Source of the DNA: Aptenodytes patagonicus | Taxonomy: Eukaryota > Chordata > Aves > Sphenisciformes > Spheniscidae | NCBI RefSeq assembly: GCF_965638725.1 | Contig: NC_134962.1 | Coordinates: 6,455,501 to 6,519,500 of the forward strand | Direction of reading: 5' to 3' | DNA length: 64,000 nucleotides | Shown here: one piece after another, positions 1 to 64,000 of the stretch | Numbering within the stretch: the stretch's first letter is position 1 | Layout: the number at the start of each line of letters is the position of its first letter | Translations under genes and position numbers: made by a program | Notes under the pieces: generated by a model | The model's database searches: none | The model's input: only the letters and a program-made list of their open reading frames with translations | Told to the model about the DNA's origin: nothing

Positions 1-763
1 ACGAGTCTAGCTGCAGCTTATCTACAGCGCTTGCATCTGTCAGCTGCATGTTTAATGGCACTGCTCTCTGGAAAGATGAAATATATGGTTGGGCAATAAA
101 AGAAAAGCTGGAAAGAAAGATTTATAATTTTCCCCTTAAGCCTGTCATTCACGTCATTAATATAGATGTGATTTAGGAGGGCAACAACTTTTTCTTCTTT
201 TTTCTTCTTTCTTTTTTTGCTAAAAGCTTTGTGTATGTACCCACAGTCTGACAACCAAATGGGTCTGCCTTTCTTTTTTCCCCTCCAATATGTGGATTGC
301 TTCTAATTCTGTCAGTCAAATGGAGCAGCAGTTTCGGGAGGGGAGTGATTAAGGCTCCCTCAGAATAAAGGACTGCATGCTGCGCCTCTGCTATTCATCA
401 GAGCTGGAGATGGAATAGCGATTCCGGGCTCCTGAATAACGGGATTTTTTCAAACGTACAAAACACACCTTAGAAATACTGTACAAACAAAGCTCAAAAC
501 CTCCCAAGTGCTGTGCTTATTTTCTGTTTATTTCTTCATGCTTTATTTTCACCGTTCATCATGTGCTCCAGGACCCCACTCAGCCCAGGCGCTCGCTCGG
601 TGCTTGACTGCAGACTCACTCAGCAAAGCACTTGGCAGTTCCTTAATCTAAGTCTGTGCTTAACTCACTAAAATCAAACGGATTTAAGCTTGTGCTTAAA
701 GTAAAGCCTTTTATTATATAATTTGATGAAAGAAACTTCCCGATTAGAACTGAATGCATGGTT

Positions 764-785
764 GGGGGGGGGGGGGGGGGGGGGG
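764..785 (+). repeat. Poly-G run (22 G)
   Basis: An uninterrupted run of 22 G in AT-rich surroundings, preceded by GCATGGTT and followed by CAAAAAATGC. Confidence 0.9.
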
Positions 786-1722
786 CAAAAAATGCAGAGT
801 AGGTGATACTGCAGTGTTTCCCAAACCAGTGTCAGTTTACCAAAATATTTATGTAAGGAAAAAAAAATACAGAAAAGGTGAAATGTTTTTGAAGGTGTTT
901 CTAAGCAAAACATTTCTCTTTTTTGCAAACTGTCATTTTGCAATTTCTTCCAGCATTATTTAGAAATGTTTAAAAATGACTTATAATGTAAAAAAAACCC
1001 CTTTTATTTATACTCAAACAATATCTTTGACTTTAGATATTTTCTCTTTCCTTTCTGACTCCTCAAAGATTTTTGACAAACATTTATTTCAAGTTCCTAT
1101 GAAACAGAAATACTGAGTTGTTTTTAGACTAATATTTATCAGCATTTATTCTGAATATTTATTCTTGACTAACAGACAAGACTTTGTTTCTCGAGTTAAG
1201 CTGTTCTCTTAAAAAGCAATACAAAAGCACCGGAGGACATACTGAAGCAGGAGCAGTGTCTGTGCATCTTTCCCCCCCGGGCCCCTCGGCGGTGGCCAGC
1301 CCAGGTGTGCTTCTTTCCAACTGCTGGCAACTGTTGGAGGAGCTGCAATATGAGCTCGTGTGCAGTGTGGGGACCCAGAGCTGCATCTCTCCCCAAAGCC
1401 AAGGAGAGGTTTCGGTCTTCCTTTCAGGCTGGGAACCCTGCAGCTTCCCAGCTCCACCTCCAGCAAGCCTCCGACAGCGTTTGCCAAAGAAAAGGGAGAA
1501 GAGGGGAGCTGGTACTGGAAGACACAAAAACAAACAAAAAAATAGAGTCGTCTCTGTACATTAAAGTGGGAACATGGACTGAGGTTTGCAATTCAGTTAA
1601 AGATAATCCTCATCTCCGTGTTATCAGATACACTGTTGTTATTCAGGGAAACAAGGAGGTACCTGTCCTGGCAGCAGGGCAGTGAATGGGCTTAGGGCAG
1701 AGGAGCAGAGGCATTAGTGGCT

Positions 1723-1812
1723 CGTTCCACAGATGAGAAGCCAAATGGCTGTGACTTACCAGGGGAGTCAGGGAGTCTATTGCAGGGCTGGTAACCGATC
1801 CACAGTCCCCCA
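1723..1812 (-). mobile_element. MIR-like ancient SINE relic
   Basis: CACAGATGAGAAG, GTGACTTACCAGGGG and GCAGGGCTGG-AACC line up in order with the reverse complement of the MIR core (cagatgagaaactgag / gtgacttgcccaaggtcac / gcagagctgggattcgaacc). Divergence is high, as expected for this old family. Confidence 0.5.
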
Positions 1813-1907
1813 AATATCAATCCAGCACCACTGTCATAATACTATCTTCTCCATGCAGTTAAGATAAAAAATATAGATGACTAGAAATTGTACTCCTACA
1901 TACCAAG

Positions 1908-1995
1908 TGTATCAAATGGATAGTGGAGGTCCTCAGAGACCGAGCATTTGTTGAAATGCAAGATATTACTTCCTGATTCCCCACTATGTTTTATG
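1908..1995 (+). repeat. Diverged direct repeat, copy 1
   Basis: This copy contains GTATCAAATGGA, CCTCAGAGAC, GCAAGATATTACTTCCTGATT and CCC in the same order and spacing as copy 2 at 2211-2296. I cannot assign it to a known element. Confidence 0.6.
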
Positions 1996-2210
1996 GTGTG
2001 GCAAATTTATTATGGAGATAATATTCAATGCCCACACTTAACTGAATTTAAATCCAGGAGAACGTATCCAGGTCAGGTTTTTTTCTCATCACTTTTAATG
2101 GCTGCAAACATCCTGCACATGTGAGTGACTGTAACAGCATGTCCACTGTGTTTGCTAAGGTACAATGGAGTGAACACTTCGGTACAACATGGTAAATGTT
2201 TCATGAAAAG

Positions 2211-2296
2211 AGTATCAAATGGACTGTCTAAAACCCTCAGAGACTGTCTGCTCTGCACTCAAACGCAGGACATTATTTCATGATTCCCTGTGATCC
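2211..2296 (+). repeat. Diverged direct repeat, copy 2
   Basis: Copy 2 carries GTATCAAATGGA, CCCTCAGAGAC, GCAGGACATTATTTCATGATT and CCC. The shared order with copy 1 about 300 bp away indicates an old local duplication or two hits of the same unknown repeat. Confidence 0.6.
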
Positions 2297-2837
2297 CTTT
2301 GGCATTGTAATTCTAAACTGTGCAAAGAGAAGTGGATGAAGGTGGATTACAAATTCTAGTCCATATAAAGAACCTGTAATTATTTGTTAAACTGTTGTGT
2401 TTAGTCTCCTGATCTGCTCTCTCCAGACTGGGATATGCAGTATTTTCCAATTTAACTCCCTGACTGTATTACTAGTTTATAAGAACTATGTGTACCTCCT
2501 CCTATTTTCTCACAGGCTTGGAGGTAAGATTTCTCCTTCAGATCCCAGGTGATAGCCTGAGCGCATCTGCAGGTGGAGGATAACTGCCTGTGGGATACAA
2601 GCTCCAGTGCCACGCTGTGCTGGTAGGACACTTTTTGACCTGACAGCAAACATTTCTGTATGAGCATTTTATGTTTCCAGACATCTTCTCGTACTTTTTT
2701 TCTTTTGCTCGTTTCCCCTCAGACATGATGGGATTTGTTTTGCTTCAAGATGGAATTTCCCCTAAATTGCAAGAAAATATCTGCCTCTCTGTCCATCCTT
2801 CCTTTCTCAGAAAAAGTGTCCTCTGCTTCATCTGGAG

Positions 2838-2880
2838 ATGTGTGTGTGTGTCTATATATATGTATCTATCTATATGTATA
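2838..2880 (+). repeat. (TG)n-(TA)n compound microsatellite
   Basis: Alternating TG dinucleotides run into TATATATATG and TATCTATCTATATGTATA. Typical simple sequence, likely polymorphic. Confidence 0.85.
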
Positions 2881-5800
2881 TTCTCTCTTACCCTGTTCCA
2901 CTGTGATTTAAAATAGCAACACTTTGCCAGTCTCTTCTCTCCCACCAGAGACAGGTAGGGTTATTTTGAAAGGTGTGAGGGTTGTTTGTTTTAATTTTTC
3001 TTTAAGTCACCAAAATGGTGTTAAATATAATTTTCATGAAATGCTCCAAACCCACTGCGTTTGCCTGGGTGTATTGTTTTTCAGGCTCTCTCCCACTTCT
3101 AATCAGCTATGATTTGGCACAGTTGGCAGTCTCTGCTCAGTAAGCAGACTGAATCACAATTCAGCCCTAGAAAGGATGGTCTTTCTAGGTCAGGGCTAAA
3201 TATACTGAGTATGGGGGTGAGGATGGAAAAGTTCCCATTCCAGCTGCTATCCTGCACTGAGTCTGCAGGGATAAAACTCCCCACCTTGCCGGCACATTGG
3301 GAAGCTTAATTCACTGGGATCTGCAAGGGGAAGAGGGAAAGTCCTACAGTGTTCCTACCCCTGCAGCAGAGAGGTCCCTTGGGGACCTGGCATTCAGAAG
3401 TGGTTCAGAGCAGCCTCACCGTGGCTCTGAGCTGGATGGAGAAAAGGGGCATCAAAGTAGCCCCTGGTCACCTCAGCATGAACCAGGCTTACATCTAAAC
3501 TTAACATCACTCTTTTGTAGGACTCCCAACTGTGGTGGGAGGATCAAGAGGTCTGGGTTCACCTCCTCTCTGTGCCTAGTCGGGCAGGGTGCCCTGCGAA
3601 TGCACTGGCCTGCAGGATGCTGCTTGTTCTCCAGTAGTTGCCCATCCTCAGGCAGTGAGGGATAGCTACCAGATCTTTTCCTGATCTTAGGGATACTTCC
3701 AGGCAATGCTGGCTGGCAAGGAAAGCAAGCTCAGGAAATCACATGCTGAGCTACGGCTGTGCTGCAAAAGGCAGGGTATGGATGACATTCAGCCATGTTT
3801 GGATGAGGATGCCCCAGCTAGTTCATGAAGCACCAAGGCTGGCAGTGTAGGGAGAGCCAAGAGCTTTCTCCAGGGCTGACGGTTGCATGATGCCTTCTGA
3901 AGCACGTCAGCTATGGAAAGAGAGCACTCACAGGATCTCCCTCCAGCCTGGTCCAGCTATTCCTCCAGCCCATGGCTGAGACTTGGCAATCTGGCTGGAA
4001 AAATTAGAGCACAAATCCATGTGCTGTTTGAAGTCAGTAATGAAACAAACTCCCTTTTCCAGGAGTGGGACTACATTTCCATTGGCCCCTTCCTTCCTAT
4101 TAATTCTGTAATACCATCTTTCATTTTTATATAACGCACTAGCCTCCTGCAAGAGTTTTCTTTCCCTTTAGAAGATGAAGCATCAAGATTGTTACAGTTG
4201 CTAGAGGCAACTATTCTGCAAAATCTTTTTATAAAATGTATTTATCTAATTAAAAATCTTTTAACAGCTCCATGCCTGTAGGATCAAATATCTCATTTAT
4301 ACTGTGCAGGGCTGGGGCAAGTGTTTGCTGCTTCTGTAGAACCACAGATAAACAGGGACTGGAAGGGCATAAAATGGCTGCTCCCACTCAGCTAATCCTA
4401 ATGCACCTTTTCCAATAAAAAAGTGGGATCTAAGATCTCTCTGGTTTATTATTGGAAGAAAAGTAATGGGGAGGGGGGAGGAGTAAGCTTATAATGGAGT
4501 CAATTCAATGTAGTTGGCAACAAGAGTAGAACAGCCTTACATCAGTGACATTTTCCAGTGAAACAAACCTGTTGTACAGAGAACAATTTTTAATTAACTC
4601 TGTATCTCATGTGTCGAGGAACGTGAGCAAACTTCTTTATGACTTTACTTTTGGCTGCAAAGTATATCCCAGTTTTTATTCTCCAAGAATAGATTCATGA
4701 GGTGAGTGGCAGGGAAGAGAGGGTTTCTAAATATGCATGTGAAACTTGGTACAAAGCAACTTTGCAAGCACTTTATTGATTTTTTTTATCTGCTTCTTTT
4801 ACATGATGTAGAGCACAGCATATTAAACATTAAATGGTACTCAAAGAATCTTTAAGAAGACAAGGCTTGGTTGAAGTTAGTATGGAGTTTGGAGAAACCA
4901 AACACTTGATGCTCAGCCTTGATGAGAAAAAGCCCAGGTGGCCAACATGGTCCTGTCAGCATGGCAGCGCTGCTGACCTGCCTTGGCATCTCTCCTGGCT
5001 CAAGGGAGCGGCCCAGGGGCTGCCGGTGGCCTAGGGTGGACCTCCTTCTGCTCTCACCGTCCCCACTGCGAGGGCAGGGCAGCAGGCAGCCTGCTGCAGA
5101 GCCTGCTCCTAACTCCGCAGTAACAAAGGGTGAAAAGCATTTTCCTTCTGGTGGTGTTACCCTGTCCTGTGTGTTTGCCTCTTCTTGGATGGGGCAAGAA
5201 TGCTGCCTGAAAAATGTGGGGGACAAAGCTCCGACGGGGTACCAGAGGAGGTACTTGGTTTCAGGTGTTAGGTTGGTGTGAGCGACTTCTCATGTTTGAA
5301 AGTTCAGGGGTGGAATCAGGAAGAAACTGGAAGTGTCTGTGCCACGGCAAGGTTTCTGCTGGAATATAGGAGCCACACTGAAGCACAGTATAATGTCTGG
5401 AGATGTTTCTCCAGAAACCGAAGCTACTGAATCACAAAATTAAACACTTTCTCTGTATTTTTTTTAACCTGTCCTAGCAAAATAACTTCTGCTCTTAGTT
5501 AACTTACCCAATTAACACCAGAAACCAATCATTGCTAGCTATTGACGTGTCTGATTTGGCTGCATTTCTCCATGTTGCTGAAGATGTGCACAGAGCTTTG
5601 CAAGCAAGAACAAGGCAGAAGCTTGCACTAGCTACAATCTGAAGTAGCGTGCAGACAAAAAAACATACAGGATGAGTTTAAAAAAGCACATGAGCCTCTC
5701 TTTGGCTTTGCACATCTTTTGACATTCCAGGAACATTGTTCAAAATATAAATTGCACTTATATCCACAAATGGAGGTTGACGATTTCCAGTCAAGCTGAA

Positions 5801-6519
5801 AAAGTGAGTATTTCATGAGGAGTTGAAAAGGAATTAAAAAGAACTATCTATAAACCAATTGGTTTCCCTTATGGTCCCAAGGCTCACCAGAGCTCAGGTA
5901 TTTGTTTCAGTGGGGTTCCCTGCTTGGCCTGTACCCCCCCTCACTGCTACTCCCACTAATGTGTATGGATTAGAGCTGTGTTGCAGACATAGTAATGGCA
6001 TGTTGAACAGCATAGATCATAGGGGAGCTGAATTTGTATGCTTTAGCACAAATTAGATTGCATTTCTAAAATCCTAATAAGCATAAAGATGGATCCAGAG
6101 GGATTGTTACCAACCAAACCAGAATAATAAGCTCATCCAGAATTTACCTAATGGACAAAAGGAGAGACGGTTCTCAAATAATGGGCACATCAAATGAACC
6201 AAAGAGCATCTCAGTAAGAAGAAATATGATCCTGTTCTGGGATGCTGGGGCCTGCAGTGGGACACAGAAGAATTTGCAAATTGTAGCTCTGTTGGAGAGA
6301 GATGCCGATGAGTGGGTAGCAGACTCTCTCTCTTAAATACAAGAGTCAAGGAAGTACTTTATGTATGGATGAATAATTGCTTTTATGAGGCCAAGTCCTT
6401 CATTGAAGCTAATGGAAAATTTGTCATTGACTTCAATGGGATCGGCACTAGACCTGTAACAAGAAAATAGTAATGGTCTCATCTGCGATGTAAAGCCAAA
6501 AAAAATCCCAAACCCAACC

Positions 6520-6540
6520 AAAAAAAAAAAAAAAAAAAAA
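6520..6540 (+). repeat. Poly-A run (21 A)
   Basis: A 21-base A run follows an A/C-rich stretch (CCCAAACCCAACC). No retroposed gene or SINE body is recognisable upstream, so it is called only as a homopolymer. Confidence 0.85.
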
Positions 6541-7440
6541 GAGCCGGCATTCACAGCAGCCAAGAGCCTTCTGCATGGATCTAGAAACACTGTACTTGGT
6601 GAATCATTTCTCTGTTAGATAGAGCATTTGTTCTGCTCCTGATTTATCTCCAAGCAAATTTAAACTGCTCAAAATCGATTTGCTCATTATAATTTTTTCA
6701 ATGCCTATGGGCAAGCTCGTGGCTTCTGCTGTTTCCTATTGTTATTCCTGCTGAGCAATTGGTTGCCTCGCTCACGTGGGTCTGCTCTTGCTCTCCGCCT
6801 GCGTGACGCAAAGTTATAAATAGAGGACTGGTAAAAATCCCAGCTATCCGTATTTCACAGAGGTGGGCTGGCATGGCTCAGAAGTGCTCTGTTACACTAC
6901 CTGTTACATGGTTAGCCCCAAAACTCAGAGATTCTTTTTTAGAGTCATTTTAGAGCACCTGTTCTTAAAATGAACTGGGTGCACATGTTAACAAGCGAAA
7001 AAGAAAAGAAAAGCACATAAGGCAGCAGCTAGGAAGACCTTAAAAGGGTTTCCCTAGGAGAGCCATTGAATCAGGAACCTGCAAATCTCCGTTAATGAAA
7101 ATTATTTTGCTGATACAGGTTTTTCACAATAATTTGATTGGGTTGGATTGGTATTTAGGAGGAAGAGACCTAAAGAACATTACTGGAAATGATGCTGGGA
7201 AGCCTGCTGAGTCTTAAGGGAATACCAGCCCAGTGTCAGTACATTTTATGGACACTATTACAGGTCCTCTGGCTATTTTCTGGGTGGGATTTAAGCAGTA
7301 GCCTGGAGGGGATTTTACAGACCTCTGGCCTTTTCTGTTGAAGCTGCTGCTTATCCAGGATCCTGTCCAAATTTTATTTAGATATTCCTATTTGGCCTCC
7401 CTGTTTACCATTTTTACCATTTTAATTACAGTGAAACTGA

Positions 7441-7541
7441 CCTAGTGGAAGATGTCCCTGCTCATTGCAGGGGGGGTTGGACTAGATGACCTTTAAAGGT
7501 CCCTTCCAACCCAAACCATTCTATGAGTCTATGATTCTGTG
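7441..7541 (+). mobile_element. CR1 LINE 3'-end fragment
   Basis: The stretch contains GGTTGGACTAGATGACC, then TTTAAAGGTCCCTTCCAACC and CAAACCATTCTATGAGTC, ending in ATGATTCTGTG. This is the CR1 3' UTR consensus with its terminal octamer repeats, in + orientation. Only about the last 100 bp is present, as expected from the strong 5' truncation of CR1 insertions. It is the best single marker of avian (or at least sauropsid) origin. Confidence 0.9.
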
Positions 7542-7999
7542 TCCCATTGCAGGAGCAGATCCACTGTTATCAACCAGTGTACGAAGCTCTGTTCAACTTC
7601 ACGGTCTGCAAGAGCAGCCCAGGCTTAACTTAGGTCTATTATGTACAAGTTAGATGCCATTTCTAACTCACACAAGTAACATACAGGTTTGTCTTACGTC
7701 AGACTAAGCAGCCCATCTGATGTTGGGTTTAGCAGTGAGCTATCGTGCCTTTATTGGGATCCTTTGTTCTTGCAGTACCTTATACCAGACATTTTTTGGA
7801 AATGCTAAGGATTTGCATGATATTAAAATGCGCGTTCCGTTGGGCTTTCCAGTTAATTCTTTCTTTCTTTTTTTTCTTTTTTTTAACAAATAGGGCTCAG
7901 TTTTACCATTGTTCAATTTTTTCTTTTATTTAAGCAAAATTTTCAGCCATTCAGCGCCTCTGTTGAGATTTTTTTCTTTCATTACTTTATGGCAGATGA

Positions 8000-8160
8000 A
8001 AGTTAAGAGGTCCAATTACTAACATTTTATGATAGCACAGAATATTATTAGAGCACTTAAGAGGTTATTAACACCTTTTATGTACCTCATTATTTAAAAG
8101 CCTGCCATATTTAATCATTTTAGCACCATTAAATTGGCATTAACAACAACCCTATGACTT
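8000..8160. other. AT-rich candidate conserved non-coding element
   Basis: An AT-rich stretch dense in TAAT/ATTA-type homeodomain cores (CAATTACTAAC, GTTATTAACACC, TTAATCATTTTAG, CATTAAATTGG) and free of simple repeats. The call rests on texture alone; alignment to other amniotes was not possible. Confidence 0.25.
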
Positions 8161-8879
8161 ACACTCAGAAATGTCACCATTTGACAACACTAATGCAATA
8201 AAACATCTCACAGAAACCTGGAGGCACCAGGTGAACTATAATACTTCACAGAAATTGGGCTTTTTCGTGGCTTTCAACCACACAGAGCTGCAAGGAGTGC
8301 CACAGGGGTCCCACTTCACCCTGCAGGCAGTGCCTGCTGCTGGAGAACTGGGAGGGAGCCGGTGCAATGCATTTGGCAGAAAAGCTGGGTTTGGTATAGG
8401 ACCATCTGCAGTGGTGAGGAACACAAGGCACTGACTGGGATCTCCACGTGCAGAGAAGCAGGAGCTAATCGTAATTCAGTCCTCTCTGGTGTCCGAGCGC
8501 AGGTCACAGGTCTTGCCAGTGCAGTGTGAGTCCTGGGAACCCTTTTGTCTCCCAGTGGGTGCTGTGGCACCTTTGCTGTCTCCCAGTGTCCATGCCAAGT
8601 CACGGGCTCAGGCTTTGAGGGCCCTTAATTCAATGACTGTTGCACTCCTACCTGTGCCTGATGATGGATGAGTAACTTTGACAGATATGCAAGGGAATAG
8701 TAGAAAAGCCCTTCATTCCCTGTCCTGCCTGGTCTCCTTGTTTATAGGAGCAGTCACACATGTGCTACTCCCTCTTGTAAAGTTGTAAAATTATCTATCC
8801 CATGACCCTCCTCTTGGGTCCCTTTCCTTTCTTTTCTTCCTCACTCCCTTCGCTGCGGAGGGCTGAGGCTGACATGCAG

Positions 8880-9010
8880 TCTGGCGGTTAGCAATTACAC
8901 ACTCAATACCAGCCTCTACCCCTTGATTATCAAGGACAAAAAACAACAGCCGCAGAGCGGCTAAGTGGAACATCATGTTAATCAAGTCAGAAATATTATT
9001 TTTACAGCCT
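8880..9010. other. Candidate conserved non-coding element
   Basis: Non-repetitive sequence with AGCAATTACAC, CCTTGATTATCAAGG (a perfect 15-bp inverted repeat with GATTATC core), ATGTTAATCAAG and TCCTGATTATTTC. The repeated GATTA cores suggest homeodomain binding. No comparative evidence is available here. Confidence 0.3.
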
Positions 9011-10149
9011 CCTGATTATTTCTAACAACCTGCTAAAAGCCAGTGGGACTGGGTGGGTCGGAAAAGCTCTGGCGACATTGGGAACGTTCCAGCTCCCACT
9101 TTTCAGCTCGCAAGCTGAAACTCCAGGAGCAAGATTCAATTCATATGGGACTTTTTCCCAGCAAAATATGGGATGAATTGTGTTTTCTCTTTAAGGCTTA
9201 CAAACAAATCCCTTTCCCATAATCATTATTTTCATAGATGAGCTTTACTAATATATTTTGGCATTTTAAAGCACATCTTTGAATTTACTCTGGCAACTGC
9301 TATACACCTGAACACAGAATCAGGGAAATCTATTCCATGACTTATCTGCCCAGACTTCAGTAGCATTCCCTTTCTTTGTGATTGTCTAACAGAAAAAAAT
9401 GGAAGAGATCCCAAAAGCCTCAGGTTTTGAGCCATAAAAGGCCTCCTGAGTTGTTTTTCAGAGGCTGGCACTCAGACAAGTGACTGTGTCAAAAACCCCA
9501 ACAGGTCTACGTACAAAACATATCAGTCCCATCTGCTGGAAGGATGCCACCACCACTATCAGTGTATTAGTGCAGCCATTTGGGGAGAGTAAATGTCAGT
9601 ATTTGTAAGGCAGAAGGGTCAGGGCATTCGGCTGTTAATGAGGCTGCCTGTCCACAGCCAAATCCCCCCTGTGTACCTGATCCACGGGCGCTTCCCTCTT
9701 TCCATTGCCCTTGGAGGGATGTATTAATATTGCAGCCCAGCCACACCTGGGTTTGTTTTGCTGTTTGTATTACATCTGTATCTGCAGCAGTTAAATGCTG
9801 GTAGGTCTTCAGGTCTGTTAAACATATTATGGGAGCCTTTAAACATCATGTGCTGGGCTTTATCCCCCACAGCCAGCATGCAGATCGCTCAGGTGTGAGT
9901 GGAGAGAAGTGAATAGGGCTTCCTGCCAATCCCCCTTTCCAGCAGAGCCAACTCCCTCGTTATCTGGAAAGGTGGGGGGTTAATTAGCATGTATTAGTGC
10001 AGGGTTTAACAGCAGTGCCCTGGCCCTGAGAAGCATAGAGCTGTGTCTTGTTTTCTCCTCCAGGTCTAGTTCCTATCTCCCCAGGTGCCTCCAATGTCTC
10101 TGGAGTTCCCTGCCCCTCCTTCCTGCAGCTCCCCCACCTTTTATAAGGC

Positions 10150-10168
10150 TTTTTTTTTTTTTTTTTTT
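10150..10168 (+). repeat. Poly-T run (19 T)
   Basis: Nineteen T bases followed by AG. This resembles a polypyrimidine tract plus acceptor, but no exon is supported downstream, so it is annotated as a simple repeat. Confidence 0.85.
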
Positions 10169-10834
10169 AGTTGTTGTAGAGCCCTTCACCAGAAGATTCC
10201 TGATAATAAATGGGCTGAAGCAAAAGAGGGATGTGAGATATTTTATTTTTCAAAACAGCTTAGAAGTAAGTGCAAATTTTACCAGGATTTGAGCTCCTAA
10301 TTCATTTGGCCCTTTTGAGAAATGTCCCCTTGCTGGCCTTCCGCACAGCCAAGCGGTTTCTCAAGCCTCCCACAGTGCTGGCTTTGCTGTGACCTTCTTC
10401 CCCTCTGCCTGCTCTGCCGCAGAGACAGAGCCAGGATGCATCCTTGGGACCTGGGCCATGGGGTGCACACCTGCTGAGCTTGCTGCAGGACCCTGGGGAG
10501 AAGGAAGGCTGTGGCTGCCTGTGTGTCTGATGTCTCCCTGCCACGGCTGCCCTCCCCACGTGCTCTTGCTGGCCGAGGTGGACAGAGAGAGGAATGTCTC
10601 TGTGGGGTCAGCAGCAGCTCTTGCTTGCTGGCGTGGGCAGTGTGGCTATGACGCTCATGCAGTGGTTCTTGCGGCAAAGTGAGCAATCAAGGTGGGCGAG
10701 GACTGGGCACCAAGGGGGGGGAGACTAGAGGTGAAGAGCTGCTATACATTTATGTATATTATGTTACATAATACTATTCTTAAAATGGCAGAACCTAGAT
10801 CCTGCCTATGTGAGCAAGTTTTATCTGTTATAGC

Positions 10835-10864
10835 AATACAGTTGCAGTAACATGTAACTGTATT
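10835..10864. repeat. Small inverted repeat, 9-bp perfect stem
   Basis: AATACAGTT (10835-10843) and AACTGTATT (10856-10864) are exact reverse complements separated by 12 bases. Confidence 0.6.
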
Positions 10865-13034
10865 GTATTCAATGCGGTAGAATAGCTCCCATGTGGCTTT
10901 TTCTACTAAGTCTTCCTTATTAAAAGAGGTGTGGCTTTTTTTTTTCTTTATGGGCAGATAGCTAATATGTGATAACTATTTTCCTGTAAAATCCAGTGAC
11001 GATGAGACTCAAGACCTAAAGGCAGTGTTGCTAGGTGAGACTGGCCATGGGCCACTTAACATTGCGCAAGTGAAATGGTTTAGTCCCTGTGGTTATTTCA
11101 GACTCGCTATTGCTCTTTACCTGCTGAGTTAACTTTAAAACCTGTCTCAGCACTTGTTCTGCTTGTGCAAATGCACTTCACTGGGACATTCATCCCAGCC
11201 CGTGCAGCCAAGCCAGCAGAAGTTTCTAGTTTAGTCTGTCCTTCATCGGTCGAGGGGACCGTCTCCTCAGCAAGCGAAGCTAGGCAATTTGGCTGTGTTT
11301 TGCAGATTATCAGCCCAGGCTGGTGCAAACCCAGGATCATTTATCATCTGGGTGTATGATGGATGAGGTGATATGAATTGGTGGCTTTGGTCCATTACTG
11401 CTGGAACCAGCTGATCTCCTTATTGGCAGCCTCAGCAGAAAGTCTGGGAAAGACTCTTCATGCCCTGTGGCACTTTTCCCTCCTTGGAGGAAGCAGCTGT
11501 CCTTCAGCGGGGACTGTGAGCAATCAGCACAGTGACCCTTGAGATTTTGCTGCCTCTGCTTTCTGGAGTTCTTTCCTACTCTGCTAGGGCTTGGTGGATG
11601 CTCCAGATTGCCTGCTGCGAGGCCCAGAAGCTGGCTCCCGTGTGACTTATTGCCCAGGACCCCCAGGCAGGTGTTGCAGATCCCACAGATTTCCAGCCTG
11701 AGATTTGCATGTCTGCTTAGTGGCTGGTTCGCAGTGCTGAGGTATTTGCATTTGTGAGTGTGTCTTTTTTTCTGCCTCGGATCCCACAGTGAGCTCTGCT
11801 CAGAACTGCTGTATCTCGCATGGGGCACAGGTGAGGGTGGCTCACTTGTGCAGCTCACCTGGTGCTTGCCACAGGTTCGACATTTCAAGTTAAAGTTAGC
11901 CCTGGCTTTTAAGGTCTATTCCAACCCATTTAACTCGAGCTTTTTGTAAAAAACAAGATGGGAAATAGAAAAGCTTACATCAGCTCCTGTAACTCACAAA
12001 GTAAATGGGAAAGCTACAATAAATTTACAGTCAAAAAAAGAAGAGCTGTTCTTTATATAAATTCTCGCTTTCTTCAAAGACAGTTTATTATCAAAGGGTA
12101 ATTTTAGGTGACGGGTGTTGCTGGGGTATTTTGTGCTGGTTTTTTAATTATTACTACTTTTTTGTTACACAGCGTGATTCTTGAGCAGATACTCAAGCAA
12201 GCAAGATTGGCTCATCGTTCCTCTTTAATTCCACATCAAGTCACTTTGGAAGGGAAATGGCTTGGTAAAAGCCAGAGAGTTCAGATATGATGCTGGCAGG
12301 TCGTTATGAAATATTCACAAGACATTTAGTTTAACTTGGTGCTAATTGAACACTGACAGCACAAGTTACTCCTGCCTGCAGTACTAGTCTATCACATTTA
12401 GGCAAGTGGCATTCCTTCCCCTTTGATGCTCTCCTAGATAGGAGGCTGGAGGGAGCACAGATAACAAGCAGTAAACACTTGGGCGAGCAGTATTAGAGAC
12501 GGATCCTGCACTCGCGGTGCCAGGAGAATCCTCCAAAGCTGGTGAGAGTTTATTTGCATGGGTGCTGTAAGGAGACTTCAACTCTCTCTATGAAAATCCT
12601 GAGTATTATGTGAGGGGTGAATTGAAATTGATACAGATACTTTTGGGATATCTTCCTTAGTGAAGACACTTGAAAGCAAGACTATTTGCAGATTAGGTAA
12701 TGTCACTTTTCTGAAGCCGTGCCCCAAAAGCCCTCCTTGTCCTGAGATGAGAGGGTTTCCAAGGCAGTTATAGCTATACTGATGTAACAGTGTGTTTCTT
12801 TATGGAGACATGGACTTATTTACTTCTCTTTCATTTTTATTTCTATAGCTCAACGTACTGTTTGCTGATAATTGTGAATTTGTTTCTTATTTGTCAGTTC
12901 AGCTTCCCCATGGACATTTAATAACAGGAATTTTCCTACCATTTTAATTGTCGCTTATTCCAGAGCCAAGCAGAGTTTGAAACAGAGGAGTAATGCCATC
13001 ATTTTAGTCATCAGACATGATGTGTGGTCTAAAT

Positions 13035-13135
13035 AGTTTGGATCACAACTCAGCTCTGCCTGAAACCCTCTTCCCATCTGTGATTTAGATGCAGTCATCT
13101 GCCTTGGGTGCCTCAGTTTCCCAGCTATGGAGAAA
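13035..13135 (+). mobile_element. MIR-like ancient SINE relic
   Basis: Blocks CAGCTCTGCC, then GTGATTTAG, CTTGGGTGCCTCAGTTTCCC occur in MIR order (ggctctgccacttac / tgtgacc / gcctcagtttcc). Old and diverged. Confidence 0.5.
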
Positions 13136-13584
13136 GACCACGTTGCTAATCAAGGACTTTTCCCATCTTCCCATTTGGAGGTGTTTGCTCCGGGCTTGTC
13201 CTGTGCAGTTACCACAGCGGGTGCACAGAGGGACCGTGCAGGGACGGCTGCCTCGGTAGGGACCTTGCTTCTCCCTTTGCGCCACAGTCCATTCCAGCCA
13301 CGTTACGTCACTCTCAGCGTAGCTGAAGGACTAAGAGACTCTTACTTGTAGAAACACATTAGAAAACTGACCTAGAACACTTTTAATCCACTGGGGGAAA
13401 TGCCCCCGTCTGCCTAATTCAGCTATTTTGGGGAGTTAAACTGGAGATGGAGTCACGTACAAGAAGGCATTACTGAAAGTATAAACAAATATTGGGGTGA
13501 CAGTGACTTAGATTACATGAGTTCATCTAGCAAATGGCATGGTGACTGTGACATGAGCACTCACTGGCTGTAGAAAGGCAGACA

Positions 13585-13662
13585 GTAGTACAACCACCAG
13601 TTGTACTGACTAAAGTCACCAGTTTAGTGACTGACTAAAGTAGTAGTAGTACAACTAGTAGT
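13585..13662. repeat. Cluster of short interleaved direct and inverted repeats
   Basis: AGTACAAC (13587-13594) pairs with GTTGTACT (13600-13607) across a 5-base loop and recurs directly at 13648-13655. ACTAAA (13609-13614) pairs with TTTAGT (13623-13628), and GACTAAAG is repeated at 13608-13615 and 13633-13640. An AGT triplet run ends the cluster. Confidence 0.75.
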
Positions 13663-14014
13663 AACCATCTAAGAGCTCCAGCAACTCAAAGGAGTGAAGA
13701 CCCATTGTTCAGTGCTTGTACAAATGCAGGGAAAATGGGCATCCCCTTCCTCGTAATCCTTATGGGAAGCTACAGATGGGTATAGACAGACAAGGAAGAC
13801 AAGTTAAAATGTGAGTAATATTGCACGGGCAGTAGTCACAGCACACACCAGCGCTGAGGCTTTGTTTTTCCCTTGTATACAGAAATCATTGGAAAAGGGG
13901 AGTGTTAAGAAAGGGTTTAAAGGAGGTAGCTGTGAATTCTTCGAAGCCTGGTGGAGGGTGAAGGATGGGTTTGTGAGCTGGGCAGATTGGAAGCAGCAGC
14001 AGCTGATGACTTAT

Positions 14015-14094
14015 CTTTGGGGTGATCCCCATTTCACTTGCCTCCAGTGCCAGGACTGGCGCTGGAGGCGACTGAAATGGGGATCACCCCAAAG
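14015..14094. repeat. Near-perfect 80-bp palindrome (38-bp stem, 4-base loop)
   Basis: The arm 14015-14052 is the reverse complement of 14057-14094 except at three positions. As + strand RNA these would be two G-U wobbles and one C-C mismatch, leaving 35 Watson-Crick pairs. The loop is GGAC. The outer ends are CTTTGGGGTGATCCCC and GGGGATCACCCCAAAG. No target-site duplication or transposon terminus is evident. It could be a template-switch product or the tip of a hairpin RNA. Confidence 0.95.
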
Positions 14095-17000
14095 GAGCTT
14101 CCTTCTGAGGCAGGGAGCACCCATCTGGGATTGCAGAGAAGAGTGACCAGGTAAATGCAAGCAACCGAGAAAAAGATCTTTTCAGTAGTGTTCTGCTTGG
14201 CCATGAGAGGGCAAGGGGACAGTTCTCAAAGTAAGGGATAAAGATGTTTCAGTATTAAAAAAAGGAGAATTTTAACTACATGAACATCTTGGATGCTATG
14301 GAGAATGAATCTGAGATGCCCAAGCAGAATCTGGATGTAAGGGCTGAGCTGAAAGCCCTAGAAACTGAGTATTTCTGCCCTAGAATTTTATACAAGGTGG
14401 CTAATCGCTGTAGATAGCAATCTACTGTAAAAACACACCTTGCTTTCAACAGAGACAGTCTTAAACATATTTTCAAAAGCCAAGGATGCAATACCGGACT
14501 AAAAGAGCTCCCAGAGTTTCTTCCAGTGAACCTCCCACTCTTGGATTGCTAAATATCGCTCTCCCAGTAATACTGCCTTGGGAGGGTTGAGTAAACTTAC
14601 AGTCCCCCTATGTCTGTATAAAACATCCTCACCAGGAGAAGTGGAAGGAGGGACGTGAAATGTCCCATCCTCCACAGAACCCTGCTCCAACTGGCTTCCG
14701 TAAGCATCAGTCTTCAGGAGGGAAAATAAATGAGGCTTTCAAAATTGTTTTACGTGATTCATTTCATTCTGGGCTAGAGCAAGGCAAATAGACAGTGGGA
14801 GGACTTCACTGATAAAGTATTTTTTTTCCAAAGCAGAGAATATCAGAAGATAACACAACAGCAAATTACTGCGTATTTTAAACTCTTGTAGCTAAACATT
14901 CCCTTTTGGGGCTGCGCCAGGTATCTCGTGGTGCCAGTGAAAATGGGATACAGATGTTCACTTGTTTGGATGGAGACACTGCAATAATTCATGCCTGCTA
15001 CAAATGATAGGATGCCTCGTGCTCACAAAAGAATACCCTGATCTTTTTGTCAGTAATAAGAAAATATATTCTCTGTACCTATGATAAGGAAAATAAGGCC
15101 TGTAAAAGCTGTGAACTGGGGAAGCATGGGTTTTTTCAGTTTCCAAAATGTAACTTCTGTTGTGGCAACGCAGCCTGCGCTGCTAAAAGTGCTACCACCA
15201 GGATACCAACCCAAGGGTGTCATCACTCACAGGGGAGTGAATCGCTGTCTGGGACAGGTATACGGAGTGTTAAGTACCTGCTGCTAAATGTGTATGAACA
15301 GAGGACCTGAGCTTGCAGAACAGTCAAGGTTTGGGATGTTGTGTCTGAGACTTTTTTTTTTTTTAACAACTTCAGCTTTGAATACTTGCTTATTTTTGTA
15401 AGATTAATTTAGGTGTGTTTAAAATACTACCTCTGAGTTTGAACTCGGTTGTGGTGAAAATAGTCTCATTAAAGTCCATGGTAACAGTATTCAGGAATGC
15501 GCTCTGTCTGTTTTAATGGACATTAGGGAAATGGGAGCTTTATACCCGAAAAATACATAGGGATGGGATAGGGAGAAAGAAGAGCTGAGCCCATCGCACT
15601 GCAACATAACAGCAGGGCTGGTGCTCACCTTCTGCTTTTTCATGTGTAGCAGATAACTGCAAAACTGGCATCTGCCAAAAGAATTTGTTAGCATACCTGA
15701 ATACTTGCACCGCTGGTTTCCCCCTGTTGTGCTCCTGTCAGGAGAGGTACAAAAAGGTTCACACCTGCTGTATAGCTTCAGGTTGAAGGAATGCATGTGC
15801 AAATTTGGCAGGTAGAAATTGCACTCTTTAGATTAGACTCCACTTCTTGAAATTGGAGCGCTCTGCTTTTCCTGCCTGCTGTTCTATTTTTCACTTTCTT
15901 CTTGCAATGCCCATATTAAAATGAAGGGTTGTTTTTTTTTTTTTTTAAATCATCTTAGTTCATTTTCATGGTGGAGCTGTAACCGAATCCAAAATCACAC
16001 TTCTGGGAATCCAGCACCAATGTTGTATGAAGGTTTTAAAGGTATGCACGGTTTTTCCCTCACTCCCCCAAATTTTACTTTCTCAGTAATTTTTATGAAG
16101 TGGGTTTGGGCTTGACACAACTGGCACGGTTTGGGATGTAATGACTTATTCTTCTCGTTTATTTGGGAGGTATTTAACCATTTGCTCACCTTTCTCAAGT
16201 TGTAGGTTGACTTTTAACTGAAAAATCTCATTTTGAAACAAAAAAGCCTGAAAATCTTTTGATTCAGTAGCACTTAAATGCAATGCTTTATTTCCCTAAT
16301 TTTTTTTCAACTGTTTTTCTTGGCTTAAACCACTCACCAGATTTTTTTCCAATTTAATGAAAAGTTTTGGCATTCTGAAATGGCATCTTTTGCAGGACTA
16401 ACTGTTAACTGAATGTTTTGCCCTCGTACTGTTTACTACATTGAATTTTTCACATCAGTGCAGACCACGGACAACCCTAGCTAGCCCTATATATTAGGGT
16501 AGTGATTTTTCAGTCCTCATCAATATGCAGACCATGCAAAACTTTCCAGGGGAAATGGGGATCCCTGGATAGCAAATTTCAGGCTGCTAACAGCTGAATA
16601 CCTTTTCTCATGTCTCTGTGGACTCCTTGAAGTCCCCAGGCCCCCAGAAGTTCACGGGGCACAGCTAGAAACTACTTCAGGTTTGCTCCCGCTTGCTCAC
16701 ATAATGTAGTAGTTTAGCAAATATGCGCTGCCCCACTGGTATTTCTTCAGTGGAGCTAGTCTCAGCCAGAAATAAAGGCAAGGTCTATTTTTTTCTTCTG
16801 TAAGTATGTTCAAAACATGAATTTCCATGAGTTTCCAACATAAGACCTATATCTGCATGGTAAGTAGAGTCACTTTCACTTGCAAATGAGGTTGGATCTG
16901 CTAAAAAATCTGCTAATTTGCAATAAAAATAGCATCCATCTTTGCTCTGCAAATATAGCCTATTTGAAAACTGTCCCATTTTCAGAACTGTAGCAGCTTG

Positions 17001-20000
17001 TAGGATGGGAGAAAGGGGAAGGAGGAAATACCTTGCATTTGAAGTCACTTCATATTTCTCCAGGACTATTTCACACACCTTTAGTCATTATGTTGCATTT
17101 TGTGTTGTCACATTAATTTTCACAGCAACAGACTGATATAAACAGTGTGACTGCACTGCAGAAGCAAGGGAAGCTGGATGGATTGAGAGGGAGGGAGGAT
17201 TTGTTCAGACATAAATATCTCCTGCCATATTGAGGGGAGTTTAAAAAAAAAAAAATGGCCAGCCAAGAAATTGCTTTTTTGTAGGAACGTTCTGTTTCTC
17301 CCTTTATCTTTTTTTTTTTAATGTGTGCTTCAGCGTGAGAGACCAAGAACAAGGGGGAACCAAGTGGCTATTTAATGAGTCTGGGATGCTGAATGCAGCT
17401 GCTCTTTCGGGTGGGTGAAACTGCAAGGAATGGAAGGCAAGGAAGGTGAACACGTATGCAGAAGATGGTATTAAATAAGGAGGCCTGGTCATGTAGGGTC
17501 TTGTTGGGAAAACTGCTGACTTTCTTGCAGGTTAAATGCTTGAAGGAATTGCAGAGTCAGGCTCCAAGAAAATGAGGGCATACACCGAAAAATCAGCACC
17601 TCAGCACACAAACAGGTGAAAATACCAGAAGCAGAGAGGAAAGCCAGTGCAATGCCTTCTATCCCAATCTTCCTGCACCCAATGAAGGATGCAGAGATTG
17701 CATAGAGAAGAGCAGGTATTGTTGTACCTATAGAGCAATGCCTACCTGGGCATCACTTTTATCCCCCATGTATTGGGTTGCTATATGCATGTGTCTAGGG
17801 CTCCAGACTTTCAGAAACCTCCCGTAAGGGCAGGATGAGATGGATTTCTTGCTAGGTAGTTTCCCATGTCACCTGTTGGCGACGTTTCCTATGAGGAACT
17901 TGGTGCTCTGGGGACTAGGAAATGTGTGGCATCAATCTAGGATTTCAGAGTAGCGTAGAAAGTGTCAGTAGTATCTTCTAAGGTTACATTTGTAGGACTA
18001 AGACCTTCCCTGTTCTAGTACCCACGTCTGCCTGGCTTGGCAATGCTGCTTTTGGCCTGCCGTGGCCAGTGTGATGACATTTAATACAGGCTGGAAACGT
18101 TCCCTGTGCTCCCATGGCTTTTCCTTTAAGGGAGGAGCTGGGAGATGCCTCAGCTTTGGAGCTGATGATTTGAGTTCTCTGTTGGCACTCGTCACTCCTT
18201 GAGTTTTTTGAGCTAGAGCTTGTGGACTGGTGTAAGAAAATAAATCCACCTGTAAGGAGGTATGAGGAAAAGTCCCAGTATCTGATCAGAGGTTTTGCCA
18301 ATAAGGACGGGATGGGTTGCGGCTTTATGAATGCCTTATTCCTCACACTCCTCCTGTGCTAAGGCCAGCTGTGATGGGTCACACCATGCTTTGCACAGCG
18401 TCTGAGCCTCGAACTGAGGTTTCCACTTAGTATGTCCAAGTTTCTGACACCAAAAACCTTGGGTGGAAACTTGCTTATGTCTGGATGGTTTGCAGCAAGC
18501 AAAACTCTTAAAAGAAGAGCAGCTAATTGCATATTCATAATGGCACATACAGTACTTGAGAGAAGCCCTTAATTTCTACTGTGGTGGATCTGGAAATTAA
18601 TCTCTGGCCATGCTCAGCAACGTCTATCCACAGTCTCTGAAGAGCACGGATCAAGAGGAGCTTTTTGGCCCTTTTCCTCTGAGAAAGAACCACTGATTTC
18701 TTCAGTTTGAGCACATTATTATTTTTTTAACAAAAGAGCATGATACAGCTCTATACACCAGTTGGAAGCAACGTGATTTGTGTCATGAATACTAATATGC
18801 GTTTGACAGTATCCTATAAATTCTACGCGTTTTGAAGAGCGTTAACAAGAGTTGTAGGAACCATACTTAAATTCTTCCCCTACTTTTTTTTCAATTAAAA
18901 GAAAAGGAAGCTAGCGAGAGTCTGTATTTGTATCCAAAACAAATATGGCTTGGGTCACGGCAAGAATTCTGCATGCCGTGCTAGACCTGGGTCTCCAGCA
19001 CATTCATTGGTTTTTGTCTCCATGAATCACCCTAAAGCTATAGGCAACAAAAGCTGAAGCTATGTAGATGTGATTTCTAGTTCATTTGTTGTTCATTAGA
19101 AAGATTTTCTCTCTCTTATTTGCGGCACCCCTGCTGCTGCTTGTTCATTAGGAGAATGGAATGTATTCCAAATATTTCCTAGCTCTGGCAGGGCAGATGG
19201 TGGAAAGTAATTTTCCAAACTCTTCTGGAAAAGGGGGGAAACAAACCACCCAAATAACCCCAAGTCACCCCCTGCACACCAGAAGAATTCAGTATTTCTG
19301 AGTGCAGACGTGCCGTACACTTTCTGTCTCTCTGGTTGTACAGTGCTGTGTGTCGGAGTGGTGGGAAGTGTGTATGAATGGGAATGTATCACATTACACG
19401 TGGGATGTTAGCAAGGCTGGGATTTTTTTTCACAGGAAACTGCATTTGCAAAGAGCACACAGCAACATGCAGTACCCTAAAAGATGTGTGTGAAGGAGTG
19501 AGCAAGATTCATTTCCCTAAATCTTCTGGGCAACCCAATGCCTAAGGGAATCCCAGGGAGGGAGGACAGAGCCTGGGCCATGCTCCAGTTTCTCCGTCCA
19601 GCCCTGCGCAGAGGCATGAGGCAAACTGGAAGCTCCTCAGACGCCCCATCCCCTGCCCTTCACCAGCGTGGGCAGAAGGATGTCCAAGTGCTCAGACAAT
19701 GGTGGAGGAAGCGGCTCTGGCTGCGTTTCCCTTCTGTTCCCTGGGGAGTCGGGGGAGCACACAAGCCAGGGCCAGATTTAGCTCTTGGATCCACATGAAA
19801 CATCTCTGTGCCGACTGCTCCCTTCCTTCGTGCTCAGCCTCTTGTCACGGGAGTGGAAGTCGCACACATACACACACAAGGGGAACAGAAAAGCCGAGTC
19901 AATATGCAGCAGGCAGAGCTGGGAACACAATGTGGGCGAAACAAAGAGCAGGACTGTATTTACTGCCTTCCCGGTGGCATTCACTTCTTGTGCTTGGAGC

Positions 20001-22789
20001 AGTTTTCCTCTTTTCATGAGCCTCTTGACCTGCAGATCCCTCTCCTCGGCAGACAGACCCCAAAGCCCCTCATCAGATCAAACCAGCAAAACACTTTGAA
20101 CACAGAGCCTGAACTGTGTGTTTGCATCGAGGCTTTAAGCTCCTTGGCGCTGGCACCCGGGGTTCCTATTTGTTTTCCAACTCCTGAGGACAGCAATGGT
20201 GCTCTCTAAGTCAATACAAACAAACCAAGAGAGGCTTGAGGCAGCGTGGCAGAGCTTACCCGAGCGCCGCCATCCTCAGGACTGTGCCGTGCTCTGGCCT
20301 GTGGAAGGTGCCTCTGGCATTGATTTGGGCTGTCAGCTCAGGCCAGCACCCCCAAAATCTCATACACAGAAACCTGGCTGAACAAGGAACTTTCTCAAAA
20401 GAAGGGCATCAATTGCCCTGTCTGTGCCACCGAGACACCCAGCTTCGGAGGGAGGCACTTTCACAGCTGCTGTAAAACCCCACTGGATTTTCAAAGCCTG
20501 CTATTAGTGATGGATTTTCAAGCCCCCTCTTTCTCCAGGCACTCTCGCACTGCAGGATGTGTGGGTGCAGGCAGAGGTGTTGGGGCCTCTCACTTGATTC
20601 ATTTCCACGGCTGGGCCTTCGGGTGCAGATGTATGAACAAGCGGTTCACAAGCAGATGTTTGAAAAGGCACCGAGAAGGGTTGCACCCACCAAGCATGAG
20701 GCAGGAGACCCTCTGAGCCCGCGTTCATCTCTCAGGCAACTCTATCCCGTGGCATCCGACCTTTCTGTAGGCTCAGATAAGCGTTAGTACAGTGGTACTG
20801 TGCACGTTGGGTGACGGCTTTGCGGAAGCGGGGTTGTGAAATGGATGCCTCCTGTAGCCGTCGTGACCTTAAAACCCATTGCTCGGTCACCCAGCAGAAA
20901 AAATTGGGAGAATTCCTTCCGAACAGCCGAGTGCTGGTGCCCTTCAGGAGCTGGCTTTTCCTCTTTGGCTAGCCAGAGCTTCCACCAGCCAGGACTGTCT
21001 CACCACACTGCATCAGCTGAGATTCAGGAATTTGTCTAAGCTACATCTAATACCTAAACCTGTATTTTTCACAGCCTGACAGAGTTTTAAACTCCTCTCC
21101 GTCAGCTATGGCCCATAGCCTTCAGAGATGAGCAGTGGCTATAATTGATTCATCAAGACTCCTGTTTATTTGTTTTTGCTCAATTGTTGCAATATATTTG
21201 ATTCCCAATTATTATGCTCTGGAGTCAAGCTTCCTTTAGGTAATTTACAGTGTAGCCTACGTATGTGTAAAAAATTTATCGCGATCGTGTTTTTAATTAA
21301 AATGCATACGATAATACCAAAAGGAGAGAGGGGGAGGAAGTGAGGGAACCCAGATTAAGTTTTTAATTGTTTTAATAGTGAGATTTGGTTCAGTGAGAAC
21401 AGGGCATATTGGTTTCCTTGGAAACATTGGCGATGTATTAGCTGTATAAAATCTAGCATAAAAGATTTGCAAAAGTGAAGCTTTCAGGTTTTAACTGATA
21501 TTATAACTCTCAATTTGGAAAATCAGATTCACACGTGGCCCCTGGAGTCCCAAAAAGGTGTCTTTTCTGTGTTTTCTCTTAAGCCTTAGAATTAATAATT
21601 TCACAGATTATCAGAATCATTAGAAATCTAAAACTGCAATAGCAACAACAAAAAAAACCCCCTTCAACAATTCAATATCCCCGATTCATACGATTTAATT
21701 AGATGTGCCTGTAAGTTCTCTTCGTGCCAAGCAGTACCAGGCAAGACTCCATGTGATTTGAGAAAGAAGTACAAAAATTTGGCTTTTTAAACGTTCCAAT
21801 AAAACTAGAGATTATTGGTAATGGAGCAGTGGGTGATGTTTTATATGCATCCCGTGTTCAGTTATTTTATTGTACACGACACTGATACCTGGGTATGCAA
21901 TATACAATGCACTCTAGCCAGCTTCAGGTTCAGAGAATCGCTGTAGCTGCTGCTAACGATCTGGCCTCACACGAAGTCTTCGATGCCTCTATTTTTCCTG
22001 GCGTATGTCTTAGGAAACAGAGTACCCCCGGAGAGCCTCATCCCCAGAGACAGCACGTCGGGTTTGGGGCTACAACACCCCAAGGCACCACAGGAGGTCA
22101 AATGTTCATTTTAAGGTTGTTCTCATCTGAAGTTAAAACATTTTCTTTTCATTCTCTTTGAAAACCAGGTTCTCAAATTACCAATTTTGTCTCTTTCGTG
22201 TTAGAAAATAAAGCCTTGTGAGGGAGGATTCAGCGCTCTGCAGTCGAGTGGGATTGAAACAACCAATTTTAATATCTGTGATTCACCTCTGAGCCCAAAC
22301 TGTGATGATACAGTGCATCTGGGGATCAAATACTGCAGAAACTCTCTCTCTCAAACAAAAGGGAGGAAAAAAAGACTGCGGATAAAGTACCAGATGTAGG
22401 ATTTTGGACTATCAGAGAAGAGAATGGATGGCTTGGTGTTAGCATGTAAGACTAATCACTCAGTTGAAATCATTTCAGCAGCTGAGTAAATAGACTTACG
22501 GAAAAGGCATTTATGGGAGCATTTGTGTTCCAGGATCCTCCCTCTTTCCTAGTCCTCCTGTTTGTTTGTTTTTCTGTCTCTTTGGTGTTGAAGCTTCCCA
22601 GTTAACAGGTTTATTAGGTAGTGATGACGATGTCAAATGTGCAGCTAGGCAATCCACACGGCCCCTCAACTGCACCGCAGCCGTACGGGCTGAGCAAATG
22701 GAGTGCAAGTTCAACAGCCTGTCCATGAACAATGGGCCTCTCTGCAGCAGTGGGGCTGTTCAGCTGCGTGCTTGGCTCGCCGCCACCCA
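14095..22789. other. Upstream non-coding stretch, right part
   Basis: No gene is supported between the palindrome and the upstream CpG island. The sequence is mixed AT-rich DNA with short T and A runs, one CNE-like segment (21.1-21.5 kb) and moderate GC at 19.5-20.8 kb where overlapping short frames occur on both strands. Confidence 0.5.
21120..21480. other. Candidate conserved non-coding element
   Basis: An AT-rich, non-repetitive stretch with TATAATTGATTCATC, CCCAATTATTATG and TTTTTAATTAAAATGCAT, plus CpG-containing TATCGCGATCG (about 21278-21288) embedded in AT-rich DNA. Retained CpGs in such a context often mark constraint. Needs alignment. Confidence 0.3.
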
Positions 22790-22827
22790 AAGCCATGACC
22801 ACTCGAGCACGAGCTCAGCCTGCACCC

Positions 22828-22850
22828 CACACGCACGCGCGCGCACGCAT
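22828..22850. repeat. Alternating CA/CG tract, Z-DNA candidate
   Basis: Twenty-three bases alternate strictly between pyrimidine and purine (CACACG, CACGCGCGCGCACGCAT), the strongest sequence class for left-handed DNA. It lies at the edge of the upstream CpG island. Confidence 0.7.
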
Positions 22851-23243
22851 CTCGTCGGCTCTTCCTTCTGCCCCGTACTAACTCCCATCAGCAGCACCCA
22901 GCGCGCTGCCCACGCGTGCCCCAGCAAGCAGCTCGGGCCCGTCCCAGACGACGTTCCTTATCGGTGCTTTCCCAGGTGTCACGGCGGGGCACTTCGAGGG
23001 CACGAAATAAGGGAAGCCTAAAGGAAAAGCGTTCAAGGGCACGGTCCTGCCAGCGCGGCAGCCTCTGCAGGCCCTGCCGCTGACGTCTGTGCAGAGACCG
23101 GGCTCCGGCATCGGACCCCTGCAAAGGGAACGCGCGGGCTCGCGGCCGAGCCCCGGCTGTCAGCCCTTCCCGCGGCCGGGCGCGGCGGCCCTGCCCGGGC
23201 GCGGCAGGGCAGGGTGGCAGCTCGGGAGTCCCTGAGCGATGGT

Positions 23244-23294
23244 GCTGTGTGCCGGTGCCTGCTGTGTGCCACTGCCTGCTGTGTGCCGGTGCCT
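23244..23294 (+). repeat. 17-bp tandem repeat x3
   Basis: Units GCTGTGTGCCGGTGCCT, GCTGTGTGCCACTGCCT and GCTGTGTGCCGGTGCCT are contiguous; the middle copy differs at two bases. Located inside the upstream CpG island. Confidence 0.9.
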
Positions 23295-23641
23295 GCCGGG
23301 CACTACGGACGTGTGAGCTGGCTTCGTTAACCGGGCAGGAAGCGTTGGAGGCGCCGTGGGTGCGGCGACACGCGCCCCGCGCACACACGACGTTCAACTC
23401 GCGCCCTTCTCCCCACCACGGGTGCCGCAGACGCCCCGGCTCCGCGGCACCTGGCGGTCGTGGCAGCCCCTCACCCCCACGCCGTCCCCAGACCCGAGCA
23501 CCCGGGCCGGGCCCGCGGCTCTGCCTGTGGGTGCGGGGCGCGCGCCGCCCCCGGCCCTGGCTCTTTAAGGCGGCGGCGCGGGAAGGCGCGAGCTGCGCCT
23601 TTGTCACGGCACCGGGTCAGCGCGCGGTCACGGCGCCGCCC

Positions 23642-23647
23642 CACGTG
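23642..23647. promoter_or_regulatory. E-box CACGTG
   Basis: A palindromic CACGTG (USF/MYC-type) within CCCACGTGGA in the upstream CpG island, about 90 bp before the inverted CCAAT box. Confidence 0.45.
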
Positions 23648-23731
23648 GAGTTAGGGCCCGCATGGCCGGGCGCGCCCCGCCTCCCTCCGCTGACTGGCTG
23701 CCTTGCGCCCGGCGGCCGGGTCCCCCGCTTC

Positions 23732-23740
23732 TGATTGGCT
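23732..23740 (-). promoter_or_regulatory. Inverted CCAAT box (NF-Y type)
   Basis: TGATTGGCT carries ATTGG, the complement of CCAAT, with the preferred NF-Y flanks (CTGATTGGCT). It is followed by GAGCGCGCGCGTCA and a GC box, a standard CpG-island promoter arrangement. Confidence 0.55.
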
Positions 23741-25257
23741 GAGCGCGCGCGTCATTTACATGCGGGGGGCGGGGGAACGCCTGTCCGTGACTCCGGGCGC
23801 CGTCTGGGGCCGCCCCCGCGGCGTCTGGGGGGATTTAAAGGGGCAGAGCCCCGCCGGGCGCGCGGCGTGGGGCGCTGGGCTTGCGTGGGGCGCTCGCGCG
23901 AGGGGGTTTCGGCTCTGTGGGCCCCGGCTGGCAGGCGCGCGTTCCGGGCCGCCCGATTCCGCCTGGTTTTCGATGCGAGCCCTGAGGGGGCATTGCTAGG
24001 GAGAGCCGGAACAGCCGCGTGGGAGCGGGGCCGAGCCCCTGCGCCCCCCGGGGCGTGCGCGCCCGCGGGAGCGGCTGCTCCGGGCCGGGAGGGAGCCTCA
24101 GGTCCCCTCCCGCGGCGTGCTGTGCCCCGTGGGGCCGCTGGCAACGCCGGCCCTGGCACCGGCAGTCCGGGAACCACCCACGGCTCCCGTGGCGGGCCCG
24201 GGTGGGTGGTGTGAGGGCGTTCGACTGGGCGTGAGGCGCAGGGCCAGGGCGGGGGCTGTGTTCCCCGGGTGACTCAAACCAGTGCCGGCGCGAGGAGCCC
24301 CTTGTGGGGACCCCACACCCCACCCGGGTGCTCTGGTGAAGCTGGGAGGAGGGCGAGGGCTGAGCACTGGACGGCGTTTCAAGGCGGGGGCATCTTCAGA
24401 GCCTCCATCTTGAGCTGCCTCGTGGCCCTCGCCTGTAGCAGGCACGCAGGGACTCCGTGGGGCGATCCGCGGGCTGGTGACGGTGTTGGGCCGCGGTGGC
24501 TGCGGAGCAATTGCAGCAGTTGTGTCTGGAGGCGCAGGGCAGGGGGGCCGAGCGGTACCTGCGTTTCCCCCGGCAGGGCAGGGCTGCCCAGCTCCCCGAG
24601 AGCTACAACCCGTTGGCGTGCGTCAAGGTGGAAAAATGCAGAACAGAGCCTGGGTTTCTCTGATCGCACCTTTTACGCAAGAATCAGAAGACACTAAACA
24701 CAGCAATCGTTTTTTGGCAAATACGAGTATGTTCGTGTGTACGTATGTATCCAACCATGTGTGTGGGTGCATGTGGCTGTATATGGGCACCATAAAAGGA
24801 CAATTCAATCTATGAACTGTTTGCAGCTGCTCCACTTCTAAACCGCTCTACGGAAGGAGCCTGGCAGCAAAGCCGCTGCGAGTGGTTCAGAGCTGGCTTT
24901 CAGAATTACTCAAGTGCTTCCTCGGATGAGCTCGAAGTCTTTACTTCGGTATGTCAGCTCTCAGTCGGGGAGTTCAGGGTCACCTTTGTTTGCTTTCCAA
25001 AGCCTCATTCCTCTCTCCAAAATGCCTGTTGTTCCATCAAGAAAAGTCAGGAATTATTTTATGTTTATGCATTTAAAACTCTTCCCTGAGCGCTGTTTTA
25101 TTTTACATAGCCATCCTGGTTTTCCTAGCCCAAGAAAATGAAATATTTTCAGCTGGGGAGCTGTGAATTCAGAGGGTGATTATTTTTTGTTAGTGAAGTG
25201 ATATATTTCCTACCAGTGCCTCCAATAAAATGTAAAGGTAGGGTGGAGTCTTTCCAG

Positions 25258-25265
25258 TGACGTCA
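25258..25265. promoter_or_regulatory. Second consensus CRE (TGACGTCA)
   Basis: An exact CRE palindrome within CCAGTGACGTCAGCTGG, about 600 bp downstream of the upstream CpG island and 5.2 kb upstream of PMEPA1 exon 1. Adjacent CAGCTG gives an E-box. Function is not demonstrated. Confidence 0.4.
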
Positions 25266-25881
25266 GCTGGAGTTATATCAGGCCCTAAATGAGACGGAAT
25301 GGGTTGGAATAACATTCTGGTGGCTTCAGTAAAAATTTTCATTACAAACAAATACTCATTGACTTTTTAGCCCTCCTGGTTGGGAACAAAACCTCCTAAA
25401 TGGGACCCAGCCCAGCGCTGTGCAGGGATGGAAAAAAGCACTTGGGAGGCAGCTGTGAACTGCCCGGGTTGGTGACAGCAGCTCCTGCCCAGGGTCATCG
25501 TCCCGAGGGAGCGGGTGGGCTGAGGGGGGGCTCCCAGCGAGGGAGAGAGGGCAGGGGAGGGTGTTTCGGAGCCTTTTAGGTGGAATATTGTTTGAGGTAG
25601 GTTATTGACAATTAGCAAATGGGGTGAAGTCTCAGAAGGAAAATGCTTTTGCTGTTCCAAACAAGGATGAGGGCTTGTCTACCGAAGACTTAATTCACAA
25701 TACCTCGTACACTTGAAATCGTACCTGAGATGTAGCTGTACTGACTTTCAAAGGCAAACAAGCCCTTAGCTAAAACTGGCGAGCGTCCGCGTCCCTGCCT
25801 GGCGCTGTTCTCCTTTGTCGCAGCAGAGATCTTGTTCTAATCACTGGGGAGAAAGCTCGAGCTCCTGGCACCAAACAGTTA

Positions 25882-25906
25882 AAAAAACCAAAACCAAAAC
25901 CAAAAA
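25882..25906 (+). repeat. AAAACC short tandem repeat
   Basis: Four A-rich units (AAAAAAACC, AAAACC, AAAACC, AAAA) make a small simple repeat. Confidence 0.75.
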
Positions 25907-28117
25907 CTTAAGAGGTTAGTCACCAGAAAGTGGAAACCATGTCTGGAATTGTTAGAAATAAGGCTTGCTTGAAAATAAATATAGAATTATTCACCATGGT
26001 AACTATTGCCCTATTGCGTTAGTGCATATCGATTAAACATTAATCCAAAGACTAATGCTGTGAAATATTTGGTCTTTTTAATGGACAACTGTTTAGTTAA
26101 CAAATCTTTGGGGAGTTGTGGAGTTTTTTGTTTTTCCTTAGATCGCGTCAACCACTTTTGGAAGAAAATGATTTGACTCTTAGGGTTACTTATTTCTCAC
26201 ACGGATCTCTTTCCAACTACATTTTATGAATTTACCCTTAGTGCTGCACTATAATGATTATGTGGGGTCGCTCAAATCTTTAACTAATGCTGAAGTGTTG
26301 CGGTGAGGAATAAAAGGAAGGATTTAAATGTCACCGAACAAGCAAATGCCTGACTTCTGGTCTGGCAATGAGTGAAATTATATTATAGTCCAAAACTAGC
26401 CAGAGCAGACTGATGGGTTCGTGTAGTTCAGGTTGTCCAAGGACCTCAGATATTATTGAAGCTCCTGTGTGTCCCTTTCCGTGGACGAAGAGCCTGAGGC
26501 CCAGCGAGCAGCCCTGGCTCACCCTGACATTTTGTGGCAAAACCAGGAAGCGAAGGGAGATCTGGCAGTGCCAGACTCATCCTGGAGCCATCAGAAGTGT
26601 CGCTAGGGAGAACGTGGAAAGAAACTGAAAAACGCTGATCAGTGACAGAATACAGGAGCCAACGTCAACAAAGGTGTGTTCTGGAAGTATCCCATCAGCC
26701 GAGCAGTACTCGCTGCTGGTGTGGAAGAAACTCTGGCAGTGGGCTGGAGGGTGGATAGCATTACTACAAAGACCAGGGTGAACCATTTAAAGTTAGCTGA
26801 TGTACTTTTAATTTTTACAAGCCCATCTCGGATGACTTTAATTATTTGTTCTTAAATCATGGTGGAAAAATGCTGATTGTTCTTAAAGCCGCATGAGTTG
26901 TTCAGATGAAATCGGGACGGTGGTAAACAGTGCATTTTTAAACCAGCATCGACTTGCAAACAGTTATTTTTCTTTTTTTCTTTTTTTTTCTTAAGGTTAG
27001 GAAGATGTGTGAACTTGCAGCAGCCTGCATCTGAAACTGGAGCCTTTATCCACAAAAGCTTCGCAAACTTGTAAAAACTCCCCCTAGAACAAGCTGGCTG
27101 ATTCATGGGGTGAGGGCGGACGCCTTTCTCCCCGCCGGAGCCGGCTCTTCCACAGCTCGGTTGCAACCTGGGCACCGGGTCCTCCCAGCCTGCGCTTGCT
27201 CAGCCGCCAGCGCATGGGCTGTTCTGGTTGGGGTCCGTGAGATGCCTCCACCAAGGCTCCTTCTGCCACAGCACCCATCCCCAGCATGTCCTGCCTGAGA
27301 ACAGGCCTCCAGCCGTGCCCTTCCACGTGCTGCCCCGTCTCCTGTTCCCTGGGCCCGTGGGTGACGCCGTGCCAGTTTGCGAAAGGCAAAGCCATGCTTG
27401 TTGCAGCAGAGAGAGCGGAGAAGGACTCTGTAACCCACCAGTCGAGGACCTGACCTGCCACGGAAGAACAAAATATTACTTAAAGCTGCATTTACTTGCT
27501 TAAGACCATTTAAGGATGTATCATGTCTGTTGTCTTAAAATACAAGAATTCTGACTCAAACACGAACTACGGCCGCATCCACGCAGCCGACGAACTCGGA
27601 GGGCTCGGCAGCAGTGGCAGGGCTGGTGCTGGCAGCTGCTGGCGGCTGGTATCTCCCGCAACGTGAGGAAGCGTGTAGTGCTCACCTTCACTTGTTTATG
27701 GAGGCAATATTTTAAGTGCGAAGGACTGTTAGTTGCAAGCCGGTGGGCTCAGCTTAGCTTACAGCCACCTTTTCTGGCCAGTCAAGCAAGAGCCATTGGA
27801 AAAGGGTCTCTAATATTCAGCTGCCAAGTGTTTTAAAAAGAAAAAAAAGTATTTCCAGCTAAATAATAATAAAAGTGGGTTGACTGACAAGGCTATCTGA
27901 ACTGGTATTTGTCCTCAGAGTTTTGACCGTGCGTGTGCCTCACTTTTTAACTTTCGAGCTGGCCTTTCTGGGGCTCCCGCAGGGCTCCCACCCACCCGAG
28001 GCCCGTGTCCCTGTAACAGGAGTAACGTCGCTTCACATTTTCACAAAGCATTTCTAGAAATTTGCCTGGCACAAAAAAACCTGAGACTCCAGGACCAACC
28101 TGAAGGGATCAGCCAAA

Positions 28118-28172
28118 AGGCAGGTAAGAATTACCCCTCCTGCATTACCGATGAGAAAACTGAGGCTGGGAA
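28118..28172 (-). mobile_element. MIR-like ancient SINE relic
   Basis: GATGAGAAAACTGAGGCTGGG is the reverse complement of the hallmark MIR block GCCTCAGTTTCCTCATC, preceded by weaker similarity in TTACCCCTCCTGCATTACC. Confidence 0.45.
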
Positions 28173-29348
28173 CAAAATATAAAAATAGGATTGGAAATGC
28201 TTTATTTCCAGTTCTAGCGTAGATTTTTTTTTCAGGTAATTGTCCCTCCTCTCCCAGGCCTGCACAGTGACCCCCACCTCTGGTGCCGCCCCTGGCGCCG
28301 CTCCCCCTCGTACGATAATTCATGTCTGCTCAGCACTGGGAAGCACAAACTTCTCAAAGCTCGTTTCTAGCCGAGCCGCAAGATCCTCTTCCGTGTTTCC
28401 TTTGGATTAGAAATTGTTGGGAGTTACCATCTGTCAAGTGGCAAAGAGTAAAAGATTAAACAACCTGGCAATTCCTTGTTCTTTCTCTTCAGGCATTTTC
28501 ACAGGACCGGATGGGGCTGGAGGAGTAAAGCGCAGGCGCGTATTTAACATCAGTTTGTAAGTGGTCATGTAGAAATAAATTCCATTTTTTGGGGGGGAAA
28601 TAAAGGTTAAACCCTACCAGTGAGCGCCACCATGCCTCACCTGACTCTCGACACCATCCGTCCTGCGTGATTTCTATAGCTTTGTACGAGTTTTGGGTTG
28701 GTGGCCTGTCCCCTTCTGGGTGCGATCTTCCCGGCAGCATCTCTCGGGAGCACAGGCCCAGCTGGGGACTCTTCAGATACTTCCAAATCCTAAATCGGAG
28801 CTATCAAGAACTTTGGGAAAATCTGCTTTCTTAGGCGATAACTGAAGCTGTCGTTATCTCCCACTAACAGGATTCACCAAGTATTATAGCAGCTACTTCG
28901 CACCACTATCGTTAAGCTTGTTTCAGCATATTCATTATAAAGCTCTGTTTTCACAGGTTTATTTCCCAGGAAAAAAATCTATCTCGACTAAAACTTGGCA
29001 CACTGAGCACTCGGGGAAGAGATGGTGTTTTTTCCTTTTACCTGCCTAAAAAGCGAATGGGGTCACTCCATTTTAAAGCGGGCGGTTTGAAAAAAAAAAA
29101 ACGGGAACGTCTCCGTCTGAAATGGTTTCTGCGCTCTGCCGAAGCGAGCAGCATCGCTGGCATTAACAGTGGAGCTAACGGCAGAATTTGCACCGAGTTC
29201 GGCCACGGCCAAATCGGCGCTCGCAGGTTCCACCCCCCGCCCCCCCATTTCTTTTCCAATCGTCCCCTTTTTTTCTTTGAAACGCTGCATTTGGGAACTG
29301 TCTGTGCAAAGAAAGCCGAGAGCTCCGCGGCTCTCCTGCTGCGGTGCC

Positions 29349-29379
29349 TGGGGGCCGGGCCGGGGCCGGGGCCGGGGCC
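29349..29379 (+). repeat. GGGGCC-type repeat, G-quadruplex candidate
   Basis: Five runs of three to five G separated by CC dinucleotides (GGGGG-CC-GGG-CC-GGGG-CC-GGGG-CC-GGGG-CC) form an irregular GGGGCC hexanucleotide array upstream of PMEPA1. The G-run spacing fits a stable G-quadruplex on the + strand. Confidence 0.75.
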
Positions 29380-29876
29380 GAAGCGGGTCTCGGCAGCCGG
29401 GCCGCTGGGGCTCGGGCGGGCGTCGCGGGCCCGCGCCCGGCCCGCGCCCGGGTTCTCCTGCGGGGTGGCCAAATCCGGATGCCTTCGGGGCCGGTTTGCA
29501 GAATCGCCCCGAGGTCCCACCGCCGCCGGCGGGGGACGGGGGCGGCGGGCGCGGCGAGCCCACGCCCGCAGCAGCGCCCGCCTCGCAGCGGTGGGCTCGG
29601 CAGTGCGGGCGACACATAAAAAATGAAATCTGAGCGCGACTCGGGCGGCCGAGACCCTCGCCCTTCCCGGGAGGCGGCCGCCGGCCCCCGCGGCTGCGGG
29701 GCGCGGGCCGGGGCGACCGTTACCTGCCTTCATTTTTTCGGAGCACCAGGCTCGGCGCCCCCCGCCCGGGGGCGAGTGCCGCCGGCCGCCGCCCGGCAAG
29801 GGCCGACCGTGTTCCGCGAGCCCCCGGGGGGGGCCCGGCCTGCGCCAGGCGGCGCGGACCCTGCGCGGGGTTGCCT

Positions 29877-29893
29877 CCCCCCCCCCCCCCCCC
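29877..29893 (+). repeat. Poly-C run (17 C) in promoter island
   Basis: Seventeen consecutive C bases directly precede a GCCCGGCGGCGGCGG stretch, about 50 bp upstream of the CRE. Its length is likely to be variable and hard to sequence accurately. Confidence 0.85.
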
Positions 29894-29942
29894 GCCCGGC
29901 GGCGGCGGCGGCGCGGGGGAAAGGGCAGTCCCCGTCTGGCGC

Positions 29943-29950
29943 TGACGTCA
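29943..29950. promoter_or_regulatory. Consensus CRE (TGACGTCA) in PMEPA1 promoter
   Basis: An exact 8-bp palindromic CREB/ATF site lies in the CpG island about 510 bp upstream of the PMEPA1 start codon. Full CREs in CpG-island promoters near the transcription start are often functional CREB targets. Whether this one is used is inference. Confidence 0.6.
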
Positions 29951-30012
29951 CGGAGCCCGCCCGCGGCTGGCGGCGGCGCGCGGCCGCGTCCCCGTGGCCG
30001 CGAATGAGCGCG

Positions 30013-30021
30013 GGGGGCGGG
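30013..30021 (+). promoter_or_regulatory. GC box (SP/KLF-type site)
   Basis: GGGGGCGGG matches the SP1/KLF consensus, lies about 65 bp downstream of the CRE and upstream of the likely start region, and fits a TATA-less promoter. Confidence 0.5.
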
Positions 30022-30051
30022 AGCGGAGCGGGGAGCGGGGAGCGGGCGGGC

Positions 30052-30090
30052 CGCGCTCCCACCGCGCTCCCACCGCGCTCCCACCGCGCC
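30052..30090 (+). repeat. 11-bp tandem repeat CGCGCTCCCAC x3
   Basis: Three exact copies of CGCGCTCCCAC (30052-30062, 30063-30073, 30074-30084) plus a partial fourth lie in the core promoter area. Confidence 0.85.
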
Positions 30091-30193
30091 GCGCCGCTCC
30101 GCCGCGCCCCACAAAAGTGCGGGGCTGCCGCGGCCGGGCCCAGCCCAGCCCAGCCGCTTCCCGGGCCGGAGGGGGCGCGGAGCAGCCGCCGTG

Positions 30194-30242
30194 CCGAGCC
30201 GAGCGGAGCCGAGCCGAGCGGAGCCGAGCCGAGCCGAGCCGC
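30194..30242 (+). repeat. CCGAG/CGGAG pentamer array in 5' UTR region
   Basis: About nine tandem 5-bp units, mostly CCGAG with two CGGAG variants spaced 15 bp apart, show a short higher-order 15-bp pattern. The array is in the probable PMEPA1 5' leader and is translatable without stops on both strands, so it inflates chance reading frames. Confidence 0.85.
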
Positions 30243-30355
30243 TGCGGGGGGCGCTGCACCGCGCCGTGCCGGGCTGGGTTTTTTATTTCCAATTTTTGAT
30301 CGCAGCTGCATTTCCCTCCCCCCGCCCCCCCGCGCCGAGGAGGAGCCCCGGCTTT

Positions 30356-30391
30356 ATGTGGTGCTGCCCGGAGAGTGCTCGGCGGCCGTGA
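30356..30391 (+). CDS. Short upstream ORF in PMEPA1 5' leader
   Basis: ATG at 30356 opens a reading frame for 11 residues (MWCCPESARRP) and stops at 30391, 61 bp before the PMEPA1 start. It has T at -3 and T at +4, so initiation would be weak. If the leader begins upstream, as the promoter layout suggests, this is a genuine uORF that could tune translation. No conservation can be judged here. Confidence 0.4.
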   Translation: MWCCPESARRP

Positions 30392-30416
30392 AGTTCTTTG
30401 TGTCGCCGTCGCCTTC

Positions 30417-30418
30417 TT

Positions 30419-30450
<32 letters not shown>
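30417..30450 (+). repeat. T-rich tract abutting the PMEPA1 start codon
   Basis: A near-pure T run, broken only by one C, ends two A bases before the PMEPA1 ATG. It gives the start codon an unusual context (T at -3). It looks like a polypyrimidine tract but no AG follows before the ATG, so it is not an obvious splice acceptor. Run length may be uncertain in the assembly. Confidence 0.85.
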
Positions 30451-30452
<2 letters not shown>

Positions 30453-30453
<1 letters not shown>

Positions 30454-30555
30454 TGTATAACTTCATGGGTCTGAACAGCACGGCCGTAGCTATTCAGCCC
30501 AATGTGTCCTGCACATGCAACTGCAAAAGGTCTTTGTTCCAGAGCATGGAGATCA
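30453..30555 (+). CDS. PMEPA1: PMEPA1 first coding exon (partial gene)
   Basis: This exon encodes the first 34 residues plus one base of codon 35 of PMEPA1/TMEPAI, a single-pass membrane protein. In known family members the cytoplasmic part carries PPxY motifs that recruit NEDD4-type ligases and a SMAD-interaction motif that restrains TGF-beta signalling. The sequence shows MYNFMGLNSTA at the start, then NVSCTCNCKRSLFQSMEI. The human protein, from memory, has the same MGxNSTA and NVSCTCNCKRSLFQSMEI blocks, so the family call is firm. Two N-glycosylation sequons (NST, NVS) and a Cys cluster (CTCNC) fit the short lumenal N terminus. The membrane helix and cytoplasmic tail lie in later exons that I do not find here. 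The start was chosen because M-x-x-x-M-G-x-N-S-T matches the human arrangement. Both possible ATGs (codons 1 and 5) have T at -3. The exon ends in phase 1 before GTAAGT, as expected for codon 35 (Thr in human). Confidence 0.93.
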
Positions 30556-30561
30556 GTAAGT
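30556..30561 (+). other. PMEPA1: Splice donor of PMEPA1 exon 1
   Basis: The sequence ATCA|GTAAGT follows codon 34 (Ile) directly. GTAAGT is the optimal U1-complementary donor. Splitting the codon after its first base (phase 1) agrees with the conserved protein, where the next residue would be completed by the following exon. This fixes the exon end and shows that downstream reading through the same frame is intronic. Confidence 0.9.
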
Positions 30562-31529
30562 ACTTGTCCTGCTGCTGCCGCGGGGCCGGCCCCGGCTTCC
30601 CCCGGTGCCAGTGCGGGTGGGTGCGAGGGTGCGGGTCTGCACGGCGGCTCTGGAGCGCCCCGCGCCCCCGCCGCGGGCAGGGAAGTTCCCGCGGGGGCTC
30701 CCGGCAGCGCCGGGACCCTTCGCTGCGACGCGCTGTCTCCGAGTGATTATTTTTTGTTCTTCCCCTCCGTGCGAGCTCCGAGCTCTCATCTGTTGCTGTT
30801 GGGGCGTCTGGTGCGGCCGTGACACGGCGCGAGCGAGTGCGTGACACGGCGTGACAGCGCGCGGCCCCGGGCGGCGGGCCGGGGGCGGGCGGTCCCGGCG
30901 GGACGGGCTGGCGGAGCGGCCCCGGGCGCAGCCTCCCCGCGCTGCCTGCGGAGCGCGGCCGCTCCCCCGCTCTCCCTCCCGGCACCGGCGTGTGAAATCC
31001 CGGCTCTTCCCCACCCCGGCTCCATCACTACCCGCATCTCGCCCCTTCCCCCGCGGCTCAGCCCCGGCGATGCTCCGGCTGGCGCAGCCGCCCCTGCCCC
31101 TCGTGTCTGCCCCGCGCGTTTCTCTCCTGCGAGGGGGTGATGCTGGGGGGCCCCGGCCCCCGAGCCTTCTCCGGGGGTCTTCACTAGCCCCGGTGTAAAT
31201 CGCCTCCCTCCCGTTACGGGGGGTGGGGGGAGCGCTGCGGTGCGGACACCCGAGTAGGGCTTACATTTGGGAACCTGTTCCCCCCGGCCTCCAGTTCCTG
31301 GGGGCTCTTTGTTACAAAGGGCTGTTTGCCTTTTCTTATTAATATTTTGCAACCCTCGCAGAGTAGCGGTGCGTACAGTGCCTGACCTAAATATCCACTA
31401 CTTTTCTGTTTGCTCTTTCCCTCATGGAAATGAAGTGCATGGAGGTGAGAGAGAAAGAATATTATTGCTGAGGAAAGAGAAATGAGTTGGTTTCTCTGGC
31501 AATTTAAAGCGAATGGTATTTTCTGTAAA

Positions 31530-31541
31530 GGGGGGGGGGGG
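31530..31541 (+). repeat. Poly-G run (12 G)
   Basis: Twelve G bases in an otherwise ordinary stretch of early intron 1. Confidence 0.85.
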
Positions 31542-31949
31542 TTCAAGGCATCCCAGGCTGGGTGGGTTGTCAGGATTGCCCCCGCTTAACACCTTCTTCT
31601 GTGCCGTGAAATCTAAACCCTACACAGACTAATGCAAAATGGCCCAAAATGAAAACTTGGGAAAGAGTCTTGATTTTGCATATATTCCTGGCACTGCGAT
31701 GGGGCAGGCTCGCGCTCGGTGGGTGTAGGGGAAAGTCAGCTGAGCTGTGCCTGTTTCTGCTAGCACGGGATTTGCCCCGTTACCCCCAGCGGGGTTGCAG
31801 AGCAGTATATTTGTCCCTTGGTATTTTGGATGGCTTTTGTCCAGTGTCATCTGCCTTCGCCTTCTCCAGTTTCATCCTTGTTTAATTCAGGTGTCTGAGT
31901 CCTGGAGAAGGTCTAGGCATTTGTATACCGGGTACTAAAATGTGTTCAT

Positions 31950-32300
31950 TCTGAATTTTAGCATAAACCATACCCTTTGTACTGTATGCACATTTAATCT
32001 TGATTTAATCTCATTCGTGTTCAGACAAAACTAAGCTGGATTTGCCTGATTTTATTAACACTACCAGTACTGAATAGACCATTATTCTTTCCTGACTTTA
32101 ACAGGCCGGGCTAGATGTGCATACCAATAGCAGTGTATAAATAATGAAGATACAGTTCTTTTCTGTGTCAGCCAGTTGGTGAACATAAACTGTGTCCCAC
32201 AGAATTGCAAGGATGAGAGACTTTACTTTGTGTCTGATCAAGGCTCATGGTTATGATAAAAGTTGTGAATTAAAATGTGTAATGTCTTTTGAAGAAAAAG
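31950..32300. other. Candidate conserved non-coding element, early intron 1
   Basis: AT-rich non-repetitive DNA with TTTAATCTTGATTTAATC, CTGATTTTATTAAC and TATAAATAATGAAG, lying 1.4-1.7 kb downstream of exon 1. Texture suggests an enhancer; no alignment evidence. Confidence 0.25.
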
Positions 32301-32454
32301 CTTCTCTTCCAGTCTAACTCTTGGCATGAGGTTTTGTTGGAACAACTCAGGCTTTTAATTTAATTCCTTGACTTTTTAGAAATAGCATATTTTGTAATTT
32401 TTTTCCCATTTTTTCAGCGTATGAACGGCTTGGCAGGAGGCGGGTGCCAGTTAT

Positions 32455-32485
32455 GGATGGGGGTGTGGGGGTGTGGGGGTGTGAG
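32455..32485 (+). repeat. GGGGGTGT tandem repeat, G-quadruplex candidate
   Basis: Three runs of five G, each followed by TGT (GGGGGTGTGGGGGTGT and onward), then TGAGAGG. G-rich tracts on the sense strand of intron 1 could also form in RNA. Confidence 0.8.
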
Positions 32486-32922
32486 AGGCTGGGGACAGCA
32501 AAGTACAGTGGAGGACACCTTGCCTGAATTCGGACGGGTGTTGCGGGAGCCTCCTGCCTGACGCCATACACCTCCCAAGGTCCTTCCCCGGCTTGTCCTC
32601 TGCCAGCGCTGCGCCTGTCCCCCTGTGTCAGCCACTCAGCTCTGGGGTCCTGACACTCAGGTGCTGAGTTCCCATTAGCTCCCAGGAGCCTTGGATCGAG
32701 CTCCCTTAATGCTGCCCTGCTTTATTTCGTTTTCGGATAGGTTTCTTTATCGCCGATGTTATTTATTTATTTCCTGCTGGTGGCGGGCAGCATTAGCTCA
32801 CCTCTGTGCTACAGGAGGGCTTTGGTTGCACTGCAGGGGCTGTTACCTGATTGCTTCCTCCACCTGGGTTCAGTGGACAGGACAGAGTTGAGCCTCCCTG
32901 AGAGAAATTCATTATACAGCTT

Positions 32923-32934
32923 CCCCCCCCCCCC
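32923..32934 (+). repeat. Poly-C run (12 C)
   Basis: Twelve C bases between TACAGCTT and GATCAC. Confidence 0.85.
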
Positions 32935-33219
32935 GATCACTTGATTTCATTTATCTTTCTAATACGACTTTGAGGGAACCTCAGAGCAGCTACCACCAGA
33001 TGCTATTTAATTTTCTAGCCAAAAGTTACCACGCAGGAATGCTTCGGGAAAGTGGCATAACTGTAAACTCTTTTAATTTAACGCTCTAATTAGGTTAACT
33101 GTACGATTGATCCCCAAAAATATTTCTTTGCAGGCTTTATTCCGTATGGCAGGCTGCGGCACTGCGGTGGAGGAAGCAGCTGGTTTCTGTGTGTGGCGCT
33201 CCCAGATTAGGATTATAAA

Positions 33220-33900
33220 AGGGCTTTTTGGGGGCGGGGGCACGGAGTCTCGCCCGCCGCCGCCGGGGCTGTAGTGCCAATAAGCCGGGCGGTGTTAAGC
33301 AGCCAGACGTCCGTGGCAGTGGGCTCTAATTGCTTCGGCTGGGTGAAAGAGGTCAGGGGTGATTGTCGTGGCGGAAGAGTCTGTAAATAACTAATTATTT
33401 GGCGCAGGGAGCGGAGCGAGGCTGCGTGCCTGCTGCCCGGCTGGCTTCCCCGCTCGCTCTCCCAGGGCAGCTCGGCTCCTGCCGCCCTCTGGGTCGGTGT
33501 GAACCGCCAGCGTCTGCCCGCTCCGGCCAGCGCTGCGGCCCCGACGGCGGGGGGTCCTCACGCCTGCGCCAGCGCTGCTCTGCGCCCCGCTGGGACTTCT
33601 CCGGGAGGGTTTGGGTGCCAAGGCTGGGGATCCTGCCTCCGCGGGCACCTGGGCATCCCTGCGAGAGGATGACTTCAGGCGTGGGCGTGAGGGCAGGTCT
33701 CTCTCTGGGCTGGGTGGCTCTCGGCAGAGGCTTTGCTCGTGCAGTAACGTTAGCCGAAGCGTTCGGGAGTTTTAAGAGGTGTCGTTACATCTCCCTGAGG
33801 AGATGAGGCTGTTCCCCTCAGCTGGCAGCAGCGCTCTAACGCCGGTGTCAGAGCGGCGTGCCCGGCCGGTGGCAGGCTGGGGCGAGCGAACCGTGAGAGC
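33220..33900. promoter_or_regulatory. Intronic CpG-rich patch, possible alternative promoter
   Basis: GC and CpG content rises again about 2.7 kb into intron 1 (for example CGCCCGCCGCCGCCGGGG near 33251). Human PMEPA1 has isoforms from alternative 5' exons, so an internal promoter here is plausible. I find no confident exon or start codon with a phase-1 donor, so this is only a candidate. Confidence 0.4.
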
Positions 33901-36900
33901 GGGTTTCTGTCCAAGCGAGGACTTCTAGGTTTTCACATTCTTTGATTTAATAACAAACCAAACGCAGATGGCTCAACCAGGGATCACGTCTCCTTTCCAC
34001 TTCAGACTGCTTTTTTGGCAAATACATTTCTTTCCTGATACTGTGTCAACGTCACTTACGGCTTCTTCCAGGAGAGAGTGGATAACAGGCATGTACTTCT
34101 TTATTCCCCCCCCGCCAAGTTTTCCTCCAGGAGGTAGGGACATAGAGGGAAGCCAGAGCTGCTACCAGTGTTTCAGCAAGCCTATAGAGTGTTTGCAGTA
34201 TAGAGAGTATGTTCAGTTTGTGGCACCTCAGTTTGATTTCAGCCAAACCGGGGAGTTCCCCGTGTCTGCCTCTGGCCATGTGTCCATGACAAGCGCTGCT
34301 TTTTGCCAAGATCAGCGTCCCAAGGTACGACCCAAGAAGAGTGGAGCACGAATGGCTTTTGCTTACAGTGTGTCCCCTTGGCCATCCCCGAGGACCCTGG
34401 CGGTCTGCGGTCCCAGCTCTGCGGGTCCCACCTCTCGTACCCAGGGCAGCAGGGAAAGTCCTCATTCCCTGGGCCTGGAGAGCACAGGGGTCTTAAAATT
34501 ACAGTTTATTTTGTGCTCTCAGGCAGTGGTTTTAATCTTAGTGTTTTATAATCGGTGTTGAATGGGAGAATGAAAAGACACACAGGAGGAAATGGAGGGA
34601 AAATAGTCAAACTTTGTTTTTTTCCTCTGGGTGAACACCTGGATTGCGTTGTGCTGCACAGCGGGACTGGCACACACGGCACCAGAGGTGATCCTATATA
34701 ATCACAGGTGATCGTGTATAATGCAAAGTGGAGACAAGACATGGCTAATTCTTCCTTTTCAGTCAGTATCAAGGTATATTCAGAGGAGGATGTTTGACAT
34801 AGTAAGTCCTGTTACCTTCTGCCACGAAGGCATTCTCTGCCCGCTGAATAAGCCTTTGGTTTGCCTTCGTTTTATTTAGTAGTACGTTTTCCGATCCTGG
34901 TTGTGAGAGGACCAGCACTGAAGGGTGTGTGGGAAACAGCAACCATATTCCTTTCCTTAAAGCCAGGAATTCCCAAGGTAGGGTCTGGGATCACAGCTAA
35001 ATTTTCAGGATATTGAATTAGCCGAACTACCGCTGCTTCCTCTGCAGATGGAGAGAAGAGTACCTACAAATGTATGTTCGTACCTATTTTTATTTGCTGT
35101 TGCTCACCAAATACACTAATATTTTTAGATTTCCCAGGCTGAGAGTTGGTGGCTAGATAAATCCAGTTTTAGAATGAATTTGTAAACCTAAATTATAAAT
35201 GGATAGACGTGAGGAGACCTTTCCAAGGGAAGTACCAAAATACATGGTGTCACTAATAGACAGTAATTACAATCCGGCTTCTTTCCTGAGTAACTCATTG
35301 TACAGTCATGTCTGTTGGTCTTGTTTCAGGTAATAGCAACTGTCAGAATTTGGTAACGCTAATTAGCTAAAAAAGGTCATTTATTTGCAATGGTGTTTCA
35401 TGTAAAAACTGACTGCCAGTTTACTTCCTGGAAGGAGATCCCGCGCGTGGTGTGCGGTTTGTCTTATCGCATCCCTCAAGTTCCCCGATACATGGTGCAT
35501 CCGTTGTTGGCGTGTTTCAAAGTAATCAAAGTAATAAAGCCTGGCTGGAAAGCCTGCGAGGAGAGAGGTACAAGGGCCACTTTGCTGCAATTAAGTGGAA
35601 ACTTGGTTCACACCATGAGCATACTCCCAGACGTCCATAAAGCAAAAGAATCATGAATGTCGACGGGGATGTTTTATGCGGTGTTCTTCCCATCTGTGTG
35701 GCTAAATTGCCGGGTGATTATTTTATAATTATTTTGGGTGGCAGAAGGTAGGTCACTTGGGCAGATCCCAGGTGAGGAAACACATCAGAGACCTGCTCTG
35801 GCTGTGAGCAGTGCGGCCGAGTCTGTCCCCAGAGAGGAACAGGGAGGATTTCGGCACAAGGCTCTCTCTCCGTGAGAGCAGGATCTGACCCATCATCTCC
35901 ATCGTTCAGAGCTGATCGTGTGTGGATCAGCTAATATATAGATCGTGTGTCAGAGCTGTTAGCACTTCAGTGCTTGCAGGATGAGGCCATATACGTATGC
36001 ACCTCTGAGAGCTGACAAGTTTTCAATACTTGAAGAAGTATCAGGGTAGTGTCTGAAGGGGTAGTGTCTGTGTGTGTGTACAGGCATAAACGCATTTGTG
36101 AAAGTTAATTGATTTAGTAATACAAGAAAGTAGTTCAAAATGAACTGGTTAATGAAACAGTTGGTAACCAGAGAAAGCAGTTCTGGGGTTTGGGTTTTTT
36201 GTTTGGTTTTTTTCAAAGCAGATAAATTTCAGCTGTAGAAGTTTATCATCCAAATCAGAGGATTTGGGGAGCTATTGAGAGTAAAGAGAGCTTTGATGAT
36301 TTGGCAAGGAATACAGCTTCTAAGGCAGGGCTTTGATCTGCATTTTAAATGCTTCTTTGTAATGACAGTTTCACAATTTCTTTTCTCGTTTTAAGTCAGT
36401 TTTGCAGAGGTATGTTTTGAGAGAAAATAGTAACAGCACTCATTATTCTTGTTGGCTTCGGAGCCAGCTAGAACTTGTAGTTCATCCCAGATCTTTTGGC
36501 TACTATGGTAAATTTATGATTACACCAAAAAGGAAATTAGTAGAGATGTTAAATATTATCAAAGCTTTGCAAATCTTTTGAAATATCTCCAGTGTGAAAC
36601 CTAAACTTGCATTAGCATTTTTGCTGCGGTATGTTGTACAGTATTTATCTAAGTATCCACCTAATATTGCAGGTTCCCGATTTAGCTTTTTTTTTCCTTC
36701 TAAAGGACACGTTACTGTTTAGGACATGGATCCTTTTAGTCTTGGGTTGCACCTGGAGAACTTGATTGTAGTGACTCAAGCTTTCTAAAGACAACCCGGT
36801 GCTGCTGTAGCGGTGCTATTGGGAACCTTTTTCTTCCCCTTCTATCTACAGCACATCCTCAGATAAACTCTCATTGGAGGGAGAAGGTTGTTGTTGCCTA

Positions 36901-39900
36901 CATATTCTTACACAAGAGAGCTTGTTGCATTGATTTATGTAGTATGGATAGAGTAGGAGAGAGGGTACGAATTGGGAATGTGTATTAAAGTTTTCATTTA
37001 AATCTTGCATAGCATCTTTCCCTCTTGTAGCCGGTTTGGGGTAGGGTTTATACCTCTCTTGGGAAATCAGCAGCCTTAAGGGTGAGGGATAAATAAGCAA
37101 GTTTTCCCAAATTGACTTAGAGCTGTGTGGTAACTCTTCTGGTGCTGTTTTTGGCCCCTCCTGAGCTGTGACTCTAAGCTGTACCAGGCTGGCAGCTCTC
37201 AGCTTGTGAACCAAGTTCAGCTGGTGTATAGAAGAGGCACACATTTCATTTGCAAGCTAAATTAGCCCGTGAAGTTGGGTCTTCAGTTACATGTGAAGGG
37301 TAGCATCACTGGAAGGCCTTAGACAAATAGCATCATGTGTATGATCACTTTTCCAAACTGTCAGTGACTTTGTTCAGCTGGACGTTATCCTTGTTACTCT
37401 GCATATCTCTCTGGTACAGGATGCTGATTTGGAGCATGTGAGGCTGCGTGGCCCTGAGACGTGTAAATTCAGCCATCACGCTGAGAGATGCTACAGCCAG
37501 TGCACTGGTAAATTCAGTGTGATGGATCCTTAACGGTACTTTTTCACTGCGTACAGCAAGGTAGCATTGCTAAGGTCATAATCGATACGGTATCCCCTTT
37601 TTTCTCCAAGTAGTCAGACTTCCAGTTCTCATTGATACAGGACTAGGCTTACGCTCCATCTAGAAGAGGGTGTGTTTTTTCTGTGTGTGGTGTATGTTAG
37701 TGTTGTCACAGGCTGTGGCGTTACATAAAGATGTTACCGTAAGTAACATACCTTGCACATCTTTTGAAACTTGCCTCGCAAGTTGTCAGTGTTGGTGGAT
37801 GTCCACAGCGCTTTCAAATGGTTCACACATTTGTGTGCGGTGTATTCAGTCTCACACATATCTTTAATAAAATGCCTCAGACTGGCTAATTTTTTACTTG
37901 CAGTATACATTCAAAAATGTGCATTTAGAAAGGCAAGTGCTTTTTGCACATGGCAGTTCTCTGATCCGTTCATGAGACCCTGCTCGTGCCCACAGTGCTG
38001 AGGAATTGTGCCTGTGATGGTTTGCTAGCATGAGGTGTGCGCGCTTCAGCAGGTGCAACAGGATTTCCCACATTTGTAAACTTGGCCCAAGCAACCCAGC
38101 AAAGCAGAATTTAGCCTTCGAGAACGAAAGCTGATTAACCCCCAGGCTTGGAGCACACCAAGATGAGGTACTTGCACAAAAATCAATACTACTTTTCAAG
38201 AATATATGCAGGACGTGGTTTGGGGATTTTTTTCCATCTCTTCATTCTGTCCAACATGTTAAGTAGCTGGTTTGTTACTCTAACCCCCTACAAATGATTG
38301 TCAGTAATAATTCTGTAAAACTATGAATCAACTCTGCATGACTTTGTGCAAATAGACTGAGTAATTTCTTTGTTCTTTTCTTCTTACTTTGTAATTGGAG
38401 TCTGTAAAAGCCCAAAGGTTTGGTCTTGTGGAAAGCATGATTCATTTATTGGTGTCTGTGCCGACTAGTTATCTTTCAGTAATTCCAAAGTGCTGCTACA
38501 AGCCAAGAGTGATTCATACATGGCTAAGTGCACAAACAAATGGGGTCATGGCCATCTGCAGAAACTTTTCTAATCTATTTATGGTATCGGAGAAAGAAGT
38601 GGGTGTATTAAGGATGATGGAATAGGTGTCAATTACATTAGTGAATATAACCGGTTAAGTAACACTAACCATTACTCAAAACCACATCTGCTCATTGCTG
38701 AAGATCATGACAGTAGATCCTATTTAAATGTTAACATAGGTCTGATATGAGAGATGGATTGAGTGTCCAGTTTGCCTCCTAAGGAGCTCACCGTCATAAC
38801 TGCTATGGTAGTCTCTTCTACCTTCCTTGAGATTTAGATGTTAACTTGCACTATGAGTATTTGTGGCAACAAAGTCTGGCTCTTTGCTGTTGCAGACCTC
38901 AGTCATTATATGCTTTACATGCAGAATTTGGCCTAATACTTAATTAACTTGGCGTTGATGATCAGTGGTAGGGTTTCTCATTTGCACATCGGGCAGAATG
39001 GCTGTGCAACATCTTAGTAGAGACAGTGGTGGTCAGCTGAGCCGATTTTCCTTCCAAATGCATCTTCAGTGCTTTAAAATCTCAGAGGGAAGACGACCTG
39101 CATCTTACGAGGTAGCCTTCCTCTACTTCCGTCCCATTTCACTAATTATGAATTAATTTTCCCCTTTGTAACTCTGATAACAAAACAGCCCTGGCTGCAG
39201 CCGCGTCAGAATTGCTTTGTTCAGATTTTAGTCTTTTGCTTTGGGGGAGGCAGTTTGCTCCTGCCGTGCTCGCGAGTGGAGGAGCTGGGCCCCAGGGCTG
39301 GCTCTTGGGTGCCTGAGTTGAATGTGGGAAGGAGGGAGTTTGAGACTAGCGATAGAAAATAGCAGGGGCAAGAAGCACTCCTGGGGCACATGGATGAGGG
39401 CAGCTGGCAGGCTCGCTCCAGACTGCTTGCTGCCAGTGCCTGCCTGCTCTTCAGTCTTGCACACTGCAGCTGCGGTTTCCACCTGAGATACGTGTATCCA
39501 ACAAGATCTTGCGCTCGCAGAGCATGTGATGGTCTTGCAGTGCTTTAGAAACATCCCACGTCTGCAGGATGGATGAGCGGTACTCCGGAGGCGAGCTGGA
39601 GGCACAGGTGGACCAGCGCCATGAGGTCTGGAAGCGGCTGTGGCCCCGTCTCCCTGAGCCCCGGGAGACTCGTGCGGTCACTCGCATTGCGTTTGATTTC
39701 TAAAGGACTTGACTGGAGCACAGAGCTCATGGACTCAAATTTCTGTAAATTGAATTTAAGCATCGTCGCTGGCCAAAAATATGGATTTGGCAACATGTCG
39801 TTGTTGTCCTTTTACTGACGTTTTGAACACTGTGACCACTTCTGCTGCACCCTCGCTGCACGTGGTCTCACGGAGGGAGATGGGGCCCTGGCCGACACAC

Positions 39901-42900
39901 GGAGTATGCTGTGGAGGGGGAAGTGACCCAGACTTTTGCCCAAAGGACTGATGAGCCTCTCCTGATGTCTGAACAGCTTTCTTCTTCTGCCCTTGCTTTA
40001 TTTAAGTCAACAGATTGTGTAAGCCACATGCTAGATTTACCTGCAGGGCAAGTGGGAAGGAAGCAGTGCCATTTGGATGAATTCCCAAAAGATGTCTAAC
40101 CGCTGAGCGTTAAGACTAACATTTCCAAGCTCGAGTCCCTACAGCCGTCCTCCTGAATCTGCTTGCCGCTGCCTCCATCCATGTGCAACGCACCCGTGGC
40201 TTCGGCTGCCATGGACAAGTCCCAGGGAAGCTGCCTGCTGTGGCCGCTTGCCGGCAGGTCTGCTGTGGGTTGGGCTCTGTGCTGAGTGAGCTTGGGAATT
40301 CTCCCCCTTAGTGGTTTCTGTTTAATATTATGATTAATATTGTTATTTCTAATAAAAACAAAAAATCCCCCCCCAAGCGAAGCTGTGCCCCGAGCCTCCT
40401 GCACCCTCCTGTGCTGCGTTTCCTGCGGCGCTGAGGGTACCGACCGGCTGTTAGAGCTGCGGGGATGAAATCCACAGCTCAGTAGCTTACGTGACCCAGG
40501 GTTGGACTTGTTCTTGGTGCACGCTCCAGACTTGAAACCAGGCTGGATTTCCTTGTGCCCTTCACAAGTATTGGTGCAATGAGACCCGGTTCCTCGAGAG
40601 TCGGAGAACATCGGTGTCCCCGGCGCTGGCCTGGTCTGCAAGGGCTCGGCTTCACTGAAGGCAGATGTCTCAGCTACCTTCCTGGAGGAGCAGATCCTGC
40701 TTTTTCCATGTTTTTTCATTCTTCCCACCATTATTCCCCCTTACCGAGGGTGGTCTCTTGGGTTCAATAACTTAGTCCAGCATATACAGATTAGGCTCTT
40801 TAGCACTGAGCTCTGAAAGTACCTTGGCCTGTTAGGTGCTGCCTTTACAACAGTTAAGGAACAACATGATTTATGGACACCTGTTTCACACAATTCAGAG
40901 TAAAATTATCTTAAATTGCAATGATTTCCCATATAATAAACAGGAATCTCACTTTTATTGTTACACATATTACTGTAATGGGACTTTGCTTGAATTGGAA
41001 AATGCATTTTCGAGTTCAGTGTCTCCCTCTCCAGCGTGCTGTCACACACACGCACACACATGCGGTGTGTAACACTTAATGATACTGATCACTAGTATGT
41101 AATGCAATTAATGTTTTATATTTCTCTAGTGTGACTTATTCATAGCAGTATATACAAATTGCACCTTTTCCAGCTTTTGCTATGAATGCGGGTGATGGCT
41201 GTCCTGTCGACTGATGTGCCAGAGATGGGCTCAAGAGTAAGGAGGGGGGGCAGAGGTCTCTGGCAGGGGTCTCGTGTGCTCTGAGCGAGGCACAGAGCAA
41301 ACTATGGGGTTACAAACGTGTTCTGTCTTACTGATAGCTCTTAATCCTCATCGTTCTCATGGGTTTTCTTGATAAATACTTCTCAACATCCATTGACTTG
41401 CCATCCAGGCCTGAATTGTAAGGAACAATAAATTGAGGCTGTCCATTATGTTTAATAGATTCACTATGAGCTTTTTATTAGTGCAGCTTTTTTTAAAAAA
41501 AAAAAAAAAGGCAAAGATGACTGCATTTATTTAATTTAAGTTCAGAAAGCAGCTCTTTCAAATCTGAGGGAAGCATGCCTGAGTGGGCTCAGTTCAGCTA
41601 ATTTGGTTATGCAGCGAGGGAAGGATCCGTCCTGCCGTGCAGCCTGCAGAGTGCTGGCTGGTCTCGAGTGGGTTAACAGCCGTGTGCAGATGTTGAGGAA
41701 TTTCTCTTTTGACTTGACCGTGGGGTTTTGCTGCTCTTCAGACCACAAGTGCACTCCAGTCACAGCAGGTTCATGGGTTTGGAGATGCTTTTCATCCCCT
41801 CCTGTTCTTTCTGTTTGCTCGGGAAGGGATCACGCTGTATCTTGCAGCCATGTGTCTTCCTTGGTTACGCTTCTAGAGATTTGCAGACCCACATTAAGCA
41901 TCTATTAAATTAAGCAAAATGGCCTTTAGAAAGCTACATTTCAAGTGGAAGAAATGCTTTATGTAACACAGGGGTATGTGAGGGGACCCAAATACAAGCT
42001 TAAATTGGCTGTTATGAAAATAGGTATAATTGGGTTTTTGCACAGTGATTTTACGGCTTCCGAGTTTAATGTCCTGATGAAATCCTGCATCCAGTCCACA
42101 CGCAGCCGAGGAGATTGGGGTTGAGGAGCCTGAGTAATGGGACTGGTTCTAGGAACAGCCTTGCCCTCATTTGCAAAATCAGACCTACCTGTTGTTTGCT
42201 GAGGCTCTGCTCTGTTAGAAAGGTGTCTGGAGCAGCAGTTTCCTCTGGCCTGCATTTGCCCTTCGGTCTCTCCCTGCAGCACTTGGCCGTCCGGTGCTGG
42301 GGCTGGGCAGGGGAAGGGGCATCTCTTACTATGGTTGTAACCACTTGCAGGTGAAAAATGCAAAACCCTTGCAGCTGTACCCTCCTAACTGTGCACATGC
42401 CAAGAACTGCCCTTTTGTTTTCCAGACTGATCAATGCAGTTAAAGTCGTTGGGTAATTTAGTAGCTGGAGGTGCTTCTGTGGGCTTGGTGTGAGAGCGAC
42501 TGCTTTGCTTCCCCCCTTGGGGAAGGCTGGGGAGGGTTTCCCTCTGAACCGAGGCTTCCCCGGTCCCAGACGGGGCCAGGTGATGCTGTGGGGCTGTCAC
42601 CCAGCCGTTCTGGGATCGGGAGCCTGAGGAAGTGGAGGATATCGTGTTTTGACCTTGCATCCTCATATTAATCCAGATAGTCTTTCCTGTTTCTATATTT
42701 AAAGCCTTTCTGTTCTTCTGTCTGGAGAGACAGCATTGGCTCTCTTGGGTAAAGACTGACCCATCCTCTTTTGGAAAGCTGGTCCCCAAGTAGCTTTTCT
42801 CCATAGAAAACAAGGCTCCTCCGAATCTTGCTGGCAGGAATTGGAAGAATATTTTTTTTATTTGGTGTATCTTCAACCAGTTAGAATGTAGAGCTGGTTT

Positions 42901-43733
42901 TCCTTCTAGCTAACTAAAGGTTTTGCGAGGATGAAAACTGTTGCTTTCCTAAGAGTGTCTTAGCCAACACATGGGAGGAAAGCCTGGCACTGTGAGACAG
43001 GGCGGAAAAAGCTGAGATAGGATTTGCTGCTTCTTTGAAACTATCCCTTTTTAATTGTCCAAACAGCATTTCAAAGAAAATCTCTGCTCTTCTCTATCTT
43101 CTTCCAGCATTATAATTCTATATAATCACTTTCTTTCTCAAAAAGAATAGGGCGTGATTTTTTTTTTTGCAGAAGGAGGAAGGGATAAATTCCAGATGTT
43201 GCTGGGATACACTTTTTGCCTCTGTTTAATGTTTAGTGGCTTTCAGTAAATAGGCTGCAAGAGGTGGAGCTGATGTTTTTATTCCAGGACGAATCATCTA
43301 CAATAAATCCCATCTGCCAGCGGGGGAGCGTATCTTGGGTGTGACTTGGTGCAGTTAGGACCTGATCCTGGCTTTCCTGCCTTGCAGAAAGGCAGCTAAG
43401 GCTGAGGCTGGCCTGAGTGCTCCTTTGGGGTCTTTGCCCTTGGTCCTTCAGGGTATTCACCCTCCCCTTCCCACCTCGCTGCTGAGCTCTGGCTTTGTGA
43501 GTGAGAAATGCCACACAAGAGTCCGGTTCCCTGCGGACCCTGGCGTACGGCACTGCGGGAATGGGCACTTCTGCTCTAAACTGACCTGGTGCTTTTTCGG
43601 GAGCAGCTCTGGTCTGTGGGCAGCCAAGGGCGGGCAAGGGCTGCCCCGTCCTGCGTGCTGCCCTGTGTGGGATGCCTGACTCAGCGGGATCCGTTTGGCC
43701 ACTGGCAAGCCTGCTGGCAAGGCAGACTTTCTT

Positions 43734-43757
43734 GGTGCTGGTGCTGGTGCTGGTGTT
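43734..43757 (+). repeat. GGTGCT hexamer repeat x4
   Basis: Three exact GGTGCT units and one GGTGTT variant. A small simple repeat within intron 1. Confidence 0.8.
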
Positions 43758-44740
43758 GCAGCCCAGCAAAGAGCATCCGTGTGCCCCGCACCACAGCACG
43801 AGGCCGGATCCAGGAGCTGGGCTCCAGAGACAGGCAGTGCTCTTCCCTCCTCCCGCAGCAAAGCCTCGCCTTTTCAGTGCATGCAATGCTTTTACCTGCT
43901 TTCGGAGCCTTCTTGCAGACTGAACCAAAAAACTTTTTCCAGCATGTGTTGCACACAGGCGTCATGGGACAAATGCGGCAGCTCCATTCCCTGTTTCATG
44001 TTTTCACCTGTTTAGACTAAGTACATCTTTGTTTTGTTGGCAGCCTATTTGGTTGCACAAAGAGTGTAAGACAAAACCACTAGCAGGTGTTGGTCCAGCC
44101 AGTATAATTACTGGTTCCTTGCTGCTGCTGCTGGTAGGCAGACAGCATGAGCCACCCTTCACATGGAGTCGTCTGGCAGGACTGTGGCTGCAGAAGGGCT
44201 CCGGGCACTGATCACAGGGTACATGCGCCGACTGCTCAGACATCTCTTCCCTGCTGCCAATTGCATTAAAAAAAAAAAAAAGTTACGCATGTGTGGAGGA
44301 AGGGAGGAGAGCCGAGGGTGGCTCTGGTCAAGTTTAAAGCACTGACTTTAAGTGCAAATTCTCATTTGCATGTAAAAACTTGGCAAAATGCATGGCTAAA
44401 CGAGAAGGCCAAATGTGTGAGTACGTGAGAGCCAGGCGAGCTCAGAGGGTAGAAGCAGTGTCCTAAAATCCTGCCTGACTCCAGAAGGTTCAGACTCGCG
44501 TCTCCCACGCATCCCAGGCCATTGCCAAAACATCTTGGGTGAGACATCATGTGACGATGTGCCCGTGAGTGCACAGGGTGTCACGCCTGGGGTGTGCGCA
44601 GCTCCGCCGCGCCGAACACCGGCGGGGGCGTTGCCTGTGCTGCGGAGCAGGGTGTGGGGGAGAGCTGTTGCTTTCTACCCTTATGGAAATTTAACGGGAG
44701 AACAACTGATCCTGATCCAGCCAGCTGCAGGCCTGCAGGC

Positions 44741-45778
44741 TCTTTTTCTCAACCTCTAACTTTCCTTTGGACTCCCACACCTTTTGGGCCTCCCATGGCT
44801 TTTGGGCCTCCACTTTTTTTCAGCTTCTAACTTTCCTTTGGCCTCCCACCTCTTTTCTACCTCCACTTTTTCTCAGCCTCTACTTTTATTTCAGCCTCCC
44901 ACCCCTTTTGGGCCTCCCACCCCTTTCTGGCCTCCACTTTTTCTCAGCCTCTACTTTTCCTTCGGCCTCCCACCCCTTTTGGGCCTCCCACCCCTTTTCA
45001 ACCTCCACTTTTTCCAGCCTCTACTTTACCCTTTTGGGCCTCCCACCCCTTTTGGGCCTCCCACCCCTTTCTGGTCTCCACTTTTTCTCAGCCTCTACTT
45101 TTCCTTCGGCCTCCCACCCCTTTTCGGCCTCCCACCCCTTTTCGGCCTCCACTTTTTCTTAGCTCCCGCTCCTTTTTGGCCTCCCACCCCTTTTTGGCCT
45201 TGCATACCAGTTTGTACTCCCACCTGTTTTCAGCATCCACTTTTCCTCAGCCTCTATTTTTCCTTTGGCCCCCCACCCCATTTCGGCCTCCTACCCCTTT
45301 TCTGCCTCCACTATTTGGCAGCCTCTACTTTCTTGGCCTTCTACCTCTTTTTGGCCCCCTACCCATTTTGGGCCTCCTACCCCTTTTTGCCCTTCACTTT
45401 TTCTCAACCTCTACTTCTCCCTTGGCCTCCCACCCCTTTTTTGCTTCCCACCCCTTTTGGGCCTCCCACCCATTTTTGGTCTCCACTTATTCTCAGCCTC
45501 TACTTTTCCCTTGGCTTCCTACCCATTTTTGGCCTCCTACCCTGTTACCCCTTTTTGGCCTTCACTTTCTCTCTGCTTCTACTTTTTCCTTCGGCCTCCC
45601 ACCCCTTTTGGGCCTCCCACCCCTTTCTGGCCTCCACTTTTTCACAGCCTCTACTTTTCCTTCGGCCTCCCACCTCTTTTGGGTCTCCCAGCCCTTTTCG
45701 GCCTCCACTTTTTCTCAGCCTCTACTTTTCCCTTTGGCCTCCCACCCCTTTTTTGGCCTCCCACCCCTTTTTGGGCTC
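44741..45778 (+). repeat. Minisatellite, about 14 copies of a ~71-bp pyrimidine-rich unit
   Basis: The anchor AGCCTCTACTTTTCC (with variants) recurs at 44751, 44822, 44875, 44946, 45016, 45090, 45161 (diverged), 45249, 45320, 45406, 45495, 45574, 45646 and 45716. Spacings run from 53 to 89 bp with about 71 most common. Each unit contains one to three copies of a ~17-18-bp subunit (GGCCTCCCACCCCTTTT), and the number of subunits explains the variable length. The + strand is strongly pyrimidine-biased and nearly stop-free in all three frames, which creates a 423-codon open frame (44784-46055) and others. Because the usual period is not a multiple of three, no frame is kept from copy to copy, so I do not treat these as coding. 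Confidence 0.92.
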
Positions 45779-46863
45779 TGTGCAGCGAGCTGGCTGCGGA
45801 GGAGTGAGGAGGAGGAGGAGAGGTCACAGCTTGTTGCCACACGTTGGTGTTTGGCTCGGCAGAATTCCTTTCTTTTCTTTCCCATCACGATCAATGTCGG
45901 TGCCACTTCCAGCGGGGCGGCGGTGCTGTACACGTGCACGGAGGCTCTCGGCTGCCTGCGCACGCTGCCCGTGCGAATGCAGGTGCCGCCGCACGTTTGC
46001 ACGGTCACTTTTGAATGCCTCCTGCACGCGAAGCATTGATTTGCAATACATCTGAACTCGTTCCTCTAAATCAGCCTGACTTAAAATCAGTGAGCTGACT
46101 CTGAGCCTGCGGATCCCAAGTTATTTAGCTGCTGCAGTAATTTACAGCGAGTTTCTGACCCTTAATCTTTTCCTGGGGTGAAAAAGTTGCTTGCCTCTGT
46201 CCTCTCAGGTGCATGGAAAGTAACTTTTTAAAGCTTTATTTGGGAGGAATGATGTGTTAATATAACCCTTTGAACCTCCCAGCCTGCTTTCCTGCACTCG
46301 TACCTGCAGCTGTCGCGGCAGGAGCGGAGGCAGGAGCAGCGTGGAGAGCGGGCGGTGTGTGAGCGCCTGAGGTGCAGCAGCCACAGCTTGGTGTGTCTGG
46401 CAGCTGGGAGCCTCCCTTGCTCTTGGGTTAAAGGCTGCTTTTATAGGCCAGTAGGACTCCTTTGGCATCAGACTGTAGCAGGTACTAATTAGTTCCAATT
46501 AACCATTATCAGTGACAGACAGTTCTTATGGGCTTCATAAAAAAGCCTCGTACACAGGTTTTCTCTGGTGAAACCCCCTGCGGGACTGCAGAGCGCTCGC
46601 CCAGCCTGCGGTGGCTTGCAGCTCATCAGGCACTGAGGTTGTGCTGGTGGGGTCGGGGGGGGGTCCATGTCCCATCATCCCATCAGTTTTGCAGATAGTA
46701 ATGCACTGCTCACTGACGGGCGAGAGAAGTCATGAGTTGTCTTTTATTCCAAACTTTTTGCTTCTTTATTTCTCACTTGAAAATACCTCCGCTGGGCATT
46801 GCATCTGGGGTTTTGTGCAAGATTTTGCTGTGGGTCTTCCTCTTCAGCACCCCACAGCCTCTG

Positions 46864-46876
46864 CCCCCCCCCCCCC
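46864..46876 (+). repeat. Poly-C run (13 C)
   Basis: Thirteen C bases between CCTCTG and ACTGGGG in intron 1. Confidence 0.85.
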
Positions 46877-48079
46877 ACTGGGGATGGGGTGTGAGGAAGC
46901 CCTGAGCTTTCACACCAAGGCTCAGCAGCACGTGGGGCTCAGCTACATGTGCTTGCAGAGGAGACAGCACATGACAAATAGCCCACCGGCGCCTTGAAGC
47001 GCACAGTGCTGCCCGGGGCATGGACAGGCGGCCTGGCACTGTTGGACGTGGCGGGAAGGTCTCTGGGGTGGGCTGAGTGATCCCCAAAACTCCGCAAACC
47101 TTCGTAAGGCTTCGGCATGTCATCAGGCGAGTGGCCACGAGTGCTGGAGGAGAGTGGTCCTGGGGAAGCCCGTGCAGTGGCATGGCTGGAGAGGAACGGC
47201 ACCTCATGCTGCAACTTCTGGTGTGGGAAAAGCATGTGGGGTCATTACCGGGAGCGGTGAGACCCGGCTTGTAGTGCTTTTGGTACTCGTGGCTACTGCG
47301 GAGGTGGTAGGCTTGGGTGCAGATGTCAACCGTGGTTGGCTACAGGGGGGGCTCTTCGAGAATGAGTCCCCAAGAGGGGAGCCGGGGTGTGTGTTGCAGC
47401 CGGTCGGAGGTGGCTCCCATCACTGACGGATGCTTTCTGTTTTTCTTTCAAATGTCTCCAGGCACTGAATGTTTAGGTCGCACCTTTCCAGGTAAACTGG
47501 GTAAGTGAAGTATTTCAAGAGTTGCCAAGATCTAATTATGAAGGCTGATTGCATGATTGCAGCTGCTGTACTATAAACACCCTGATTACTTGCTTGACGA
47601 AACGGGTGGTACGTTGCCTGGCCCTGAGAGCAGCAGGTACCTGGTGTTCGGGGTGCAGAGGGGGATGCAGCCGTATCTTCAAGAGGCTGATGGTGCAAAC
47701 CTGGTGTTTTTTGTCTATCAATAGCAATAGCTGGCTGCACTTTGGTAATCCTGGATGAGATTTTTTTCTTCTGCTATTCAATGTAGAAACCTCTTCAACA
47801 GCTGAATGTCTTTTTAAGCGCGAGTATTCTTCCATTTGCTGTTACTCTGGCAAACTAATGAGCAGCATCACATTGAGGAAAAAAACTTTTGCTGTATTTT
47901 GTGAAAGTAGTTTGACAACCTGAATCTTTTTAAGTCTTGGCATGTCGAACTTCTGTTGAGTGTGGCAGGAGCTGCCCATGTTCAGGACAGACAAAACCGG
48001 GTGTTGGGAGCCTTGTTGAACCAGGCTCCTGGATTTGAGCTGAACATGTTTGCAAAAGAGCCTTTGCTGATTTAAAAAG

Positions 48080-48420
48080 ACATTGTTGTAACATTTATGG
48101 GTCCCTCTCTCAGTTTAGAATTGAGTTTATGAGAGTACCTCAAAAGTAAGGCGTCTTTGCTCCAATGTGGTGTTGCAAGCCTGCTGGGGAATAACCAACT
48201 AAATAAAGTATTAACAAGTGGTGAATAAATGATTTTAATAAATGGCTAATCAATTGTTATAGGGCCTGGGAAGTCAATAGAGCTTATGACCTTGGCTTAT
48301 AACCACGCTCAGATCTTTAATGTGCTTATAATACCTACAAATCATTCATTAGGCTTTTATCAGGCATCTATTAGTAAAAGTCATAATCTAAAATAAGACA
48401 AAAAAGAATTATTTCAGTTG
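48080..48420. other. Candidate conserved non-coding element in intron 1
   Basis: A repeat-free AT-rich stretch with many homeodomain-like cores (GGCTAATCAATTG, CATTCATTAGGC, CTATTAGTAAAAG) and an exact nuclear-receptor monomer site TGACCTTGG (48287-48295; complement CCAAGGTCA, ERR/NR5A type). Resembles a developmental enhancer; unverified without alignment. Confidence 0.3.
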
Positions 48421-48775
48421 CTTTATTTCAAGCCTGATGGCACAATTTGGTTGCACAGCAAAATAGTCTTTGCTTATGCAAAAAAGCTGTAAGACACCAC
48501 CGGTCCCACCAGCAGCGTTATGGTGGTGCAAACATCAGGCAGGGGAACAGCGGGAGCCCAAGGCCGGGAGCAGCCGGTGTGTGCAGGGCAGATGCAGCCC
48601 AGGTGCTGGGACACTCAATGCCAGTCCGTAGGGAAACCGTCCTGCAGCAGTCAATGATTTATTTGTATTTATTTTATATTAATGCCTTAAATGACAGATT
48701 TCAGCAGATAAGCTGGGTGTGTGGAGGGAGCCCCAGTGTCATGCTGCTCAGAGCAGTGTAGCTCGGGGCGTTTTC

Positions 48776-48801
48776 ACTCCAGCAAAAGGAGTTGCTGGAG
48801 T
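48776..48801. repeat. 10-bp perfect inverted repeat
   Basis: ACTCCAGCAA and TTGCTGGAGT flank a 6-base loop (AAGGAG). Confidence 0.65.
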
Positions 48802-51477
48802 TTGCTGTTGCTCGACTGTTGTAAAACTTGCACCCGTTTTCTTGTCCTATGATTTAGGAAAGCGTGTGAGCAGGGATGTGTTCTAGCTGTGCTGCTCTTC
48901 CTGCTTTCCCTGGTCTTCCCTGTCCCATTTTGTGTGTATGTTTGTGCCTCAGGGAGGGAGGCAAAGATGCAAGTGAAAACCTGTGGTTTTCTTAGAACAT
49001 AAATAACAGAAAATTAAATTTTTTTTGTTGTTGTTGTAGAGCTGTTCCATGTAGTCTCCAGTTGCTTGCTCCTTTGCCACACTCTTGTACTCTTTGGGGG
49101 TTTTTAGTCTTACTAGATGGATACTATTTGGAGCATGGTATAGGACACTTTAGGGATCTTGCTGCTAGCTTAATTGTGCGCCCAGCAAGGAGCAGTGTTT
49201 GCAGACATCGCTGCATGCCCAGAAAGTCTCCCCGGGCTTCTGAAAGCTGCGGTCTGCCAGACATGGCTGCCTCTATCCGATGGCTTTTTGCCTCGCCTTT
49301 GTTGTCTGGGTTCTTGTCTGCAGCTACAGCCTGGGCCAGTATTGCCAGACATCGCCACCTCCAACACCCGCTTCCTCCCAGAGCGCCCTGGTGCTGCCTG
49401 CGGAGCCGGGACCCTCGGGGAGAGATGCCCGTGCCCATCCCTGTGCCGCCTGGGCTAAAGCCCTGCACACGGGGGATCAAAACACAAACCCTGGGCAGGG
49501 AGCACCACCCGAGACCGACTCAAGGGAGGTTTAGCTTTCATTGTGGGTTTTTTTCTTGCGTTTTTAAACTGTTCCATCGTCTTCCTGGTAACTCCTGGAT
49601 GTCTCCAGCGTGGATGCCAGACTCTTGAATTTCTGTAAATGACTTGTGGGTCTCTCTCGCCTGCTGAGAGGGGATCAGTTTGGCTGAGCCGCAGCCCCTG
49701 CCCAGAGCTGTGCGCTGGGGCATGGTCAGGCGCTGCCGTCCTCCCCATGGGGAGCAAAAAGGGGTGCTGCAATTTCTGCTGGGTTTTGTGTCAGCTCTCC
49801 TGCTTCTCAAAGAGGGTGGCTGGGAATGGGTACGGAGGGTGAAGAGGAGATGCCCTCACCAAGGAGCCACTCATCTGATTTACGAGGAGATGCAGTCCTT
49901 GAACTCTTTAAAATCAAAGGGTGGAGGGTTTGTACAAAACAAAATTCACAAGGCAAAATATGTAACCAGATGAAAACGTGTGGTCTACTGATTTCTTAGA
50001 AGTTTGAGTGAATTCTGTCTGAGTGGACACACAGACCTCCCCTGTTCCCCAGAAGCTGGGTCACGCTCTGCATTCGCTGCAAAGCTCCCCTGTGAAAATG
50101 CCCATATGCATCGTTCTTTATTTTATTGTTGTGGGTTTGGGCATTTTGTTATATTAGTCTAGATGGGTTTGTTTCCATAGCTGCATACTGCTGATAAAAT
50201 CCCAGTGTAGGATCTCTCAGTCTCCCTTTGCATGCGTACCAAAAATAAATCACACGCAGTTGTCAGAAGATGAGCTGCTGCCATGGCAGGTGCCAAGCTG
50301 CGAGGAAGTTTGGGCTGGACCTTGCTGAGACTGCACGTGCATGGCATCTCGCCCTGGTGCCACCACACAGCATCCTGCTGCAGCTCCCAGCTCTGCAGGC
50401 AGCGTTGGTGCCTGGGTGGCCCCGTGGACCTAGAGCACCTGGGGAAGGAGTTGCTGCAGGAGGGATGACGTTTTGGAAATGGGGTAGGAAGCGATGGAGG
50501 CAGGGGGAGGAGAAACTCCCTGACCCTCACCTTTTTTTCAGGTAGAAAGGTATGGATGTGGTAGGGTATGTTGGTGAAGGATTGGCATCAGGTGGCTACC
50601 AGGATAATAAAACTCCTCTCTTGCTCTGAATTCAGTGTATTCACCATCAGCTGTTAATATTTCACCTCTCATCAGAAGGGCATGGGCTTTTAATGGCTAT
50701 ATAAACTAGCAGCTGCTGGGGCTATTTTTGCTTGGCTTCAGGCTATAACTCCACGGGTCCAGCCTAGGGGTGGCAGAAGGATGGAGGGTCCCCTGCAGCT
50801 GGCTGAGGTGGCTGCTGGTTGTGCCCAGGGTTGCAGGTCCCATGTGGAGCGGTGCTCCTGGGCCAGTGAGTGCTGCTGATGCCCAGGGTGGTACCACACC
50901 AGTGCCACCACCTCTGTGCGTGTGGGTCCCTCTGGTTTCCACCATCTGTACAGCTGGGTTGGAGCACGTCTCCTGGCAGAAAACCCAGTTTCTAAGAGGT
51001 AGTTATCTTTCCTTCGGGAAGAGCGAAACTAATGATTTTTGTTTTGCCAAAAGTTCTGATCAGCAGGTTGGTGCGTTTTGGTGTGGGACCAGCTGGGAGC
51101 GGTGTGTCTGCCAGGAGCGCTCGGGGCAGGTGCTGCTCCCACTGCCTGCGGCAGCGTGGTCAGGGCATGGCCAAGGGCACAGACGGGCTGTGGGAGCACC
51201 CCAGGGAAAACCTTGTCCTGAGGGTCCATGGCAGGGCGGCTGGCTGGGAGCACTTCCCCTTGCTGCTCTGCCAGGGGTGTCCTTAAACCCCTGGCTGCTC
51301 TCTCTCCTTTAATGCATCTTTTTAAGTACTGGGCAATAGTGTTTTCTTTCTGGCAGAGATGAAGGACGGCTTTTAATAGGTCTTTTGTTTTCTCTTTGTG
51401 CAGTTCCCTGGCAGTAACCTGCCATTAGCTCTAGCATTTATTTAGGGTATTTGTATTTTTGTATGTGGGGACCTACA

Positions 51478-51548
51478 ACGCTGAGAAGCCAAGGGGCTTG
51501 TCCAGGGTCACACAAGAAATACGTGGTAGAGCTGGGTCTCAACTTCAG
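51478..51548 (-). mobile_element. MIR-like ancient SINE relic in intron 1
   Basis: GGGGCTTGTCCAGGGTCACAC, followed by AAGAAATACGTGGTAGAGCTGGG and TCTCAACTTCAG, matches the MIR core in reverse orientation (gacttgcccaaggtcacac / agtggcagagctgggattcgaac). This is the clearest of the MIR relics in the window. Confidence 0.65.
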
Positions 51549-52076
51549 CTTTTCTGAATGTTGAGCTGATCTCTAGGCTTGGCGGAGAGGGACTATCTTA
51601 GTTTGTCCCCTTTTAACTGAGACAGGGAAAGCGGAAAATAAAGGCTCCATGGAAGGAAGCATTTTTTTTTTTGCTGTCTCCTGTTGGCGATCTGCACAGA
51701 TGCAGATTGCAGGATGGTTGCGTTTGGGAGTGTGAGGATGGTTATGTGTGAAACACACCAAGGCAAAGGGAAACCCAGGGTCGGTCAGGCTGGATATCCG
51801 ATGAGCTCCTTCATCTCCACTGGGTCCAGCTGCGCTGGGAACTGGGAGCTAGCCTGAAAGCTGATGCTAAACCCTGTGCCAGCGAGGAAGGGTGGGCTGC
51901 GTGTGGCCTCCCTTCCTCAATAACCTAATGCATTTTGGGAGCGATGCCTGTCGATCGCTGCAGCTGGGGTTTGCATCACTGCTCCTGTCCCGCAGCGCGT
52001 GTGTGCCTGCCTTGTCTGAGGCAGCCCCTCTGTGCTGGCAGCACAATACTCGCCTTCACTTGCCGTCAGACTGGAG

Positions 52077-52084
52077 GTCTAGAC
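52077..52084. promoter_or_regulatory. Palindromic SMAD-binding element (GTCTAGAC)
   Basis: An exact GTCTAGAC, the palindromic SMAD3/4 consensus, preceded 10 bp upstream by another AGAC half-site (CAGACTGG). In intron 1 of a TGF-beta-induced gene. Confidence 0.5.
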
Positions 52085-52650
52085 GCTCTCCCTGCCTTTT
52101 GTTATCAGGGTCACAGGTTAGGGAGCGTTCCCAGCTCCTTTTCCCTCTACTGGTCAGGAATCCTTCCCAGAATTTGGTGCTCCACTCGGGACTGCAGCGG
52201 GGACCCCTCTGGAGGGAGTCACCCCGCTACCCAAACACACTTAGATCTAAAATTATTGCGGCAGCTCCCAAAAAGAAATGTGCTTTTGAAATGCAGTCGG
52301 GATCACCCCCACTCCAGTTCTTGCAGGCACAGATGCTCAGATGACACCAGCTAAATAGAAACCTTTTAGCCCTTGCCAGTAAGTCTAGAGCAAACTGGCA
52401 AAAAGCATCGAGGACCAAGATACAAAACAAATTCAGGCCTGAGCAAAGTACTTACAAATGAAGGATGGAGCTGATGTGCTCTGTCTCTTGATTCTTAGCA
52501 TGAGATGCATCAGTCTTGGGATTTTGTTAAAATACAATGATGGAATTTTAAAGGTTTTCAGCAGATAGAAAGCAACTAAGTCCCCTAGCAACAAAGGAAA
52601 GGTTTTTCCCTTAATGCAGACTTTTTTTGACATGAAGCATTTGTGAAATT

Positions 52651-52664
52651 CCCCCCCCCCCCCC
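52651..52664 (+). repeat. Poly-C run (14 C)
   Basis: Fourteen C bases after GTGAAATT and before TTTAAATC. Confidence 0.85.
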
Positions 52665-52947
52665 TTTAAATCAAAGATGAGTTTTGCTGAAGGAGACATT
52701 TTTAATGGCTTTTAGACATTTTCAGAGATGGGACTTGAACCCTTGATGTGCATCTGCTTGTTCCCCCTGCCCCAGCCCACCCTGGCTGGCTGAGTGCTCC
52801 CGCAGCTTCAGCTTTCACCTGGCCTGGAGGGTGCCTTTGTGCTGCTGCTCAGGAGAGCAGCCCCTTGCCTGGGGGGGTGGGAGGTAAGGGGGAGGGAACA
52901 GTTCAATAAATAAGTTGGTAGCAAGTTTCTTGCATGGTTTCTTCTTT

Positions 52948-52971
52948 CCCCCCCCCCCCCCCCCCCCCCCC
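52948..52971 (+). repeat. Poly-C run (24 C)
   Basis: The longest homopolymer in the window, 24 C, follows a CTTCTTT pyrimidine stretch and lies about 300 bp from another 14-C run. Confidence 0.9.
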
Positions 52972-55371
52972 TTCCTGGCAAGAAGACATAACAAAAAATT
53001 GGCAGGTTCATACTTTTTTATTATTGAATTAAAATCTATTAAATAATAACAGTGAGCCAAAACCTGAAATCGCTATTAGGCAGTGCTCTTGGTGAAGTGA
53101 AATGCTTCTGGATCTGGCTCACTTGTGCATTTTGTGTGTATGTGCATGTGTATTATGTGTGAAGAATGAGTGTATGAAGCTCAAATAGAGGTTTTAAATA
53201 GAAATAACACTGGCAGCTCTTCCTCCGTCAATCCAAGCCTATTATGTGTCTGGCTCTTGCCAACATGAATTGCAGAGGAAGTTCATGTAAACTCCATGGC
53301 TGATTTGACAGCTGCACACCCGTGGCGAGTTCAAAGCCTGGATGCTGTTGAGCAGAAGCAATGACATTTTCCTACGTCTAGTGATTTACCCCTTTGCAGA
53401 GGGTGAGGGGGGACCGAGGGAGCCTATTTCCCACCCCAGTCCTGGCACCCGCGGTGCTGGTGCGGGGATGGGCACGAGCTGTTGGGCAGTGGTGGCATCG
53501 CCTCCTGCGCTGCTGGGGTTTGGTGCTTCCACATTTGACTGAGGGGTTGTGATTCTAGAGTCGCTGAAAACCATGACAACACAGGCGCGCAGGGTGACCG
53601 CAGCCGAGCGTTCATCAGGGACCTTGTTTTATCCTTACGGCAAAACCCACAAGTTACGGTCAGGTCAAGGCTTGAACTTCTTCCCTAAAGCTTTATCGGT
53701 GGTGTTGGATACTTCCACTCAGGTGAATGTCACTGACTTGCGCTGCCTGGGGGATGCGCAGGGGATATAGGCCATCCCACCGGCGGCGGTGGAGATACCG
53801 CAGCTGGGCAGGGTGTCAGCCACCCGCTCGTCTCCCGGGATAGCACGACTGCTGCGGAGCTCTGCTCCGTGCATCCGTGGAGGGGCTGTGCTGCAGAGCC
53901 CGGTGGGTCGGGTGGTGTTGAGCCCCTCCAGCGCCATGTCTGCAGCCCCTGGAGGCAAACCTGCGCTTTTCGCCCCGGTGGAAATCTAGTGCAGCGTGGG
54001 GAGCAAAGTGTACCTGTACACACCGTGGCAGCGGGAACAATTTGGGGTTAATTCCTCTGCGAACCTGCAATGCACCAAACGATGCTGCTTGCGTGGGGGG
54101 AAATAATGTTAAATTAAACTCTCCATAAGGGAAGAAAAGCATCCAGCCCCATTCTTTACTGCTCATTTTAGTAATTTCTTCCAGATAACCTACACATCTG
54201 TGTCGGTGCAATTAAAGCAGAATTTCTGTCTAATGAACAGTTGTAGCCCTTGGGCTATTGCGGAATGAACAGTGAAGTTGGAAACAGTCTTATTAAAATA
54301 ATAATTAAGAAACAAGGGTGGTGAGACAGAGGGAGGTGCAAAGGAGGTGGTGGTGGGATCCTATAGGGTGAGGAGCAGAGAGGAACTGCAGTCAACCTGG
54401 TTTTGAACTTCCAGGGGTCACCACCGTGACCCTCCCATAGAAGCGACTGTATGGTGCGGTTGGACCCGGGGCTGGGCACACCCCAGTCCCCCTCCCTCGC
54501 CAGGGGCATCTGGCCGTGCCATGTCACAACAAAACAGTCTTTAAAAACCAGTCTTGCACTTTGTTAAAAGCGGCTGCCTGTAGGGTAGCTGTAGGCCTGC
54601 GGGGCACTTGCTCCGTCATGGGCAGCGTTAGCCGTCCTGTTAAGCCGGATCAGCTATTCTGTGTATTTTTTTTTTTTTTGGAGATTTTGGTTCTCCAACA
54701 GCTGATAAAGCTCAGGAAGGGAGGAGAATATTTCTTGTGTTAGACAGGATTATATCTGGTTTTGCTTTTTCCAGAAAATTGTCCTTTCTCAGTAAAAAAA
54801 CATGCTGTGCACACCCACATAGTTTGCTTTAACTTTTCTTTCTCTCTTGCTCTCCTGAGGACAGTGACTGCCCAGGCTGAACTGTATCAGTGATGGAGGC
54901 CGTCCAGTTTATCTCATGTGAGATAGTTTATTCTTTTGCTCTTAAGTAAATAAAACCCCCCTCTTTTTCAGTACTAACCCTTGGAGTTATAATATCTCTC
55001 TGCAAGTCATCATTTTATGTCAATAAATCAGTTAATACTTGGAGCTGGCTTTTTCAAACTTAATACACTCCTATTTAGAAGTGCATGTGCTGCAGAAAGC
55101 TAGTGACATCTCAGATTAACAAAATTTAAAAAAAAAAGCAAATGCCATAAAAAAAAAAGGCCAAACAAATCCCACTGGAATGATACATTGGAATGATTTT
55201 AGTGGGATTTATATCTATGAGCTGTGGGGTTTCTTTTTTTTTTTTTTTCTTTTGAAATGGCTGTGAACCAGAGTGATTACTTATCATTTTCATTTTAACT
55301 CTATCTGACAAATCGTTTTAGATGGAGAAAGCAATACTGCATCTTTAAATGGCTACTCTGTCAGCGCATCT

Positions 55372-55419
55372 TGCAGGGCTTTAAATGCCCTTTGTTATCG
55401 CAGTCTAGACAGGACGCAG
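55372..55419 (+). promoter_or_regulatory. SMAD-site module, copy 1
   Basis: Starts TGCAGGGCTTTAAATGCCC and contains GTCTAGAC at 55403-55410. About 36 of 48 aligned positions match copy 2 at 55617-55663, including every base of the SMAD palindrome. Lies in an AT-rich stretch that looks like an enhancer. Confidence 0.55.
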
Positions 55420-55616
55420 GCAGAATATTTGATATGTTATAAGGCAAAGATTTGACAAGGTTGAATTAATTTACTGGCTTATTTAAAACTGAATTTCAAA
55501 ATATTTTTCCTTACAAACCTGTCTTTCTCTATCCTGTTTTTTTTTTTTTTTTCAAAGTTAGTACAGTATGTTTCAACTGTTTAGACTGGGAGAGGAGACA
55601 TTAGCTTACTGCAGCC

Positions 55617-55663
55617 TGCAGTACTTTAATTGCCCTTTTTATGACTGTCTAGACATCATGCAG
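55617..55663 (+). promoter_or_regulatory. SMAD-site module, copy 2
   Basis: Starts TGCAGTACTTTAATTGCCC and contains GTCTAGAC at 55647-55654. Shared blocks with copy 1, in order: TGCAG, CTTTAA, TGCCCTTT, TTAT, GTCTAGACA, GCAG. An additional AGAC half-site (GTTTAGAC) lies at 55579-55586. Confidence 0.55.
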
Positions 55664-57329
55664 ATGCATGTTTGTGGTGAGAAGACATTTCCCCCTCTGG
55701 TTATACGATAGTCTGAAACCTTTACATTGCCTATCTCTTTACCCCCTCTGTCTTGGAATGTGCTTTGCTCCCTTCATCTCTGAAAATCACTTTTTCCCCT
55801 GTTTTATTTTTTTGAAGGACACTTCAGTCCCCATTTTTCTGTTCTCTTCCACATACTTATTTGCAAATGCTAATGCTTTCTGGGGGAATAAAGGTATGTG
55901 GAGCAAATCGCTCTTGGAGCCTCGCCGGCAGGTCACGCTGCAGAAGCCACAGCTGAGGGATGGCTTTGTGCACTGTTTGTTTCTGTGCGGTGTCCTGTGT
56001 GTACCTGCATCTCTCTGCAAGCATAGCAATGCATATGTATGGCTGTGTTTGTTTGGGTTCCCCTTGCCATAAGAGCACAGCCTTGCAGGCCAGGTTTAAG
56101 AATGAAAATATCAGCAAGGTTTGAATGGGTTCAGAGTTTTAGTTATGCAAATCGGATGCATTAATTAACCCCGTTGCTATAGCTACTGCTTTATTGTTAA
56201 ATGCAGTGAAAAGGGGACAAGCTGTGTCCATGGATAATCCTCCTCTCTGTGCTCTTCCCCCCTTCCCCGTCCTCCCGAAGTCTCCCTCCGCCCCAGTGCG
56301 AGGGCAGCTGCTGCTCTCCTCCCGGGGGCCGGGGTGCCCACCCGCCGCTGAGCATCCTCGTTCCCGCGGGCAGGTGGCGGGTGGCCTGCAGAGGCGGCTT
56401 GAAAAGCTGGGCTAGAAATCACCTCTGTGGAAGGGACGGGCGAGCCGGGGGGCTCCTCGCCCCCGTGGCCTCTTCCCTCCAGCCGCCCCCAAAACCTATT
56501 GTCGGGGCTGACCTCGCGGGTTGGCTCTCCACCGCCGCCCCGTGTCATCAATCTGCCGTCTGGGAGCTGTGCGGGGACGGGATGGGGGTGCTGGGGACAA
56601 TGGGGCGGGCAGGAGGGACGCAGATGTGCCAGGGGATGGGGATTGGGATGGGGCGGCTCGTCCCGCCACAGCCAGGCGAGGGGAGGGCATGGGAACCCAT
56701 CCCTGTTCTCGGCTCTGAAATTTGTCTCTGCTGAGCAAATGCTGCTGGGTGTTACACGGGAGAACAGCTTCTCTTTTTGTGCGTGCTTAAAAACGCAAGG
56801 AATGCACAATGCCATGACAAAATACGGACCTTCCAGCACATCTGCTGTAGGAGTTAAAACCTTTCACAGGCTGTTGCTACAGCTGAGGTGGAAGTAAATT
56901 TATTACCTTTAATTTTATCAGATTCGGTGCATTTTTACTCACCTCCCCCATTCACTCTGGCATGTGTATGTGTGTGTATATATAAATATAATTTTTTTTT
57001 CACATCTCTGTGAAATGCATGTGCATTCGCTCCCATCTGGTGGTGTTCAGACCAGTTCAAGAACTGAACTTGAATTGAATATTGCAGTGACCAAACACGG
57101 TGTGCGTGTCTGGGCATTTGCATGCATTTTGCATATTTTTTTCTGCAATGCATAATTATGTCTGTAACTTAAGATTGTCCTTGTTCCGTGGGAGTGACTT
57201 ACCTTGTGAAAGGTCACTCCTTTTGTAAGCAAAAGCTGCAAAACGGTATAGATGATAACGGCGCTTAAGAAGAGGAAGAGAAAGGAGAGGTGTCCTGCTG
57301 AACGGCCCTGGACAGGGCTGAGGAAATCC

Positions 57330-57410
57330 GGTCGTAGTTACAGCCCTGTCATGAACTGTGTGGCTTTGACCAACTTGCTCAATCCGTGTTTCGACACCTG
57401 TCTGTGAGCT
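57330..57410 (+). mobile_element. MIR-like ancient SINE relic in intron 1
   Basis: AACTGTGTGGCTTTGACCAAC, TTGCTCAATCCGTGTTTC and CACCTGTCTGTGAG follow the MIR order (agctgtgtgaccttgggcaag / ttacttaacctctctgagcctcagtttcc / catctgtaaa). Diverged. Confidence 0.5.
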
Positions 57411-60400
57411 GCTTGTCGGGGTAGCCCGTGCGGCACCGCTGCCCGGGGGCGCGTGTCCCGGAGCCCCCGGGGGAGCTGCAGCTCTGCGACCTCGGGATGG
57501 GGGCGTGCCGGGGTCCCCGGCACTCCTCCCAAATGCCGATGGACTCCTCAGGGCTGCGCCAGGTTGATAAGCAAGACAGCGTGGGGGGAGGCATGCTGAT
57601 TCACCCAGGAAAAATGCCAGAGGAGCAGAGGTTCCACAGCCACGGCTCGTGGTGTTTCATGGCTTCTCTGTGCCTCTGCCGCATCCCTGAGCCGGGCGCT
57701 GGGTGCGAGTTGATGGGTGTTGTGCTTGTGGCAGGAAGGCGCGAGTGTTGCTGCTTGTCCCCGTGTCCCTCTTGGGGTGGCCCTGCTTGAGCGCTGGTCC
57801 CACAGGACTTGCTGGGCACTGTGCCGGGGGTCGGGTGCTGGCAGTGGGGCACCTGAGCTGCAGCTGGCTCTGGCGGGGCCATGGCCGAGCATGTTGGGAA
57901 TCGGTTGATGAATGGTTTTCCCAGGAGTAAGTGGAAATGGAAACTTCCTAGAGGACAGCCAGGGTAGAGGGAAGTGAAAAGGAAGGACACCGGGGAGGGA
58001 GACCCGGTATATACAATGCTCAGCCAGGAGGGGCTGTGGTCCATGCTTATGACAGCCATAAACCTCCATCTCCACACCCGTGCACTGTCACCACTGGCTG
58101 TTTAGCAGGGGGGTGTCCCACGCGGAGCAGGAAAGCCTGCGCCGTCTCACTGCTTTGCAGGCGAGGAGAATGCTTTCCTGTTGCCTTCCTTTCTGTGCAC
58201 GCAACAAATGCAGCGTACTGGATCCTCATGACCTGCAGAATTAAAGTTGCCTTGTTTTGATGGGCCTGGTGACTAATGAAACGCATATTCCTTAGTCTCT
58301 CCGCAGCAGCGGGAGGAGGGTGCAGGCTATGGCACTGCCGGCAGCGGTTGGTGGCGTGCACGGGTGATGTGGTGCAGGCGGCTGCAGCTGACTGTGAAGC
58401 TGCAGGTGCCATCAGTGCGAGGCAGCTCCGTTGCAGCGGGAGACAGGGCTCAAACGAAGTTGGAATCGGAAAGCCAATCCCTGTAATTTCTGTTAGCTTT
58501 CTGGAGAGGTGGCAAAGCCCTCCCTGGATGGAGCACTTGCTCTCCTCAGAGCGTCCCTGACTGGCAATTTGTCTGTCGAAACAGATGTGGGCAGCAACAA
58601 ACATCTATTTCTATAACTAGAAACAAATTTGGTAATTGCCTCTTTCAACAGGACTTGCTCAAGCAGGAAATGAAATTCCTAAATGGCAGTTAGCAAAAGT
58701 ATTTATAGCTAAGTTCATAAATGAGATGTGCTTTCCTTTGTCATGAGTTTCTGCTGGGTGGAAGGAAAAAAAAAGGTCTATGGTAGCAAGCCACATATTG
58801 ATCAGCAGTGTTTCCAGGGTATACGAAAATACTTATTTATTAATGTGCTTATTTTTACTAGCTGTAGAGATACCCCTGACAAACAAAACCTCTTTGGCCT
58901 TTCAGGGTCGGCTGGCAGGGTTTGATCCGGATATTGTGTACTGTGTTTTTTCACTCGTTCTTTGGTAGATTTGTTTTTTTCTAGTTCATGCTATTTATGA
59001 TTGCAGACTGTAAACTCTTGCTCCTGTGTCCCTCTCTGGATGCTTGTGTTCAAGGGGGTGGGGTGACATGCTGCCCTCGCCCCTGCCCCAGACATCATCC
59101 AGGCCTGATGCCGTCATGCCACCTCTCGGGGAGCAGGAGATGCTCTGGTTGTTCTCAGCTTGGTGGGGGCCATGAGCCTTTCTCAGCGTTTTCTAGTGAG
59201 CAAGCAAATTTACCTATCTTTTAAGTGCAAAATCAAAATGACTTTATTCTTTTAATCCAGTTTAGCTGTTCTTACCCTTGGGAGTAACTTCAAAAGCAAT
59301 GTACTCCTTCCAGTCATCTCAGTAGACTGAGGTCAGGCTTACTGTGCATAAAATATGTTGTCTCAAAACCCTGGAAAAGGGGAGGGCGAGAGAAATGGGC
59401 ACAAAAAGGGAGGGAAGGGGTTGGCGTATGCAAGATTTTAGAGAGTCCAAGTGTCCCAAAGAACCTCGTTAATTCTCATTGCTCAGAGGGAGCTGGTTAA
59501 TGTCTTTAGGAGTTTCTCTAAACAAGTCTCCAGTTGCCAGGTCCCTGCTCAGGGCCAGGAGGTGTCCTAGCTGAAAGAGCTGCTGACCCCAGCTCTCACG
59601 TTTGCAATTTCCATATAAAAGCTGAGTGCTGCCATGCCGATCCTGCCTTTCTGGCCCTTGAATGCAGCTCCCGCTCCCTGCAGCTGCCGCCGTGGCCATG
59701 TTAGCTCGGGAAGGTCACCTTTTAAAAACAGGCACAGCAGTGTGATCGGGACAGTTACGGTGTTTTAAGGACTAAAAAATTTTCTGAGGCCTGACCAGTC
59801 TGATACTTCCGTGGCTATAAGCATGAAATGGGGCCATTTCCTTAAAAACAAACAAAAAAAGGGGGTGGGGGTACAGGATGAGACCATCATTTGCCAGTGA
59901 CTCAGAGGATGTGATGCTTGATTACCCGGGGTGACAAATGAAGAAAACGAACTATATTAAACACACAGTTATGGCCCAAGGGTTGACACTATGAACATGA
60001 CTTCTTGGGGCCCCATCACCCATTTTCCAGCAATGTTTTTTCTCAAACTGTCTCCTTTTCCGAGTCCCGCTTGCTCTCTGCCCTCCTGCCCTGTTCTCAG
60101 CCAGCCATCACTAGCTCACATAGCATTATTTCTGCTTGCTACATCAGAACCGGCGATGTTGAATCTGGAAATGCAATTTAGCTGTTAACTGTACTGATGA
60201 TGTATGAAGCAGGACCAAATCCAACGGGCTTCTTCCCAGCTGTCCTGCCTGTTGTCATGGGTCCGATCCTGCTCTCTTTGATGGCTGGGTGTTGCTGCTG
60301 CAGCTCCAGCTTCAAGATGCTGTTGATTAGTGCCAGCTGGGGCAATATCAAGATCAAGATCATATTGTCTATCTATCTCCAGTACTTCCCGTGATGCCTT

Positions 60401-62790
60401 GTAAACAAATACAATTGTTGACAATCTGATGGGCCCTTCGTATGTGGTTTTATGGAGGTATTATTTAGAAGATAAATGTAGCAGATAAATGCTAATACAC
60501 GAATACTGCAGTAATGACTTTGCCTGGTCAGATTGTTTCTAAGATGACCTAACAGATGAGCGGCGGAGGGTGAGTAATCTGCTATCTGAAGTTCTTTGTT
60601 CTTTCATCTCTTCTTCCTGGTCCACAGTCTCTGAGAGGGAGAACATTGGTCTCTTTAACGAGTGGAGCTTGGCATCTGGTGGGTGAAATGGCCTCTGTAA
60701 ACCAGGAGCAGTGTTCGGTGCTGCACCCTCTCTGGCAGCCTTTGGATTCCAGCTGTTGCCTGGAGCTGTTTTGGTTCTTGCTTAAATTAGAGCAGTTCAA
60801 ATGTAATGCTTAGCATAATGGGCATGTCCCCTTTCCAGGCGGGGCTGGGAAGGGTGGGCCAGGGCAGAGCTGCTTGCACCAGGCTGTGTTGCTGCCGTGC
60901 CAGGGTATTTTCCTCCATGCTGTGTGTATGAACAGGGGAGGGCGAGGGGCTGCGGTCAGACACAGTCCCAGTGCTGGCCCTGCTGCCTCTCCTGTGGGAT
61001 GCTGCAGAGTCCAAGCCCCTGCAGCTGCTCGCTGAGGAGTTGAGAGTGCTAAAATCATAACTCTGAAGGGTGACTAGATTCAGATGGCTCTTCTCAAATT
61101 CACATTCTTTAGCCTTGAGTAGAAAAAATGAGGTCCACTCTTTGGCTACATTGCTTAACCCACATCCTTTTACAGAGGCTTTGATGAGCATCTGGCATAA
61201 GAACTGCGCTTTGGCTGGACTCGATTCTGTTGAGTTTAACCCTCCGGTCCTTCCACATGCTGGTCCAAAGTGTGTCCAAATTGTGGTATAACATTTATCC
61301 CCTGCTTTCTAAAAGTGCACTCGCAGCTGGCAGGCACAAATGCAAGCTCTTGGGGCAGGCATAAAACCTGCTCTAAACCAAGCCCAGGTGGGCGTGCATG
61401 GGGACCAAGCAGACCTCAGGCCAGCTCTGTGGACCCCTCTTTGGTCCAGGCCTGCTACAGACCAGTTCAGTAATGTCAGCTCCCAACCTTTCTAGTTCTC
61501 TGCTTGCAAAAGACGGTGTGTCGGTATGTGTAAGGCAAGACGGTACAGGGTGTCCTCAGCTTTCATTTTCCAAAAGTGATTAGGACTTGTTTTGTGCCCT
61601 AATTATTGGGGCATGCAAGGTAGCAGTAGGCTCTCAGCTGTTTGTGGCAAGGACTGTCCTTTTGCGTCTCCTTGTTCTCGACGGTGCCTCTGGGCACTGC
61701 TGAAGCTGTGGTGCTCTGAAATGCCAGCAAAGACTGGGGAGGGGAGCGGGTCGGGCTGTCAAGTAGCTGACAGAAGGGATAAGGGTGTCTCTCCTCCTCA
61801 TCCTCCTCCTCAGCCTACTGGTGCCCGAGCCCCTGCCCTTGCTGCTGCCTTCAGCCGGAGATGTGGGTGCTGAGAATGGCTGAAAGTCAGACCCATCACT
61901 TGTAGTTTAGGGCAGCGTCTCTTCCTACCCATTGGCAATGAGTTTTGTTCAAAGACGGCAGCCCAGGTCTGTGTTGGAGAAAATGCGGGGTCATATCCTT
62001 CTTCTTGTGCCTGTCAAAGCCCATGGGTGGGGAGGGGAGCAGGCAGGGACCTCTGGACCAGCAGCTGAGGATGCTTGCTGTAGGATGCTAATGAAGCAGC
62101 CCAGGTTTTGGGTGCTGACGGACACTTACTGATGCTGGAAGAGGGGGACCTTGGTCCGCCCCTATTCCAAGACTTGTTTTGCATTTGATCTTTGAGGAGC
62201 TGTACAAGCTTGTTCAGAAGCCTTTAAGGTTACTGGCCTGAAACCGTTCTTGGCTGAAATCTTTGAACATCCCTGCTTGGCATCCCACCAAGCTTGTAAG
62301 TGCAGAATTTGGGGAATCACAGACAGGGAGGAAAGGATGCATGGATGCTCTTCAGCTCCAAGCTTCAAATTATTGCCAGTGCCAGTCCGATTTGGACTTC
62401 GTTTCTCCCCACCACCTTCCTGATTACTCTTGAATAGCCTCATCTGTACATGCTCAGTCGAAAAGTAGCCCTACCCTTATTTATGTCTTTTACGTGCTTT
62501 TTTTTAATGTAACTAGAGCGCTGCCATCAAGGGCTACAAGGAACCTGTTCAAACAGAAGATGCCCAGGGGTGGGGGTGGATGAAAAGATGAGAAAATTGG
62601 GAGGAGAGGGAACTGCAGTCAGGGCTGTGCACATCTCTGCTGCGTCTTGCTCTGAGTCACGCAGCCAGGGCAGCTCAGTGGATATCGGAGGTGTTAATGG
62701 AAAATCAGGGATGAAAGTGCTCGCTGCAGATTTGTGAACACTTTTCATTAATTCATCCAGTTAATTTTGCCATGTCTGGAAAAACTCTGT

Positions 62791-62804
62791 GTGTGTGTGT
62801 GTGT
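62791..62804 (+). repeat. (TG)n microsatellite
   Basis: Seven TG dinucleotides followed by TAGAGACC, in intron 1. Confidence 0.8.
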
Positions 62805-64000
62805 AGAGACCTTCCTTTCTCGGGTGTGAGGGGGAGGTGCAGAGGAGGGAGTGTTGCAGTCAGTTGAACTTACTCTAAATCCCCAAGGATTACAGAAGAA
62901 GCCGGGACATGTGGTGTGACATTACAGTGCCACCATGTTTAGCTGATGGTAGGCAGCAATTCATTTACGGATTTCATAAGCTTCAGGACTGGACATGACC
63001 CGACTGTCCCTGGTCTCCGGTGGCTGTGCTGGAGGCCAGTGCCGCTCACTGGGCGCTGCTGTGGGACAGTCCCCACCGAGGTGCCCTGCTCCACACTGTT
63101 GCAGGCTCTTGGCTGGGATCTGTTGAATCACGGTGCTGAGTCACCTGCGTGAACCAGGCTCCGTAAATAACCACAGGCGCTCCACAAAGCGGCTGTGTGC
63201 AGTGAGGAGCAGAAAGTGCTGCTTCATAGTTGGAGCAAGGGCTCTGGGGGCATCCTCATCTCAGCTCTGCCACAGCCTCTCTGTAAGCATCTCCTTTCTC
63301 TCTGCACAGTGCTGTCAGGTATCCTGCTGCTGCTCCACAGGAGGCATGTGCTCGCCCAAGGGCTGGTCGCTGGCAGAGGGCTCGGGTGCCCTGTGCCGTG
63401 GGTTCCCTGCTCATGTCAATAGGCTCGTGCCCCATAATTGCATCCTGCTGCTGGTGGGCTCTTCAGCTCTGTGCCCACACTGGAGCCATGCTCCTCCTGC
63501 ATGCCCAGGAGGGACCGGGGTCCTGGGCAAAGCTGATTGAGAGCTGGGTCTCATTCCTGGGCTGAGTGACTCGTGGAAGACTTTATCCCTCTGAGGTGGA
63601 CGGGCTGGGAGCCTTGGCTTGCCACTTGGCAGCTGATCTAGGTGCCCAGGGTCAGAGTGGGCACTCCTCCGCCTTGCCGTGGTCTGTTCCTCGCTGCCAG
63701 TGGTGCATCTCCCATGCCAAGCTTTGCTCCAGCTGCTCACCCTCTTTGGCTTCCCAGGGACCTTAATTACATCATTCCCTGCTGCGAGCCTCATTTATCT
63801 GTTCATTGACTTCATCCGTAGGCTAAGGCTCTGCTGCAGGAGGAGGAGGGAGGCTGCGGTGTGCCCACCACTGTGGGCAAAGCCTTGCTCTCAAACCCTG
63901 CGTGGGCACCTGCGGGCCCTGCTGGGGTGGTCAGGGGTGCTGCAGGGGCAGGACGGGGTGAGGGAGCTCAAGCTACCTGCCGTTAGAAGTTGTCCTTAGC

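Follow-up and report, generated by a model that had tools for sequence, protein, structure and literature searches.

A candidate SMAD3/SMAD4-bound cis-regulatory element, partly made by local duplication, is located in intron 1 of PMEPA1, a reading which we favour tentatively and place slightly short of an even chance. The candidate is best placed at 55.37-55.66 kb of the window, i.e., the whole stretch of 64,000 bases that was analysed, with a further palindrome 3.3 kb upstream. The perfect palindrome GTCTAGAC is bound by SMAD3/4, and PMEPA1 is both a target and an antagonist of SMADs which damps TGF-beta signalling. As two of the three palindromes turned out to be duplicate copies, a function of these intronic sites as a control switch is plausible, not proven.

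Gene context and position of the sites

The features that fix the gene and the isolated sites are as follows.

30453..30555, + strand: coding part of PMEPA1 exon 1 (first coding exon), MYNFMGLNSTAVAIQPNVSCTCNCKRSLFQSMEI followed by a split codon, with the donor GT at 30556
30556 to 71084 (window-extended coordinates): PMEPA1 intron 1, 40.5 kb
50157..50163, + strand: GTCTAGA 7-mer (GTCTAGAT), a single GTCT half-site, weak
52077..52084, no strand assigned: palindrome 1, GTCTAGAC, outside the duplicated element, with a CAGAC half-site beginning 10 bp upstream (52067)
52383..52389, + strand: GTCTAGA 7-mer (GTCTAGAG), a single GTCT half-site, weak

Exact copies of GTCTAGAC occur three times in the window, at 52077, 55403 and 55647, and the shorter GTCTAGA is found within these three sites, at 50157 and at 52383 and nowhere else; all these coordinates had been given correctly in the earlier note. 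Since the last base of exon 1 is 30555 and exon 2 is found 7 kb past the window end, every palindrome and 7-mer is located within intron 1, measured at 19.6-25.1 kb past the exon-1 donor. Thus, the earlier identification of the gene as PMEPA1 and of the sites as intronic, about 20-25 kb inside the gene, is upheld by the donor and the position of exon 2.

A coding or RNA gene within the interval (50-56 kb) was rejected, as none of 8 ORFs at 49-56 kb, nor the 31-aa exon-1 piece, matched Pfam, and Rfam gave no match at the gathering threshold across the window. In humans, a short PMEPA1 isoform is made from an alternative promoter. Such a promoter was likewise rejected for the interval, as the + strand of the window lacks an ATGG|GTRAG donor. 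The CpG content rises weakly at 53.5-54.25 kb (observed/expected 0.65-0.67).

Chance expectation of the palindromes

The count of three stands against a mean of 0.53 in 100 dinucleotide shuffles, none of which reached three, and against 0.40 expected at the genome rate (Poisson probability of three or more, 0.008). The earlier note had assumed about one copy by chance per window, which overstates both values. Models of order 1 to 5 predicted 0.22-0.45 copies and base composition alone 0.98 (P 0.08); at order 6 the model already incorporates the sites under test, and it predicted 1.6 (P 0.22). In order-3 simulations (n=400), three copies were reached in 2 and three within 3.6 kb in 0.

The main alternative is that a palindrome arose by chance in an ordinary intron, that a short stretch was copied 245 bp away and that an unrelated palindrome lies 3.3 kb off, all without regulatory function. 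Chance combined with duplication is nearly as likely as the candidate SMAD element, itself somewhat below an even chance, and several results speak for it. Triples of palindromic 8-mers within 3.6 kb are usual, being found for some such 8-mer in 92.5% of the 400 order-3 simulations, and in 5% for an 8-mer that equals GTCTAGAC in rarity. In the real window there are 7 such triples, including 4 rare ones, compared to an average of 2.4 in the simulations; the order-3 model therefore understates clustering. Genome-wide, a uniform Poisson distribution predicts about 2 triples of GTCTAGAC, and pairs spaced 221-251 bp are Poisson-like, with 2 found and about 1.6 expected.

The duplicated element

Two of the three palindromes lie in the copies of one element, which further supports chance with duplication.

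55366..55419, + strand: element copy A, 54 bp, CTTTAAATGCCCTTTGTTATC...GTCTAGACA...GCAG, with the palindrome at 55403 inside
55611..55663, + strand: element copy B, 53 bp, CTTTAATTGCCCTTTTTAT...GTCTAGACA...GCAG, with the palindrome at 55647 inside

The copies are 245 bp apart and identical in 42 of 54 aligned columns, an alignment score that none of 2000 local simulations reached. No random pair among 20,000 draws equalled the similarity of the upstream arm taken without the palindrome. On this sequence comparison, the local duplication of a 54-bp element, alike even without its palindrome, is real. Accordingly, the independence of the three sites, on which the earlier note had relied, fails; merging the pair leaves 2 origins in the window against 0.40 expected (P 0.06). 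The flanks of the copies are not alike (z 0.3 and -1.1 upstream, 1.3 and -0.8 downstream), so either only 54 bp were copied or only 54 bp were kept, a point that counts against mere chance and duplication. All 8 palindrome bases are identical between the copies, and preferential retention of the palindrome is not significant (P 0.11), because 34 of the 46 other columns match as well.

The site at 52077 was rejected as a third copy, its resemblance being limited to a 14-base match (13/14) on the opposite side of the palindrome, which 0.4% of random pairs reach and which is one of 18 comparisons. The duplicated palindromes adjoin a CTTTAAWTGCCCTTT-TTAT block that looks SOX-like or homeodomain-like by eye, unproven, and only the palindrome at 55403 has a SOX-like CCTTTGT, 14 bp upstream.

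A transposable-element origin is unsupported. Close-match genome queries of 341 bp and 76 bp returned self matches only, and the 76-bp query with copy A failed to report even copy B, so diverged copies would be missed. The exact-block patterns gave no sign of a high-copy repeat family genome-wide: the pattern TGCCCTTTN{6,10}GTCTAGAC occurs 3 times, 2 of them at the PMEPA1 element, and exact CTTTAAWTGCCCTTT was found, among the matches listed, at 23 places, again including 2 at the element. With up to 1 mismatch, CTTTAAWTGCCCTTT gave 888 matches against 262 for its reversed form, which is a poor control because it contains CpG. An old low-copy repeat family is possible as the source of the element. 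A tail repeat of the avian CR1 type gave 2 overlapping matches with 1-2 mismatches, a result that 12 of 100 shuffles also produced and that therefore says nothing about the lineage.

The palindrome across the gene and the genome

GTCTAGAC is rare, with 8,349 copies in the 1,352,360,349 bases (1.35 Gb) of the genome. Nevertheless, five copies fall within PMEPA1 (30453-78800, 48.3 kb), at 52077, 55403, 55647, 66621 and 78787, where 0.30 are expected (P 1.5e-5; 2.6e-4 with the pair counted as one, i.e., four). Ending the gene at its stop codon leaves 4 copies (P 2.6e-4; pair as one, 0.0035), and models of order 1 to 3 built on the gene sequence predict 0.16-0.35. In a 200-kb sample from this contig, 3 copies were counted, a local rate above that of the genome, which weakens the gene-wide excess to P 9e-4 (0.0065, pair as one). 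The palindrome is thus over-represented in PMEPA1 as a whole.

Three loci were chosen as candidate feedback regulators, two of which, SMAD7 and SMAD6, carry one GTCTAGAC each in the same genome. These copies precede the first coding exon, at a distance of 1594 bp (SMAD7) and 885 bp (SMAD6) from the ATG; the genome rate predicts about 0.03 per locus. The third was not SKIL, and was rejected as a further locus since it encodes a DACH-type protein, which we take, on recognition by eye, to mark a DACH gene; none of its 7 kb contains GTCTAGAC, and as a DACH gene it is no control for feedback genes. Both the five copies across PMEPA1 and the occurrence of this rare motif ahead of SMAD6 and SMAD7 argue against chance with duplication.

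PMEPA1 resembles SMAD7 and SMAD6 in having a perfect palindrome in a TGF-beta/BMP antagonist gene. It differs in its deep-intron sites, whereas SMAD7 and SMAD6 have one copy each, no more than 1.6 kb from the ATG, together with an E-box (CACGTG, CACATG) starting 11 bp after the first base of the palindrome; the PMEPA1 sites are without such an E-box at this position.

Half-sites and the neighbouring CAGA-box cluster

The earlier note had regarded the interval as a cluster of palindromic SMAD sites and had proposed counting AGAC clusters. A general SMAD-motif cluster at 50-56 kb is not supported: CAGAC is below average (1.67/kb against 2.5/kb in the window), a lack of enrichment that again suits chance with duplication, AGAC shows no excess (7.2/kb against 6.8/kb), and GGCGC and GGCCG occur at 0.33/kb each. 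AGAC peaks at 8 in 300 bp at 55.4-55.7 kb, which 7 of 20 background 10-kb stretches equal. Among cofactor motifs, AP-1 TGASTCA and FOX GTAAACA are absent from 50-56 kb, the nearest GTAAACA lying at 60401.

Just outside the interval, at a place that the earlier note does not mention, the window reaches its highest CAGAC count per 300 bp.

49202..49351, no strand assigned: CAGA-box cluster, CCAGACA three times (49257, 49303, 49345) and 6 CAGAC in about 150 bp

A second alternative, which we consider improbable, is that the SMAD response runs through this cluster at 49.20-49.35 kb or through the GC-rich start of intron 1, the place of the mammalian element, with the palindromes as bystanders. Three CCAGACA within 100 bp were met in 1 of 300 simulations and in none of 20 background 10-kb stretches; still, it was a scan of several motifs that brought this cluster out, and its remaining counts stand out less, as 5% of simulations also gave 6 CAGAC in 300 bp and 21% gave 9 AGAC in 300 bp. 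GGCGC and GGCCG crowd at 29-31.5 kb, near the intron start. TTCAAAG is missing from 29.9-33.9 kb, so that the TCF7L2 part of the mouse PMEPA1 element is not evident, which counts against this alternative. Likewise, ACTTCAAAG, which we take to be the TCF7L2 motif of the mouse and mammalian PMEPA1 element, is absent in this form from the whole window. The intron start gains support from the TGF-beta-responsive SMAD3/ELK-1 element at +1037 to +1294 of PMEPA1 intron 1 reported in PMC10761476, and the CAGA boxes from the preference of Smad3 for CAGA over the palindrome, as reported in PMC11063908.

Comparison with known SMAD elements

The candidate has the gene and the intron in common with the mammalian TMEPAI/PMEPA1 element, and would share its Smad3 dependence and negative-feedback logic (PMC10761476, PMC11063908); it differs in position, the mammalian element lying at +1037 to +1294 and the sites described here 19.6-25.1 kb past the donor. 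A mouse Pmepa1 enhancer, said to lie upstream of the gene, requires GTAAACA for its activity (PMC5305219, PMC9080556). It binds SMAD2 and was described by a 177-bp reporter, an F.3 footprint and closed chromatin opened by signalling (PMC9080556). SMAD half-sites are common to this enhancer and the candidate; the mouse enhancer has GTAAACA for FOXO3/FOXI3, which 50-56 kb lacks here, and three AGAC/GTCT, for which perfect palindromes are not claimed (PMC9080556). Furthermore, pSmad2 binding in a Tmepai intronic region was reported for mouse ES cells (PMC3121749), and two PMEPA1 probes in one table of a chick embryo screen were upregulated (p 0.08 and 0.0007; PMC4371885). Among the titles listed by a literature search on PMEPA1, chicken, TGF-beta and enhancer, none concerns a bird PMEPA1 enhancer.

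When sites were selected with Smad complexes, GTCTAGAC came out most often, and it is reported as infrequent even within Smad2/3-bound genomic regions (PMC11607640). The artificial SSS-Luc reporter likewise repeats this 8-mer three times, at a spacing of 3 bp, compared to 236 bp and 3.3 kb in the PMEPA1 intron (PMC11607640). In SMAD ChIP peaks, the 4-bp AGAC is not enriched, and CAGAC shows a two- to three-fold enrichment in those of Smad3 and Smad4 (PMC5727232). That the palindromes instead recruit a repressive SMAD4 complex of the PRDM16, SKI or SnoN type, as a silencer keeping PMEPA1 low until or unless signalling changes, is very improbable: GTCTAGAC is enriched in PRDM16-SMAD4 co-bound repressive regions of mouse neural stem cells (PMC12259022) and a Smad4-Ski repressor complex is reported at the SMAD7 promoter (PMC11063908), but the cited cells and signals (BMP4) differ.

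Proposed mechanism and significance

For the candidate SMAD3/SMAD4 element, SMAD binding, or any activity, at these PMEPA1 sites is our inference. A TGF-beta, Nodal or Activin signal would bring SMAD3-SMAD4 onto each palindrome as two MH1 half-sites, possibly with the help of factors bound to the neighbouring CTTTAAWTGCCCTTT-TTAT block. This binding would raise PMEPA1 transcription, and the product would sequester R-SMADs and thereby close a negative feedback loop.

A more far-reaching reading, which we regard as rather unlikely as a whole, is that avian PMEPA1 possesses its own feedback enhancer deep in intron 1, which arose when a 54-bp composite SMAD4 element was duplicated locally, that the same feedback gene would consequently be wired via different SMAD elements in birds and mammals, and that the rare perfect palindrome marks the antagonist genes SMAD6, SMAD7 and PMEPA1. 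If real, the element would offer a compact and mutable system for testing how a feedback gene is tuned when its high-affinity SMAD site is duplicated, as well as an example of a conserved regulatory loop with different elements in different lineages. Moreover, it raises the testable genome-level idea that the rare perfect SMAD palindrome may be concentrated in SMAD-antagonist genes.

Position of the palindromes in PMEPA1

On the + strand, a reading frame at 30453 encodes MYNFMGLNSTAVAIQPNVSCTCNCKRSLFQSMEI, which we take to be the PMEPA1 isoform a N-terminus; its last codon is split by the GTAAGT donor at 30556. Since this short exon-1 peptide has no Pfam match, the name PMEPA1 rests on resemblance to the known N-terminal sequence and on downstream exons, for which a further 50 kb was fetched (window numbering continued past 64,000); an exon expected between exon 2 and the last exon was not located in this fetched sequence.

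Features of PMEPA1 outside the palindrome cluster
49202-49351: CAGA-box cluster, six CAGAC including three full CCAGACA in about 150 bp (motif scan)
66621 (G000:C14:6522121): further GTCTAGAC in intron 1
71085, + strand: exon 2, acceptor directly before this position (fetched sequence)
78537, + strand: stop of the last exon, which carries PPPYQ and PPPTYSE motifs (fetched sequence)
78787 (G000:C14:6534287): further GTCTAGAC, 250 bp past the stop codon

Given the donor at 30556 and the acceptor before 71085, intron 1 spans 30556-71084 (40.5 kb). A motif scan of the whole window confirmed the 8-base SMAD palindrome GTCTAGAC at 52077, 55403 and 55647 with no further copies, as well as two extra GTCTAGA at 50157 and 52383 and no others. 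Likewise, the exon positions bear out the intronic location proposed in the earlier note, with the cluster lying 19.6-25.1 kb inside intron 1. The same intron contains a large degenerate minisatellite (44742-45778; units near 18, 53 and 71 bp, GGCCTCCCACCCCTTTT-type), which is crossed by long reading frames.

Local duplication within the cluster

The palindromes at 55403 and 55647 form the ends of two similar stretches, copy A (55366-55419) and copy B (55611-55663), which agree in 42 of 54 aligned columns. This core scores 46, which none of 2,000 local simulations reached (maximum 35), and a comparison of 212 adjacent pairs, starting at 31.5 kb and stopping shortly before the window end, gave a higher score only at the minisatellite (44.5-46 kb). 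Of 1,260 background comparisons, 4 attained the core score; three of these fell within or next to a run of N in L027, the fourth in a GC-rich part of L008. With the palindrome left out, the upstream arm still scores 34, against a best of 27 in 20,000 random-pair draws, some of which were passed over because the pair lay too near each other or touched the minisatellite. Beyond the core, the flanks are without similarity (z 0.3 and -1.1 upstream, 1.3 and -0.8 downstream). Based on the similarity of the two stretches, both palindromes trace to one event, so that the cluster, previously regarded as three independent palindromes, resolves into one separate palindrome and a duplicated pair. All eight palindrome columns agree between the copies, as do 34 of the 46 remaining columns, so that preferential retention of the palindrome is not significant (P 0.11).

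There was no sign of a repeat family in genome queries of 341 and 76 bp, which matched only themselves; copies this diverged are missed by such a search, since copy B was not among the hits of the 76-bp query taken from copy A. Searches with exact blocks are more telling. The pattern TGCCCTTTN{6,10}GTCTAGAC occurs three times in the genome, twice at this locus (reversed control: 3). For CTTTAAWTGCCCTTT, 23 exact places are listed genome-wide, two at this locus; allowing up to one mismatch gives 888 places, compared with 262 for a reversed control, which is biased low because it contains a CpG. About 160-200 bp upstream of copy A, two GGAATG (TEAD-type) motifs 13 bp apart sit within a short inverted repeat, AAATCCCACTGGAATGAT / ATGATTTTAGTGGGATTT (55167-55210).

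Palindrome frequency in the window and across the gene

The genome searched spans 1.352 Gb in 618 contigs, with the window at G000:C14:6455501-6519500, and contains 8,349 copies of GTCTAGAC, one per 162 kb, giving 0.40 expected in the window and P about 0.008 for three. Other models predict 0.53 (dinucleotide shuffles), 0.22-0.45 (order-1 to order-5), 0.98 (base composition alone) and 1.6 (order-6, which absorbs the sites themselves). Three copies arose in 2 of 400 order-3 simulations, and in none within 3.6 kb. Among all 256 palindromic 8-mers, seven form such triples in the window vs a simulated mean of 2.4, hence the simple model understates clustering. Four of the seven are as rare as GTCTAGAC, and one that rare appears in 5% of simulations; the other three rare ones are GC-only words with triples at 22.8-24.2 and 29.7-31.0 kb. 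Genome-wide, about two GTCTAGAC triples this tight would be expected under a uniform Poisson model, close pairs at 221-251 bp are not over-dispersed (2 vs about 1.6 expected), and with the duplicated pair counted once the window contains two palindromes vs 0.40 expected (P 0.06).

From 30453 to 78800, five copies compare with 0.30 expected at the genome rate (P 1.5e-5; pair as one 2.6e-4), the end at 78800 having been chosen after sight of the palindrome at 78787. Ending the gene at its stop codon leaves four (P 2.6e-4; pair as one 0.0035). Composition models of PMEPA1 itself give 0.16-0.35, and the local rate (three in 200 kb sampled from this contig) gives 0.73 (P 9e-4; pair as one 0.0065). 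In all 114 kb examined, five copies were found vs 0.70 expected (P 8e-4; pair as one 0.006). This wider view of the gene strengthens the case for an enhancer.

Comparison with SMAD7 and SMAD6

As a positive control, I-SMAD genes of the same genome were found via their MH2 and MH1 domains, and 5.0 and 4.5 kb were fetched around the first coding exons. Both loci, presumably SMAD7 and SMAD6 as judged by protein start and neighbours, contain exactly one GTCTAGAC, 1594 and 885 bp before the ATG, respectively, with about 0.03 expected in each at the genome rate. The mammalian SMAD7 promoter holds the same palindrome. A third locus, considered as SKIL and rejected, proved to be a DACH gene and has no GTCTAGAC in 7 kb; the comparison with PMEPA1 covers these three loci. 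In the SMAD7 and SMAD6 upstream regions (L033:2194 and L034:2228), the palindrome is accompanied at the same 11-bp offset by an E-box, CACGTG and CACATG, respectively, a composite arrangement common to these paralogs. Contigs C33 and C34 show SMAD-family and Ski/Sno-domain matches in parallel at nearly equal spacing, as though the assembly contained both haplotypes of a single chromosome.

Motif context and published elements

In 50-56 kb, AGAC density is average for the window, CAGAC is thinner (1.67/kb vs 2.5/kb) and AP-1 sites are absent; the nearest GTAAACA lies at 60401. The eight AGAC in 300 bp at 55.4-55.7 kb rank second in the window, and 7 of 20 background 10-kb stretches reach eight. 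According to published studies, even regions bound by Smad2/3 rarely contain the palindrome (PMC11607640), and SMAD ChIP peaks show no enrichment of AGAC, a two- to three-fold one of CAGAC (Smad3 and Smad4 peaks) and a stronger one of 5-bp GC motifs (PMC5727232). The low CAGAC, the average AGAC, the missing AP-1 and nearby GTAAACA sites and the reported scarcity of the palindrome count against the enhancer reading.

The CAGA-box cluster, which the earlier note does not mention, has the window maximum of six CAGAC in 300 bp, a number that 5% of 300 simulations also attained. One of the 300 simulations and none of 20 background stretches had three CCAGACA inside 100 bp; for a 300-bp span the figures are 2.7% of simulations and one of 20 stretches. 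A 381-bp query matched only itself in the genome, where diverged copies would be missed. Because several motifs were scanned, this cluster is a lead, not a result. A SOX-like CCTTTGT lies within it at 49296. Smad3 is reported to prefer CAGA boxes and Smad4 the palindrome (PMC11063908).

The PMEPA1 elements in the publications consulted lie elsewhere than the palindromes, which likewise counts against that reading: they are situated at +1037 to +1294 (PMC10761476), upstream of the mouse gene (PMC5305219; PMC9080556) or, in human, in intergenic sequence (PMC6341120). Intronic Smad binding at PMEPA1 (Tmepai) is reported in PMC3121749, and in PMC4918979 Tmepai is Smad2/3-bound by a definition taking in the first intron.

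Chance plus duplication would explain the cluster through the duplicated pair and the clustering tendency of palindromic words, and comes close behind as a quite possible source. The feedback enhancer suggested in the earlier note stays plausible, if tentative, on grounds other than three independent sites, namely the gene-wide palindrome excess and the parallel with SMAD6 and SMAD7. If so, this candidate PMEPA1 element would be a further case of a known type of element and no new type.
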